From Phlegmacium glaucopus (taxonomy: Eukaryota > Basidiomycota > Agaricomycetes > Agaricales > Cortinariaceae), in NCBI GenBank assembly GCA_015039465.1, contig MU130154.1:248001-312000 (forward strand): 64,000 nucleotides of DNA. The letters run 5' to 3'. A program made the translations under genes and the position numbers. Below are positions 1-64,000 of this stretch, piece by piece; positions within the stretch are counted from its first letter, which is position 1; each line of letters begins with the position of its first letter. A model generated the notes under the pieces. It had not been told where the DNA came from. It was given only the letters and a program-made list of their open reading frames with translations, and did not search any database.

Positions 1-151
1 TCCATGATTGATGGGATTTCCTCTTTAGCGTGGCAATGATTTCCTTGAATATTTGCATAAAAGAGATTTACTTCTGGACATTGTCCATGGGGCGTCATCA
101 CCTTCTGTGAGTAGGTGACCTGTGTTATAAGGTTTTCAAGTTTTTCAATGA

Positions 152-1078
152 CTGAACTATCGCTGGCAGCTTCCACACTTTCTGACGGCTCTAGAAGACT
201 ACCGGGCCAAGGGAACACGATTGTCAGAGTCAATTCCAGGGTCATCGCGTGTTGCTTCGCCCTTCAGAGCTTCTCAATCGGCGCTCAAATACACACCATA
301 TGATCCCCCAGAAATTATACCACGGCTGCGAACTAAGAGACCTTCTAGTTCCCAGAGCTCTCACTCTGGGCTGTCTGATCCTGGGCAGGTATTACTACAT
401 ACACCTGTCGCATCGTTGCCACTGACAGCGGGGGACTTGGCCTTGGCAGCCAGTTTACAAAAACTTGAAATAGTACCCAGTGTAATTTTGAATTCGTTTG
501 TATTGCCAACAAAAAAACTTCTCACGATCCTTTTATAGCAACCACTTTCTCTAGGCGGCGCAGCTCAAAGCTTGGAACGGTCCGATATACAGGTGGGAGC
601 CTTTGTATGATTCAATTTCTGCTCTTAATACCCTTTGCAAGTCATCTCGTGTGGACCTAATAACTCTCGATTCGCCTTTTCCTTTGGATGATTCGGATAT
701 TTTCGGAAGTTCTGAAGCAAACCATGATGATTTTAAAGATATATGGAACTCGTTCGAGGCTTCTTGCGATTTCCGAGGCTGGTGCAGTGACTCGATAGAT
801 AATGTGATAAGACGTCTTCAAGGTCTTGGGCATCATCGACTTGCCGTCATAGCTGCCGAGCTTCCTCCGTTCATTGGTAGATTAGGATCTCCCTCTGATT
901 GGCTAAGCGCGCTGACTTTTTTCTTGAAGGAGAACTGAAAATCACGATGATAGCCAACGATGATGCCAGTCGGACGTTGATACGCTTGCGGGAGACAGAG
1001 GAAGACTCTTGTTTATGGAGATTACGATGTAGGGATAGTGCCATTAGAGCACATCTGCAGACCCTCTTGAGTAATTAA
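152..1078 (+). CDS. Unrecognised protein, 5' end missing
   Basis: I do not recognise this family. An open frame runs from about 152 to 472, a GT..AG intron (473-554) keeps the frame, and the next exon runs from 555 to near 870-940. The last part (to the TAA at 1076-1078) is in another frame, so a further small intron or a frameshift lies around 846-935; a GT..AG pair at 877-907 would be only 31 nt. No start codon is evident, so the 5' exons probably lie upstream of, or at, the window edge. The protein is soluble-looking, with a Ser/Pro-rich stretch near the first intron and a more conserved-looking part rich in Trp, Leu and acidic residues (for example PIYRWEPLYDS). No membrane segment or catalytic motif was seen. 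Function unknown. Confidence 0.5.
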
Positions 1079-1563
1079 TCAGAGTTAATCAGGAGCGTGC
1101 GCTAATTTTGCGATGGAAGTATGCTTCCTGAGAAGATATTATGTAATCTGAGCGAGCAGTCAAGAATAAAATTTCGGTTCTTGTTCTTCCAACTCCCTCG
1201 ACACCGAGCTCTTTCAACAATCTATGGTTCTTTCCCTCCTCAAGTATGCAACGCCCTCAATCACTATTCATATGCTAATATTTCCCGGCAGACTGACAAA
1301 CCAGATTAACACCATTCTATTTGGACCCATTAGCTTCCCCCTCGTCGACACAGACAGACCTCCTTAGGGCCTTTGGTATACATAAAGTCATTGACATACA
1401 CAACTCAAACTTTTAGCCTTTCTTCAACTCATGGGATAACTGCATTTTTTTCCTGGAATCCGGTTGCTTGCTTCAGGACGCTGCCTGTTGTTTATATTCG
1501 CTCTCGCCTCGTTGTTGCCATCATACAAGATAAAACTCCAATTATACTTCTAGATTTTTTTTC
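1079..1563. other. Intergenic region, presumed promoter of the 1564 gene
   Basis: No convincing coding sequence. It is AT-rich with pyrimidine-rich runs near the 3' end, as expected upstream of a basidiomycete gene. No RNA gene or repeat was seen. Confidence 0.4.
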
Positions 1564-3130
1564 ATGATGAATGTCCTCAAGACCCCATCCTTCTTTCGCC
1601 CCTCGAGCCGCCCATCGTCTCCCGGTATACCCGTAGCTCCTTTTCGACCAGAATCAGGGCAACATTTAGAGCGGCACTCCCGCTCCTCGAACAAGCTGTC
1701 TCTAAGTAACCTCATCCGTCAACCCACATCACAGCCCCCAAGTCCTACTCTTAAATCCGCTCCCCTTGTTCAGGATGGGTCATATCTTGAAATGTTGAGT
1801 TTAAAACTCACTGAAGCCGTTTCCAAGGCCCTTGCTCCACCCACTGGTCTGCCGTCTGCAAATGAACAAATGATGACCAGACGGTCTATTCCTGCAGGTC
1901 GAGGTGTCGCTCTTGGTTCTTTGATTGCTGCGTACGTCGCAACCTGTTTTGGTTGATATTTGAATAAATGACGCCATCCCTAGTGAATTGAAAGCTGTAC
2001 ATGATAACCCTCATTTACACAGAGCAGTCTTGCGATCTCTCCAAAGACCATTTACTGTCTTGATGGCCAACTTGTCAAGGCAATTGTTACCCCTACTTTT
2101 GTCTCCATCTTTCCATTCGACGCCAAACATCTCCAACCAATTCTCTTTCCCCAACCCTGTTCAACTTTATGCCCTGTCGATTGCCAAATTTGCAGAAGAA
2201 CTTTTGCAAGTATTCGATGGGCTTGGTTTGGGCGTGGACAACGACGTCCGCGGTGATGGATTAAAATCCATCCGAGAAGGATTTACTTCACTCATCAACA
2301 GGGTGGTCAATCCCCTTATCGCAGGGATTCGTATGGAATTGATACCGTTGATTGAAGCCTTGGAACATCCCAATCTAAATAACGGATTCAAGCCACCTGT
2401 GGGGACGAAATCCGCAACTATTTACCATCCATCAATTGTATCTCTTCAAACTCTCATACCGGTCTATGCTCGAGCTCTTACGACATATACCACTTCTACG
2501 TTATCCCACTCGACACTTGCTAGCCTTCTTATCTCAGTTCTTTGGAGAGCCTTGATCGCTCTATCCCATCGAATTGAGTCGCCCTTGTTGACGCCAGAGA
2601 GTTCACCTTTATTCACAGCGAAGAAGCGTGCTACTACTCCACCTTCACCTCCGCCCACCTCTAGACTCACGATAGCTAGTGCTGCGGTAGACTGTAAGGT
2701 ACTTCATGAGCTCTTGGTCCAGCTTCCTCGACCCAATGCGGGACTGGCGAGGGAGGCTGTGGACGAAGCGTTTGAAGGTTTGAGGACTCTACCTACGCTC
2801 TTGGACATCGCCATCAATAAGGGTCGCTCCGGCACCGCAGAGGATTTGGTTAACAAATTTAACGACCTTGTGACAGAGATACCATCTCTTATCGCTCTTC
2901 CCATAATCCTACGCGCTTTTTCAGGGCCAAAGATGCCATCTGTTTCCGCGATGCTTAGAATTCCAGAGGAGGAATATAGAAAAGGTTGTTTGAGCGGCTT
3001 TGGTAGAGCAGAGGAATGCACTGTCACCGTTGCGCAGCGTGTGGTAGATATACTTCAAACAGATCCCTCAACAAATGCCATAGTCATACGGTGGCTCGAG
3101 ATGGTGCTGGCGGAGGCGGAGGATGCCTGA
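1564..3130 (+). CDS. Unrecognised helical protein, two exons
   Basis: Two exons: 1564-1931, a GT..AG intron at 1932-1983, then 1984-3130 ending in TGA. The product is about 504 residues. The N-terminal ~75 residues are rich in Ser and Pro and likely disordered (FFRPSSRPSSP). The rest is Leu/Ala-rich and probably all-helical, with no obvious membrane segment. A second low-complexity Pro/Ser stretch (TTPPSPPPTSR) lies in the middle. No enzyme motif is visible and I cannot name the family; helical-repeat or trafficking adaptor proteins look similar, but that is only a guess. The start was chosen as the first ATG of the open frame; the next codon is also ATG. Confidence 0.7.
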
Positions 3131-3721
3131 TGAAGACGATTTTTACATTTTAGAGGTCTCTTTCTTTTTCTTTTGTTGAACTGTTTACGTCTTTTATATC
3201 CAAACCCACCTTCCAAGAACTGATTTTCTTGATTTTAAAATCAACTCTATGAATATTTATTGACTCTCATCAACTGGTCCCTCCCTCTATAGAAATTTCT
3301 ACCCCGGAACATGTACTAAATATACATACCCCCCGGCGAACGTTGCTTATCGTGTTATCGTGTTCATCTGAATACATTGATCCCCTGCGGCTACTTAAAT
3401 AAAATATCACGGACGGAAAGCCTATTGTTTTGTATTCGCAGCGAAGAATACTCAATCAGCACTCCTACCTTTTGAGAAACTAGTACAACTAACACTGGCA
3501 GGCTCTAGTTGTGCATTAGAGTTTAAACTGAGTTTACAAGAGGTCATAAGGCCATATATATACTCTATTTCAAGCATGAGACGTCCAGAGTCGGCCAAAA
3601 GCCCGCACCTTCCAAGCAGAACATCTCATGAGTAACGCGGGACGGAGTAAACCAATAAGTCAACGAACAAATTATGGTCAGGTGACACGACTTGGAAGCA
3701 CATTAGTTTGAGGATTTGTAG
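3131..3721. other. Intergenic region between convergent genes
   Basis: This lies between the end of the 1564 gene and the end of the primase gene. It holds only short chance frames and AT-rich runs (for example around 3555-3570), as expected for two 3' untranslated regions. Nothing else was recognised. Confidence 0.4.
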
Positions 3722-5275
3722 TCACCACGACATATCTGTCGATAATGAGTTGTCTACAAAGATATTTCGAAGAAAAAGACTTACCTGTTTTGCGCTTCTC
3801 CTTCCTCACTTCGTCCATTAATGACAATGCATGCTTGTCTAATAAATCTATATAGGGTTTCAAAGAGGTCTTCTCCCAATCTGCCGAGCCATCCATCTGT
3901 TAGCCGAGCCTTGGGTGAAAGAAAGTCACCTACCAGAGCTATATTCTTTTGCTTGATCGTCTGGTCTAGGAAACGAGTCCAGCTCTTGCAACAATTGACC
4001 AACAGTTGGCACACGTTCAGGATCAAAGTCATCGATAGACGCTGGATCCAATGGTACGCAGATCCGACCTGTCTTTGGATGGACACAGAACGGAGCTTTC
4101 AATAAATGGTTGCGATGCTTTGATACTTCAGCATCAAGCCGGGGGTATGTGTACTGAAGAATGATATCCTCCATGGCGACAGCTATACCCTTTGAATTTA
4201 TGAGTATTGTGAACTGAAGATGTTGGGCCAGAATCCAAACCTTTGATGATGGGTTATTTTTATGGGAAAGAAGATCTAACCACTTGTCTTCAGAAGAACG
4301 AGAAGGGTTAGCCTCCCATTTGATTCGCAAACTTTCGACTACACGAGAGTCAGGGACGGCTTTCAGTAGTTCTTCATAGCCTTCTTCAGTATCAAAACAT
4401 TTTTGATTCCTTAGAATCAAATCGACGAAGATGCTTCTCAGATGATTAAGTGCACGTCTATCAAGAGGGTACTTAGCATATCGACCAGAATTTTGGAGTA
4501 AAGAGACAGACTGAAGAGAAGGCGGCAATTTTCCACCATAATGAAGATTGAGTTTCTTGCTGGATTCTTTTCCTCCGTGTATGATTGTAAGCCAGCTGAC
4601 CAACGCCTTTCTCTGTTGGTCACTCAACTCCATCGCTTCCTTGTCCGATATCCACAAGTGAATGCCTCGACGTCCTGAATAAACCCAAAGAAGCTTTTCA
4701 TACCCAAATTCGTGGCGGATAGCCGAATCAAGAACTTGAACAGCAGCAGCAATGAATGCCCAACATCTCTTACAGATGTCGGCATCTGAGCAGCAGGTTC
4801 GTATAGGATCATAGTCGGTCATGTCGATATCAAACACGAGCTCTCGTAGTATGGGATTGAACGCGCCTGCACGTACTGTTTTCTTATCTCGAGGCTGTAT
4901 GCATGGAATAACTAAGTGAAGTCCAACATGTATGATAATCAGCAAGCGGCACGTACTCGGTGAGTATAAACCGGACCGATTTCGAAACGGGAGGGATTGA
5001 ATTGGCAGACTTGATTTTTGAGCTCTTCCGCGGTAGTAAAGGAGTTGTAACGAAGATAGACATCTCCCGGAAGCGTGAACGCGAATTCCCTGTGGGTAAA
5101 TAGTCGTGATGGGGTATGCTCATGGTTTAACCAGTTGTAGATGGATTTGAAAGGGTAGAGTCGACGATAGAATGTCAGCATGACCTCTGGTTGAAAGTAA
5201 TTAAGAATTCATGGTAAAACTGAGATAGAGTGACATACCTGGAGAGGTAGGAGCCACATCTGAGCCATTATCCAT
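3722..5275 (-). CDS. PRI1: DNA primase small (catalytic) subunit
   Basis: This is the catalytic subunit of the Pol alpha-primase complex, which makes RNA primers at replication origins and on the lagging strand in the nucleus. Five exons were read: 5275-5239, 5186-4957, 4894-3934, 3880-3785 and 3753-3722, all joined by GT..AG introns in frame. The active-site block ELVFDIDMTDYD carries the paired metal-binding aspartates. It is followed by the Cys-rich zinc motif (CCSDADICKRC) and the conserved SGRRGIHLW segment. The C-terminal DWEKTSLKPYIDLL block is typical of eukaryotic Prim1. Length (about 450 residues) fits the family. The short last exon (ending DMSW) is the least certain part. Confidence 0.93.
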
Positions 5276-5578
5276 TTTGAAAGTAACAATTCAATTCAAC
5301 TTGCTTAAGGAGTCCCGGAGTCGCGTTAGTCACATCACGTGTGTGGCATGTGTCATTAGTCATTCCCTTCGTTGGGTAAAGAGCAACAAAAGATAATCTT
5401 TTTTTTTTACAAATGCGTAAAAGACTACAAAACCAAGTAATTGAATTGAGAATATTACAGAAAGCTACCAAAGAAGAACGTTCATAGAGTGGATTTTTAA
5501 TACAAGACAGCAAGCTTCAGAACTTGAGACATCAACTTTCAAAACTAGGATGATGGGATTAATATAGGCGAGCTATAT
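5276..5578. promoter_or_regulatory. Upstream region of the primase gene
   Basis: Both flanking genes are on the minus strand, so this 303-bp stretch should hold the primase promoter and the 3' untranslated part of the membrane-protein gene. A T-rich run lies at about 5399-5408. No specific binding site was identified. Confidence 0.35.
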
Positions 5579-6619
5579 TTAGCCAACGAGAGGAGCGCGT
5601 TCCTCGTCAACTAGGGCGATCCTGCTATTGTGACGGAAGATGAGACCTATAGCACCTTTGACGACCCAGATAAGGGCCAAGATTGCGAAGGCAAGGGAGC
5701 TCCAGTGGACGAAGCCCGATGAGGTTTGGTGGCTAAAAATGGCCCAAAGCGACCAAGCGATGGCGATAGAAGCCGGAAGATCGCCTTCTGGCGTAGAAAA
5801 AGAATAAGTGGCAGCTGTGCCTTCAAGGAAGAAGCTAAAAAATGATCATGTGAGTTGATGTCCAAATAGAGACAATGAAAGGCGTTACATACAGGGCAAG
5901 GAAAACAAAGACTTTGGTCCAGATACCCGCACCATGGTGGAGTGCGTCTACACCAAAGGCATCAAAGGCGCTGACGATAACTATAACGGTAGTCCAGCCA
6001 TGATACAAGGAGAAAGGGAGGTGGACAAAGAGCTCATCGCTATAGGACACAGCAGCGTGGTGCTTCTTGACAATGTAGTAAATGTGCTAAAAATAGATAA
6101 GGGTCAATGAATCAAATTAGGGGAAATTAAGAAAGTGAGGCGTACAGTTACTGCGGAGCTGACAAAGAGGGCAAAGACGAAAGCTACAACAAGCGTTGAG
6201 AAGACAAAGAGGGAAAATAAATAAAGTAGTTACCAAGAATGTAATGACGAGTAGCCCAGAGGTTGACGTAGATGGCATTGAGAAGGGCGACAAGCGAGAA
6301 TCGCCAGGAGATGCCGTCAACAATTGATTTCTTGCCATCGGGGAAGAACTGATATATAATAGTACCAAGAAGGAGGAGGTGAATGAGAGACCTTTATATT
6401 AGGGATTTGTTAGACGCTGCTGAACTCTGAACTCTAAATGTGAGAAACTAGTTACCAGATGAGGAACGCCCAAGGTGCTGGAGTGATGTAGGTCTCTTTT
6501 CCATAGTAATATATGGATGAAGGGGAGGTTACTGTGTAGATATTGGACCCCAGGAAAAAGAAATATACGATGATATTGGAGATTTTGACGAGGATACCAT
6601 CTTGCCAAGAGTCAGCCAT
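5579..6619 (-). CDS. Multipass membrane protein, TspO-like signature
   Basis: Several exons, start ATG at 6619 (MADSWQDG), stop TAA at 5579-5581. The translated exons give about seven hydrophobic segments in a roughly 270-residue protein. One segment reads [18 protein letters not shown], which resembles the FTPxxxxFxIWxLIY signature of the long tryptophan-rich (TspO/MBR-like) membrane proteins. That resemblance is the only hint of function and is weak. The C-terminus ([10 protein letters not shown]) is hydrophilic and probably cytosolic. It shares a 90-bp divergent promoter with the PHD-like gene. Substrate and location are unknown. Confidence 0.75.
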
Positions 6620-6708
6620 GGTTGTTGACTTTGAAGTGTAGGTGCATGCTGCCTGTCATACTCCACACCTTTTATATTCAAATGTGACTGTGACGTAACA
6701 TATGACGC
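6620..6708. promoter_or_regulatory. Short bidirectional promoter region
   Basis: Only 89 bp separate the divergent start codons at 6619 (-) and 6709 (+), so both genes must share regulatory DNA here. No defined motif was identified. Confidence 0.35.
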
Positions 6709-7798
6709 ATGCCTTGTCTTTCTTGCCAGAAATCATCGAGCAGTCCTCGTAATTTTCTTTTAAACTGTATCTCATGTGCCAACTCATGGCATCACAGTCT
6801 GCACTTTTATCCTTGTCAACCACCTAGAGTCACTTACTTGATTTCCAGGATGCCACTCACCCCCAGTCTCCGACAACGAACTTATCAGTATCATCAAGGC
6901 CTTCAATGCAGGAAAACATAACCCGGCCGCAAAATTAACATGGAAATGCGGTATATGTATCAAACCCAAGGATAATCGAACACGGTTGATTGCAGTTAAA
7001 AACGCAACACCCCAGAAAGCTATCGTTATTGATATTAATGACGATATAATCGCTCTGGATGAGGTGCCCAAACGTAAAGGAACCACGAAACTTGCAGTTA
7101 GTCATTCATCAACCACACAGGATTCCTTGTCGCAGCTAAAGCACAAATCGTCTACCACTACTTCTGACCAATCAAATGTACCCCATGTTCATCCTCTACC
7201 AGGGAGAACATCTTACACTAAAGATAAAAAAATACGGATCATCGATGATCCCTTCCTTGTCTCCGATCCCAGCCAACCCTCTCAGACCTCTTCAAGCAGC
7301 AAACCTCAGGTTATATCAGGGTTCATCGATCTTACCATTTCGAGTGACGAAGAAATGAATGACGGCGATGATGATGCTCTAGAATATCTCACCCCACCGC
7401 CAATACCTGCACCCACTTCTAAGCAGATTGTGGAGCAAGTACCGCTGATACTGACGTCAAACCAAGCTCAACCCCACTCATTGCCGGGGGCTGCACGCCT
7501 TACCTCTCAAATGTCAACTATGACCACCCCTCAATCTCCCAATCAACTTCTTATTCAATGGTCAAATGATCGTAGCACCGCAGCTGGAGTTAAACCGGAT
7601 CTTTGGGCTCGAGCTTGCCTGCGTCGGCACCATGTAGCAAATTTGCCAGGTAAACAGAATGTCCAGCCTGCCCTTTCTATTGCTCCGCCTTCGCGACGAA
7701 AATGCAAAGCGCATAAGCTAAACGAAGGGTCTCGGACTCACCCTCAAATTACATTCTTTTTGTCGGCTGAAGGATGGCTGCGCGAGAAGCAGGCTTGA
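6709..7798 (+). CDS. PHD-like zinc-finger protein with SUMO-interaction-like motif
   Basis: Exon 1 is 6709-6796, intron 6797-6848, exon 2 6849-7798. Joining them builds a compact zinc-binding module in the first ~80 residues: MPCLSC (C-x2-C), CISCANSWHHRCH (C-x2-C, then WHH.CH) and WKCGIC (W-x-C-x2-C). This order is that of a PHD finger. The rest (about 260 residues) looks disordered: Ser/Thr/Pro-rich with basic patches, plus an acidic-flanked hydrophobic stretch (FIDLTISSDEE) that fits a SUMO-interaction motif. The module suggests a nuclear, chromatin-linked role. That is inference; no other domain was seen. If the first exon were missed, the finger would be invisible. Confidence 0.72.
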
Positions 7799-8263
7799 TT
7801 TTGAACTTTCTTGTTACAGCTGTTCTCATATCTGTAGACGTTCCCGAAATTTCGCATTGTGCGCCTTTTGCTTACAAACTAGCCTTGAACTAGCCTATGT
7901 AGGTCAAATATAGGTAATAGGTTGTGATCAGTTTGCAGGCGGAACGGGAGGTCGTGATCAGTGGAGTAGTTGTAAGCAGTGCCAGTTAGATTGAAATTGG
8001 GTGTGGGGCCGTGGCTACGCCCGGCATTACGAGTCCCCTCGACGCAGTATGCCTTCACACTCCACTACACTCCAATGCTAGCCTCGATAGCCACTACTAT
8101 CTTTGGGTGTTTGTCACAAACAAAGGCGCACAATGCGAAAATTTGAAAACGTCTACAGATATGAGAACAGCTGTAATCGTGATGGATGGTTACTAGTCAA
8201 AAGCTAGTTGATAGACGTAGCCTATTTATACTACCTGCAACAAATACATGAAACGCATTATAT
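7799..8263. other. Intergenic region between convergent genes
   Basis: About 465 bp with only short chance frames. It should contain the 3' ends of the PHD-like and BiP transcripts. Nothing else was recognised. Confidence 0.4.
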
Positions 8264-10871
<2,608 letters not shown>

Positions 10872-11309
10872 GTTAATGTTTAACACCTAACACCAATCAT
10901 AGCAATTTAAAAGAACCCTCTCATGTATGACGCGTCTTCGAAAACAGTCATGTTTCATGGGGACACGTATGTATCTTGGATACGTGTTTGCTCCAACGTG
11001 GCAGTATCGTGGTTGATGATAGGCAGTACCAGTACCACGTCCCATAACAGTTATGTACACTGTCGATAGAGCGCTGAGCAGTGCTAGTGACCACTGATGG
11101 TTGCACAACATCTGCTGTATCAACGCCAAACACAGGCTAAACATGGACCGTCAACGCGAGCGCGTCGGTGCAAGTCTTCTATTTGTCTTCTATGTTATAA
11201 AAAACTAAGTACATGTTGTTGTTCCTTTCTCTGGAAGGCGTAACCTTCGTGTATACATGATTAGTTTCAACTAGCAGCCGTATTCTACAACCTAAGTGAT
11301 ATCGGATCT
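10872..11309. promoter_or_regulatory. BiP upstream region with two ACGTGG-type elements
   Basis: This 438-bp stretch lies upstream of BiP and downstream of PEPCK (both minus strand). On the plus strand it contains AACGTGGC (10995-11002) and CCACGTCC (11035-11042). Both hold an ACGTGG core like that of unfolded-protein-response elements. Their function here is not shown. Confidence 0.4.
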
Positions 11310-13416
11310 TTAGATGGTAGGCCCGGCCAACCTGACCTTGTTATCCACGTCCCTCTCATACAAATGGAAGGCCTTCTGGAACATACCAGCAAGCTTCCTA
11401 ACCTCTTTCTGGAAAGCCTCCTTGTCGGCCCAAGCCAGTTGGGGGTTAAGAAGATCTCGAGGAACACCTTCGAGGGCGGTTGGTATTGACAGGTTGAAGG
11501 TTCCAAACTGCTCGAACTCAGCGTTGGCGAGCTCACCGGAATGCACAGCGTCGACAATGCGACGAGTGAATTTAAGAGGGCAGCGCTTGCCGGAGCCGAA
11601 CTTGCCGCCAGTCCAACCAGTGTTAATGAGCCAACAGTCAACCTTGTGCTTGGCCATGCGTTCAGCAAGCATCTGCGCATAACGTCCAGGCTGTGGTGTG
11701 GGAGATGCCTGTAAGTCAGGCATATATCAAGAGCCAGATTGAAATAACATACGTGGAGGACAATAAAAGGTGCACTGTAACAAGTGGAGAAAGTGGGGAT
11801 GGGCTCGAGGACACCATCTTCAGTTCCGGGAGTTTTCCTGTGCAATGTGATTAATTTAAAATTGGGGGGCGAGAATTGAATTAACACGTACGATGTGTAA
11901 CCAGCTAAGAAGTGGTAGCTGGCCTGTTCAGGGGTCAGTCGGCTGACGGGAGGAAGGACACCAAAGGCATCACATGTCAACATAATAATGTTGGTAGGCT
12001 GACGGTCAACGACACAAGGAATTTGAGCGTTGGGGATAAATTCAATAGGGTAGGCGCAACGAGTGTTCTCAGTGATGCTGACATCATCGTAGTCAGGGAT
12101 TCGAGAAGCAGGATTGTAAACGACATTCTCAAGGATACTGCCATATCTGATGGCATTGAAAATATCAGGCTCCTTCTCTGCAGAGAGGTTAATGCACTTG
12201 GCGTAACATCCTCCCTCAATGTTGAAGACGCCAGTGTCCGACCAGACATGTTCGTCATCGCCGATGAGAAGACGATTAGGGTCTGCGGAGAGCGTGGTCT
12301 TGCCGGTACCTGAAAGACCGAAAAAGAGGGTAACATCACCCTTCTCAATGCCAACATTGGCAGAGGAGTGGAGAGAGAGTTGACCGAATTTGACGGGTTG
12401 GAGGTAATGCTAGAACGATGGTAGTATGAATGGAAGAGCACCGATAGTCTTATGGGAGAGCATACCATGACAGAGAAGACACCCTTTTTCATTTCTCCAG
12501 CGTATTCAGTGCCAAGGATGACCATTTCCATACGCTTGAAGTTTATCTCGACGGAAGTGGTAGAACTCATGCCTTTTGTGAAACGGTTGGCCGGGAATTG
12601 ACCGGCATTGTAGATGATGAAATCGGGTTCGCCAAAGTTGGCGAGTTGCTCTTCTGTGGGGCGGATAAGCATGTTATGCTAATAAACATAACGAAAGTAA
12701 GTCGTTGGAAACCATAGTGGAATGAAAGAAACACAAACCATAAACAAAGCGTGGTAAGCTCGGGCGCAAATCACACGAACTTTGATCCGGTATTTAGGAT
12801 CCCACTATTCATCCGAAAACAAAATATGAATATTGGCCAAGTTTAAAGATATCGGAAATTATGAAAACGTACACCGGCGTAACCGTCGAAAACATAGACA
12901 TTGTCACGAGTGTTCAAATAATCGATGGCACGCTCCCGGTTAATTTCAAAAGTGTCTGTAATGGAGATAAGTGGGGAAAGAAAGTTGAAACAAACACGGA
13001 ACGGAACTTACGTTCGTCCATCTTGATGTTAACGGAACCCCACCATATGTCGTCTTTGCTGGTCTCTTCGTAAACAATACGCTTGTCCTTAGGACTACGA
13101 CCAGTTTTTTTGCCTGAAAAGTTGATGAGAGCCCCCGAAGAGGAGATGATGGCTCCTTCATTTCGGATAGCATCTTCATAGAGAAGAGCGACTGGGGCGT
13201 TGCGCTTGATCTGGATGCGATCCATATCGAAGCCAGCCTGGGAGAAGTACTCAAGATCCTGACCAATAACTAAAGGATGGTGAGGATGAGAAAGGGAAAG
13301 GGAAAGGGGCGGGGAAGGGACATACGTTGAGAGTACTGGTCATGGTCGTGTGCTTGAGCATAGTGTTTATGGAGGATGTGAGGGGTAACATAGGGTGTAT
13401 GATGAGGAGGAACCAT
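11310..13416 (-). CDS. PCK1: Phosphoenolpyruvate carboxykinase (ATP)
   Basis: The enzyme converts oxaloacetate and ATP to phosphoenolpyruvate, CO2 and ADP, the committed step of gluconeogenesis in the cytosol. The start is ATG at 13416 ([10 protein letters not shown]), the stop TAA at 11310-11312, with several introns. Key sites: the [12 protein letters not shown] block, the P-loop [14 protein letters not shown], the metal-binding [19 protein letters not shown], and the C-terminal [18 protein letters not shown] with the arginine used in substrate binding. The C-terminus is RLAGPTI. These are ATP-type (not GTP-type) family features. The minus-strand gene is divergent from the GNAT gene; in fungi it is usually induced on non-sugar carbon, but no specific site was identified. 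Confidence 0.95.
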
Positions 13417-13861
13417 TTTTAGGGGTGGAAATGGGGGATGTAAGTGTATAAGTCTAAGACTGGTTGTATTACATTTTATAAGCCTCCATCGATCATCCCT
13501 CAATCCTCCGCGCTTTGGAATCCTAACGGGAATCCCGGACTCGGTTAGGTTCCGAAGTATATACATCACGTCCCTATCCCGTTGTCACGCTCGATTTATC
13601 GTAATCTATAGCATAAGATGAAGAGCTTTTGACCGCCTGTATGATGAACCTTGGATTATTATTATGAGTTTCAATGGGTAGTAGTCAGAAGGTATTATCG
13701 TAGCCGGGAACCTAACTGGGATTATCCCGAATAGGGCCTAATTATTATGTAGACCGGGATCACCCGATGTAGATGTTAGATCCCTATATTATCATCTGAT
13801 CCGTCGCCTTCCCGGGCTCGCTATTTCTATCAGTTCCTCAATGTTTAAACCTTGAGCTTGA
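13417..13861. promoter_or_regulatory. Bidirectional promoter between PEPCK and GNAT genes
   Basis: 445 bp between divergent start codons. It contains several GC-rich CCGGGA/TCCCGG-like words (for example near 13531 and 13811) in otherwise AT-rich DNA, which could be zinc-cluster factor sites, but I cannot assign them. No gene seen. Confidence 0.35.
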
Positions 13862-14492
13862 ATGTCCTCAGTTCATCTCAATGACATTCTCATAAAACAT
13901 TTATCGTCCCAAGACATCCCCAAGGTACACGAATTACATGTCAGTATATCACTCTCAAAGTTCCCATCATGACCATACTTATTATTCTCAGTCCAAGCTT
14001 TTACCCGTCAAATATCCTTCATCCTTTTTCACCCAACTCCTTGTTCTACCAACCCGTGCTTGTTTTGTGGCGTACAGGCACGGTCAACCTGATGACCCCA
14101 TTGCTTTCATCTCGGCAGTCAGACGTCAACCGTCTTTAACTTGGCACAATGATTTCGTGATGAATTTATCCCAGGATTCATCTCCAATCCTTGACCTCAG
14201 CGGTAAACCATACATAGAGATCTTGACTCTCGGCGTCCTTCCTGCCTATCAGCAATGTGGTCTTGCGCGTCGGCTTGTGCAATGCGTTGTCGACAAGTTG
14301 CACCTGTCTTGTGCCGGAATGGAGCCCCGGTGTCGTACTTTAATCTCCGCAACTGTGTCGACTTCCAACACGTCGGCATTGAAGTTCTACGAGTGTATTG
14401 GAATGTTAGTTTCTTCTAAAGTTATCAGAAATTTATATCGGACTATTTCCTATGGATCCAGAGACGCGTATCTAGTTGTAGGGATTTTGTGA
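13862..14492 (+). CDS. GNAT-family N-acetyltransferase, Naa50/Naa60-like
   Basis: Exon 1 (13862-13939, 26 codons starting MSSVHLNDIL) joins exon 2 (13992-14492) over a GT..AG intron in phase 0. The join restores the normal GNAT N-terminus, with LLPVKYPSSFF following, as in N-alpha-acetyltransferases 50/60. The acetyl-CoA motif is seen as ILTLGVLPAYQQCGLARRL (Q-x-x-G-L-A). A second conserved part (SALKFYECIGM) follows. About 192 residues, the usual size for the family. The substrate is probably protein N-termini, by family only. The single-exon reading from 13938 would lose the N-terminal strand. Confidence 0.8.
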
Positions 14493-14565
14493 CGCCATTG
14501 CTTGTGACATCATGTGTGACAGAACGCGTAAAATGTCAACTTCACAATCAACAGATTGTTTCCAA

Positions 14566-17341
14566 TGCCCCCTGTAAGTATCAGTTCTTCATTATTCGCC
14601 CATTCCTTTCCCTCTTTCTATGCGTGCTACCTCCTAAAGTCAATTCAAACACCTTATGCAACATCGTGAGTGTTCGCAACAGCGCGTAACAAAGAATTTT
14701 GTCGCAAACCAGACCTTCTAGAATATATATCGGAAGCACACCGTCTCCCCCTCGAAGAATACGGTACATTAAACTTCTCTTTCATAATACCACAGATCGA
14801 AAGTTGACCCATTCTTGGAGGCAGCACAATGGGGAACTAGCGCAAGGTGCTAGGAAAACGCGACTGAAACGGCCATGGGTAATGCAAATGATAGTCCATG
14901 GGTTTCCTTCGAGACTGGTCAGCTCCACTTTATCAAAGAATACTATCAAAGATCTTTGTACTCATAATTGCTTGGGAATCTACAGGCGGCTCTTCAATTT
15001 GAATGGGCATGGCAACATCCTCACAAATCCCGGCATATGCGTGATGGCAAAACCAGTATATTTGGATGTCGTGCTCATAGAACTCTCCAGAAAAACATAT
15101 TGTTAGTTTCAAGGGTCCCTTTATCGGACTCAGATGCTAATAGCATGCGGTCTCCAGAATCGTCCGAACAATGATATCAAGGCCACCTTTCAACACATGG
15201 CCCCTTCACGTTAAGCTATTCACGCACGAAGCCCACCAGCATTGGAAAGATAGCATGTCCGGTGACGTCGCCTCTCCTCTCCCACCTGGATTCACATGCA
15301 CTCTTGAATTGGAAGGCGTCGATGGGAAGTCAGGTCATGTAGGATCCGGACGTCGGGGACCGATAACCATTAATGATGGTAAGCTACTTCTGAGCATTCC
15401 GTCACGTCTAACATTTATTTCCTGATAGAAGACTTCACATCTACAATGTTAGCCAAAAATACAGCTATTACAGCGGCAGGTGGGAATGTGGAATGCACAG
15501 TCTGCCGTGAACCGATCCTAAATTATGCTGTCGTGAGTTTAATTTATATTTCTGCGCCTTCTTCTCCTAACTTTCTTGTTCAAAAGAGCCCCTTATCGAC
15601 AGCGTTATGTCCATCGTCAGGGTGTCATGCGGTTTCGCATTTAATATGCTTGTCCCAATATTTCATCGATCAGGAAGATCGGCCAACTATGGTTCCTCGA
15701 GGAGGGCATTGTAAGTCATGTAAGCAATATACTCTATGGGGCGATGTAATACGCAGCTGCTATCGACGAATGCCGCTTTCGGAGGCGGCTAAGTCCCTAT
15801 TGGACATCGACACCGACGACATGTTTCTTTCAGACAATCTGGAGGTTCAAGGAAAGACAAAGTCATCCAGGAGAATGAAAAAGAGCGCAAGTCCTACGAA
15901 GCACCGCAAGTCCTCAAGAGAAAAAGGGAAACAAAGGCTATGTTCTAGCTCTACGTCAACAAGCCATGAAAGCAATATCTTTGACTTGAGCAATCTCGTT
16001 ACAAGTTCAGAGAGTGAAGATATTCCTGGACCAGTGAAAAGAAAGCCTGGGCGACCTCGTAAAATTCTAGCGGTACTTTCACCTCCTACGATTCGTCAAT
16101 TGCCCTCAAAAGGCAGCGGAAAACAAAACAAACCCGCCAATTCCGTAACAACGACGAGGGCTGAAAGCGAAATTCTTGACTTCAGCAATCTTGTTACAAG
16201 TTCAGAATTTGAAGATAATGCCATGCCGATGAAAAGAAAACGTGGACGGCCTCGCAAGGATATGGCAATGCTCTTACCTGGAGCGTCGTCATCGGTTCTA
16301 TCGCCTCAACCACTCGTGGCGGCTAGGAAAACGAAGAGGAGCGTATCTCTTGTGAAGTCTAAGCTATCCTCGAAAGGAAAAGGCAATCAATCCTCCAGCT
16401 CCATATCAACGAGCGAGGGCGAAACTTTTGACCTCAATAATCTCGGTGCAAGCTTGGGGAGTGAAGCCACTTCCACACCAGTGAAGAAAAAGCGCGGACG
16501 GCCCCGCAAGGATGTATCATTACTCTCACCTAGGCTCGCATCTCCAATTATATCCACTCGACCACATATATCACCCGACATATCCACGACAGAACTGGAA
16601 GGTGTAGCTCCTACAAATTGTCGAGAATTATCGAAAGAAAAAGGCAAACAAAAGCGAGTCTTCAACCCTATATCGCCAATAAGCAGTAGCGAAGACGAAA
16701 TTATAAACAATTTCGTTCCAAGTCCAGACCGTGAAGATACTTCGACTTCCATAAAACGGCAGCGTGGGCGGCCTCGCAAAAGTCTGGCGGTCATTTCGCC
16801 GCCTATAGCACCAGGACAATCCTCAAAAGGAAAAGCACAAGACTTTGACTCTAGTACTATTGATATTGTTCGAAGATCAGTCGATATTTCCAACTCAGTA
16901 AAGAAAAAGCCTAGGCGGTCGCCAAAAAACACGGCATTGCTTTCATCCACCCAACTGCATAAACCACTCGGATGCAAAGATGTAGTACCGGCATTAACGA
17001 GAACATATCACGGCCAACGTAAAGGCACAAAAGTGCAGTCAGATAGCTCATCCGGAGAATTTTTCGACTTTGGTGGCATACACGATAGTGATGACAGTGA
17101 TGAAAATTTCACAAGAAATAGAAACCCAGGACCCAAGCATACGGATGCTCGAACCGTGAAGATTGTATTGCCTCTGCACCGAAAAGTCAATCCCTTGAAG
17201 CTCGGGGTTGGGACTGAGGATCCTTGGGCAATGCATGGTCTTGAACAAGCAACATCTGTCATTTCTCTTACACCGCGACAGAAAACAGCCTTCCGGACGG
17301 ATCAAAGTAACAGCCACGAGGTTATAGATGTGTCGGACTGA
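14566..17341 (+). CDS. SLX1: SLX1 structure-specific endonuclease with AT-hook tail
   Basis: SLX1 is the nuclease of the SLX1-SLX4 complex, which cuts branched DNA (flaps, Holliday junctions) in the nucleus. Start ATG 14566 (MPPVSISSS); several short introns. The GIY-YIG nuclease domain is seen as [28 protein letters not shown] and the Glu-containing [12 protein letters not shown] central linker ([16 protein letters not shown]) leads to the C-terminal zinc-binding RING-like domain (CTVCREPI, then [15 protein letters not shown], then [14 protein letters not shown]). The intron at 15533-15586 is a multiple of 3 and could be retained. After the zinc domain comes a ~500-residue disordered tail with four good AT-hooks (core GRPRK) and one degenerate copy, in imperfect repeats, ending in EVIDVSD. 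Typical SLX1 proteins are about 275-400 residues. Confidence 0.9.
16035..16930 (+). repeat. Imperfect repeats carrying AT-hooks in the SLX1 tail
   Basis: Four basic motifs with the core GRPRK occur at about 16035-16066, 16225-16257, 16480-16513 and 16751-16785; a degenerate fifth (PRRSPK) lies at about 16899-16930. Each is preceded by a short acidic/Ser segment of the type [14 protein letters not shown] and followed by a Ser/Pro segment. GRP flanked by basic residues is the known minor-groove-binding AT-hook. Spacing is 150-270 nt, so the units have diverged in length. Confidence 0.85.
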
Positions 17342-17487
17342 AATTTCAGTGGCAATAGAATGATATGGGTACTCGACAGTGTACAAGCATGTAATATAGG
17401 AGTATAATAATCTGTATACATGCGAAGTAATTAATAAATTATATAAATGTGGTGTAATTATAGGTAGCAAGTTAACGTGGAGGGTTC

Positions 17488-20400
17488 TCAGGTTCGACTT
17501 TCCAATTTATGAAGTACCTGAGTATGAATTGATCTGGTAAGTGTGCCAACTCCGGTAGTGTCGCACACGGCGCCGACGTCAATGACCGCTACCTTGCCCA
17601 CTTTTATATCCCCCGCAGCCAAGCGAGCCCGAACGGCATCCGAAACAATGTGACGAAACTGAGGAATGGGTTGCAGGACAAGTTCATCAATGTCCGGCTC
17701 CTTTCTTGCCATTTTATCAGGAATCTGTACGTCGAACAGAGAGTGAGAAGCATCGAGGATAGCAACTCTTTGATCACTCATGAGCCGGAAATCCAGAGCA
17801 TGCCTTATCCAAGCAAGAAGAAAATGAGAACCTAGAATCAACGACAATGATTAATGGAACATACTTCAAGTCTCCATATAGGAGCCGGTACCACCCTGCC
17901 GCCTTTGCAAATATGTCTAAGTTTCGACCCTTCTGCCTGCCCTCTTTTCTGATGGCCTCAAGCTCGATAACAATCGGCAAGGTATCTCTTAACAGCGTCA
18001 CCAGTCGATGCAAAGACGGAGCTAAACGCCCATGCCCATGTCTTAAGATATCTCTCAGGAAAGGTTCCGCATCTTCATGTGGGTTGAAGGTATCTGCTGT
18101 GCCATCGGTACCCGTTGCACCCTTGGGAGGAATTCGAGAAAAGTCAAGGTCAAAATTACCACCGGTGGGAGATAGTTGATCTTGACATGAGATAGAGACT
18201 GTGTAATCCTGAAGATCCGGTGAGTAGGGGACCTTGGGAGAAGATGAAAGACAAGTGTTATCCTTACATGAGCATAAGAAAACTCGACCGTTTGCAAATC
18301 GAAAGAAAGTAACCGAACGTCGTCCCATTTTGTCTCCTTCGCCATTTGTGCAACTAGAAGTATCTAGATCAGTTTATGACCATGGAATATTTGGTTCAAA
18401 GACATACCCTCCCTCGCAATAACAACCATTTTTGACACCCTTGCCCATTCCTCCAGAAACTCGTCGACACATGTGTTTACATTCTCTGAGAGAAAGGACA
18501 CAACTGCTTCGGTCGAATCATATATGATACGTTTCGACGGACGAATGACGGCACTTCCGCTCGCAGTTTTGCCCATAGGTTGCTGAACATACTTAAGCTT
18601 CACACACGTCACAACCTACCAGACTTCATGTTATTAAAGCCAAAAACCAGAAAAAGTCAAGTTCACCTGAGCCTTTTCATCTGACCACCAGTTCAACGGT
18701 ATTACCCGGATATTGGGCATAGCCGCTTCGGCAGCAGGTGCTCCTGACAGAATATGTTTCGATTGCACACACAGAGCAGGTACAGAGCGGGCCAGAGATG
18801 ATTGCATCTGAGTGAGTTCCGGCGTGAGAGGCGCGCTACTAGTTGGATTGACATGTGTAAATGGAATTCCGCGAAGCTTGAATTGCCTTTCAACATTGAT
18901 GAAAGAGACTCGTGCACTTTGTAGACCAACATGGTTAGACAGTTTTGACATGTAGAAGACAAAAGTGCTGACCAGCAATAACTATAGAGCTCTCGTAATC
19001 CCTGCGTATCTAGATTGAATCTGGACCACGGTCACTATCGCGAAATTTGATACTGGAGGCTTCACATACCCTGAAAATCTAAGTTTACTTGAACCTTCTA
19101 CCATTTGATCATGCCCCTTCCTGCTCATGGCAGCCGTTTTATCAGGATTTGCCTTGATGACTGGGTCTTCATGTATACGACTGACATCTAACCACGCGAT
19201 GTCCTCCAAAACCATGCTTGCATACATCGACTCTGTTAGGATCCTGGTGGTGATTAAGGCGTATTGAAATCGCTCGTCCGTCACAACAAGCACAAGGTAA
19301 TGATTGGAGAAATTGGCCAGTTGAATGAAAAGGGTCCCACGAACGTCTGGCCCAAGTTTGTGGTTTTCTACGCAAAGCCCATTAATACAACAAAGAGCGA
19401 ACCTGACCTCAAAGCCTACCTTCATTCAGGATATTTCTTCTTCGATAACTTTGGAAGCCCAGGTAGTTTGCCTTTTGCTCAGCCAGATCAACGATGGTCT
19501 GCATGAAATGTGAATCTCGTATCCCCGATGAGAACTATACCTGCGTACCGAAAGTCGTAGACGGAAGAGGGCATCCATGAGGATTGCAGGGTTCTCGTTG
19601 AGCCTCTCAGAGATGGCTATAAAACGAGGTCCTCTACCAGCGGCGGCAAGATCACCGGTGTCCCGCAAGTTCAGCCTGCCGGTCCGGGAATCGATAGTAA
19701 TGATGAGAACTTCATCACCACATAAATGCACACGAAGGGCTTGCGACGAGCCTGTTACAAAAGTATGAGCAAATGTCATTTTGCGCCGGTTGAGAGAACC
19801 ATACCATCGAAGATAAGTGAAACGGTGCCTGGAGGAGAGAACACTTTACTATGCTGAAGCTGGGTCCGGAAAGTCGTAAGAATGGCTTCCGAATGTTTCT
19901 GGATGACAGTATGAAGCATCAACTCGAAGTCCAGTTTCCCTGCATCCTGGTGTCATGTCAAAAAGGATGATGGAGGAAGTCGTTAGTTGACTCACAACTT
20001 GTAAAGCATCTACAGAAAGAACCAGTTGCTCCGGCGGAATCAACACGCCAAGCGCGCCTTTGGTAGGCTCCCAATGGACCGTGAATCTTAAACCTTCCAC
20101 TTCATCTGAAGGCTTGGCAGCGCCAAGCTTGGTTTTTTGTTGTAATCTAGCAATGGCTCGTTTTTGTGGTGTTCTAGTAGGGCCTGAGCTGCTTTGCGCA
20201 GGACGATGAGCCTCGATAGATATTATCATTGTTCCGCCAAGTAGAGGCAGTTTGGGTCTATGTCTGTTAGGCACCTGTGAAGGCGGCGGCGGCGGCCGTC
20301 TTGGAAGCCGCTTTATTCAGTGGGATAGGATTGATAAATATAGAAGTGGCATACATCCAATATGACGCCTTTAAGGTCTTTCTATCAGGCAACATTTGTA

Positions 20401-21876
20401 TTGTCAGATAGTCAGCCCATCCCAAAGTTCTCATGCGTTCGGCCTATAACTTATTTCAGTCTTCTATATGCCACATATTGGACTTGCATACCTGATACCA
20501 AAGGATTTCAAGTTGATATGACAGAGACATCATTTCTGTACTCAAAAAGAGCTATGATGGCGGAAGTTGATGAAAAAGAAAAGTGACATACGCAAAAAGT
20601 TGTAAACACGGATAAGTGGCGTATCCACGACACCTTGAGGTAGCTGAGGGCGTGGTGGCGCATTAGGTATTGGAGGTTGATCAGCAGGGGGGGGAAGATA
20701 AAATGCAAGACGAGCGTCCGCTTCATCAATGATGTGTCGTTTTAACACTCCAGTTGGTATGCAGGGAAATTCTATGCACATTGAGGACAGTTCGAAACAC
20801 AGCTCCAAGCGGACAAACCTTGCAATCCAGTCAAGTCTCCGCTTATGTTAATCAAAAATTCCACGTGAACGAAAAACCAGCCATCGTCTTTGGACGAACC
20901 ACGGAGACAAAGTGAGGTACTGAATAATTTAGGAACAGTGAAATGGACACGACCCTCCGCTAGTAAATGCATGTAAAGCAGATGATAGATGGTGGGGGCC
21001 TTTAAACTCACCGATGCGGTATTGGCTCATTTCTACAGGAAAAATTTCGCTCATACGAAGGCGATAACGAATGGTCTCTTCCATATCAGAGAGTGTTTTG
21101 ATGACTTCAGCATCCGTCAACGGGGTGGGCGGTATTGCCATTTTCTAGAGAATAACATCAGAATGAGGGTAACCAGTCGTTAAAGGTGAGTCAACTTTGA
21201 TGCATGTAGGGAGTCGTAGGTATGAGCCCGTGGTCAATACATCGAGAGAGGTGAGAAGATCGTGGTTTCGAAGTCTAGGGTAAAGCTAAGTCTTGCGGAT
21301 GTAACCTTTATGAAGATAAAAAACCTTGCTGGGTCTAGAGATTCTTTCGCATAATTGAGACCTTTCATGGTGTCCTCAAACTGTTGATTTTGCGTCATAA
21401 GAAATGCCGTTATATTCTATAAAGAACCCTGTATCAGGGAAGTAGTCAAGCCATAAAAATAGAGGACGCACCATGCACTTCTGAATTGTGTGTGCATCTC
21501 GAGACCACTTTGCCACAGCATAGAGTTTAACCACCTGCTTCTTGGTTTTCACGACCCAATCAGCCAAAGTGCGCTTGCGAGCACTGTCCGACATGTTGGG
21601 CATGCTGCAGAATGCGATGGTCAACTAACTTCAATGAATGAATTAGATTCAGTATTACGTTTCAGCCAATTCTGAGAGTTCTGCGTATATTTGTTGAACG
21701 ACACGAGACAATAGCTCTCCAAGTCGAATTTGTCCATCGTATACCATCGGAAGTTCTTGTTCTAATTCCTCTAGGGAAGGTTCCACTACACTGTCGTAGT
21801 GAGGGCCATTTGAATGAGCAATCTCCAAAGAATGTTGAAGGTCCACCACTATCTCATCCGGGGGATTTGAGCCCAT
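17488..21876 (-). CDS. MED14: Mediator complex subunit 14 (Rgr1)
   Basis: Med14 is the scaffold that links the head, middle and tail of Mediator, the RNA polymerase II co-activator. The start is ATG at 21876 (MGSNPPDEIV). The N-terminal exons give the conserved LGELLSRVVQQIYAELSELA, SDSARKRTLADWVVKTKKQV and LYAVAKWSRDAHTIQKCM blocks found in all Med14 proteins. A Pro-rich stretch (LPPPADQPPIPNAPPRP) follows. The gene has many short introns; the downstream part is less conserved and its exon limits are approximate. The C-terminal exon ends at 17488; a stop slightly upstream after a different splice is possible. It is convergent with SLX1 (147 bp apart) and divergent from the SCY1-like gene. 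Confidence 0.87.
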
Positions 21877-22186
21877 TAGTTGGGGGTTAAAATAGAGAGG
21901 CGTTGCTGAAAATCAAATTTCTGGGTTTACTACTAGACTGGATATGGCGACCATTAAGCCAACGATCAGAATCCGAGGTAGAAGTTGATGTGAATTATAG
22001 CAATCAGAAGAGCGCAGTGGATGAGAGAACACGGTGAACCCTAGAAAGTGGACCATTGTCTATTGTGGGAACATGGCTTGATCCAGTTTGTTGTGTATTA
22101 CACAGTAAATAACGTGGTAACCGCAGTTGCTCTAGAATCTAGCGCAAGGTCTCAGGCTCAAGCTCTTTTTCGAGTGAACCTACGCC
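21877..22186. promoter_or_regulatory. Bidirectional promoter between Med14 and SCY1-like genes
   Basis: 310 bp separate the divergent start codons. No coding frame of note; no specific site recognised. Confidence 0.35.
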
Positions 22187-25100
22187 ATGGACTACTTAAG
22201 AACCTTGGGCTCTGCAGCTGTCTCCACACTGGTCCAAAAATCGGGTCTGAACTTGCCATTTTCCCTCGGACCGAAGGTCCCACAAACAGATGGTTATTAT
22301 AATCTGTACGATGCAACTAAACGGGTAGTCTAACATCTGTCTCTATACCTCTATTGATGCATGTACTGATTATTGTTCAAGGATGATGGAAGCCCAGTAT
22401 CTGTCTTTGAGTATGATTTCAACGATTCATCTAGGAAAAATATCAAACCATTTGCGCAAAATGCCCTCCGCAAATTGCGCGCAACGCGACATCCAGATGT
22501 CCTTAAGTTTATGGATGCTGTGGAGTCCGAGGGCTCGATCTTTGTTATGACGGAACGCGTTCGTCCGTTATCAAACGTGTTGCCCCAGTATTCGACGAAG
22601 AAGGCTCAAGAGACGGAAGATTGGCTTTTGTGGGGCTTACATCGAATTTCTGTGAGTAGTCACCATTTTTGCGAGGCATTCATTCATGACTCTCTAATTC
22701 TCAGGTTGCTTTGGCTTTCTTGAACGATCAATGCGTTTCAACTCATGGAAAAATCAGCATTAGTTCTATCTTCTTATCGCCATCTGGTGAATGGAAGCTT
22801 GGTGGGTTTGAGTTATTCAGCAGCCCGAAGGACGAAAATGCCTTGTTATATGTAAGTGGATGTTTTATGACCGTTCTCAGTATAATCTTTATAATCTTTG
22901 CAGACGATGGGGTCGCTATTACCAGGTTCGTCGGCGTATGCGGCCCCCGAAGTAAAAAAAGGTGGATGGTCAAGTTTGAAAGAGTGATTATATTTATTTT
23001 GCTCTGATTCGTGTATGACAGACACTAATGAAATTCAAGGTCTGACCCAGCAGCCGCAGACGCATATGCTTTGGGTCTATTACTGCATTCCGTGTTCAAT
23101 CCTTCTCATCCACCGCCACCGACCGTGGAACCGCCTCATCCACCTCCCAATGCCTCATCCCGAGGAGCTATCCCTAATTCTATTTTTCCTTCCTTCAAGA
23201 GGTTATTAAATCCTAGCCCGAAGGGACGCCTGAATGCTAAAGGCTTCCTTGAAATTGGAGTGGCAGAGACAGGTTTTTTTTCCAACAACCGCCTCGTTAA
23301 AGTTTGTTCCGGTTTGGATAATTTTGCAATAGGAAGCGAGAATGAGAAAAATATGCTGCTAAGGTGAGATTCATAATCACAAGGAATATCGTTAAGCTCA
23401 CCTGCTGGAGAGAACTCTCAAAGAGTCAGCAACATCCTTTCCACCGGAATTCGCAACCTACCGTGTCCTCCCTTCCCTCCTTTCGGCATTGGAATTTGGA
23501 GGCGCTTCAGCGGCAGCAATATTACCTCTTGTCCTACAATTTGGCACTAATACTTCCCCCGAAGAATACCCGAAAGTTATCCTAGCTCCCATCATCAAAT
23601 TGTACGCTAGTCCCGACCGCGGGACTCGTATGGCCTTGCTCGAACATCTGCCAGAGTATGTCGACAAGCTAGACAAGAAAGCAGTGAGCGAAAAAATATT
23701 TCCTCATCTAGTCAGTTAGAACTTAGACCTTATACATGCCTGTGCCGTCTCTAACTCGATTCTGACAGCAACTCGGGTTTTCTGATACTGTTGCCCTCAT
23801 TCGTGAAGCCACGGTAAAATCTGTGATTCTACTGGCACCCAAGGTTTGCACTCTTCGAGATATTTTTTTACAAATCAACTCATTACTTATAGTTAACTGA
23901 TCGCCTGCTCAACAACGACTTGTTACGGTTGTTGGCTAAAATGCAAATGGACACAGAAGCGTCCGTACGAACGAATACTTGCATTCTTATTGGACGGTTA
24001 GGGCCTTCGTTAGGATACAACACCAAGCGGAAGGTCCTTGTACCCGCCTTTTCTCGCGCATTAAAGGACCCATTTGTTCATGCTCGAGTAGCTGGCCTTA
24101 TGGCATTTATGGCTACCATCGAATGTTTTGAGATATCGGAGTTGGCATCTAAAGTTATCCCCAACATGGCTTTCACATTGATTGACGAAGATAAGTCAGT
24201 AGTGCTCTTCAAAAATTTGTATAAGCAACTGTATGATGGTTATGATTCAGACTAGTCCGCGATCAAGCATTCAAAGCTCTAGAGCTATTCGTGAGCAAAT
24301 TGGAAGAACATGCATCCTCGATGGTTGGTTCCTTTCCTGGTTCTCATCTTTCTGATTTGCACTAACCAGACTGTAAATCGAAGCCCGAAACAGCCGCTGT
24401 CAATGGTGTGGACAATGTCATTGGTCCTGCTGCTGTACCGGTCCCTGCGACCCTGGTAAACACTGCTGCTGGTGCTGCTGGATCCCTCGCCGGATGGGCC
24501 ATCTCAACTCTGGGTAAGAGGGTAAGTGTCGGGCTTCCGGTGTGCAGTATGCATTCCCTTATTCCACTCTTTCAAAATATCCAGCTAGCTACCACCGATT
24601 TGCAGACCCCAATCAATTCAATGGGAGGATCAGAAATAAACCATTCAATTTCAGCCCCTCCAACCCAATCACATAATTACAATGGAGAGATTTCGCAACC
24701 ACATTTCGCATCATCATTTCAATCTTCTCCTGCGGTACCAAGTTCTCAAGGAGCAGCCAAGGGAAATGTGTTACGACTGGGTGCAAACAAAGCGTCATCC
24801 AGCATAGCTATTGATTCTTTGGTAAATAAATTGGTCGAAGAAGAAGCTACTGCATCTGCCACCATTGAAGGGAATCCATGGGGCTCTGATGATTTGATTG
24901 ATGTGAATGCTGATGATGACGATTGGAGTATGTTACCCTCTTTCTATAACTGAAATGGGGGGTTTAATAGGTTTTCTTGCTCAAGGTGCCTTTGAATCGG
25001 CACCCACGAATACTCAACCTAACCTAGCGACCGGCACCGCTAACTCTAATAATTCTAGTAGTTCCTGGATGGCCCAATCGAGTAGTCAATTGTCTTGGGG

Positions 25101-25554
25101 GGTATCAACCACGTCGGTCTCATCTCAAGCTCAAAAGCCACCTGCAGCTATACAAAGGACCCAATCACCAAACCCAAGGTCTCAACTGGGGCTCTCAACT
25201 ACGTCGTCATCCTCATCTCAGGCCCAAAAGCCACCGCCAGCTATACAACGGACCCAATCACCAAACCTAGGGTCTCAACCCTCTCAATTGTCTGGCGCGA
25301 AAAATCCTCAATTGGATACTATTGGATGGGGGGTTAGCTCTTGGGAGATGGGGGAAAGCCCATCTGCACTCGATTCTGCTGTGCCCTCCCCTGCTGTCAT
25401 GACTAAAGAGGAGAAAGCATTGGAAATGACGAGACGGAAAGAAGAACGGAAACAGGTATGCTTTGAACAAACATCCCGAGGAAAATTTTCAATAGATACG
25501 TTTCAGCGGATTGCAATGTTGAAGGAGCAGAAGAAGGCTGCAACAAAGACATGA
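22187..25554 (+). CDS. SCY1-like pseudokinase (SCYL1/Cex1 type)
   Basis: SCYL1/Cex1 proteins work in COPI-linked Golgi-ER traffic and in nuclear tRNA export. Start ATG 22187 (MDYLRTLGSA); about ten exons; stop at 25554. The kinase-like N-terminal half includes GSPVSVFEYDF and HPDVLKFMDAVE. The catalytic motifs are missing: the loop reads THGKISISSIFLSP instead of HRD, and GGFEL stands where DFG should be. HEAT-type repeats follow (VILAPIIKLYASPDRGTRM, SVRTNTCILIGRLGPSLGYN). The C-terminal part is Ser/Gln-rich and holds a duplicated ~30-residue unit with the words SSQAQKPP and AIQRTQSPN. A basic coiled coil (MTKEEKALEMTRRKEERKQ) ends the protein. The internal exon near 22900-23030 is the least certain. 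Confidence 0.88.
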
Positions 25555-25884
25555 CGAGACCCCCTTGCATTCTGGTTAATACAACTAGATGTCTACATAA
25601 TGCACGATGTACCCAAACAAATAGTAAATAATATATACATACTATCACTAAATGAATAGTATAATATGCCCTGAATCAGCCCATATACTTAGTGGGCATT
25701 GGCTTGTCTATCGAGCACACTGGGTTGGGAAAGACCTGATTTCAACTCCGTAGATAAGGTCTGAACGAGTATAATTTACTTTTTAGACATCCATGATTCC
25801 AAGGAAGTCAAAGTACCTCGTAGATAGTATCAACGTTCTCTGCATAGCATACGGGTATTCGTCGGGCAACGGAAGTTCGGACAT
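25555..25884. other. Intergenic region between convergent genes
   Basis: 330 bp between the ends of the SCY1-like and Dad2 genes. AT-rich at 25600-25680, consistent with 3' untranslated DNA. No gene seen. Confidence 0.4.
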
Positions 25885-26356
25885 TTAGTCTTTATCGGCA
25901 TTTGCTTGTTGCAGCTGGTCGATAGGAATTCGTACCAATCGTTGACCTTCTTCTGCTGGCAACGAAAGCTTTCCATTGCTGTCTGCGTCAAAAGCGTCAC
26001 GCGCTGATACTACCTCCAGGTTCAAAATTGTCGCTCATCTTTAAACAAGCCAGACTTACAAAATTGACTCAAAATTTGGAACATCTTCGGCCATTGCGCC
26101 AGAACCTGACCATGAACTGGAGGGAAATTCAATAATAAAATCCATTTTCAAGGGCAGACCGACCTTCGCCTGCATTTGCCATAATATCGCAGTCCTCCCC
26201 CAGTCCCTCTATTCGTTCAAGATACAAGGCACTCGCTTTTTCTAAAGCAGAGACTGCATCGCATTCCCTTTTCTTTTCGAGAAGCTTCGCAAGCGTAGCA
26301 GTAGAGCTGGGGTGAAGTGCTTGAGACACACGATTGGGAGCAACGGATTGACGCAT
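25885..26356 (-). CDS. DAD2: DASH complex subunit Dad2
   Basis: Dad2 is part of the DASH/Dam1 ring that couples kinetochores to spindle microtubules. Three exons were read: 26356-26164, 26116-26060 and 26003-25885 (369 nt, 122 residues), all with GT..AG introns in frame. The conserved core runs LEKKRECDAVSALEKASALY (coiled coil), followed by LGEDCDIMANAGE and VLAQWPKMFQILSQF, the usual Dad2 C-terminal signature. The last exon adds a polar tail (ending QQANADKD). The middle exon is only 57 nt and easy to miss. The start codon is 90 bp from the KDZ transposon end at 26446, so its promoter has been interrupted or replaced. Confidence 0.85.
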
Positions 26357-26437
26357 GGCAAGGAGAGTTAAAGATATTGCCGCAATCGCCGGGCCGGATA
26401 CATAATCTTTCAAACAAAGTTCAAAGCCCCGAACTCA

Positions 26438-26445
26438 GCAGAGAC
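26438..26445. repeat. Target-site duplication of the KDZ element, left copy
   Basis: GCAGAGAC, matched exactly at 37984-37991 on the other side of the element. Eight bp is, as I recall, the duplication length made by KDZ/Zisupton-class transposons. Confidence 0.75.
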
Positions 26446-26487
26446 CAAAGAAAGTCGGAAATGAGAACTCCGCCTCACCGGCTCAAG
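26446..26487 (+). repeat. Left terminal inverted repeat of the KDZ element
   Basis: From the seventh base on, AAGTCGGAAATGAGAA and then CCGCCTCACCG match the reverse complement of the right end with few differences. The core starts seven bases in from the duplication at both ends, which supports the assigned limits. Confidence 0.78.
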
Positions 26488-26836
26488 GCGGACTCTGGCA
26501 CACTCCGGCCATCCAAACATGACACGCGTCTCGTTCTCTTGGATCCTCCCATCTTGCGCTACCGTCCCGCCATATTCTGCGACACCGCCCTTGCATTTAG
26601 ACAGTGAGCTGGATACCGTGTCTTCTTGTGAGCATTCTTTTCACTATTCCTTTGGCTATTGCTGACTTTCACGTTTTTGAGATGTAACCATCAACTAACC
26701 ATCAAAAATTTCGTGAGTGATTTCTCCAGATATCATGCGCATTTGAGCTGATTCTTGACAAATTCAGATCTCGCCATTGTTCTTACATCTCTATCGACCT
26801 GTCTCTACTCATTGCCGCCATGTAGTCCTCACCGCC
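26488..26836. other. 5' non-coding part of the KDZ element
   Basis: About 350 bp between the left inverted repeat and the first ATG of the accessory gene. It should hold that gene's promoter. CCGCC/GGCGG-type words recur close to the repeat (CCGCCTC, GGCGGAC), like the right end, and could be transposase-binding sites. No gene seen. Confidence 0.4.
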
Positions 26837-28823
26837 ATGTCAGGATCTCTCAACTGTCATACCTGCAAGACCTCCCTCAGCTCGAAAATCACTGTGAGTG
26901 ATAGGAATGGTAACAAGGGGAAATACTATATCAGCGTATGTCCTTTATACGCTTAAGGTTGTTTTTTGCTAACAAACTATGCTATATAGTGCTCCGGTAC
27001 TGAGGAGAATCCTCATGTCCAGTTTTTTCGTTTCATCGAAGATCTGCACCCATCTGCACCACCTCAGACACCACTTCACACTACCGACCCACAGCCAACA
27101 CTCATGACAAGAACAATGTCACAGCAGCACGTATCTGGAGAAATCCAGGGTCGATGTGCAGTATTGGGGTGCGCCAAACGCCGCGTCAATATCAAATGTG
27201 TGCGTAGTGCCTGCGCAACTCATTGCCGGGCTCTGGGTGGATGTCCAGTGAATCTACACCAGCATGATGGAACCATATCGATGCCTTCAAGCTCCCAGTC
27301 CTTCGAAACTACTTCTGCCTTGCCTTGGAGTCACCCCCCTCTCACAACCTTTCCTGTTCCCACACCAACCTTTCCACCCCTTCGTATCGCGGCTTCTTTG
27401 CCTCTGGTACCAGTGTTTATCCCGACAGCCAGCTCATCCATCGACCAACCAATTTCCATGCCAGATGAACAGTTGTCCTTGTATCCAGCATCGCCATCTC
27501 TCATGCTTCCTAGAGAAGCGCCTACCGTTGTTTCCTCATTCCCCACACAAATTGTAGCTGAGCCACCTTCATCTATGAACCCCCTTCCTAATCCTCGATT
27601 TGCCTCACAAATGCGGCCCATCTTTACCGACCAATCAAAACGTGAGCAGGAGATGCGAGAAAATGCCCGTGTGATAGAGGAACAGCGTCTTGCTGCTATT
27701 AAAAAGGTGAAACATACCATTACCGTATGTGCCTGGCTCGTGGTAGGTCTTCCAAATCAATCTATAATCACTCATATTCACACTGTATTTCAAGGACGGT
27801 GATGGGCCTGAAGAATTCATTCACCAAGGTGGATTTGTTTGGCCTAACTTCTGCATATCAACAGCTGTTCTCGCTGCTGCTGGCTTTCAGACAGCTGATG
27901 AAAATGCCTGGTACCATCTCTACAACCGTCCACGCCGGTCATGGCAACGGTTCAAGGCTAATCATTTCACCCCTGTGGATCTAACAACAACAGAGATCCT
28001 CATCAAAGCTGTCAACGTGAAGACCTGTGCCCGACTTGATGAGTACCTTACTGATGGTATGAAAGCCGCTATCCCACCACACTTTCGAACTGACCTTCAT
28101 GGCGAGCGAGAAAGTGTCAAGGCCAAACTTGACCATAGGTTTCTGCAATTGAACCCATCTACCCTTTTCCCTCCAACAACCCCTAAACGTAAATCCAAAC
28201 AAGCCTGCAAGATACCCACTGCACAAACCCTGAAGCAACCGCCATTGCCAAAATCTCGTGCAAACATACAAACTACCCCCATCTCCATCTCCTCATCATC
28301 ACCTTCACCTTTCCGCCCTCAAGGCGACATCACCGACCTCACGGACAGTGAGTCTTCTGACATCTACTGCACACCTGTCAAACGTCGCAAGGTCACAGTA
28401 AAGCATGAACGACACACCTCACCACTTGCTTCCAGCACTATCCAAGCAGAGAAAAGGCAGTGGCTGTCAGACTACCCTGTTCTCGATGTCGTCCACATTC
28501 TTCATAGCTGTAAACCCCCTCCATCGCGAACCACTATTGCCCAACATTTCTATTCCTTGACTGGAATTCCTTTCAAGAGCTCAACCTACTACGATGCATG
28601 GTCTAGGTGGGATGAAGCAACCCAAGAGCAGCGAGACAATGCAGAAGGGTATAGCCTTTGGAAAAACTTTGCGGTTCAGGTTCCACTCAAGAAAACGAAG
28701 CTCAAGGTGGCTCGTCAACGAGTTCTGCGGCGCCAACATACTGCCGAGACTCAAGAAAGTGATGGTAGTGTGGATGGTGAATTGTCTTCAGATAGTAGTT
28801 CATTTCCGACTTTGTTCAATTAG
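26837..28823 (+). CDS. KDZ accessory gene: GRF-like zinc finger plus Cys/His cluster
   Basis: Three exons: 26837-26935, 26990-27742 and 27795-28823 (about 626 residues), with in-frame GT..AG introns. The N-terminus (CHTCK, then VSDRNGNKGKYYIS, CSGTEENPHVQFFRF) has the C-x2-C...C...FF/W layout of a GRF-type zinc finger. A second cluster (CAVLGC, IKCVRSAC, ATHCRALGGC, NLHQHDG) resembles the Cys-rich clusters in KDZ-associated proteins. A Pro/Ser-rich linker, a coiled coil (REQEMRENARVIEEQRLAAIKK), a Trp-rich block (WYHLYNRPRRSWQRF), a SIM-like GDITDLTDSESSD and a C-terminal DNA-binding-looking region (TTIAQHFYSLTG) follow. I do not know its function. Position inside the inverted repeats makes it a transposon-carried gene rather than a host gene. 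Confidence 0.72.
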
Positions 28824-28935
28824 CCTCTTTTTATAATTCGTTCGAGCCATATTCTTATTATCTGCCTAGCCAATAGGATACTCTGTTTTGTAGCAACTAG
28901 TCATTGATATGTATGAATTTTTGAACTGTTTCATC

Positions 28936-28940
28936 TACTG
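28936..28940. repeat. Target-site duplication of the chromovirus, left copy
   Basis: TACTG directly before the 5' LTR; the same five bases follow the 3' LTR at 35557-35561. Five bp is the normal length for Ty3/Gypsy integrases. Confidence 0.92.
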
Positions 28941-29353
28941 TGTTAGGGGACACCCGACTTTAACCCAAACCTCAACTCTAGAATCATACACCCCACCTTT
29001 CCGACGACCTCCGACCTTCCGTCCAACTCCGCTTCCGTCACCGGTTGACTCCGGAATCCCGTAGTTCCGCTCCGACTCCGGTCCTCCGATTCACTCCGTC
29101 TTTTATTTCTATTTTTCATATCGCACCACTTCTTATTTAATTAATTAATTATTATCGTATCATTCCTTTATTTATTTTATATCTCCGTTATGTCCATATT
29201 AGTACTTAAACACCCCCAGCCTAGCAGGGATCCCCATCCTTTCCTCTTTGGATCCCCTGCTAGGTAAGTCACTTGTAGATATCTTTTCTGAAATATTATT
29301 AACTTTGGATCCCCTGCTAGCTTGACTAAGTCAGCGTTGCAGTTGCCCTAACA
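28941..29353 (+). repeat. 5' LTR, 413 bp
   Basis: Begins TGTTAGGGGA and ends GCCCTAACA. I found no difference from the 3' LTR when reading the two side by side. Within it are an AT-rich run (29139-29158), a stem-loop (29220-29264) and an 18-bp direct repeat (29246-29263, 29303-29320). Confidence 0.95.
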
Positions 29354-29365
29354 TTAGGAAAGGAT
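29236..29365 (+). promoter_or_regulatory. Self-primer and primer-binding site
   Basis: Three bases after the 5' LTR lies AGGAAAGGAT (29356-29365). It is exactly complementary to ATCCTTTCCT (29236-29245) inside the LTR. The LTR copy sits in the loop of an inverted repeat, CCTAGCAGGGATCC (29220-29233) with GGATCCCCTGCTAGG (29250-29264). Some chromoviruses (Tf1, Maggy and relatives) prime reverse transcription with the 5' end of their own RNA instead of a tRNA. This layout fits that mode. Confidence 0.65.
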
Positions 29366-29462
29366 CTCCTTTTAACGGACCGAGTCCGGTCCGCACAGTG
29401 GAACGATAGTCCGATTTACAGCCCCCGATTCGGGCCAATCAGACTCCGTACACTCCCAGACC

Positions 29463-30452
29463 GTGGCTCCCTCCTTGTCTTCACAGCACGCATCTCCGAG
29501 CGGCTCCTTCCTATCAGCCATGGACGATGAACGCACCGCCCAGCTGGAAAGAGAAGTCGTCCTATTGCGAGCTCGGGACATCGAATACCAAAACAGATTC
29601 GACCAAATCATGGAGACAATCCATCGACTCGTTCCGAATGTACAATCACCTGTACCACAACAAAAGGTTCCCCCTCAAACCGAAAACATACCCCGGACGC
29701 GCTCTGCAAGGCCGGCATTCCCAACGGAGTTTGACGGAGAACGATCCAAAGGAACAGCATTCCTTCACTCCTGCCAAACGTACATCCGGCTTTGTTCCGA
29801 TGAATTCTCGGACGAGCAAACAAAAATCATCTGGGCCATGTCCTACATGAAATCCGGAAGAGCATCAAAGTGGGCAGCCAGAGTTTTCCGATGGGAAACG
29901 GAAAACCCTGAGTCAACCCGGTTCCTGGATTGGGCTGATTTCCGAGACGACTTCAAAAAAGAGTTCTGTCCCGCAAATGCGGACTCGGTTGCCATCAACC
30001 GACTAGAGTCAACTGGATATTTCCAGAAAACACGGTCTTTGGAAGAATATGTGGATGAATTCCAAGACCTAATCACGGATTCTGGATACACTGATCCAAA
30101 AACTATCGTAGTAAAATTCCGAAGAGGCCTGAATGCCCAGATTCAGAACTCCATTGCTACAATGGCTTCCGGAAGACCATCCGATACAGATCCGACGGGA
30201 TGGTACAGAATGGCACGGACAATAGACGAAAACCGAGCTACTAACGAGGCCTTCCAGTCAGCTTACAAAAGTCCGGCAGCAACCACTTCTCGACCAATCG
30301 GTACTACCACACTCCGATTCAGTCCGTCAAATCCACCACAGAGGAACGCACACCTCGTGCCAACTCCGGGAAACCCTGTACCCATGGATATTGATGCGGC
30401 CCGAAAAGCAGGCTCTGTACCGCTGTCATGCTTCCGGTGCGGACCGGAGTAA
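29463..30452 (+). pseudogene. gag, truncated at the zinc knuckle
   Basis: Gag forms the particle that packages the retrotransposon RNA. The 330-residue frame carries the retrotransposon-gag core (for example WADFRDDFKKEFCP and YFQKTRSLEEYVDEFQDLI). It starts within a long open frame at ATG 29463; a second ATG is at 29520. Near the C-terminus the CCHC zinc knuckle begins (CFRCG) but a TAA at 30450-30452 cuts it. The remaining ligands (for example VTKCN) appear just downstream in the same frame, so a single change may have made the stop. A frame continues to about 30658. Product predicted to lack RNA-binding ability unless the stop is read through. Confidence 0.82.
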
Positions 30453-32487
30453 CGTGTGACGAAATGTAACAGGGAGACATTGCGAAAAACGTTTTGACGT
30501 CCGAACAATGTCCAATGACGAACTCCATACCCTCTTGGAGTTCCGGCTAGCCGAATATGACAAAGTGCCTGATCCGGAACCGACGGAACCTTCGGAGAAC
30601 ACTGAACACGAAAGTCAGACCAAAGATTTAAAGGATTTTTGCCAAAACAGCGAGTGAACTGCACGCCCTCGCTGTCAACAACCAACCGGTTCTCTGTTTT
30701 ACATGTAGATAGCATTGATGAAATAGACGAGACGGTTGAAAACATTCAAGTCATACAAACATCAGAAATTCCAAAAAAAATCCGAGTGTTCCAACCCCGA
30801 TGGGAAAGAACCCTCCCAAAAAAGTTCACTATTCGCTCCCTCGATGCTGACTCAAAATCACTGGAACTCAAAGTCAGCATTGAAACGACCGACACCGGAG
30901 AAGTAAACTCCTTTCTGTCCTTAATAGACTCCGGAGCCGACGGAAGGTTTATTGACAGAGACTATGTCAAAACTAACAGGCTCACAACAAAATCCCTGTC
31001 AAACCCGATTCCGGTATTTAACGTTGACGGTACCCCAAATGAAGCCGGATCGATCACAGAAGTGGTTGATCTGATACTCAGGTACAAAGGACACTCCGAG
31101 AGATCCTTGTTCGCAGTCACTGGACTAGGAAAACAAACCTTGATTCTCGGACACTCCTGGCTCAAGATGCACAACCCGGAGATCGACTGGAAAACCAGAG
31201 AAGTAAAAATGTCCCGCTGTCCACCCCGTTGTTGTTCGGAATGCAGGAATGAAATCCGAGAAGAACGAAAAATTCAAAAGGCGGAAATACGCCGAATTGA
31301 AAAATGTTCAACCGGCCCACTTCCGGCTCATGTAGAAGATTGTGATGAGGAGGATGAGGAGGAAAGTAGCCCAAACCCTGAATTCGAGGATGGCGACAGA
31401 ATATTCGCCACCAGCCTACTACCACCGCAGGCAGATATCCGAGCCACCTCCACCATCTCCCAACGTCTTGCAGAAGCTTTCCAGCGCAACACACAATCCA
31501 AAACAAAAGAAGGAGTTCCGGATTATCTCCGAGAGTTCGATAGTGTTTTCGCCAAAGAATCTTTTGATATCCTACCTGATCCGAAACCTTGGGACCACGC
31601 AGTAGAACTTATTCCGGGAGAAAAACCATCAGGTTGCAAGGTCTATCCTCTAGCTCCGACGGACTACAAAAGGAACTTGACGCATTCCTCCAGGAGAATT
31701 TAAACTCTGGACGCATCCGACCTTCCAAATCTCCAATGGCATCTCCGGTTTTCTTTATCAAAAAGAAAGACGGAAGTCTTCGGCTTGTTCAGGACTATCA
31801 AGCTCTCAACGCAATCACCATCAAAAACAAGTACCCACTTCCCCTCATTTCGGAACTGATTACCCAACTCCGGGGCGCTAAATACTTTACTAAGTTGGAT
31901 GTCCGATGGGGTTTTAACAACGTCCGAATGAAGGAAGGGGACAAATGGAAAGCAGCTTTCCAAACCAATTGGGGATTATTTGAACCCCTGGTTATTGTTC
32001 TTTGGCCTCACCAACAGTCCGGCTACTTTCCAAACAATGATGAATGACATCTTCCGCAAACTTATAATGGAAGGGGTTGTAGTGGTCTACCTTGATGATA
32101 TCCTGATATTCACGGAGACACTAGAGGAACACCGGTCTCTAACTCGGAGAGTACTGGAACTTTTACGAAAGCATAAACTCTTCCTAAAACCGGACAAGTG
32201 TGAATTCGAACAAACCAAGGTGGAATACCTCGGAGTCATAATATCTCATAACTCCGTCGAGATGGACCCTGTAAAGTTGCTGGAGTAGCGGAATGGCCAA
32301 TTCCAACAAACAAAAAGGAAGTCCAGTCATTTCTAGGCTTTACCAACTTTTACCAAAGGTTCATCCAAGACTTTTCTCATCACGCCCGTCCCTTGTTCGA
32401 TCTCACTAAAAGTGACGTTAAATGGAAATGGAATACGGAAGAGCAGTTGGCGTTCGATTCTCTCAAAAACTTGATCACTTCAACCCC

Positions 32488-32682
32488 GATTCTAGCCTCT
32501 CCGGACAACTCCAGACCGTTCCGCATCGAAGCAGACAGTTCCGACTTTGCAACCGGAGCTGTACTCTCCCAACAATCCCTCGATGATGAGAAATGGCACC
32601 CAGTCGCGTTCCTGTCTAAATCCTTGTCTCCGGTCGAACGGAACTACGAGATCCATGACAAAGAGATGCTAGCGATCATCCG
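32488..32682 (+). repeat. RNase H segment, first copy of a 195-bp direct repeat
   Basis: Matches 33059-33253 with about three differences, all in the first 50 bases. The two copies flank the 376-bp insertion. Confidence 0.9.
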
Positions 32683-33058
32683 AAAAAAAAAAAAAAAAAA
32701 AAAAAAAAGGCGTCATCGTCTGGGCCAGCGTCTGGCGAAAGATCCATTGGCACAAGTTACACAGGTTAGAATAATCGAATGATATACCCATGCCAAGAAT
32801 GATTGTATGGGCATTTTGGTAGTCAAAGGATCGCCTTGAACAAATCCGGCAAGAGACCTGACTACTTCCGGATTTTTGTCATGTCTTCAGGATATTACTC
32901 ACTTGTCATAAAATACATAAATCGAATTTATTTCAACAAAAAAAAGAAAAATACGCACTTGATTACCGACGCCGAACTTCGAGGTAACCGTCTCTCCATC
33001 CATGGTAGTTGCTCGATCGGGCCCTGTCTTTATTTCTACTATCAAAACTGTGTTCGTT
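32683..33058. other. Foreign insert in RNase H: 26-A run plus antisense host-gene fragment
   Basis: Starts with 26 A residues (32683-32708). The rest does not look like retroelement. On the minus strand it reads as exon-like DNA (VEIKTGPDRATTMDGE), followed by a GTGCGT donor and a CAG acceptor before a second exon-like stretch (FVQGDPLTTKMPIQSFLAW). It therefore looks like unspliced genomic DNA of a host gene in antisense orientation. The gene was not identified and it is not found elsewhere in this window. Confidence 0.7.
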
Positions 33059-33253
33059 GATTCTAGCCTCTCCGGACAACTCCAGGCCATTTCGCATCGA
33101 AGCAGACAGTTCCGACTTTGCAACCGGAGCTGTACTCTCCCAACAATCCCTCGATGATGAGAAATGGCACCCAGTCGCGTTCCTGTCTAAATCCTTGTCT
33201 CCGGTCGAACGGAACTACGAGATCCATGACAAAGAGATGCTAGCGATCATCCG
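33059..33253 (+). repeat. RNase H segment, second copy of the 195-bp direct repeat
   Basis: Continues in frame into the rest of RNase H (ALEEWRHFFEGAEHKCEIWT), so this copy is the one in its normal context. About three base differences from the first copy. Confidence 0.9.
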
Positions 33254-33386
33254 AGCCCTAGAAGAGTGGAGACACTTCTTCGAAGGAGCGGAACACAAGT
33301 GTGAGATCTGGACTGATCACAAGAACTTGGAATACTTCATGACAGCCAAAAAGCTCAATCGGAGACAAGCCCGTTGGTCATTGATC

Positions 33387-33445
33387 CTAGCCCGGTTGAT
33401 TTCTTGTATATAAACACCAACCTCCGATCTAGCCCGGTTTGATTT
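33387..33445 (+). repeat. Short 42-bp tandem duplication in pol
   Basis: CTAGCCCGGTTGATTT (33387 on) recurs as CTAGCCCGGTTTGATTT (33429 on). The duplication brings a stop (end of the 33413 frame) and separates RNase H from the integrase frame. Confidence 0.8.
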
Positions 33446-33449
33446 CCTC

Positions 33450-35267
33450 ATGCACCACAGACCAGGCAAAAGCATGGGAAAACCAGACGCCTTGTCCAGA
33501 CGAGCGGATCACAGAACCGGAACTGGTGACAATGACAACATCACACTCCTAACCCCAGGCTTTTTCGCGATTCGGGCCTTAGAAGGACTGGAAGTCATAG
33601 GAGAAGAACGAGACGTCTTGAAAGACATCCGGAAGGGCACCCGAGAAGGTGTAAAAGAAGAGGCCATAGCTAAAGTGGTAAAGGAGTTGAAAACCACTCA
33701 CACACGATCCGTCCGATCAGCGGAATGGTCTCATGACAATGACATCCTCTCCTTCCAAGGAAAAATCTACGTTCCGGACATGTTTGACTTACGAAGACGG
33801 ATCATATCCCTCTGCCATGACACCCTAATTGCTGGACATCCAGGAAGATGGAAGACCCTCAAACTCGTATCCCGAAACTATTGGTGGCCACAGATGTCCA
33901 GATATATCGGAAAATATGCCTCAACCTGTGACCTGTGTCTTCGGACTAAGGCTCAAAGACGCCACCCAGTCGGTGAACTCCATCCCCTCCCAATTCCAAA
34001 AGCTCCATGGGACACAATCAGTGTGGACTTCATAGTGGAACTTCCAGAGTCTTCAGGATACGACTCGGTAATGGTAGTAGTTGATTCGGTCACCAAACGA
34101 GCTCATTTTGCACCAACCCTTACTACCACCTCCGCATCCGGAACAGCACGCCTTTATATCCAACATGTCTGGAAACATCATGGACTACCCCGGAGAGTGG
34201 TATCAGACAGAGGACCACAGTTCGTAGCGGAATTCACGCGTGAGCTCTACCGGATCCTCGGAATTAAGTTAGCAGCCACTACCGCCTATCATCCGCAAGG
34301 AGACGGCCAGACGGAACGAGTAAATCAGGAATTGGAACAGTATCTCCGACTCTTTACAAACCAGCGACAAACCAATTGGGCTGAACTCCTTCCCCTTGCG
34401 GAATTCCAGTACAATAATCATGTCCACTCTGCCACACAGCACCCACCTTTCCTCCTAGACTCCGGACGAATCCCCCGAATGGGTTTTGAACCAAACCAAC
34501 CGGAATCCCGAATGGAGTCCGTTAATGAATTCACGGAACGAATGCGGAACACCCTAGATGAAGCGAAAGCAGCACTGGTCAAGTCTAAAGACGACATGGC
34601 AAGATATTATAATCAGAAAAGGACTTCGGCACCGGAATACAAACCGGGAGACAAAGTATACCTGGATGCCAGCGACATACAAACAACGAGACCATCCAGG
34701 AAATTGTCCCATCGGCACCTAGGCCCCTTTCCGATCGAAGAACGAGTCGGCAACAACGCTTACCGACTCCAACTTCCCTTGTCCATGAAACGACTCCATC
34801 CGGTCTTCAACGTAGTCAAACTAACTCCAGCCCCGATAGACCCGATCCCTGGAAGACGCATTCCGACTCCCCCACTTCCGGAAATCATTGATGGAGAAGA
34901 GGAGTGGGTCGTCGAGGAAATCCTCGACAGCAGAGTTATAAACAGGAGATTCCGATACCTCGTGAAGTGGCAAGACTTCGGAATCGAACATAACACCTGG
35001 GAGCCTCGGGAAAACATACATGCCCCCGAATTAGTTGCGGAATTCCACAAGAAGTACCCCGGAGCTCCTAAGCACATCAGGATGGCCAAATTCGAACAGT
35101 TTCCTTTCGTGCCGGGACGTCACCTACCGAAGGGGGGGATGGATGTTAGGGGACACCCGACTTTAACCCAAACCTCAACTCTAGAATCATACACCCCACC
35201 TTTCCGACGACCTCCGACCTTCCGTCCAACTCCGCTTCCGTCACCGGTTGACTCCGGAATCCCGTAG
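33450..35267 (+). CDS. Integrase with C-terminal chromodomain
   Basis: A 605-residue uninterrupted frame with ATG at 33450 (MHHRPGKSMG). In the full element it would be the end of the pol polyprotein, not a separate protein. Zinc-binding HHCC domain: CHDTLIAGHPGRWKTLK and STCDLC. Catalytic D,D,E: VDFIVEL, VVSDRGPQF and GDGQTERVNQELE. A chromodomain follows near residues 490-540 (EEEWVVEEIL, RYLVKWQDF, HNTWEPREN); chromodomains in this position guide integration to histone-marked chromatin. The frame runs into the 3' LTR and stops at 35265-35267. Confidence 0.92.
   Translation: MHHRPGKSMGKPDALSRRADHRTGTGDNDNITLLTPGFFAIRALEGLEVIGEERDVLKDIRKGTREGVKEEAIAKVVKELKTTHTRSVRSAEWSHDNDILSFQGKIYVPDMFDLRRRIISLCHDTLIAGHPGRWKTLKLVSRNYWWPQMSRYIGKYASTCDLCLRTKAQRRHPVGELHPLPIPKAPWDTISVDFIVELPESSGYDSVMVVVDSVTKRAHFAPTLTTTSASGTARLYIQHVWKHHGLPRRVVSDRGPQFVAEFTRELYRILGIKLAATTAYHPQGDGQTERVNQELEQYLRLFTNQRQTNWAELLPLAEFQYNNHVHSATQHPPFLLDSGRIPRMGFEPNQPESRMESVNEFTERMRNTLDEAKAALVKSKDDMARYYNQKRTSAPEYKPGDKVYLDASDIQTTRPSRKLSHRHLGPFPIEERVGNNAYRLQLPLSMKRLHPVFNVVKLTPAPIDPIPGRRIPTPPLPEIIDGEEEWVVEEILDSRVINRRFRYLVKWQDFGIEHNTWEPRENIHAPELVAEFHKKYPGAPKHIRMAKFEQFPFVPGRHLPKGGMDVRGHPTLTQTSTLESYTPPFRRPPTFRPTPLPSPVDSGIP
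35130..35143 (+). promoter_or_regulatory. Polypurine tract
   Basis: An uninterrupted purine run (AAGGGGGGGATGGA) touches the 3' LTR at 35144. This is where plus-strand DNA synthesis would start. Confidence 0.85.
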
Positions 35268-35556
35268 TTCCGCTCCGACTCCGGTCCTCCGATTCACTCC
35301 GTCTTTTATTTCTATTTTTCATATCGCACCACTTCTTATTTAATTAATTAATTATTATCGTATCATTCCTTTATTTATTTTATATCTCCGTTATGTCCAT
35401 ATTAGTACTTAAACACCCCCAGCCTAGCAGGGATCCCCATCCTTTCCTCTTTGGATCCCCTGCTAGGTAAGTCACTTGTAGATATCTTTTCTGAAATATT
35501 ATTAACTTTGGATCCCCTGCTAGCTTGACTAAGTCAGCGTTGCAGTTGCCCTAACA
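35144..35556 (+). repeat. 3' LTR, 413 bp
   Basis: Same length and, on reading, same sequence as the 5' LTR; TACTG follows at 35557-35561. It ends 9 bp before the stop codon of the KDZ transposase gene, which is transcribed toward it. Confidence 0.95.
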
Positions 35557-35561
35557 TACTG
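35557..35561. repeat. Target-site duplication of the chromovirus, right copy
   Basis: TACTG, identical to 28936-28940. Confidence 0.92.
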
Positions 35562-35565
35562 CGCT

Positions 35566-37762
35566 TTAGTCCCACCATTGAGGATTGAGGTCCTGGCTCA
35601 TAAGTTTTGCCTTCGTTGCCCTGTTCCTCATCATTATCATCTCATCAAGGAAGAAGTCAAACATATCCCCTGACATCTCTCGGCAGATTGAATGGAATCC
35701 ACCCAACCAAACATTTGTCTGCTCTGCTATTGATGTATTGAAGAACCAGTTCCTCCCGTTTTCGCCAAGAAGCTCTGGAAAAAGTGCTGGGTTACAGTTG
35801 CTTTGACAGAAAGTGTCCGTCTCTGCATGTTTGTTCGCAAAATGAAAAACATCAACAGCAAGCCCCACATTTCTGAAATCAGGGTCATCTTTGACATGCT
35901 TTGCGACACTGCAATTATTGTCGAATATGATGTGGTTGGGCATGAATCCACCCTGATAAGTGCGCTTTATCATTTCCTATGAAACCAGTCGTAAGTTAGC
36001 ATTCAACAGTGGTAATAAATTACACATACGACAACTGCTGTTATTGACTCTGCATGGTAAAAGGTTTCCCTAGCTATGATCATTCCACAAGGTGCAACAA
36101 GAATTTGCTCATTGTGAGTCCGCGAACGGCCAAACTGTGCACGGATCTTCTTTTTGGTAGATGGGGCTCGCAGAGGAGCAGTTTGTGTGGCTGAACTGTT
36201 ACCAATAGTTGCGTTTAATGAGGCACGAGCAAGAGTGGTTTGGGTTATGGCTTCCTCCTCAGAAGGGATCACTCGGTCTCCAATGATTTCATATGTCTCA
36301 TTGAGGTCGTCATCTTGTTCAATGATGTGAGCAACCGGCAGGTCAAGAGCCTCACCATGTTTTGGGTGGGCAACCTTCGCCCTCTTCAGCTTTTCCTTCA
36401 GTTGAAATGCTGCTCCTCCACGTTCAACATGGATAGTCTCAACTCGTTGATGGGTAGGGTCCTTGCATGTCCGTTTGTCAGGTGCAGAAATTTGTTCATT
36501 ACAGCCTACAATGACACATTTTTGATCAAAGTATGCATGGGTAGGACAGAAGCGATGGCGCTTATTGGAAAGAGGAATGGTGCAATGTGGTACACCACAT
36601 GTTGGGCAACCTAATGTAACCCCATCCATGACAACCGCATGAACTGTAAGACCTAAAATTGGTATAGATGAAGCCTTATTGCTATCACAACAAACTAACT
36701 GCGTACCTTGCCCATTACTAGGATATTCACGCACACACTTCTTACACCGGTGACGAAGTTCAGGTTGACCATATAGACGAGTGCGATCATTTTTCTCGCG
36801 CATGGCAGTCTTGTAACGCTCAGATTGCAGACCGCTATGGGGGACTTGAAGGGTGGTGTTCCGTTGTTTGTGATCCTCGAGCAAGGCTACAAGAATAAAG
36901 GCATGAGCAACATTTTTGCCATCGAGTTTGCCCTTGAATTTCCAGGATTCGGGTATTTTATTCTTTGTCGTTGCCTCATGCGTGTTCAAATAAATGGAAG
37001 CGCAATTGGCAAATGATACCCATGCAACATTGGTGCTTGTATGCCACATATCAATGAGACCACGTTCTATGAATTGGTGATCTGCAATTTGGAGGATGTC
37101 AGGCAGATTATCGTAGTAAAATCTTCTGTCATTCTTCACAAAGAAATCTAGGTGGTAATCGGTATTGCAGTCTGCCAAACTGAATGAGCCTTAAGTGATT
37201 TAGAGGGCTACATAGGGTACCTGTACACGTTAAAAAGCAGGAATAAATTGGTATGGGTCCTTCATCAAGTGTATAGAGGATTCCTTCGCGCTGGGTTGCC
37301 ACCTGGAGTTTCTTTCCATGATCTGTGCGTGTACACTCGGGATTGGTGCAGAGCTGTGAGGGAGGCCAAATATTGCGAGCCGAGACTATGGGATAATGAT
37401 GTTAAATTGCCTGACTGTGACTCTTTAGGTTATGGAAGCAACAGACTGAATCCTTTATCTATGCCATGATCCTTGAATGCAACCGACACAGCCTTGTCAT
37501 CAAGGATGAATGCAAACCATATAAGCTCCTTGAGAACCTTCCAGCACACTTCAACCTCCTGTTCACTCAGAACACAGCTAGAAGCAAGGAATTTGACGAT
37601 GCTGACAGGAAGGAACTGGGGAACAACAGTAGGTAGATGGGAAGACCTTTGGGCAAGGAGGATCTCGTTTTTGAGTCTTGAAGCATATTGAATATAACAG
37701 GATATCTTGAGGATGTCATGAACGCCACCCAGGTTCACAATAGCATCAAGTAGGTCCTGCAT
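35566..37762 (-). CDS. KDZ transposase-like protein with CxC5 and CxC6 clusters
   Basis: Start ATG at 37762 (MQDLLDAIVN), stop TAA at 35566-35568. Exon 1 joins at the GT before 37450 to an exon giving LCTNPECTRTDHGKK and LYTLDEGPIPIYSCFL, then CNTDYHLDFFV: the CxC5 cluster. The CxC6 cluster follows: CPTCGVPHCTIPL, RHRFCPTHAYFDQKC, VGCNEQ, RTCKDPTH. The C-terminal DDE-type domain shows IIFDNNC (Asp), VDVFHFANKHAETDTFC, and NTSIAEQTNVWLGGFHSI (Glu), the layout of KDZ transposases. Names CxC5/CxC6 refer to Cys clusters known to accompany KDZ transposases. Four to five short introns. The gene lies inside the inverted repeats in opposite orientation to the accessory gene. No internal stop seen, so it may be active. 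Confidence 0.85.
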
Positions 37763-37941
37763 TGGAGATCACAAGAATATTTGAAGTTGTGGGACACCAC
37801 TTAGTAATGAAATAATATTAGCTGATTTTCGATGTTTTGACACCATTAAAGAAGGTTGGAGAATTAAGTAACATGTATATAACACCTGGGTAGCATAAAA
37901 GGACAAAATTCATTGAGGCGGACAATGATGCGGACTCCGGC

Positions 37942-37983
37942 CATGAGGCGGTGAGGCGGATTTCTCATATCCGACTTGTCCTC
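37942..37983 (-). repeat. Right terminal inverted repeat of the KDZ element
   Basis: The reverse complement reads AAGTCGGATATGAGAA and CCGCCTCACCG, matching the left end. It is followed by GCAGAGAC at 37984-37991. Confidence 0.78.
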
Positions 37984-37991
37984 GCAGAGAC
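37984..37991. repeat. Target-site duplication of the KDZ element, right copy
   Basis: GCAGAGAC, identical to 26438-26445. Confidence 0.75.
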
Positions 37992-38154
37992 TAACCCGTG
38001 GGCCGTGACGGCCGAATTCTGCGCAATGCACATGCCGTCTGACGGCAATTGCCTTAGCCGTACCGGCATGATCGATAAGCTAACCTTGGTTCCAACTTTT
38101 ATGTGTCGCTTCCGAGTCCAGTTACGCTCCTTTCTGCGTCCTTGAGAACCAGAC

Positions 38155-41100
38155 ATGCGAGAGAAAAGAGATGAGAAGCAGCTTTTGACGCTACCCGTAT
38201 ATGAATCTCGTCCTCCTAAATGGCTTCCAAAGATACATGGGGATGCCGACCTTGGTGAAGAGAACTGATAGTCAATCCATTCGATAACCCCAATCTAATG
38301 CTTAGCCCTCCTGTTAGGTTATCCGGGCTTCCACCCTCCCCGTCCAGGGCAAGACGAGGATATATTGTCGGAGAACAATGTCAAGCATGGGTTCATTCTT
38401 GGCCAACCGGTTTCTGTGAGTTTCGATGTTGGACCTTCTAGTTACGAATATTTTTTATTGTTCCATTGGAAAGGTGGAAACGTTTAGTGCTCAGGCGATG
38501 ATAAACGAGAAACTCCATTCAGCCGAAACGCTGTCGAAGTTGGAGCAACTCATGAATGAAGTCTTCATTCGTCGGGCTGAACGCATTCCTCCCATCCCGT
38601 TCGTGACTTCTGGCTGTGAATTCCATGATTATTGCTCAACTATCTTAGGCCTTCTTCCTTTCGAATGCCCACACGAGTCACTCTAAACGACGCCAAACGC
38701 CAGGCATGGTTTGCTGACTTGGCAAACCCTGACGTTCCACTGCACAAATTAGGCAAAAGTGTACCTCATGGGGCCAAGGGCCACGACCTTTTAGATCTTC
38801 TCCAATCAAATAATGTGGCAATCTCAAGAGCTGTATGGTTTCTGCGTGTTTTTGGCGCCAACGAAACGGTAATGATTCAACTGACCCCACGGCTAGCTGA
38901 AGCATTAACAATAACTTACACAAAGGCAGGACTAAGAAATAAACCCTCCTACGTTCCAACACAATATAGCATTGATTGGGCCAATGTAGTGACAGGATAC
39001 ATGAAGAAGCAAATATCGGAAATTGCTCTCCCAAGTGCTCCAAGACCAGGCTTAAATATCAAGCAAACTTTCAAAGGGGTTCTTGCGGATGCCGATACCC
39101 GTGATAGATGGATATCTCGCTTTACATACTGGTAAAAGCCGTTTTCTCCTCTCACCATCAAGTCAGCTTGTTTTTGATGAGCTTTATGTAGCCTCAAGCT
39201 TCTGCGCACGTTCTATGCTGAAGACCTTGTAGATCATCGGACTTTTCTAACATGGCTAACTCAGCAAATGATCACTTGCAATCTTGCACAAGCAGGTTTC
39301 CTCGCACGTCTTGAGGAAGAATATCTTGACGATATCATGGAAAGTAGAGCGCTGGCAAGGCCGCTTGTTGAAGGATGCCTCGCTAAATTAATGGAGGCAA
39401 GCAATGAAATTAATCTCAGGTTATAATCGACTCTAAAAATCAACAGTAGATTCGCACAACGCCTGCCCACGAATTTCTGCATGGGACAGGGGAGTTGTTA
39501 AAAGTTCTTCTCCAAGTATGTTTGGTATTTGTCCAACAACTATTTCGTTGATCTGTACAAATTATAGCGCCTGTGCCTCGCGCTACCAGATGCTTTTGTT
39601 AGCTCCAGAATATGGACTACATATTCGATGCTTTTGGACGATATCATGTCCGAAAATTTCACGAATATCTCGAACGATCGCTGTATTGAATACAATCTGC
39701 GGGATATCCGGTATCTCCTGTCTGAACACCATTCTGATATCAAGAAACGAAACAAGGCCTTATTGTTTTGTGGGCCGATTCCTAAAGTTTCAGCCCGCCT
39801 AGGAACTGCCGTTTCTGATGTCAAGGTGAGTACTATCAAGAAAATCTGCATATCGTGGTTGGCTTATATCTGAAGTAGTTGTTAAACTCCATTTCAAGCG
39901 ATACAGACATGACCGCTGTTGGCTATTTCAGCCACGATATGAATGACTATGTTATTTTCAAGGAAAAAATAGATCTACTCCTTACATGGAGTGTAACCCC
40001 GTTGCAATATGGTGATCACCGGCCTTTTGCTGCAGCTACCCTTATCCGAACCTGGAGGGACAAAGCTTGTGATCGAGCGAGTCGACGAAATGTTGCTACC
40101 CCCAGTGAATTTCTTCAAGACCAACTCTTTGATTGGCTTGACACATCTGAAGTAGCTGGAGAGGCCAGTAACATTCGGGACGTTGCACTGCTATATGGAA
40201 AATTGGTCAAACATGAAGTGTTCTCCTACGCGAGCTATATACAGCGACTTGTCGCCCGTGGCGAAGTAGGTTTATCCTATACCGAGGTACTTGATCTACA
40301 CCCCGTTTTTTCATGCCTTCTGATATATTCATTCATCAGGATGTTGGTTCTCGTCATCGCCTTTTTCTCAGCTGGATACCATTGGCCAATTCCACTCTGT
40401 CTCTCACAAATCAACGAAAAGTCACCCTATATAGTGCAAGAGCACGGGAGACACCAGAAGACATCACCGAGCGGGAGATGCGTAAAGAAATCCGAACGGT
40501 ATTGCCTGACCTTTTTGAAGGTTTGATTTGTACATGACCTTCATTTGAATCAAATTTGATGAGACTTCAAGGTACTCCGCAGTGTACACTGCCGTCGACT
40601 ACCATATTACTTGCACAGTGCAAAACCTTGATTTCTGCAACTCGCTTTGAGCAAGTAAGAACTTTCCGACAATGGCTATTGCCTATTTTCAGAAAACACA
40701 TCATCAAGTGCGCATCTCTCGCGCTGCTTTAAAGACTGGCTAACATCGTTTCAGAAACAAAGTTGACCACGTCGTACTCCTCAAGTCGTACCTTGTTACG
40801 TTGGAATTGATGGCGTATTCGAAGTGTTTTCATTCAGCCCTTGATGTGAGCACTTTTTTGTACGGCCTTTTTCAGACTAATTGGGAATTATGTACTTGAC
40901 AGCTTACACTATGTATGCTGGAGCATTCCAATAATGCGGAATCGATGAATGGCTTGATAGGTACTTTTTATCGTTACGCAGCCATTTGGACGTGCATGGA
41001 CGTGGTACCAATTATTGTCCAGGCACTTGATACAGCACATCAAGTCTGGAAGCTACGTGGTGTCCAATCCCGTCCTTTGCTAGCGTTGCTGATAAAGTTT

Positions 41101-43917
41101 GATAATGGGCGATACCTAAACGAAGCATCGAGAGAGAAGATCGTGTCAGATATCGCAGCGTTCACACTGGTGACACCCTTACACTCAATTCCAACCGTTA
41201 GCATTCTCAATTTGAATCCGTAGGCATTGCAACCTATCGTGCAACGTTCAGATCCTGTACCTGAAGTTCTTCCAGAGATCTTACTCCTCGCCGGAGATCC
41301 AGACCCAAATGCTCCCTCAATACTTGCAAATGGACTGTGGATTAAATATCGGACGTCGTCGGACTGGGCATGGAAAGTTTGGGACAACACCGTTGCCAGC
41401 CTCAGACAGATTCCTAGTATGACCCAAGATGTTGAAGCCCGACGTGCTTGCGCCCTACGATATGGTTGCTTTCTATGGCGAATTGACCAACATCTCCCGC
41501 ATGGTCTGGATGGTGATGTGCTGCAATGGTTCCTTGGACCTGGGAAGAGTGAAGTTGTCGCACTTAGTGCTGATGCCTGGGATGTACTCAGCGTTGTGCT
41601 GCGCTATCTCGCTGTGAATGACGCCTTGAAGACCACCACTATCATGGAAGGACTAGTGTACCCTGCTTGGCAACTAGGAGCGTCTGGAACATCTGGTCAA
41701 GTGCAGATACCTGAAACCTATCTTTACGCTGCCAACAACCTTTGCATTCATCTCTTGTTACAAGACGATGGCGGTAGCGATACGATGCCTCCAATTGACT
41801 TATCTGAGGTCCAATCCATCCGGACACGGCGCCAGGCTGTATACGACGAACTTCACTTTCCGTTGCTCGTTGCGAGTATGCCTATGTTGATATCTCTGGA
41901 AAATAACCAAGACGTACCCGAAGCACTTCGAAACGAAACAACTTCTCTTCGTTGTCGCCTATGTCAAGGATCAGGTTTCCGGCAAGGTGCATACCGGAAC
42001 CTTGATGTCATCCGAGAAGCATTTGAAAGCTCTCCTTATCTCATGGATTCATATCCCAGCTCAGAGTGCTTAAGTAAACGCGCAGTCGCTGGTCTGAGGA
42101 TGATACTCTGTGATTCACGAGATGGTAAGTCATCATGACTCCCAATCGAGTGGCTTATAATCCTATATTACATCAGATGCAAATATCTATGACTGGCCTG
42201 AAGTGACGTGCTTGCTCAGTCCGTGGAAAATTGCTGCCACTACTATTCAAATGCAATTGCAGCTCAAGCAGCTGGGTCGGGCTCTCAGTCAAGAATCCAC
42301 CCGTGAAGCTGCAAGTGCGAGCTTGGACAGGTTGACGTCCATGCTTTTTTATCATACAAAGACGTCAGAGGAAGCCTCTTATGTTGGAGAGATGGCACGA
42401 GGCGCAGACAATATCGTAGCTTCAAGGGTAAGTTGTTGTATCTCGTTTCCAGTGCTGACGCTAATAGCAGAGATAGTTCATCAACAACGGATTTAGATGC
42501 ATGACTGGACTCCTCTCGGAGACACAAAATGAAGCAGAAGCTTCAAGAAGAGTTGGCGAAATGTTACGCGTCCTTGTCCATGTATCTCAACCATTCCGGG
42601 GTCCTACTGCAACCCTTCCATTGGTGGATGCTGCCATTCAAGAAGCTTTTATTGAGGCACTTGAGAAGAGACTGAAAGTCCTCGATTCCCAAATCGCACA
42701 CGAAGACAACTTGGTCCATTCTCAAAATTTCATTCTCCCTTGCCGTCTTCTGCAATTCATATTGAGCTTCCGTATCTCATGGACACCCAAAACGAAAGAC
42801 TCAAGCTCAAACCTATCAATCATGATATTCCGTTTAGCCCTGGTAAGTCCGCATTACTCGGAGAGCATTTTAATCCTTCTGACCAGCCTGTAGTATTGTG
42901 CAGGGCGAGACAACCTTGATATCAACGCATACCCTGTCCTTTTTGATACCCTATTGGTCCTATATGATGGTATGTGTATCAATCTTGTCACCCTTATCCT
43001 TTATCTTACACTCGACAGAAATGCCCCACGATTCTAAATCAATCTCCTTTGATCCCTTCCGACACTATCCCAAACTCTCTGTTACTGATTTACCGGTCGA
43101 GCTGCCTCTCGAATATCGAAACCAACTTTCCACGCTTCTTGTGCAGTATCCTTCAGATTCAGTGGTCAAAGATCTAGTCGATGCACACCACGATGCTCAA
43201 GGAAATGAAGTCTTGGGATTTTGTGTCACCAATAGGCCTTGGGAATGGATTGAAAACTTAGGCGAACCTTCTACACTCGATGTCAAAGAGGAGGAACGCG
43301 AAAAGGAACGCAAGTACCTGGTGAAGAATTCGGGGTCAATATCGTTGGACCACTTCGGTGCTCGTCTGACCGGCGATGGTGTGAAACATGACATGGCAAC
43401 CGACATCGACTCCAGGACTGCTAGCAGTATACGATCCTTCGAGGATGGATGTTCAGAAAATTTATTCAACCGTGATTGGCGAGAAATGCGCTTGGAATGT
43501 GCTGCAGAACCTTCGCCAGTGTTCCGCCTAAGAGGGGAGCTGGATCACAACGCTCCAATACTTTCTGATAGTTTAAATACCGTTCAAGGCCAGAAGACAT
43601 CTCCACCTTCTTCGGTCGTTTCTCGGGGGTCCACTCAAGGAACTATGTCATCGTCGATGCGGCAACAACAGAGTCCCAGTCATACCACCCACAGCAGGGC
43701 AACTAACTCCACCGTCCATGAAATTATCGACATTGACAGTGTTCCAGCTACATCTTCGTCGAGGAAAGAGTCTGGGAAGCGCAAAACAATTGCGGCTGAC
43801 AGTGATGATGAGATTGAAATTATCGAAGGTCCTGTTGTCACCCACGTAGCTACGAGCTCAAAGCGTCAAAAGATCATCAAACTTCCTGCAGGAAAGACGA
43901 AAGCTAGGAAGAAATGA
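38155..43917 (+). CDS. MED12: Mediator complex subunit 12 (Srb8)
   Basis: Med12 is part of the CDK8 kinase module, which represses or tunes Mediator in the nucleus. ATG at 38155 (MREKRDEKQL) opens an exon with PVYESRPPKWLPKIHG, the conserved Med12 N-terminus; an earlier start is possible because the KDZ element lies just upstream. Following exons give HPPRPGQDEDILSENNVKHG and VETFSAQAMINEKL. The Med12 signature domain is unmistakable (RQAWFADLANPDVPLHKLG, SVPHGAKGHDLLDLL, RPGLNIKQTFKGVLADADT). Many short introns; the 40.5-41.2 kb part is the least clear. The last exon (to 43917) carries RPWEWIENLGEP, typical of agaric Med12, then a disordered tail with acidic-flanked hydrophobic runs (HEIIDIDSVP, DDEIEIIEG). 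Confidence 0.9.
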
Positions 43918-44111
43918 AGTTATTCTTTTGTATATTTTATAGGCCATGTAGTATAATAATAGGTTTGCGAGCAATTACATAACTATAAATAGCCTGGCCC
44001 AGAAAATCAATAATTGAGATGCAAGCAGTCTTACGACTTACTTGTCAATTATTCGAAAAAATACGGGATCATGTAGTGGCTGGCCCCTAGGAGAAAGCAA
44101 ATGTTAGCTGT

Positions 44112-45198
44112 TCACGTTGTCTTGCGCGGGAAGAAACCGTCCCATGGCCCAGCAGTAGTTACAACAGTCTTCCCTTTCCGGTTTTCAGCAACAGGCTTTT
44201 TGGGGCTGTTCTCCCCTGTTGCAGCCGCTATCACTCTTACAACCGCCTTCAGCGTGAATGCTTCGGTAGGACGGGTGCGCACAGGTTCTCGACACGTCGG
44301 ACATGTATATTGAGGGTTGGGTGGTAAAAGATTCGCGAGCATACCGGCCACATGAGGATGAGTTGCTGCTTGGGGATGTTGCATCAGGGTTTGGATCAGA
44401 CCTTGGAGATGAGGTAGGTTCTGGTGGGCTTGGTTGACGTCGTATTGTGGATTCGCATTCATAAACTGAGCCAGGGTTGTGCTGAACCAATCTTGTAGAC
44501 ACGATTGGCAAAAGGTGTGTCCACAATTGGGTAGGCTTCAAGGAGATGGTGTAGATTAGACAATATAATTGGAAAATCGCGTTGAAAGCGTACAAATAGG
44601 GTGCCCACATCCGGGACGTGCAGATTTCACAGTCAAGATCATCTGTGAGACATGCGACATCCTGAAATATTTGAGCCGTAGGAAGAGTGGTGGACTGAGA
44701 AATCAAGCTCACCACCAGAGTACCGGGCTTTCGAAGGGCTTGCAATTGTTGGTTTTCTTCACGAAGGTTGTCAAGTTCTCGAACGGCTCGCTCGTGATCT
44801 TTCTTGTACTTGACACTTTCCTAAACAACGAAAAAGCGTTAGAAACGTCAAAGCAGTGGATAGAGATGCCAACCTACCTCTCGTAACTTATTAATCTGCC
44901 GTCTGAAATCGGCAATCATGGCGGCATGAGAGCTCAGGTGAGGCGGAGTGTCATCATCATCGTCAGATATCTCGATGATTTCACCTGGAACTATAGCCGG
45001 CTTCGCAGGTCGTTGTCTTTGTTGTGTTTTTTTGTCTTTCCGTTTTGATTTTACCAGCATTGTTGATTCTTCGAGGTCAGACGAAGGCAAGGTCAAGTTA
45101 TCTGTGCTGCGTAGTGGATGATGATGAGCCCGCAGCGGACTTGATGTAGGAAGAGAGTCGGCTCTTGGAGCAACGTTTTGGGAACGAGTGGCAGGCAT
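44112..45198 (-). CDS. RING-finger protein with coiled coil and SUMO-interaction-like motif
   Basis: Probable E3 ubiquitin ligase. Start ATG 45198 (MPATRSQNVA), three exons. Near residue 75 is GEIIEISDDDDD, a hydrophobic run followed by acids as in SUMO-interaction motifs. A coiled coil follows (FRRQINKLRE, HERAVRELDNLREENQQLQ). The RING starts with CEIC and NCGHTFCQSC, but the last pair (YTCPTC) comes only after about 65 more residues rich in His, Gln and Pro, much longer than the normal loop. SIM plus RING is the layout of SUMO-targeted ubiquitin ligases; that reading is inference. Neighbours: convergent with Med12, divergent from the YCII gene. Confidence 0.8.
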
Positions 45199-45339
45199 CG
45201 GAAAAAGAAAGAGACAAAAGGGTCGGGAACTGTAATTATCCTTTTTAGGAATAAATCAACTAGCCCCTATCATGCATGTGACAGGAAAATCTGCACATGG
45301 CTCTAATAGGCAATGCTCAAACGGTCATTGCTCAGAACA

Positions 45340-45857
45340 ATGTCTACGACTACAACCACACAGACGCCGACCCTCCACCATTTCTTTGTTTATGCACCTG
45401 ATAAGACTGAGGAGGGGACTCTTGCTCGAAGATTCTCAGTCAGGCCTTCCCACCTTGAGGCTATACAAGATAAGATTGCAAAGGGTGTCGTCCGTTCGTG
45501 GTGGTATTGTGCAATGTTTTTCAAAGCATGCTCATGTATCTATGTAGGTCTCGGCGGCATGCTGACAACGCCGGAATCTATCGCGAGCCCAGCTGCAGAG
45601 AGAAAAGTAGTTGGATCAACAATGATTATTGAAGCAGAGACCATCGAAGAGTGCGATCGTCATTCTATCCGTCGAGACCAATCCTGACTCTCATGTGTTA
45701 GAGTAAAAAAGCTGATCCACGGAGATATCTACTACACATCGGGTGTGGTGAGTAATAGGTTACCTCCTAAGTTGTGTGTTTGACTGAAATTGAATATATA
45801 GTGGGATCCAGAGAAGATTGTGATTTTACCGTTCTTTGCTGCTACCCCTTTCCCTTG
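45340..45857 (+). CDS. YCII-domain protein
   Basis: Four exons, ATG 45340 (MSTTTTTQTP), stop TGA 45855-45857. The product, about 110 residues, matches the YCII fold: HFFVYAPDKTEEGTLARRF, RPSHLEAIQDKIAKG, GGMLTTPES, VGSTMIIEAETIEEV and GDIYYTSGVWDPEKIVI. YCII proteins resemble muconolactone isomerases and dimerise; their substrates are mostly unknown. An in-frame ATG at 45313 would add nine residues. The two middle introns contain in-frame stops, so splicing is required. Confidence 0.82.
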
Positions 45858-46100
45858 ATTCAATGACGTTTTCTATACCCGCGATGCCTTGTTGGATTGT
45901 TGGTTAGTTTGAAGGTTCGAGTCGTGTAATCGTCGTAGATAACACCTCTCGCAAATATCCAGCCATTTTTTTTTTCACTCGGTAGGAATACTATCACAGT
46001 CCTGAGGCCCGGTTTTCCTTGCTCTTGGTTTCAGTAATTTAAGAGCCAAAACTTGGCTAAACCTTAGCCCGGACCAACGGCTTCTAGCTCTCTCCGCCCT

Positions 46101-47290
46101 ATGATGGCTCAATACTTCTCTCGTTCTTTCAGTCAAAGATCTCTTCGATATCCAGCCCCCTCGCTAACCCGCAGTATTCGACTTTCAAATTACGCTCACA
46201 ATTCAATTGTACGGCCCATGTCTTCGTCGTCGTCGCAGTATGAATATATCTTGCTCTCACGGCCGGAACCTTCGGTACTGCTAGTCACGCTCAACAGACC
46301 CAAGTCACTGAATGCACTGAGCAGCCCATTGTTCAAAGAATTGAACCAGGCGCTAGAGGATGCGGATAAAGATGATTCTGTTGGCGCTATGGTACTGACG
46401 GGTTCTGAAAGGGCTTTCGCAGGTTTGTCCCCTTCCCCATACGTCATGTGCAGCTACTCAAAGTCCCATAGCGGGAGCCGATATCAAAGAAATGAAGGAT
46501 AAACAATGTGAGCAGACGCCATCTTTGTGTCCTACACCTATTGAATGAACCTCCAATTTTTAAAGTCGCGGATGTGTACAAAAACAAGTTCTTGGAAGAT
46601 TGGGCCGCTATTACCAACCTTCGCAAGCCATTGATCGCAGCAGTCAGCGGATTCGCTGTGAGTACTTGCGACCCATATGTGTTCTAGCTATTCATAACTT
46701 CCCTTCCCTGCAGTTGGGAGGCGGCTGCGAGCTTGCCCTCATGTGTGACATTATTCTCGCGTCTCCAACTGCAAAGTTTGGTCAGCCTGAGATAAACCTC
46801 GGTGTTATCCCAGGCGGAGGCGGCTCGCAACGCCTCATTCACGCTATCGGCAAGTCTCGCACCATGGAGTTGGTTCTGACGGGCCGAACATTCTCAGCTC
46901 AGGAGGCTGAAAAATGGGGAATGATTAGTCGAGTGGTTGGTGAAGGGGAGGGTGAGGTTGTCAAAGAAGCTGTGAGCATGGCAAAAGAAATCGCTAGTAA
47001 GAGCCAAATTGCAGTGCAGGCAGGCAAAGAGGTCGTCAATGCAGGTATGTGGATAGTTCGTGATGTGCCAGCGGAATATTCATGCCTCAACTGGGAAAGC
47101 TTATGAGTTGACTCTCGCTGAGGGTTTACGTTTCGAGCGCAGGACCTTCCATGGTCTCTTTGCGACCAACGATCAAAAGGAGGGTGAGTCCCGAATGTAC
47201 TTTTTTTTCGTTCAGAGCTTACTGAACAACAACGAACTAGGTATGGCTGCATTTGCAGAAAAGAGGAAGGCCAACTTCACCCATTCATAA
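46101..47290 (+). CDS. Enoyl-CoA hydratase, mitochondrial
   Basis: Hydrates 2-trans-enoyl-CoA in beta-oxidation (crotonase family). ATG at 46101; an Arg/Ser-rich, acid-free N-terminus (for example [14 protein letters not shown]) looks like a mitochondrial targeting peptide. Core motifs: [22 protein letters not shown] (oxyanion hole), [17 protein letters not shown] with the first catalytic Glu, and [17 protein letters not shown] with the second. The C-terminal [20 protein letters not shown] block is typical of short-chain hydratases (ECHS1 type). Six or so exons. Length about 295 residues fits. Confidence 0.93.
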
Positions 47291-47317
47291 AATCGATCCT
47301 TCATGAACTTCACTACT

Positions 47318-47694
47318 TCAAAGTATCGTTCGACGAGCCACTGTATTCTGTTTGGTCCCATTGGAGTGAAAACAATTAATCAAACGAGTTTGCAGCTTAC
47401 ATTGGAACCATCGAAAAACACTACCAATTAATAAGGCTACGTCTAGTGTCAGTGTGACAACGCAGGTAATAACGTGGATTTCTGACCTACTCCCAAACCA
47501 GCTACCACTCTCTTCTGACCTAGTGACCCTGGGCCAGTTGCGCGAGATTGCCAGAGAGCGTATGAACCTACACCACCCAGCGCTCCGGCTCCAATGAGGC
47601 GACATGACAGGCATTCCCTGGGTTTCGGGCGTTCAACAAAACCCGGTGGCTTGTTTGATTGAAGAACAGTATCCTGATGGCTCTCGATGGTCAT
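47318..47694 (-). CDS. Small membrane protein, DMAC1/TMEM261-like
   Basis: ATG at 47694 (MTIESHQDTV); an earlier in-frame ATG at 47736 is possible. The motif RECLSCRLIGAGALGG followed by a hydrophobic segment is that of small DUF4536 proteins such as DMAC1, which help assemble the distal membrane arm of mitochondrial complex I. One intron (donor after GLGV, near 47480); the second hydrophobic segment (LLIGSVFRWF) lies in exon 2. The exact splice acceptor is ambiguous and the C-terminal tail to 47318 may be partly untranslated. It ends only 28 bp from the end of the enoyl-CoA hydratase gene. Confidence 0.6.
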
Positions 47695-47918
47695 CGTTGT
47701 TAACCAAGTTTGATACCGGGCCGATCCGCGTGACAAGCTTGGAATCGGGAAATTGTTTGGAAATTGTCCTCTTCAGTGGCCCAAGCCACAAAACAACAAT
47801 AATGCAGTTCTTAAACTCAGAACAATAGCATTTTGGAAATTTAAAATAAAAGAACACTTCAGTATTCCCATACTTACCCCCCACCTTGTCAACCTTGCCT
47901 TATCAATAATCACCAGTC

Positions 47919-49225
47919 ATGCCTACCGCCAGCTCATCTGACAGCGAGCAAAAGACGCAGCGTGGGCTCAAGCGCAAGACAGACGACTTAGTCGTCGAAG
48001 ATTCATATTCTCCTGATAGCCGCGCAAAGAGACGCAGAAGTAGTCGAGAAAGTCTTACCGACCGTACAGAAAAGGAGGTCCCCGATGCAACATCGAGTCA
48101 AACCACAAATCCCGTCGTAAATGATCAGGTATTATTCAGGCCTGATGGAAAATTCTACTACGACAGTGGGGACATATTCCTCATCGTCGAACGTACCTTC
48201 TTTTGCGTTCATGCCAAAAAATTGAAAGCTGCAGGCGGTATTTTCGAGGATCTTTTGTCTAGCAACAACGTAAGACCATCCGCAGAAGAATACCTCTATG
48301 ACCTGCCTGCGTTCCGCGTTTCTTTGGTGTCCCTTCGCCAATTCCGATTCTTCCTCGCCTATATTTACGATGCCATGTAAGCCGCCTACCTCTGTGTTGT
48401 AACAATGCTAAAACTTGAGACAGACCGCTTATGAAACTTCCAGATAGCTCTGGCGATTATTGGTTGTACTGGGAGGCCGCAATCGCCCTTCTCGATGTCA
48501 GTACGAAACTGAATCTTCATGTCATACGTAAATCCACCATATCAGCCCTGGAATGCTTGTTTCCAACCGATATGACGGGGAATGAAATCCCAAAATTCCG
48601 ACCCGTCATTGCTGGTTATAAGTACCAGCGGGATGAAACAATGTTTTGTCGAACGTTCCCAATTAAAGCCATCAACCTCTTCCATGAGCACGACGTGCCT
48701 TCATTGTTGCCCATGGCATATTATCATGCCGCCCAGCTATCATTAGAGGATATTGTGAACGGCGTCAAAGATGGAAATGTATTATGGAAACTTAACTCCA
48801 CCGACGTCATGAAGGTCCTTAAAGGTCGAGAAATTTTGAAGACATCGAGACGTCAAGTTCTCTTTCTTTGGCTCGATGACAAGAAAATGGAAGGTGAACA
48901 AGAGGAGGGTAGTGCCGACTGCGAAATCAAATTAATGCTTAATGGCAACTATTGTTGGGAGAATTTCAGGGACATTTACCTGCAATTCAACCGGTCGGGA
49001 TTTCTTGACGATATCACCAACGGCTTGCAATGTTTATCCGACGCCGCAGAAGACCTTTTTCGAGGTTACGTTTGCCAGGGATGCTGGTCGGACGCCATGC
49101 ATTCAATGGACGTTGGGAAACGAAAGAATTGGGCAAACCTTCCGGAATATTTTGGATTCGAAGATTGGGATGCTGTAAAGAAAATGCAGGAGAGTGTCGA
49201 TAGTGGTTGGGACGGTACATATTAA
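47919..49225 (+). CDS. BTB/POZ-domain protein
   Basis: Two exons, ATG 47919 (MPTASSSDSE), an intron near 48380-48428, stop at 49225. The first ~60 residues are charged and disordered, with nuclear-localisation-like KRK and RAKRRRR-type runs. A BTB-like domain follows (FRPDGKFYYDSGDIFLIVER, FFCVHAKKLKAAGG, FFLAYIYDAM). The remaining ~260 residues are helical, of a kind found in the expanded BTB families of agarics (for example WLYWEAAIALLDVSTKLN). BTB domains mediate dimerisation and Cullin-3 binding; the partner here is unknown. Confidence 0.75.
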
Positions 49226-49561
49226 GGGTTGTATTATTATTATTAAAGACGTGTGACAATAAAGGAAGAACAATTCAGGATAAACTGTTTTCGCTCTTCT
49301 GCTCCCTGCCCATTGATCGCGTCCGGAACCTCTTTCATTCCCGAACATGCAGTAAATACTATGGCTGCATTGCCTCTGCCAAAGTCACATGAAGCGGCTC
49401 ATCATTTTAACCATTTCACTCAGGATGGATATTCCCTTTCACATCATGGCATGGCGTTAGAAGAGTCCTAATGACTATCTCCGAGTCCCTTCCCTTTTAA
49501 CGCAGTTTTATAGACGCCTCCTCTCTATTCCATTTCAACTCCTTCAGTCTTGCCATAGGAT
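49226..49561. other. Intergenic region upstream of the P450 gene
   Basis: 336 bp with no convincing coding sequence; presumed 3' end of the BTB gene and P450 promoter. A pyrimidine-rich stretch lies at about 49485-49550. Confidence 0.35.
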
Positions 49562-51984
49562 ATGTTTCCGACCACTGAGCATGGTCTCCAAGTTTTTGGG
49601 GTCAATATAGCAGTACGATTATCATCTTTTTTTAGGGGGTCTGCATTAACCTATCAATGTGTGAAGACAATGGCCTTTTTCGTTGCCGCCTTTCTTTGCG
49701 TGCTCGTCTGCTATCGACGTACATCGCGCATTAGAGTGTCGCATATTCCAGGCCCAGTTTCAGAGTCTTTCGTTCTTGGTGAGTATCTTGCCTCATGTCC
49801 GACATGGAAACCTATGGAAACTGCGTCCTGATCGATCTTACGTAATGCAGGTAATTTACCAGAAATATTTCAAAGCCAAGCTGGTGTCCCCGACTTTAAG
49901 TATCAGCAGGTTTATGGCGACGTGGTACGCATCAAGGGACCATTTGGAGTACGGCGAGCTATGTCTTTCTGAGTTAGAGAGGGTTATTCATCATGTATAC
50001 AGGAAGATCGCTTGCTCATTTCGGATCCTAAAGCCATGCAATACATTTTTCACACCTCGGGTAGGTATATTTCAAGGTCTTTCAATAACACATCTGATTT
50101 GCGTGCATATCAAGGGTATGGTTTTTTGAAATGGCCGGAAAGAACAGAGATTTCTCGCATTTTAATGGGCCGGGGTCTTTTGTGGGCGGATGGTGAACAT
50201 CTACCGCTTCCCTACTAGAATGATACTAACAATTTGTGCAGGTGAAACTCATAAACGACAACGAAAGGTTATGCTCCCAGGGTTTGGTGGTAGGCTCTTA
50301 AACAACGTCACGAGAACAGGAAGCCTGACGTTTTCCTTTAACAAGCACCGGAGTCTAAAGCCTTTGTTCCCGTATTCAGACGCGTAGGAGCAGAGGTATT
50401 GTGGCATATTAGTGGTTCTTACAGTCCTATACATCATGCACGCTATATAGCTTACAGCTCAATGGACGGACATCCTTGCAAGTTCAACCGATCAGTCTGC
50501 TGTTTTGAACGTCGCATCTTGGCTTTCTAGAGCAACAATGGATTCCATTGGCGAGGGTAGGGTTTCTTTGCGCTCCCTCTTCCAGCCCGTTTCTAAATAT
50601 GCCATTCAGCTGCCTTCGATTACCAGTTTGGCGCACTGGCGAACACGGATAATGAGTTTATGAAAGCATACTTTGGCCTCATGCATGTGACAATTATCGT
50701 CTATACCGGGATTTGCAGACTGACTAAAATCTAGGTCTGACACTTTGGGTTGTCCCCCCAAATCTGCAATATTTATGCAAACAATTTTCCCAGTCTGGGT
50801 CCTTCAACTTATGTCCAAATTTTCGCAAGCAAGGAACTTAGTTCACGCTCGTCATACAGCCAGATTAGCCAACGAAGTCACTCGCCACTTGGTTCAATCC
50901 AAGGCCGAAGCCCTACTTCAAGGGAAAGGTAATAAAGATATCTTAACTTTACTCGGTAAGTAAAGTTATTATTCTGGCCTCTGTATTGTAAGCAAACCAC
51001 CTTCTCCTTTTAGTCCAGGCAAACGCATCTGAACATGCAAGCACAAGGTTGACGGAAGAAGAGATGCTAGCACAGATGCGGTTTGTTACTCTGCAATCGA
51101 TTATTCCACTAGCCTAACCTTCAATAGAACTATTCTACTAGCTGGCCATGAAACCAGTGCCACTACCTTGTGTTGGGTTCTGTTGGAGATAGCCAGAAAT
51201 CCAATTGTACAAACGAGGCTTCGGGAAGAGATCCGAGCGATGGAGCAAGCAATTCATGCACGGGGTGATACCGATTTTACTGCAGCAGACTTGGACAGCA
51301 TGTCATATCTGTCCGCTGTTGTCAAAGTGAGTTGAACGTTTACCTCTCCCCTGTGGCATTCGACCGATTATTCTAGGAATCGATGCGATATCATCCGGCT
51401 GTGTATCATAATTATCGACATGCGGCGAATGATGATGTCTTACCGTTATCCAGTCCAATAAAGTCAGCCGACGGAAGTTTGGTCACGAAATTACCAGTGC
51501 CGAAAGGGATGAAGATCATCCTTTCTATTGCTGCGTATAACAGGTAGTTCAAAATAACTACCTGCATTTATGTCACTAATTTGTATATGAAATCAGAAAT
51601 AAGGAGTTATTCGGCGAAGATGCTCATGAATACAATCCTGACAGGTGGTTCCGTGGGTCGGGCGAGAAAAAGGGTCCTAACTTAGGAGTGTACGCCAACC
51701 TGTACGACACTCCTCATGTTGACGTCGTAGTGAACGAGCTAATGTTTTCGGTTGACAGACTGTCGTTCGCCGGGGGGGTCAGAACGTGCATCGGCTGGAG
51801 ATTCGCACTTTATGAGGTACTGGCTCTTACAGTGGAGATCATCAATAACTTTGAGTTGAGCATCACACCCGATATCGATCGCCTAAGAAGAGAGGCTTGT
51901 CTAGTCATGTTGCCGACCTTGGAAGGGGAACAGTTGAAAGGCGAAAACCTACCACTCCGGGTCAGCCTAGCGGCCAGAGACTGA
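49562..51984 (+). CDS. Cytochrome P450 monooxygenase
   Basis: Heme-thiolate monooxygenase, ER-membrane anchored (hydrophobic TMAFFVAAFLCVLVCY near the N-terminus). About a dozen short exons. Oxygen-binding I-helix AGHETSATTLCW (AGxETS), K-helix ESMRYHPA (ExxR), the PDRWF motif and the heme loop FAGGVRTCIGWRFA (F-x-x-G-x-R-x-C-x-G with the heme Cys) are all present. The open frame around 50650-50740 does not join cleanly: I found a frame-preserving splice only by dropping nine conserved-looking residues. The gene may carry a frameshift there or use a site I missed. Substrate unknown. Confidence 0.82.
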
Positions 51985-52192
51985 TATTTTATAAGATCTA
52001 CTTTTACCTATGAATCATGATGTTTCATTCTATTCCACATAAATATTTTTGCTGTGCATAGGTCGTGTTGCCCAGCTTAAAACTAAGGCAATGCAAAGAG
52101 ATTTTGAATGCATGCTTCGGGCCGGTGATGCTGTTTGTTTGTCGCTGGCACTTTGAAGATCCAAAAATAGACTTTGCTAACAATTTTAAACA

Positions 52193-53533
52193 ATGCTTGG
52201 TCGTAGTCAGCTGCCCTGGCACATCTCTAGAACCTGTGAGTTAAGCACTCTATCATTTGAATATTCCGAATCTCAATTGGATCATTAGTCTGTTTGGAGG
52301 TTTCTTCATGTGCTAGGCGTTCACGAACGCTAACGGGTGGATCGGCTTCATGTCAACAAAACCGTACAAAGAGAGCAATATTCACCACAGCTAGCCGTCT
52401 CTTGTGTGTCTGGCGCCATCTATCTTGGGTTGAGAGTACACACTAATCATTTTTCAAGGACGCCTTCGTCTACCAGAGAGGATTCTATCTTCAATTCTGG
52501 GTCTCAGGCATGGGATCAAATTTTTGATGGTATTCCCGATGAACCCACGGAATCAGACTCCAATGACAAGGGGGCTAGGTCGGGACTGCCATCTAGTCGG
52601 CGACAAGGGATTACTGCCCGTGAAACCAAAGTTCTCACTGGCATGCTTGACATGATTTTCGACTCCAACAATGAAAACCAACGTCAGCTACCTGAAGGAG
52701 AAGAGCAAGTCGGCTTTGGAAGGGGTCAAATCGATGACTTTTTCAGTAGATTAAGTCGTCATTCGAAACGTGTAAAGTGGATGGATGAACCGGACGCCAA
52801 CCTACTGGACCAGAAAAAGGAGCAAATCAGCTATTGTAACAGCGATCAGGAGCTTCTGGATTGGGCCATTCGAGAGGTTTTCGAGGAGTCGAAGCAGTAT
52901 GAGGCTTCAGCCAGGCTCGCCATCGCAGAAGCTGCTAAATCACCCGACAAGAAGGACGCTCCACGACTCCAACCTGCAACATACCCTCACATGATTGCAC
53001 TCCTCATGCGCACATTCCGTGACAAATACCATGATCCTCACCTTGCACTTTCCATATTTAATTATGCTAAAACCCTCTCGATCGTGTCGTATGTGTTTGG
53101 TTGCTCAACCGAAGCCTACAACGAGCTCGTTCAAACAAAGTGGGAATGCTTTAGGGACCTACGGGGTGTCCATGACGCAATCAATGAAATGATTGTCAAT
53201 GGTGTTCCAGTGAATACAGGGACACGGAAATGGGTTGAAACCGTGCGTCGAGATGTTCTCAACCAGAAAGTACGACTGGACACAGACGATACGGGCCAAA
53301 ACGAGGTTTGGCAGCTTCTGACCAAAATCGAGCTGACTTTAGCCAACAATGATGCACAACAAGGGTCGAAGGCTAGATGGGATCACTGGAAAGCTGAGGT
53401 CATGAACGATGACAATCCGGCTGATGATAAATGGGGCTTTGATAATTGGGGCGAAATGTTTAAGGATAAGCGATCTTTCCGACGTGGTTCCACGAAGGCA
53501 GAGGACACCTTACTCCCGGCATATGACTACTGA
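52193..53533 (+). CDS. Mitochondrial protein with Mtf2-like C-terminal domain
   Basis: The long frame 52337-53533 has no ATG at its 5' end (it opens with GTG) and is preceded by a stop, so a 5' exon is needed. ATG 52193 (MLGRSQLPWHISRT) with a GTGAGT donor is a good candidate; a second short intron around 52336-52390 may also be spliced. The C-terminal ~200 residues (LLDWAIREVFEESKQYEA, TYPHMIALLMRTFRDKYHDP, LSIFNYAKTLSIVSYVFGCS) match the Mtf2-type domain of fungal mitochondrial RNA/transcription proteins. The basic N-terminus fits mitochondrial import. Exon 1 limits are inferred. Confidence 0.7.
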
Positions 53534-53669
53534 GCATGGGCCCGTGAAGTACTACTTACTCACGGAAAGGCATTGTGGATTAGAACTCTAGTAATATTGC
53601 AAACCAAAACTAATATGTGAAGTAAATTACGGAAATCGTAGGAGATTGGAGCTCATCCGCTTTCACTCC

Positions 53670-56600
53670 TCACTGATTGGGGCGGCGCGGCCGATTTCGG
53701 GGCACTTTCGAAACAGTAGTGCTAGAAACGGCCCCCAAGCCATGGATTGGTTTGTAGTGACTATCCACTTCTTCACATCGAAGATGAAGCAGCAGATTAT
53801 ACACAAAGATCTGCTCGTATCTATTACAAGATTCTAGGTCAATCAGGAATAACAATACGATAAGATAAGACCTACTGGGCATTTGTAAATACAACTGACA
53901 TAGAATCCGAGTTGCATCGCAGTAAGTTCGGAGCCATCACCAACGCCAAGTTAGCCGGGGTCATTTTCGTCACGCTTTGCGTCCTTTCATCCAGAAATAG
54001 TTGTAGGAAACTGATAACGAAAAGCACAACGCGCCGATTGATGGTAGGGAGACGTTCAATGATCATCACACAGGCTTCCGGATCTTTGGAGTTCTGAATA
54101 CATTCGTTATAGAGTTCTTCTGGCACAAGAGGATCACAGAGCTCGCGCAACCAGAGTTTCATCAGCGATGCTAAGACATGCGGGTCATCAACACCATCCA
54201 GCGTATAGTATCCGCGATCGATGCGGAGCTTTAGGCCAGAAACAGAGTCATTGTCGCCTGGAACACGAAATATGCCCTCCGCCTTAGTTCCACCAAGTGC
54301 AAGAATGCCATCCGCGAGGAAAGGGAGAATGATGGGTATTTTCTGATGAGGATAATTTCGTTCTTGCAATCTGATGATGCCATCTAGCGATTCTCCAAAG
54401 GTAGACGGATTAAATGCAGCATCCTAGACAAGGAGATAAATATTAGATTCGAATGAAGTAAGTCCTACATACCGAGGCAGTTTCAATCTCTGCGATCATG
54501 GGCGGTTTTCCTCTTGGACCTTTCTTAGATATGGTAACGAGCCGACGCAAACAATATTTTGCCATCACATCGACTCGACCTTCTTGTTGGGTGGTATGTT
54601 TCTGTATGAATGCTTGAAGATACGCTTCAAAATTTTTTGATGGAGGAAAGGTGATCAGGAGAACACAGAGCAGCTGCCATCCTTTGAATACGCTTTCCCT
54701 GTGAGGAAAAACTATAAGTGGACGAACAGATGAGACGTCGTTCTACGAACTTGCTCGGATTACCGGATAACTGTTTCATCAGTTGACAATAGATTTCGTC
54801 TCGAAGTTCTCCATGCGTGAGGCCCTCGTTGAGAAGCCATCTCTCCTCTTCCAAGATGCCAACAGCGTGACTGGGCAGAGAGACTGAGGATGCATTGACA
54901 TTGATTGGGGTGACCATAGACACATGAGGGTCGGTTTGCATTCGAACGTTGAGATTCCTTTCACGTTCTCGATCCCCGGTGATATGTTGTATAACCCTGA
55001 ATACTTTAACAGCATTTTTCTGGAGCCCGCGGTTAAGAACCAATAATGGTGAAGTCAATGGCGCCTAAGTAGGTCAACACTTAATGATTGATTTCGAATA
55101 TAACTTATGTTGACACGATACCTTTTGCCATGTCATGAGTTGCTCCACTGGCACTCTCCTTCTGAATATGAATCCCGTTCGATGCGTAGAAAAATATTGC
55201 TTGGCATAGTCGGATTCTGAAAAATGTTGAATGTCTGTAGCGAGTGCATGTGGTAGTATCGGATAGGTGCTATATATAACCAGAATCGTGAGACCTACAA
55301 GAAGTATGTGGTGAATTGAAATAAACTCACCCAGACGCGAGGGTCGCTGTGGATGTACTTGGTATAGTGGGTATAGTGGCACGAATTGCAGGTTCTACCA
55401 ATACCGGTTTTCCGGTAGCGCGATTTTTCACGGGGCTCAATTGTAAGGTTGCAGCTGCGTCATAACATGAGGCTCATGTAGAAAATCAATCCGTAATGAG
55501 ATGTATACCGTGATTGAGGATTGGACCACTAATACCCTTGCCTCCAACTGTAGGTCGATGTATGGGCGTGTCTGGGATAGGGCGTGAGGGCGACGGTGGC
55601 ATATCACGAGTGCTTCTCGATTTTGAAGGGACAACTGAAATTTCATCCAATGATGAATGACCGTGATTTGTGCTCCCTATAGTCCAATCTTCTGTAGTTG
55701 ATTTTTGACCATGTCCACTTTCAGATTGAGAACTGAGTATTTCCAAAGCGGCATCAAGACTTTGAGGGGGTTGTAAGCGATGGGGTGTGAAGGATTTTGA
55801 TCGAGCACGAGATATCGATTCCGGTGGCTGTGGGTGGTAGCCAGTCCTTGATAAATCTTGTTCTTTGGGTATAGACAAGTTCCTGTTAGCTTCGTTGCGA
55901 ATGGAGGCAGAGGAATATTTAGACGATAGTGAAGGAGGCGTAGAGGCGTCGGACGCATAAGGAGATCCGGGAATTGGCGTTAATTGTACACTGATGATAT
56001 TTGGGCGCTTCGAGGGTATATTATTTGGGGTATGTTCACTCGAGGATATAGATCGTCGGGTCGACCTAACCATATTTATTGAAGATCCGTTAGATTGAAG
56101 AGTAGGGATTGATTCCTACGAAAGGTGTTAAGAACTGAGCGATGTAATACGAGTTGGAATATGCTCACCTGGTTAGTGCTTGCGGTGGGTATCATTTTAG
56201 AGAAATGGCCAAAAGTTGTTCGTGAAAGCCGGCGTCCTAATGCAGTGTTCTATGATGAGGTTTAATAGACAGAAAGACAGGGATTAACTGGAAGCATACT
56301 TGGATAATACCCAAGGGAATCACAAAGCCATCGGGTCGTTCCCATACCGTTTCGCCAGTCTTTGTTTGATAGTAATACGGCAGGCCGCCACGAGACTCGT
56401 CAGTTAGCTCCCACCATTCTCCTTCTGCGTTGGGCGGCAGCCTGCTCACTGTAATGAGTATGACATGAGTATGATTGATCTAGTTGCCACATACACAAAA
56501 TTCCCGACTGGAGGATCCCAGCTGACTTGTCCGGTTGCCGGACAAGCAAAGAACGATGTCTGGGTCTTTGGGTCATCGCATTAAATGGGGATTAATCGGA

Positions 56601-56790
56601 CAAAAATACCAAAAGAAACTACCTTGGGATCGACAAGGGTGACCCAAAAGTTTGAACCCCATGTTGGATCATCTTCTTGAGCTTCCGAATGGCTTGAAGA
56701 TTTGGAAGCTGAACGTTGAGAAATTGGGTTTGTGGAAGATTGCCTTGAGATTGTAGGTTTAAGGACGGAAGTGTTCTGTGGAGGATTCAT
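53670..56790 (-). CDS. Rho GTPase-activating protein with WW and MyTH4 domains
   Basis: Order along the protein: N-terminal disordered part; WW-like domain (FWVTLVDPKTQTSFFACPA, then SWDPP); second WW (EWWELTDESRGGLPYYYQ, then WERP); long Ser/Pro-rich region; MyTH4 domain (LTHGELRDEIYCQLMKQL, GWQLLCVLLITFPP, FIQKH); RhoGAP domain with the arginine finger in GTKAEGIFRVPG and MTPANLALVMAPNLLRC. It should stimulate GTP hydrolysis by a Rho-family GTPase at the actin cytoskeleton. Start ATG 56790 (MNPPQNTSVL); the C-terminal exon (YEQIFVYNLLLHLRC) joins over an intron at about 53836-53880. Human ARHGAP39 has the same order. Only 33 bp separate its start from the end of the next gene upstream. Confidence 0.87.
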
Positions 56791-56823
56791 GAGGGTTATC
56801 AGTGGGCATTACTACATAAATGT

Positions 56824-57821
56824 TTATTTAGATTTAGCTTTCTCAACAAACTGCTTCAATGTCACCACATCATCGTTACCTTCCTGCAAAGACCTCTCAA
56901 CCCTCTCATAAATCTTCGACATGCCCTGGTATATTTCTCCCTCTTTCTCTCCAACAAATTCAGAAATCTCCTTCATTTCGCCTACCCATCGATAAGCTTT
57001 GGGGATCATGGCTGGTACGGCCCGAGTTATCCGCTCAAGTAATACTGGTTGTGAATCACTAAGCTCCTCCAAAAGTGCGTCGCTCGTAGCAGGAGATGAT
57101 GCATGGGCAGCTTTCCAATGCATCAGTACAACTCAAATCTATTTATCCAACCAACCATACCAAGAATCATGGTTGTGAATAACCCAGTCAAACCTTTTGT
57201 GATGCCCTGGCAAGAACTTTGGAATCAATTCGCAGAGCAACCCTAGATCTGAAAACTAATACTTGCAGCATAGGACATCTTGAGAGCACTTGCATTCCCA
57301 ATTCCGGTCCCATCACCACTCAAAATCCTGACTTTTATGCCACTCTTTTCGATGACATCTTTGAAGACTGTCAGACCTTGTTGGCCGGGGTCATCAGCCG
57401 ATCCATAGAACGTAGGAACATAATCTCCACTAGGTGGACCTCCGATTATGCATGCATCGATGAAAATGATTGGCGATATCGAAAAGAGTGCTGCAACCTC
57501 CTTTACTGTCACGACATTGATTGCATTACAGTCAGCAACAACTAGCGAGTCCTTATCGACTCTCTCCGTGGCTTGAAATTCAGCAATGACTCGTCCTGCA
57601 AAAGCGAGAGCATCTCTTGGCGGTATTATGCTAAGAATAATATCGGCCTTCTGGATAATGTCGGTCCAAGAGGCATGAATCATTCCGGCCTCATGAGCAC
57701 GCTTGCGTGTCGCGTCTGACCTCCCGTCCAGGTTGGTAAGCACGACATTGCCGGCGTCGACAAGTTTATGTCCAACATTTGCGCCCATTGCACCAGCAGC
57801 GATAACCGCGATAACCGTCAT
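56824..57821 (-). CDS. NAD(P)-binding 6-phosphogluconate-dehydrogenase-like protein (DUF1932)
   Basis: N-terminal Rossmann fold (VIAAGAMGANVGHKLVDAG), then IIPPRDALAFAGRV and IDACIIGGPPSGDYVPTFY, as in 6-phosphogluconate dehydrogenase/3-hydroxyisobutyrate dehydrogenase relatives. The C-terminal half (MILAAHASSPATSDALLEEL, IPKAYRWVGEMKEI) matches the DUF1932 domain that follows in this subfamily. Start ATG 57821, stop before 56824. Three exons; the first intron begins with GC (GCAAGT at 57261-57266) and ends CAG at 57207, which is the only join that restores MSYAGITKGLTGLF. The glycine-rich loop reads A-A-G-A-M-G rather than GxGxxG, so cofactor binding might be altered. Confidence 0.8.
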
Positions 57822-58236
57822 GGTAAAAGTTGGCCGTGGGAGTTGCCGTGAAGCCTAGAATAAACGTTACCGGCGCCTCACCCGGTTACTGTGTATCAAT
57901 ACTCGCCGTAGATTATGATAAACAGAGATGTCAGATTCTGACTGCGCAGCCCCTGAAATGTTGGCTAGAAGTTGTGCTCAAACTCTGATTATACTTGTAA
58001 CTATTATGTAAGATTGGCGCCGAGGATAATAATTTGGCGCGGCATTCATGAACCTTGAACCTTTGAACCTTGAAGCCCGATAAAGCACGCGACCAGCTGA
58101 GCACCCGCGTCCCTACTGACACATGTCAGATTCAGATAATGAACCAGCTTACGTCCAAGCAAAGTAACACAACATCGTTAGGAGGAGCCGCCTCATATGA
58201 GTCACGGTTAAAAACAAGATATTCAATAATTGCATA
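57822..58236. promoter_or_regulatory. Upstream region of the DUF1932 gene
   Basis: 415 bp between two minus-strand genes; no coding frame of note. A palindrome-like AACCTTGAA/CCTTTGAACC repeat lies at about 58049-58076. No function can be assigned. Confidence 0.35.
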
Positions 58237-59446
58237 TCAATCTTCGTCCATGTCCTCACCCCGAGCTCTTCTTTGCTCGACACGCTCTTTCATTGTTCGC
58301 TTCGCCTCTTCCTCTGCAGCTGATAGTCTGCCAGCTTTCGCCAAGGATAGGAGGAGGGCTTGGACCAGCCCAACATGATTATGGCGACGCAAACTATTTT
58401 CGAACTACACGAAAAAAAGGAGATTAAGTTAAAGAATATCTGCGCTCATGTCGGAAGAATGATGACTCACTGCCCACCGCTCGCGTTTCGCATTTTCATT
58501 GGATATTCTGGCTAGAAGGTCTCCTGCTGATGATGAGTTCCCGACCGATTGGTAATGTTGGAGTTGCGATTGTAGCGATGGTAAAGGATCATCACGCAAA
58601 GCAAGGAGACTGAATTCAAGCTAAAGACGTTAAAAAAAACTCTGCCTGCGTGTATCAAAATCCAAGTACGTACTGCACCGACGGGATAGGTATTTATTCG
58701 TGCTTCAATTACATCCCTTACAAAAAAAATATTAGCGTTTCAATGTTGACCACGCCAATGAATTAATGACTGACCTAGCGGTCTTCAACCAACCTTCACC
58801 AGACTCAGTGAATGACCCGTGTCGTAAAGCGTGAGGTTTTAATCCATCTAGTTCATACAAGGCCCCCATGACGGGTAGATAGACTACAAAATGGTATGCA
58901 TCTTCTTCATTTTTTTTCGGTAATCCAAGCCCGTCGAGCGAGAAAGCGCTAGGTGGGGAAAGTGCATTGTGTATTTCACGTAGCCAATCTGCGCTTGTCA
59001 CTACAAGACCACGCGTTTGTGGATCCATCCCGGCTGTAAACTGCATGAGCTCCGATAGGTGAGCGCCAGTTTTCAGGGAGGGAATGTTTCCGAGAGCATT
59101 TAAAACAGCCAATGTGGCACAGGCATTGTTAACAGCCTGATGCGCGAAGAATCCGAGAAAGTCTGGATCGTCTGTGCCGCTGTGGCCATCCGCTGTACTC
59201 TCCGTTGACGATGGAATCCATTTGAAAAGAAAAATTAGAGCATGTAGTGGTTGGAGAGCGGCTAAAGAGTCAGATTCCAAAGAGTAAAGGTCATCCACAA
59301 TAAGGGGTACACCTAGAGACTTGAGTAGCTCGCTTCATGCACGGTGAGGGAACGCTTAATTGGCAAGCAGTGTTTGAGACATACGTGAATACTCCCGGAT
59401 CCGATTCTGTTAATTGCCAGCCGCTTGTTTCGTCGTCTACAGACAT
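58237..59446 (-). CDS. Ubiquitin C-terminal hydrolase UCH37/UCHL5
   Basis: Deubiquitinase that trims ubiquitin chains at the proteasome. Start ATG 59446 (MSVDDETSGWQL), stop TGA 58237-58239. Active-site residues are all visible: oxyanion Gln and catalytic Cys in FFAHQAVNNACATLAVLNAL, catalytic His in EEDAYHFVVYLP, and Asp in YELDGLKPHALRHG. The N-terminal ESDPGVFT and LIFLFKWIPS blocks match UCHL5. A C-terminal helical tail follows (LSAAEEEAKRTMKERVEQRRARGEDMDED begins it), where UCH37 binds its activator Rpn13. About five exons; it shares a 137-bp bidirectional promoter with Med31. Confidence 0.9.
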
Positions 59447-59583
59447 CTTAAATATTCAGATGCAAGGGTTAGCCTAATGGCTTGGAGATTGTAATAAAGT
59501 AATGGCGCGTCAAACACTGGTTGACGCGTCAGCTTTGTTGTTCGAGTGGCTTAGATGTAAATAGAAAATCACTTCTTTCTACC

Positions 59584-60102
59584 ATGGATGTCGAAGTTGA
59601 AGCCAAAGCTGCCAATCGTGCAAGATTCGAGTTAGAACTTGAATTTGTGCAAGCTCTGGCTAATCCTTTTTATCTACACTCTCTGGCCCAACAAAATATC
59701 CTGGAACAGCCAGCCTTTGTCAATTTCCTGGAATACCTTCTCTATTTCAAAGAGAAGGATTACGCGCGATTCATCCAGTATGTTCACTTATCACCTTTTC
59801 AAAACGTTCGTCGCGTTCACAATGCTCCGAGTTATCCGCACGCACTGCATCATTTAGAGCTCCTTCAACATGCCCAATTCCGTTCTATGATGAAAAAAGA
59901 CGAGTTTCTGAGGGAATATCTTCATCAAAAGCAATTTGATCACTGGCGGACCTGGTGAGCCATTTTATAACTAGGATTTTTTTTTTGGTCTTATGCTTTC
60001 GGTATTTAAAGGCGTGAGCCATCGTCATATACGAATCATCCCGAGCCTGAGCCAGTTCTAAAGGAAGAACCTGGCTCAGAGGCTAGAAAAACTACCTTAT
60101 GA
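59584..60102 (+). CDS. MED31: Mediator complex subunit 31 (Soh1)
   Basis: Small, highly conserved Mediator middle-module subunit. ATG 59584 (MDVEVEAKAA). Conserved core: RFELELEFVQALANPFYLH, QNILEQPAFVNFLEYLLYF and YPHALHHLELLQHAQFR, HWRTW. Two introns: 59779-59841 (approximate) and one starting at GTGAGC near 59957. The second is required to avoid the stop at 59958 and adds a Glu/Pro-rich tail (REPSSYTNHPEPEPVLKEE) ending at 60100-60102. About 125 residues, the family size. Its 3' end overlaps the end of the minus-strand frame at 60097 by a few bases. Confidence 0.9.
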
Positions 60103-60306
60103 CGCTTTGAGGCCTCGTTGTTTTCGAAGAATCATATTCACACGGGTGTGGGTGAGTTTGCGGGCGGGTAATAATTGTACAAACGATCTCGGACGTTCCT
60201 GACGGCAATCGACAAAGAAATGCTGTTTTTCTGAAGATATTTCTGGTACAAAGGCGGAACCACGAGTGGGTTGGGATCCAGATTCAAGTTCAGTTCTACG
60301 GGACAT
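60097..60306 (-). CDS. Small hypothetical protein
   Basis: An uninterrupted 69-codon frame, ATG 60306 (MSRRTELESGS), ending next to the Med31 stop. It is basic at the C-terminus (ARKLTHTRVNMILRKQRGLK) and hydrophilic elsewhere. I do not recognise it. It could be a real small gene or a chance frame. Confidence 0.3.
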   Translation of the reverse strand: MSRRTELESGSQPTRGSAFVPEISSEKQHFFVDCRQERPRSFVQLLPARKLTHTRVNMILRKQRGLKAS

Positions 60307-60791
60307 ATTCAGAGTCGCGAGAAGGAAAATGTCATCTAGTTCGCACCGGCTCTTCTTCGCCGGACATCATGAGATAAAAACCACAGTCCGTTGCCATGTC
60401 TTTACAAAGTGGACGCAGTTTCATCGGCTTATCGACCATGGTATGATTATCATCCAGGTTCGTCCGCAGCAACATTCAACCTTTGTCTTGGATCTACATA
60501 CCTTATAGCCGTCATGAAGCCCTAGTGCTGTTATTCCGATTACTGCATCCTTGAAACTATTCAACATACATAGGGAGAATTGGTTATGCCTACCATGATA
60601 AAAATAGAGTAAACATAGAATTCAAGTGGCCACACAGCAGTACTTCTAATGACCTTGTAGCAATCTGAACTGAACACCAAGTATTATATTTGTTTAATAA
60701 ATTGAGCGTCCTGTGTTGGTTACAAGTAAGGTTACTCCCACGCGTGTTCCTTCACTTTCGCCCTCGACTTGCACTACTGTCTCAATGGGTC
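60307..60791. other. Intergenic region upstream of the transporter gene
   Basis: 485 bp with only weak short frames (for example 60266-60508 +). It should contain the transporter promoter. AT-rich at 60540-60720. Confidence 0.35.
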
Positions 60792-62316
60792 ATGGAACGA
60801 ATACATCATGCTGTTGATTCAGAAGAGTATTCGTTGAACGAACCATTGACTGATCATCGAGGCCCACACGAAGATGACGAAATCTCGAATTTTACACGGG
60901 CTGAAGGGATACATCTTGCCTCCATTGCCGAAAAGAAGCGTCTGTGGTTGAGAAATGCTATTATCAACGCGTTATTCATTGCTTCATGGTCAGTTAGCAA
61001 CCTTCAACAAACATTGATTGACCCTACATATCATCTATTACGCAGGTTTTTCTTCGCAACTCTGCTCTCTATCTACAATAAATGGATGTTTAGTCATGCA
61101 CACTTCGGATTTCCTGCCCCACTTTTTGTCACAACGATGCATATGTTGGTTCAGTTCGGTCTAGCTGCCATGTTGCGCGCCCTTTGGCCTAAGACTTTCC
61201 GTCCTCGTGAAATCCCTACACGAAGAGACTACGCGTGCGTCGTGCACCTACGTTCAGTTGCTTGACCTTAGTCATGAGTAATGTTAATAGGAAAAAGGCA
61301 GTTCCAACCGCCATGGCTACCAGTCTTGATATCGGCCTATCCAATTTGTCTCTCAAAACAATTACTTTGTCATTTTACAGTAGGTTTTGTTTGACCCTAT
61401 AAGTCACCTGAGAGTTCACATGGTTTCTTTCTTTAGCAATGTGCAAGTCGTCATCGCTAATTTTTGTCCTCATGTTTGCTTTCCTATTCCGTCTTGAAGT
61501 ATTCTCGTGGCGGCTTGTTGGAGTTATCTCCTTAATATTTTCGGGTGTGGTCCTGATGGTCGCGACGGAGGCACATTTTGTCTTGGAGGGGCTCATCCTT
61601 GTACTTAGCGCAAGTGCGCTTGGTGGACTTCGATGGAGTCTCACCCAGGTTCTTTTGAAAACTAAAAAGATAGGTTTTGATAACCCAGCCGCGACAATTT
61701 ACTGGCTTGCACCGAGCATGGCCATTACACTCGCCATCGCAAGTGCTATCTTCGAAAATTGGCCGTCTATATTTCGAAGCGAGTTTTTTCGAGGCGCTCT
61801 TGTATCGTCACAGACTGTATTTTATCTGACGGCACCCGGAATTCTTGCATTTTGCATGGTTTTGAGCGAATTTTAGTGCGTATGTGGGAACGAATTTTAT
61901 TTTCCGACCTTGCTCATTTTCCCTCATAGTATCTTGCAACGGGCGGGTGTTGTGCCCATGTCCATTGCCGGTATAGCCAAAGAAGTCTCTACCATCTTAA
62001 TATCGTCATGGTTCTTCGGCGACAAGCTTACACTACTCAATGCTGCCGGTGTGGCCATCACTGTCTGTGGTATGTCTGGATACTTTTTTCGGGTTCCCTG
62101 ATTGACCTAGTTACACTGGTTTCAGGTATCGGATTATTCACACACCATAAATACCGCAAATCTATAGAATCAAAGGTTCCCCTAGATGCTCATGGCAACC
62201 CGTTAACAGAGGTAGATGAAATAGTCGGACCGAGCGATAGTGAGGGGTATGTATACCTTGAAGAAAGGACGGGCTTGACTGGAGTAGCACGTGGCGAGGA
62301 CGAAGAACGAGTTTAG
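60792..62316 (+). CDS. Triose-phosphate/nucleotide-sugar transporter family protein
   Basis: A Golgi or ER antiporter of the DMT/TPT group (SLC35C2/Ymd8-like). ATG 60792 (MERIHHAVDS) starts a hydrophilic N-terminus of ~55 residues. Hydrophobic segments include NAIINALFIASW, FFATLLSIYNKWMFSHAHFG (the conserved YNKWMF block), AVPTAMATSLDIGLSNLSL, SSSLIFVLMFAFLFRLEVFS and ISGVVLMVATEAHF-like and RWSLTQVLLKTKKIG parts. AGVVPMSIAGIAKEVSTILIS gives the final conserved repeat. Six or so exons; ten membrane helices in total are expected. The substrate cannot be told from the sequence. Confidence 0.83.
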
Positions 62317-62780
62317 CATGTGGCTGGCCGAGAGTTTCAAGGGGAAGGTTGACATGAAATAGGAGAGGATGCATGTAGAGAGTCGTTTCCGGGGATCGCG
62401 GGGAGGCCGAGAGACGGTCTAAAAAATGAAAATATGACGGCGATTTGTCCCCATTTGGGATGCGCATGTGAGGAGGAGTTGAACTGTAAAGTTAGTGTGA
62501 TGTATGCCGAGTGTAGCTGTTACCGTTGTAGGCGGAGTCAGAATCGGTGGGAATCCAAAGCCGCGGCGTTGCGGAGGCGCTCCAAGCAAGGATCCACAAC
62601 TGAGCTTAGTCAGCTAAACAGGCGGGCTTGCCGCTTGACAACAAATTTTGACGTAAAAAATGAACTGGTTTGAAAAATAATATGTTTTGAACCAGATCCG
62701 ATCGGAAGTTGGCAGAATGCATTTCCTTTATAACAACTCTCTCCTAGTAGTCCCTTCATTGCTCTCAAATTTTCCTTATC
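62317..62780. promoter_or_regulatory. Upstream region of the Zn2Cys6 gene
   Basis: 464 bp, no convincing gene. It holds GC-rich blocks (62391-62415, 62551-62585). Presumed promoter of the transcription-factor gene. Confidence 0.35.
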
Positions 62781-64000
62781 ATGGACGACTCCTTCCAGTT
62801 CATCATAGAATCTCCACAGCACAGTCAAGGTCATAAGAAACGTCCACGTCTCGTAACCTCCTGTGATAATTGGTATGCCCTCATAATATATACCCTACTT
62901 TTGCTCTTACTCACTCACAATTCAGTCGTTTGAAGAAGATAAAGTGTCTTCAGCCATCTCCGGAGACAAAATGCGAAGCTTGTAAATCCGCAAAGATCCC
63001 CTGTCGTTTTCGTGACAGAGAGCGTTATTTTGCTGAACGCAGTAGAGCAATAGCTGGGCCAAATTCAGGTTTATATGCCACTGAACTGAGGTGTGCTCTC
63101 TTCAAACCATGTCCAACCTACTTTCTTTTATATCTTTTCCTCAGGTCTGAGCCTAGTGCAACGTTTGATGGGTTATCCATAGCCTCAGGCTCCTCCAGTC
63201 CTTCCATGTCCTCCCAATCAGATCCGCGTTCAAACTCTCATTCCCCTAAAGCCAATGGCATGGTCTCAGCAGACATCGGTTCTGTAAGATATCCATCTTA
63301 TCCTTCTGACCACCGTCATATATCCGGCCCGACGCACAAGTTCGTATCTTCTTAACACTCTTTTTCGTCAGTTCTCTAGACAAATCTTTCACAGGCATAA
63401 CAACCATCCGTCTATATCCTCATTCGATTCTTCGAGAAGTAACAACGGTTTACACTATAATAATTATCCTGGACATCCACCTTCGCAGTTACTTCACTAT
63501 CCTACTAGTTCCCGACCTAATTCATACCAACCTGACCAACGGTCAGTTCAACTATTCGATCCAGAGAATCCTCAGCGACCAAATCCAAGTTTGATGACGC
63601 ATTACATAAATGTCTTCTTCGAACAACATGCCTCAGAATTTCCTTTCCTTTCATACCAAGATGTATCAACGGATTTTTGGGACCAGAGACTCTCCTCCAT
63701 CTTAGCGAACTGCATAGCTGCCATGGCGTCGCAGTACGTCACAAGAAATTGCTTAAATAACAGACATCTGACCAAGGAAAAGGCTTTCCAGTCTTCCAGA
63801 GCTATCCATTCGAGGCCTACACAACGTTTCTGAAAGTTACATTGACGTCGCCAAGGTAAATCCCCATATATCAATCAATCCCCTTCCCTTACTCAACCTT
63901 TCCTAGAACCTGCTCCCTTCGGTCGCTCACCTTCCCTCTATGGAAACCTTGCATTCAATTATACTTCTCGCCTGGTTTGAGCACAGTCACCATAGGTTGC
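62781..64000 (+). CDS. Zn2Cys6 fungal transcription factor, 3' end missing
   Basis: ATG 62781 (MDDSFQFIIE). The first intron (GTATGC near 62873, CAG near 62926) joins two halves of the zinc cluster: CDNCRLKKIKC, then CEACKSAKIPC, giving the C-x2-C-x6-C...C-x2-C-x6-C binuclear cluster. A basic stretch (RFRDRERYFAERSRA) and a Ser/Pro-rich linker follow. The next region (SLMTHYINVFFEQHASEFPFL) begins the fungal-specific middle homology domain. The gene continues past the window end. Target unknown. Confidence 0.85.

Follow-up and report, generated by a model that had tools for sequence, protein, structure and literature searches.

The window, by which we mean the whole analysed stretch of 64,000 nucleotides from Phlegmacium glaucopus, contains an 8-bp word in two copies that enclose a pair of inverted ends, two genes and a nested retrotransposon. 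In order along the window the features are:

26438..26445, no strand: left copy of the 8-bp target site duplication, GCAGAGAC (both words located in the sequence)
26446..26489, plus strand: left end, 5'-CAAAGAAAGTCGG..., with inverted-repeat arm 26452-26489
26837..28823, plus strand: second gene, 626 aa, introns 26936-26989 and 27743-27794 (translation equals P0028)
28936..28940, no strand: left copy of the 5-bp Gypsy duplication, TACTG
28941..35556, plus strand: nested Gypsy LTR retrotransposon with integrase and chromodomain, LTRs 28941-29353 and 35144-35556
35557..35561, no strand: right copy of the 5-bp Gypsy duplication, TACTG
35566..37762, minus strand: CxC5/CxC6 gene for the predicted transposase, 659 aa, GT..AG introns 37446-37386, 37220-37172, 36706-36653 and 36029-35977 (from Pfam, splicing by hand and relatives)
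37940..37983, minus strand: right end, ...CCGACTTGTCCTC-3', with inverted-repeat arm 37940-37977
37984..37991, no strand: right copy of the 8-bp target site duplication, GCAGAGAC

The element thus spans positions 26446-37983, with GCAGAGAC at either side exactly where the first-pass annotation had placed it. That annotation also described inward-pointing terminal repeats, and the arms at 26452-26489 and 37940-37977 do pair as an inverted repeat over 34 of 38 bp, when the maximum among 200,000 random pairs of window stretches (pairs less than 100 bases apart being skipped) is 23. The outermost six bases are unlike, CAAAGA on the left and GAGGAC on the right when both are read inwards, and the matching core therefore starts at the seventh base of both ends, as had been proposed. 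Med12 lies to the right of the element, again in agreement with the earlier claim. Dad2, named there as the other neighbour, is not among the Pfam matches of ten open frames, a scan that did not handle introns, so that Dad2 may still be present.

Seen in one locus alone, such a pattern could in principle be host DNA in which a fortuitously repeated 8-bp word happens to flank G+C-rich inverted repeats, and GCAGAGAC does occur elsewhere in the window, three more times on the plus strand and once on the minus strand. When the window's own assembly (60.5 Mb in 259 contigs) was searched with the ends and the genes, as the first-pass annotation had suggested, five further copies with both ends identified were found. 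In all six copies, the window's included, there is an 8-bp duplication, and the six words all differ. Chance resemblance is contradicted by these six copies with related ends and duplications of their own, and by the empty relative site described below; we reject it, and regard it as having next to no probability. The earlier reading, in which a DNA transposon has inverted ends and duplicates 8 bp of its target, is in this way borne out by the six copies and the empty relative site.

Copies C65 (970 bp) and C46 (1,419 bp) have ends of the window's kind, as has the left end of a fragment in C242, while C145 (4,770 bp), C240 (4,769 bp) and C144 (5,228 bp) have the related ends CAGAAAG... and ...GTCCTC. 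Relative to the order of the genes, the two outer end types lie on opposite sides in the window copy and in the clade of C240. Identity between C145 and C240 is 99.94% across 4,772 bp. Between C65 and C46 it is 98-99%. These two, which have one internal deletion in common, make up a pair of short, non-autonomous copies. C46 is the longer because of a further small insertion, which is itself bounded by inverted ends and by an 8-bp duplication. When the flanks of C46 are joined, they are alike with a site in C81 at 121 of 130 positions, and there the target word occurs once, with one base different. This is the empty relative site of the sister copy C46, where empty relative means a 93% similar, repeated sequence (13 matches) and not an allele. 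An empty site with a single target word was found for C46 only; in the window copy, the left flank finds only itself in the assembly, and no empty site of its own was seen. The joined loci in C147 and C105 did not yield a clear pair of inverted ends. The search with the right end also matched in C123, and the search with the ends gave a partial match in C171. A scan of viral contigs gave one weak locus.

Of the interval, 6.6 kb is the nested Gypsy retrotransposon, which is absent from the first-pass annotation. Its two LTRs, 413 bp each, are identical at 413 of 413 positions with no mismatch. It sits between the two genes of the host transposon: it starts 117 bp beyond the stop codon of the second gene and ends a few bases from, and past, that of the CxC5/CxC6 gene. 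Since it lies past both stop codons, both genes are unbroken by it. When the Gypsy and one TACTG are removed, the host transposon has a length of 4,917 bp, near that of the 4.77-kb sister copies. One may then ask if LTR retrotransposons have mobilised or generated the element, as has been printed, with Copia in that role, for an insert in Pleurotus. The Gypsy inside the window copy would fit such an origin, as would the frequent Copia neighbourhood reported for Pleurotus in PMC7641404. The Gypsy, however, lies inside the element with a 5-bp duplication to itself and is therefore the younger of the two, a later arrival. Nor could a Gypsy of 6.6 kb fit into C145 or C240, both of 4.77 kb, or into C65 with its 970 bp, and yet each of these copies shows ends and an 8-bp duplication proper to it. 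Mobilisation by LTR elements, contradicted for this genome by the short copies and the duplication of the Gypsy, is accordingly rejected as very improbable.

The CxC5/CxC6 gene runs from 37762 to 35566 on the minus strand, and its 659 codons are free of stops after splicing of the four GT..AG introns, which were placed by hand with relatives as a guide. The window protein matches CxC5 (PF18718) with an E-value of 5.9e-20 and 72 bits against a cut-off of 26.9, and CxC6 (PF18721) with 5.5e-23 and 81.4 bits against 27.5, so that the gene is of the kind first assigned to it. In the description by Pfam the two domains are only clusters "associated with KDZ transposases". The AlphaFold model of a relative has an RNase H fold, in which the CxC6 cluster is inserted between predicted strands 1 and 2. 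The predicted catalytic residues of the window protein are D325, D542 and E608, the first of which falls inside Pfam's CxC6 model. In the rows of the alignment that are ungapped at these positions, the residues are conserved in 61 of 61 (D), 62 of 62 (D) and 59 of 60 (E) sequences. An RNase H fold, as predicted, thus goes together with a conserved D, D and E, and the modelled fold suggests that the CxC5/CxC6 protein is itself a DDE transposase, not a cysteine protein encoded near one. We also considered that the protein might lack the first catalytic Asp, with a replacement in an "AR.TF" stretch, and dropped this reading, as a comparison with KDZ translations pointed to the Asp in CxC6 and as the structure model places strand 1 there too. 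Foldseek on its own gave no match at E <= 0.001, the best being 0.3.

Another gene was also expected between the ends, and it is found at 26837-28823, tail-to-tail with the CxC5/CxC6 gene. After removal of its two introns its 626-residue translation is identical, letter for letter, to the Phlegmacium glaucopus database protein P0028, which means that both genes are open, as had been stated. The protein has a GRF-like zinc ribbon (a weak, sub-threshold Pfam match), another Cys/His-rich stretch and a conserved C-terminal domain. Its relatives are few (11 proteins) and its predicted structure is poor (pLDDT 46, pTM 0.22). It is likely an accessory DNA-binding protein.

How regularly this partner accompanies CxC6 was surveyed in loci cut out around the 30 best of 80 CxC6 matches, with a C-terminal profile from eight sequences, the C240 copy being one of them. 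The partner domain is convergent with CxC6 and at most 1.5 kb away in 20 of these 30 loci, the weakest of the 20 matches having an E-value of 0.0003-0.0005. Among the 21 best-scoring CxC6 loci the partner adjoins in all except the window, where it is not within 1.5 kb because the Gypsy has moved the second gene away; among the lower-scoring of the 30 loci it is found in none of nine. In the reverse direction, six of seven second-gene matches, the window's included, adjoin a CxC6 match, and the one in C190 has no CxC6 neighbour among the matches listed. For P0001 and P0029, which are related to the two genes, the longest contig has in both cases a length of 4,228, and they perhaps come from one uninterrupted element.

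The first-pass annotation called the transposon KDZ-class, and this part of it stands only to some extent: the fold, the order D-D-E and the 8-bp duplication fit, while a Pfam KDZ match was not found and the profile similarity is weak. No KDZ domain appears in the frames of the window at E <= 1 (Pfam), nor do any of 63 relatives show PF18758 at E values as high as 0.2, as judged from the best 25 of 40 and the best 25 of 32 families; a single relative might still have a weaker match. The C-terminal core (62 rows), when aligned by hhalign to 8 of 10 KDZ translations, gives a score of 27.2 with P 0.0025, at a probability of 12% and with the catalytic E unaligned. None of 150 column shuffles reaches this score (maximum 20.6), and the reversed profile gives 12.5. 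Other runs give P 0.0022-0.0032 locally, and an N-terminal control gives P 0.2. By eye, D-G, D-x-x-C, F-H-x(3-4)-H..C and E are common to the CxC6 core and KDZ.

From the genome as a whole comes another possibility, namely that the CxC5/CxC6 protein is a helper or passenger, and that a canonical KDZ transposase encoded elsewhere acts on the ends in trans. The genome has at least 76 KDZ-domain matches and at least 80 CxC6 matches, both lower bounds in which some matches are parts of one gene. The presence of these KDZ matches and the lack of Pfam KDZ matches in the 63 relatives, within the families just given, speak for this possibility, and KDZ elements likewise make 8-bp duplications, according to PMC12810828 and PMC12730594. 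Against it stand the conservation of D, D and E in the predicted RNase H fold, and the distances between the two kinds of gene: measured by start coordinates, the 80 CxC6 matches listed are all more than 10 kb from every one of the 76 KDZ matches listed, the shortest distance being 11,891 bp, when by our own arithmetic about two would be expected near KDZ if placement were random. We consider an external KDZ enzyme improbable. The predicted fold and the order D-D-E fit a KDZ-like transposase, and in our reading CxC5/CxC6 is a distant, KDZ-like lineage and a possible member of the superfamily.

The locus is, then, a real transposon, very probably a two-gene, cut-and-paste DNA element of the CxC5/CxC6 type with the CxC5/CxC6 protein as its transposase, and we infer strongly how it moves. 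The N-terminal and zinc-cluster parts of the CxC5/CxC6 protein would bind the ends. The predicted DDE core of RNase H fold, with strands 1 and 2 parted by CxC6, would cut the ends and join them to the target at points staggered by 8 bp, a chemistry suggested by the fold. Filling of the stagger would leave the 8-bp duplication, the pattern of which is seen in the six copies. The tail-to-tail partner would most likely aid DNA binding or the assembly of the complex, and the internally deleted copies, to judge from their ends and duplications, would have been moved in trans. In the window copy, the Gypsy would have landed later, a few bases past the stop codon of the transposase gene.

That the CxC5/CxC6 protein of this element carries a whole predicted catalytic set, with one residue inside Pfam's CxC6 model, gives a testable function to mushroom proteins annotated as "CxC5/CxC6 like cysteine cluster". 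The exact ends can now be used for annotating CxC5/CxC6 elements, and a known crop mutation, in MSH4, becomes re-readable at its junction. More speculatively, and at this stage doubtfully, the CxC5/CxC6 elements might form a superfamily of their own, separate from KDZ, with a zinc cluster between strand 1 (which carries the first catalytic Asp) and strand 2 and with a tail-to-tail zinc-ribbon partner in the main group; known so far from Agaricomycetes, these elements would be the cause of the sporeless MSH4 mutation in commercial oyster mushrooms. In the limited literature searched, no report of ends or target duplications of CxC5/CxC6 elements came up; some of the present findings may already be in Iyer et al. 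2014.

Among known systems, the transposase of ISCth4, of the IS256 family, is bacterial and is not known to carry CxC clusters, and its structures (PDB 6xg8 and 6xgx) have 6 and 5% identity. Other systems are KDZ1-3 of Cryptococcus neoformans, which have CxC1 and, in PMC12810828, are DNA transposons with TIRs and a zinc-chelating CxC domain; KDZ1 makes 8-bp duplications, as our element does, and KDZ2 and KDZ3 make duplications of 4-8 bp in a reporter gene. They are about 9-11 kb long with TIRs of 139-241 bp, whereas the present elements have about 4.8-4.9 kb and a 38-bp arm, and they have a KDZ domain, of which there is no clear Pfam match here. Unlike in KDZ1-3, CxC6 lies here inside the predicted catalytic fold, and the second gene is tail-to-tail. 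In PMC12730594, Zisupton and a Dileera family share the 8-bp duplication, but two Kyakuja families have 7-bp duplications and CA..TG termini without TIRs. The elements described there carry a TET/JBP gene, and none was seen here, where Pfam gave no TET/JBP match in the 11 relatives of the second gene (7 families in all, with the sub-threshold GRF-like ribbon as the best) and the remaining frames between the ends were scanned in part.

A further case is the CxC5/CxC6 insert of 6,792 bp by which MSH4 is interrupted in sporeless Pleurotus ostreatus, described in PMC7641404, where Iyer et al. 2014 is cited for the clusters. It resembles our element in its CxC5/CxC6 ORF (739 aa in Pleurotus, 659 here), its size of several kb, its several copies and the LTR elements that are often near. 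No KDZ-type transposon was reported there within the expected distance of CxC5/CxC6 ORFs, with which the lack of KDZ neighbours for the 80 CxC6 matches listed here agrees. A difference is that its authors proposed a role for a Copia retrotransposon; neither "target site duplication" nor "terminal inverted repeat" is used in its main text. As the short copies found here are too small for a Gypsy and have their own ends, we think that the Pleurotus insert may be a DNA transposon of the same kind as the one in the window.

The outer ends of the CxC5/CxC6 transposon in the window (26446-37983), CA..AAAG and GAGGAC, lie on swapped sides relative to gene order when this element is compared with the C240 clade, which is represented here by one copy from the same genome (G000):

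G000:C240:509366-514134, C240-clade copy compared for end polarity

Small insertions occur within two of the further copies. The copy on contig C46 (G000:C46, 90261-91680, L018) contains one of roughly 440 bp, which has inverted ends AGGCCCCGGGAAGCT and an 8-bp duplication CCATCAAT. An insertion of about 450 bp is also present in the C144 copy, and between the two insertions there is no clear similarity. In the Gypsy element nested in the window transposon, a 196-bp stretch, the first copy of which ends in a long A-run, recurs 571 bp further on with 98% identity (32488-33254).

A second, lower-scoring group of CxC6 loci (L055-L063, on C225, C52, C47, C78, C131 twice, C184, C16 and C181) retains the core motifs in those frames that were read, and no second-gene domain, i.e., the conserved C-terminal domain of the partner gene, was found within 1.5 kb of these loci.

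A lone 68-bp piece in C242 (G000:C242:556866-556934; L004, L020) is 100% identical to part of the left end of the window element. The 11-bp direct repeat ATCATCTACGC flanks this fragment on both sides and shares a few bases with its ends. The fragment may have arisen through an insertion that aborted or involved one end only, or through the filling of a break with transposon DNA.
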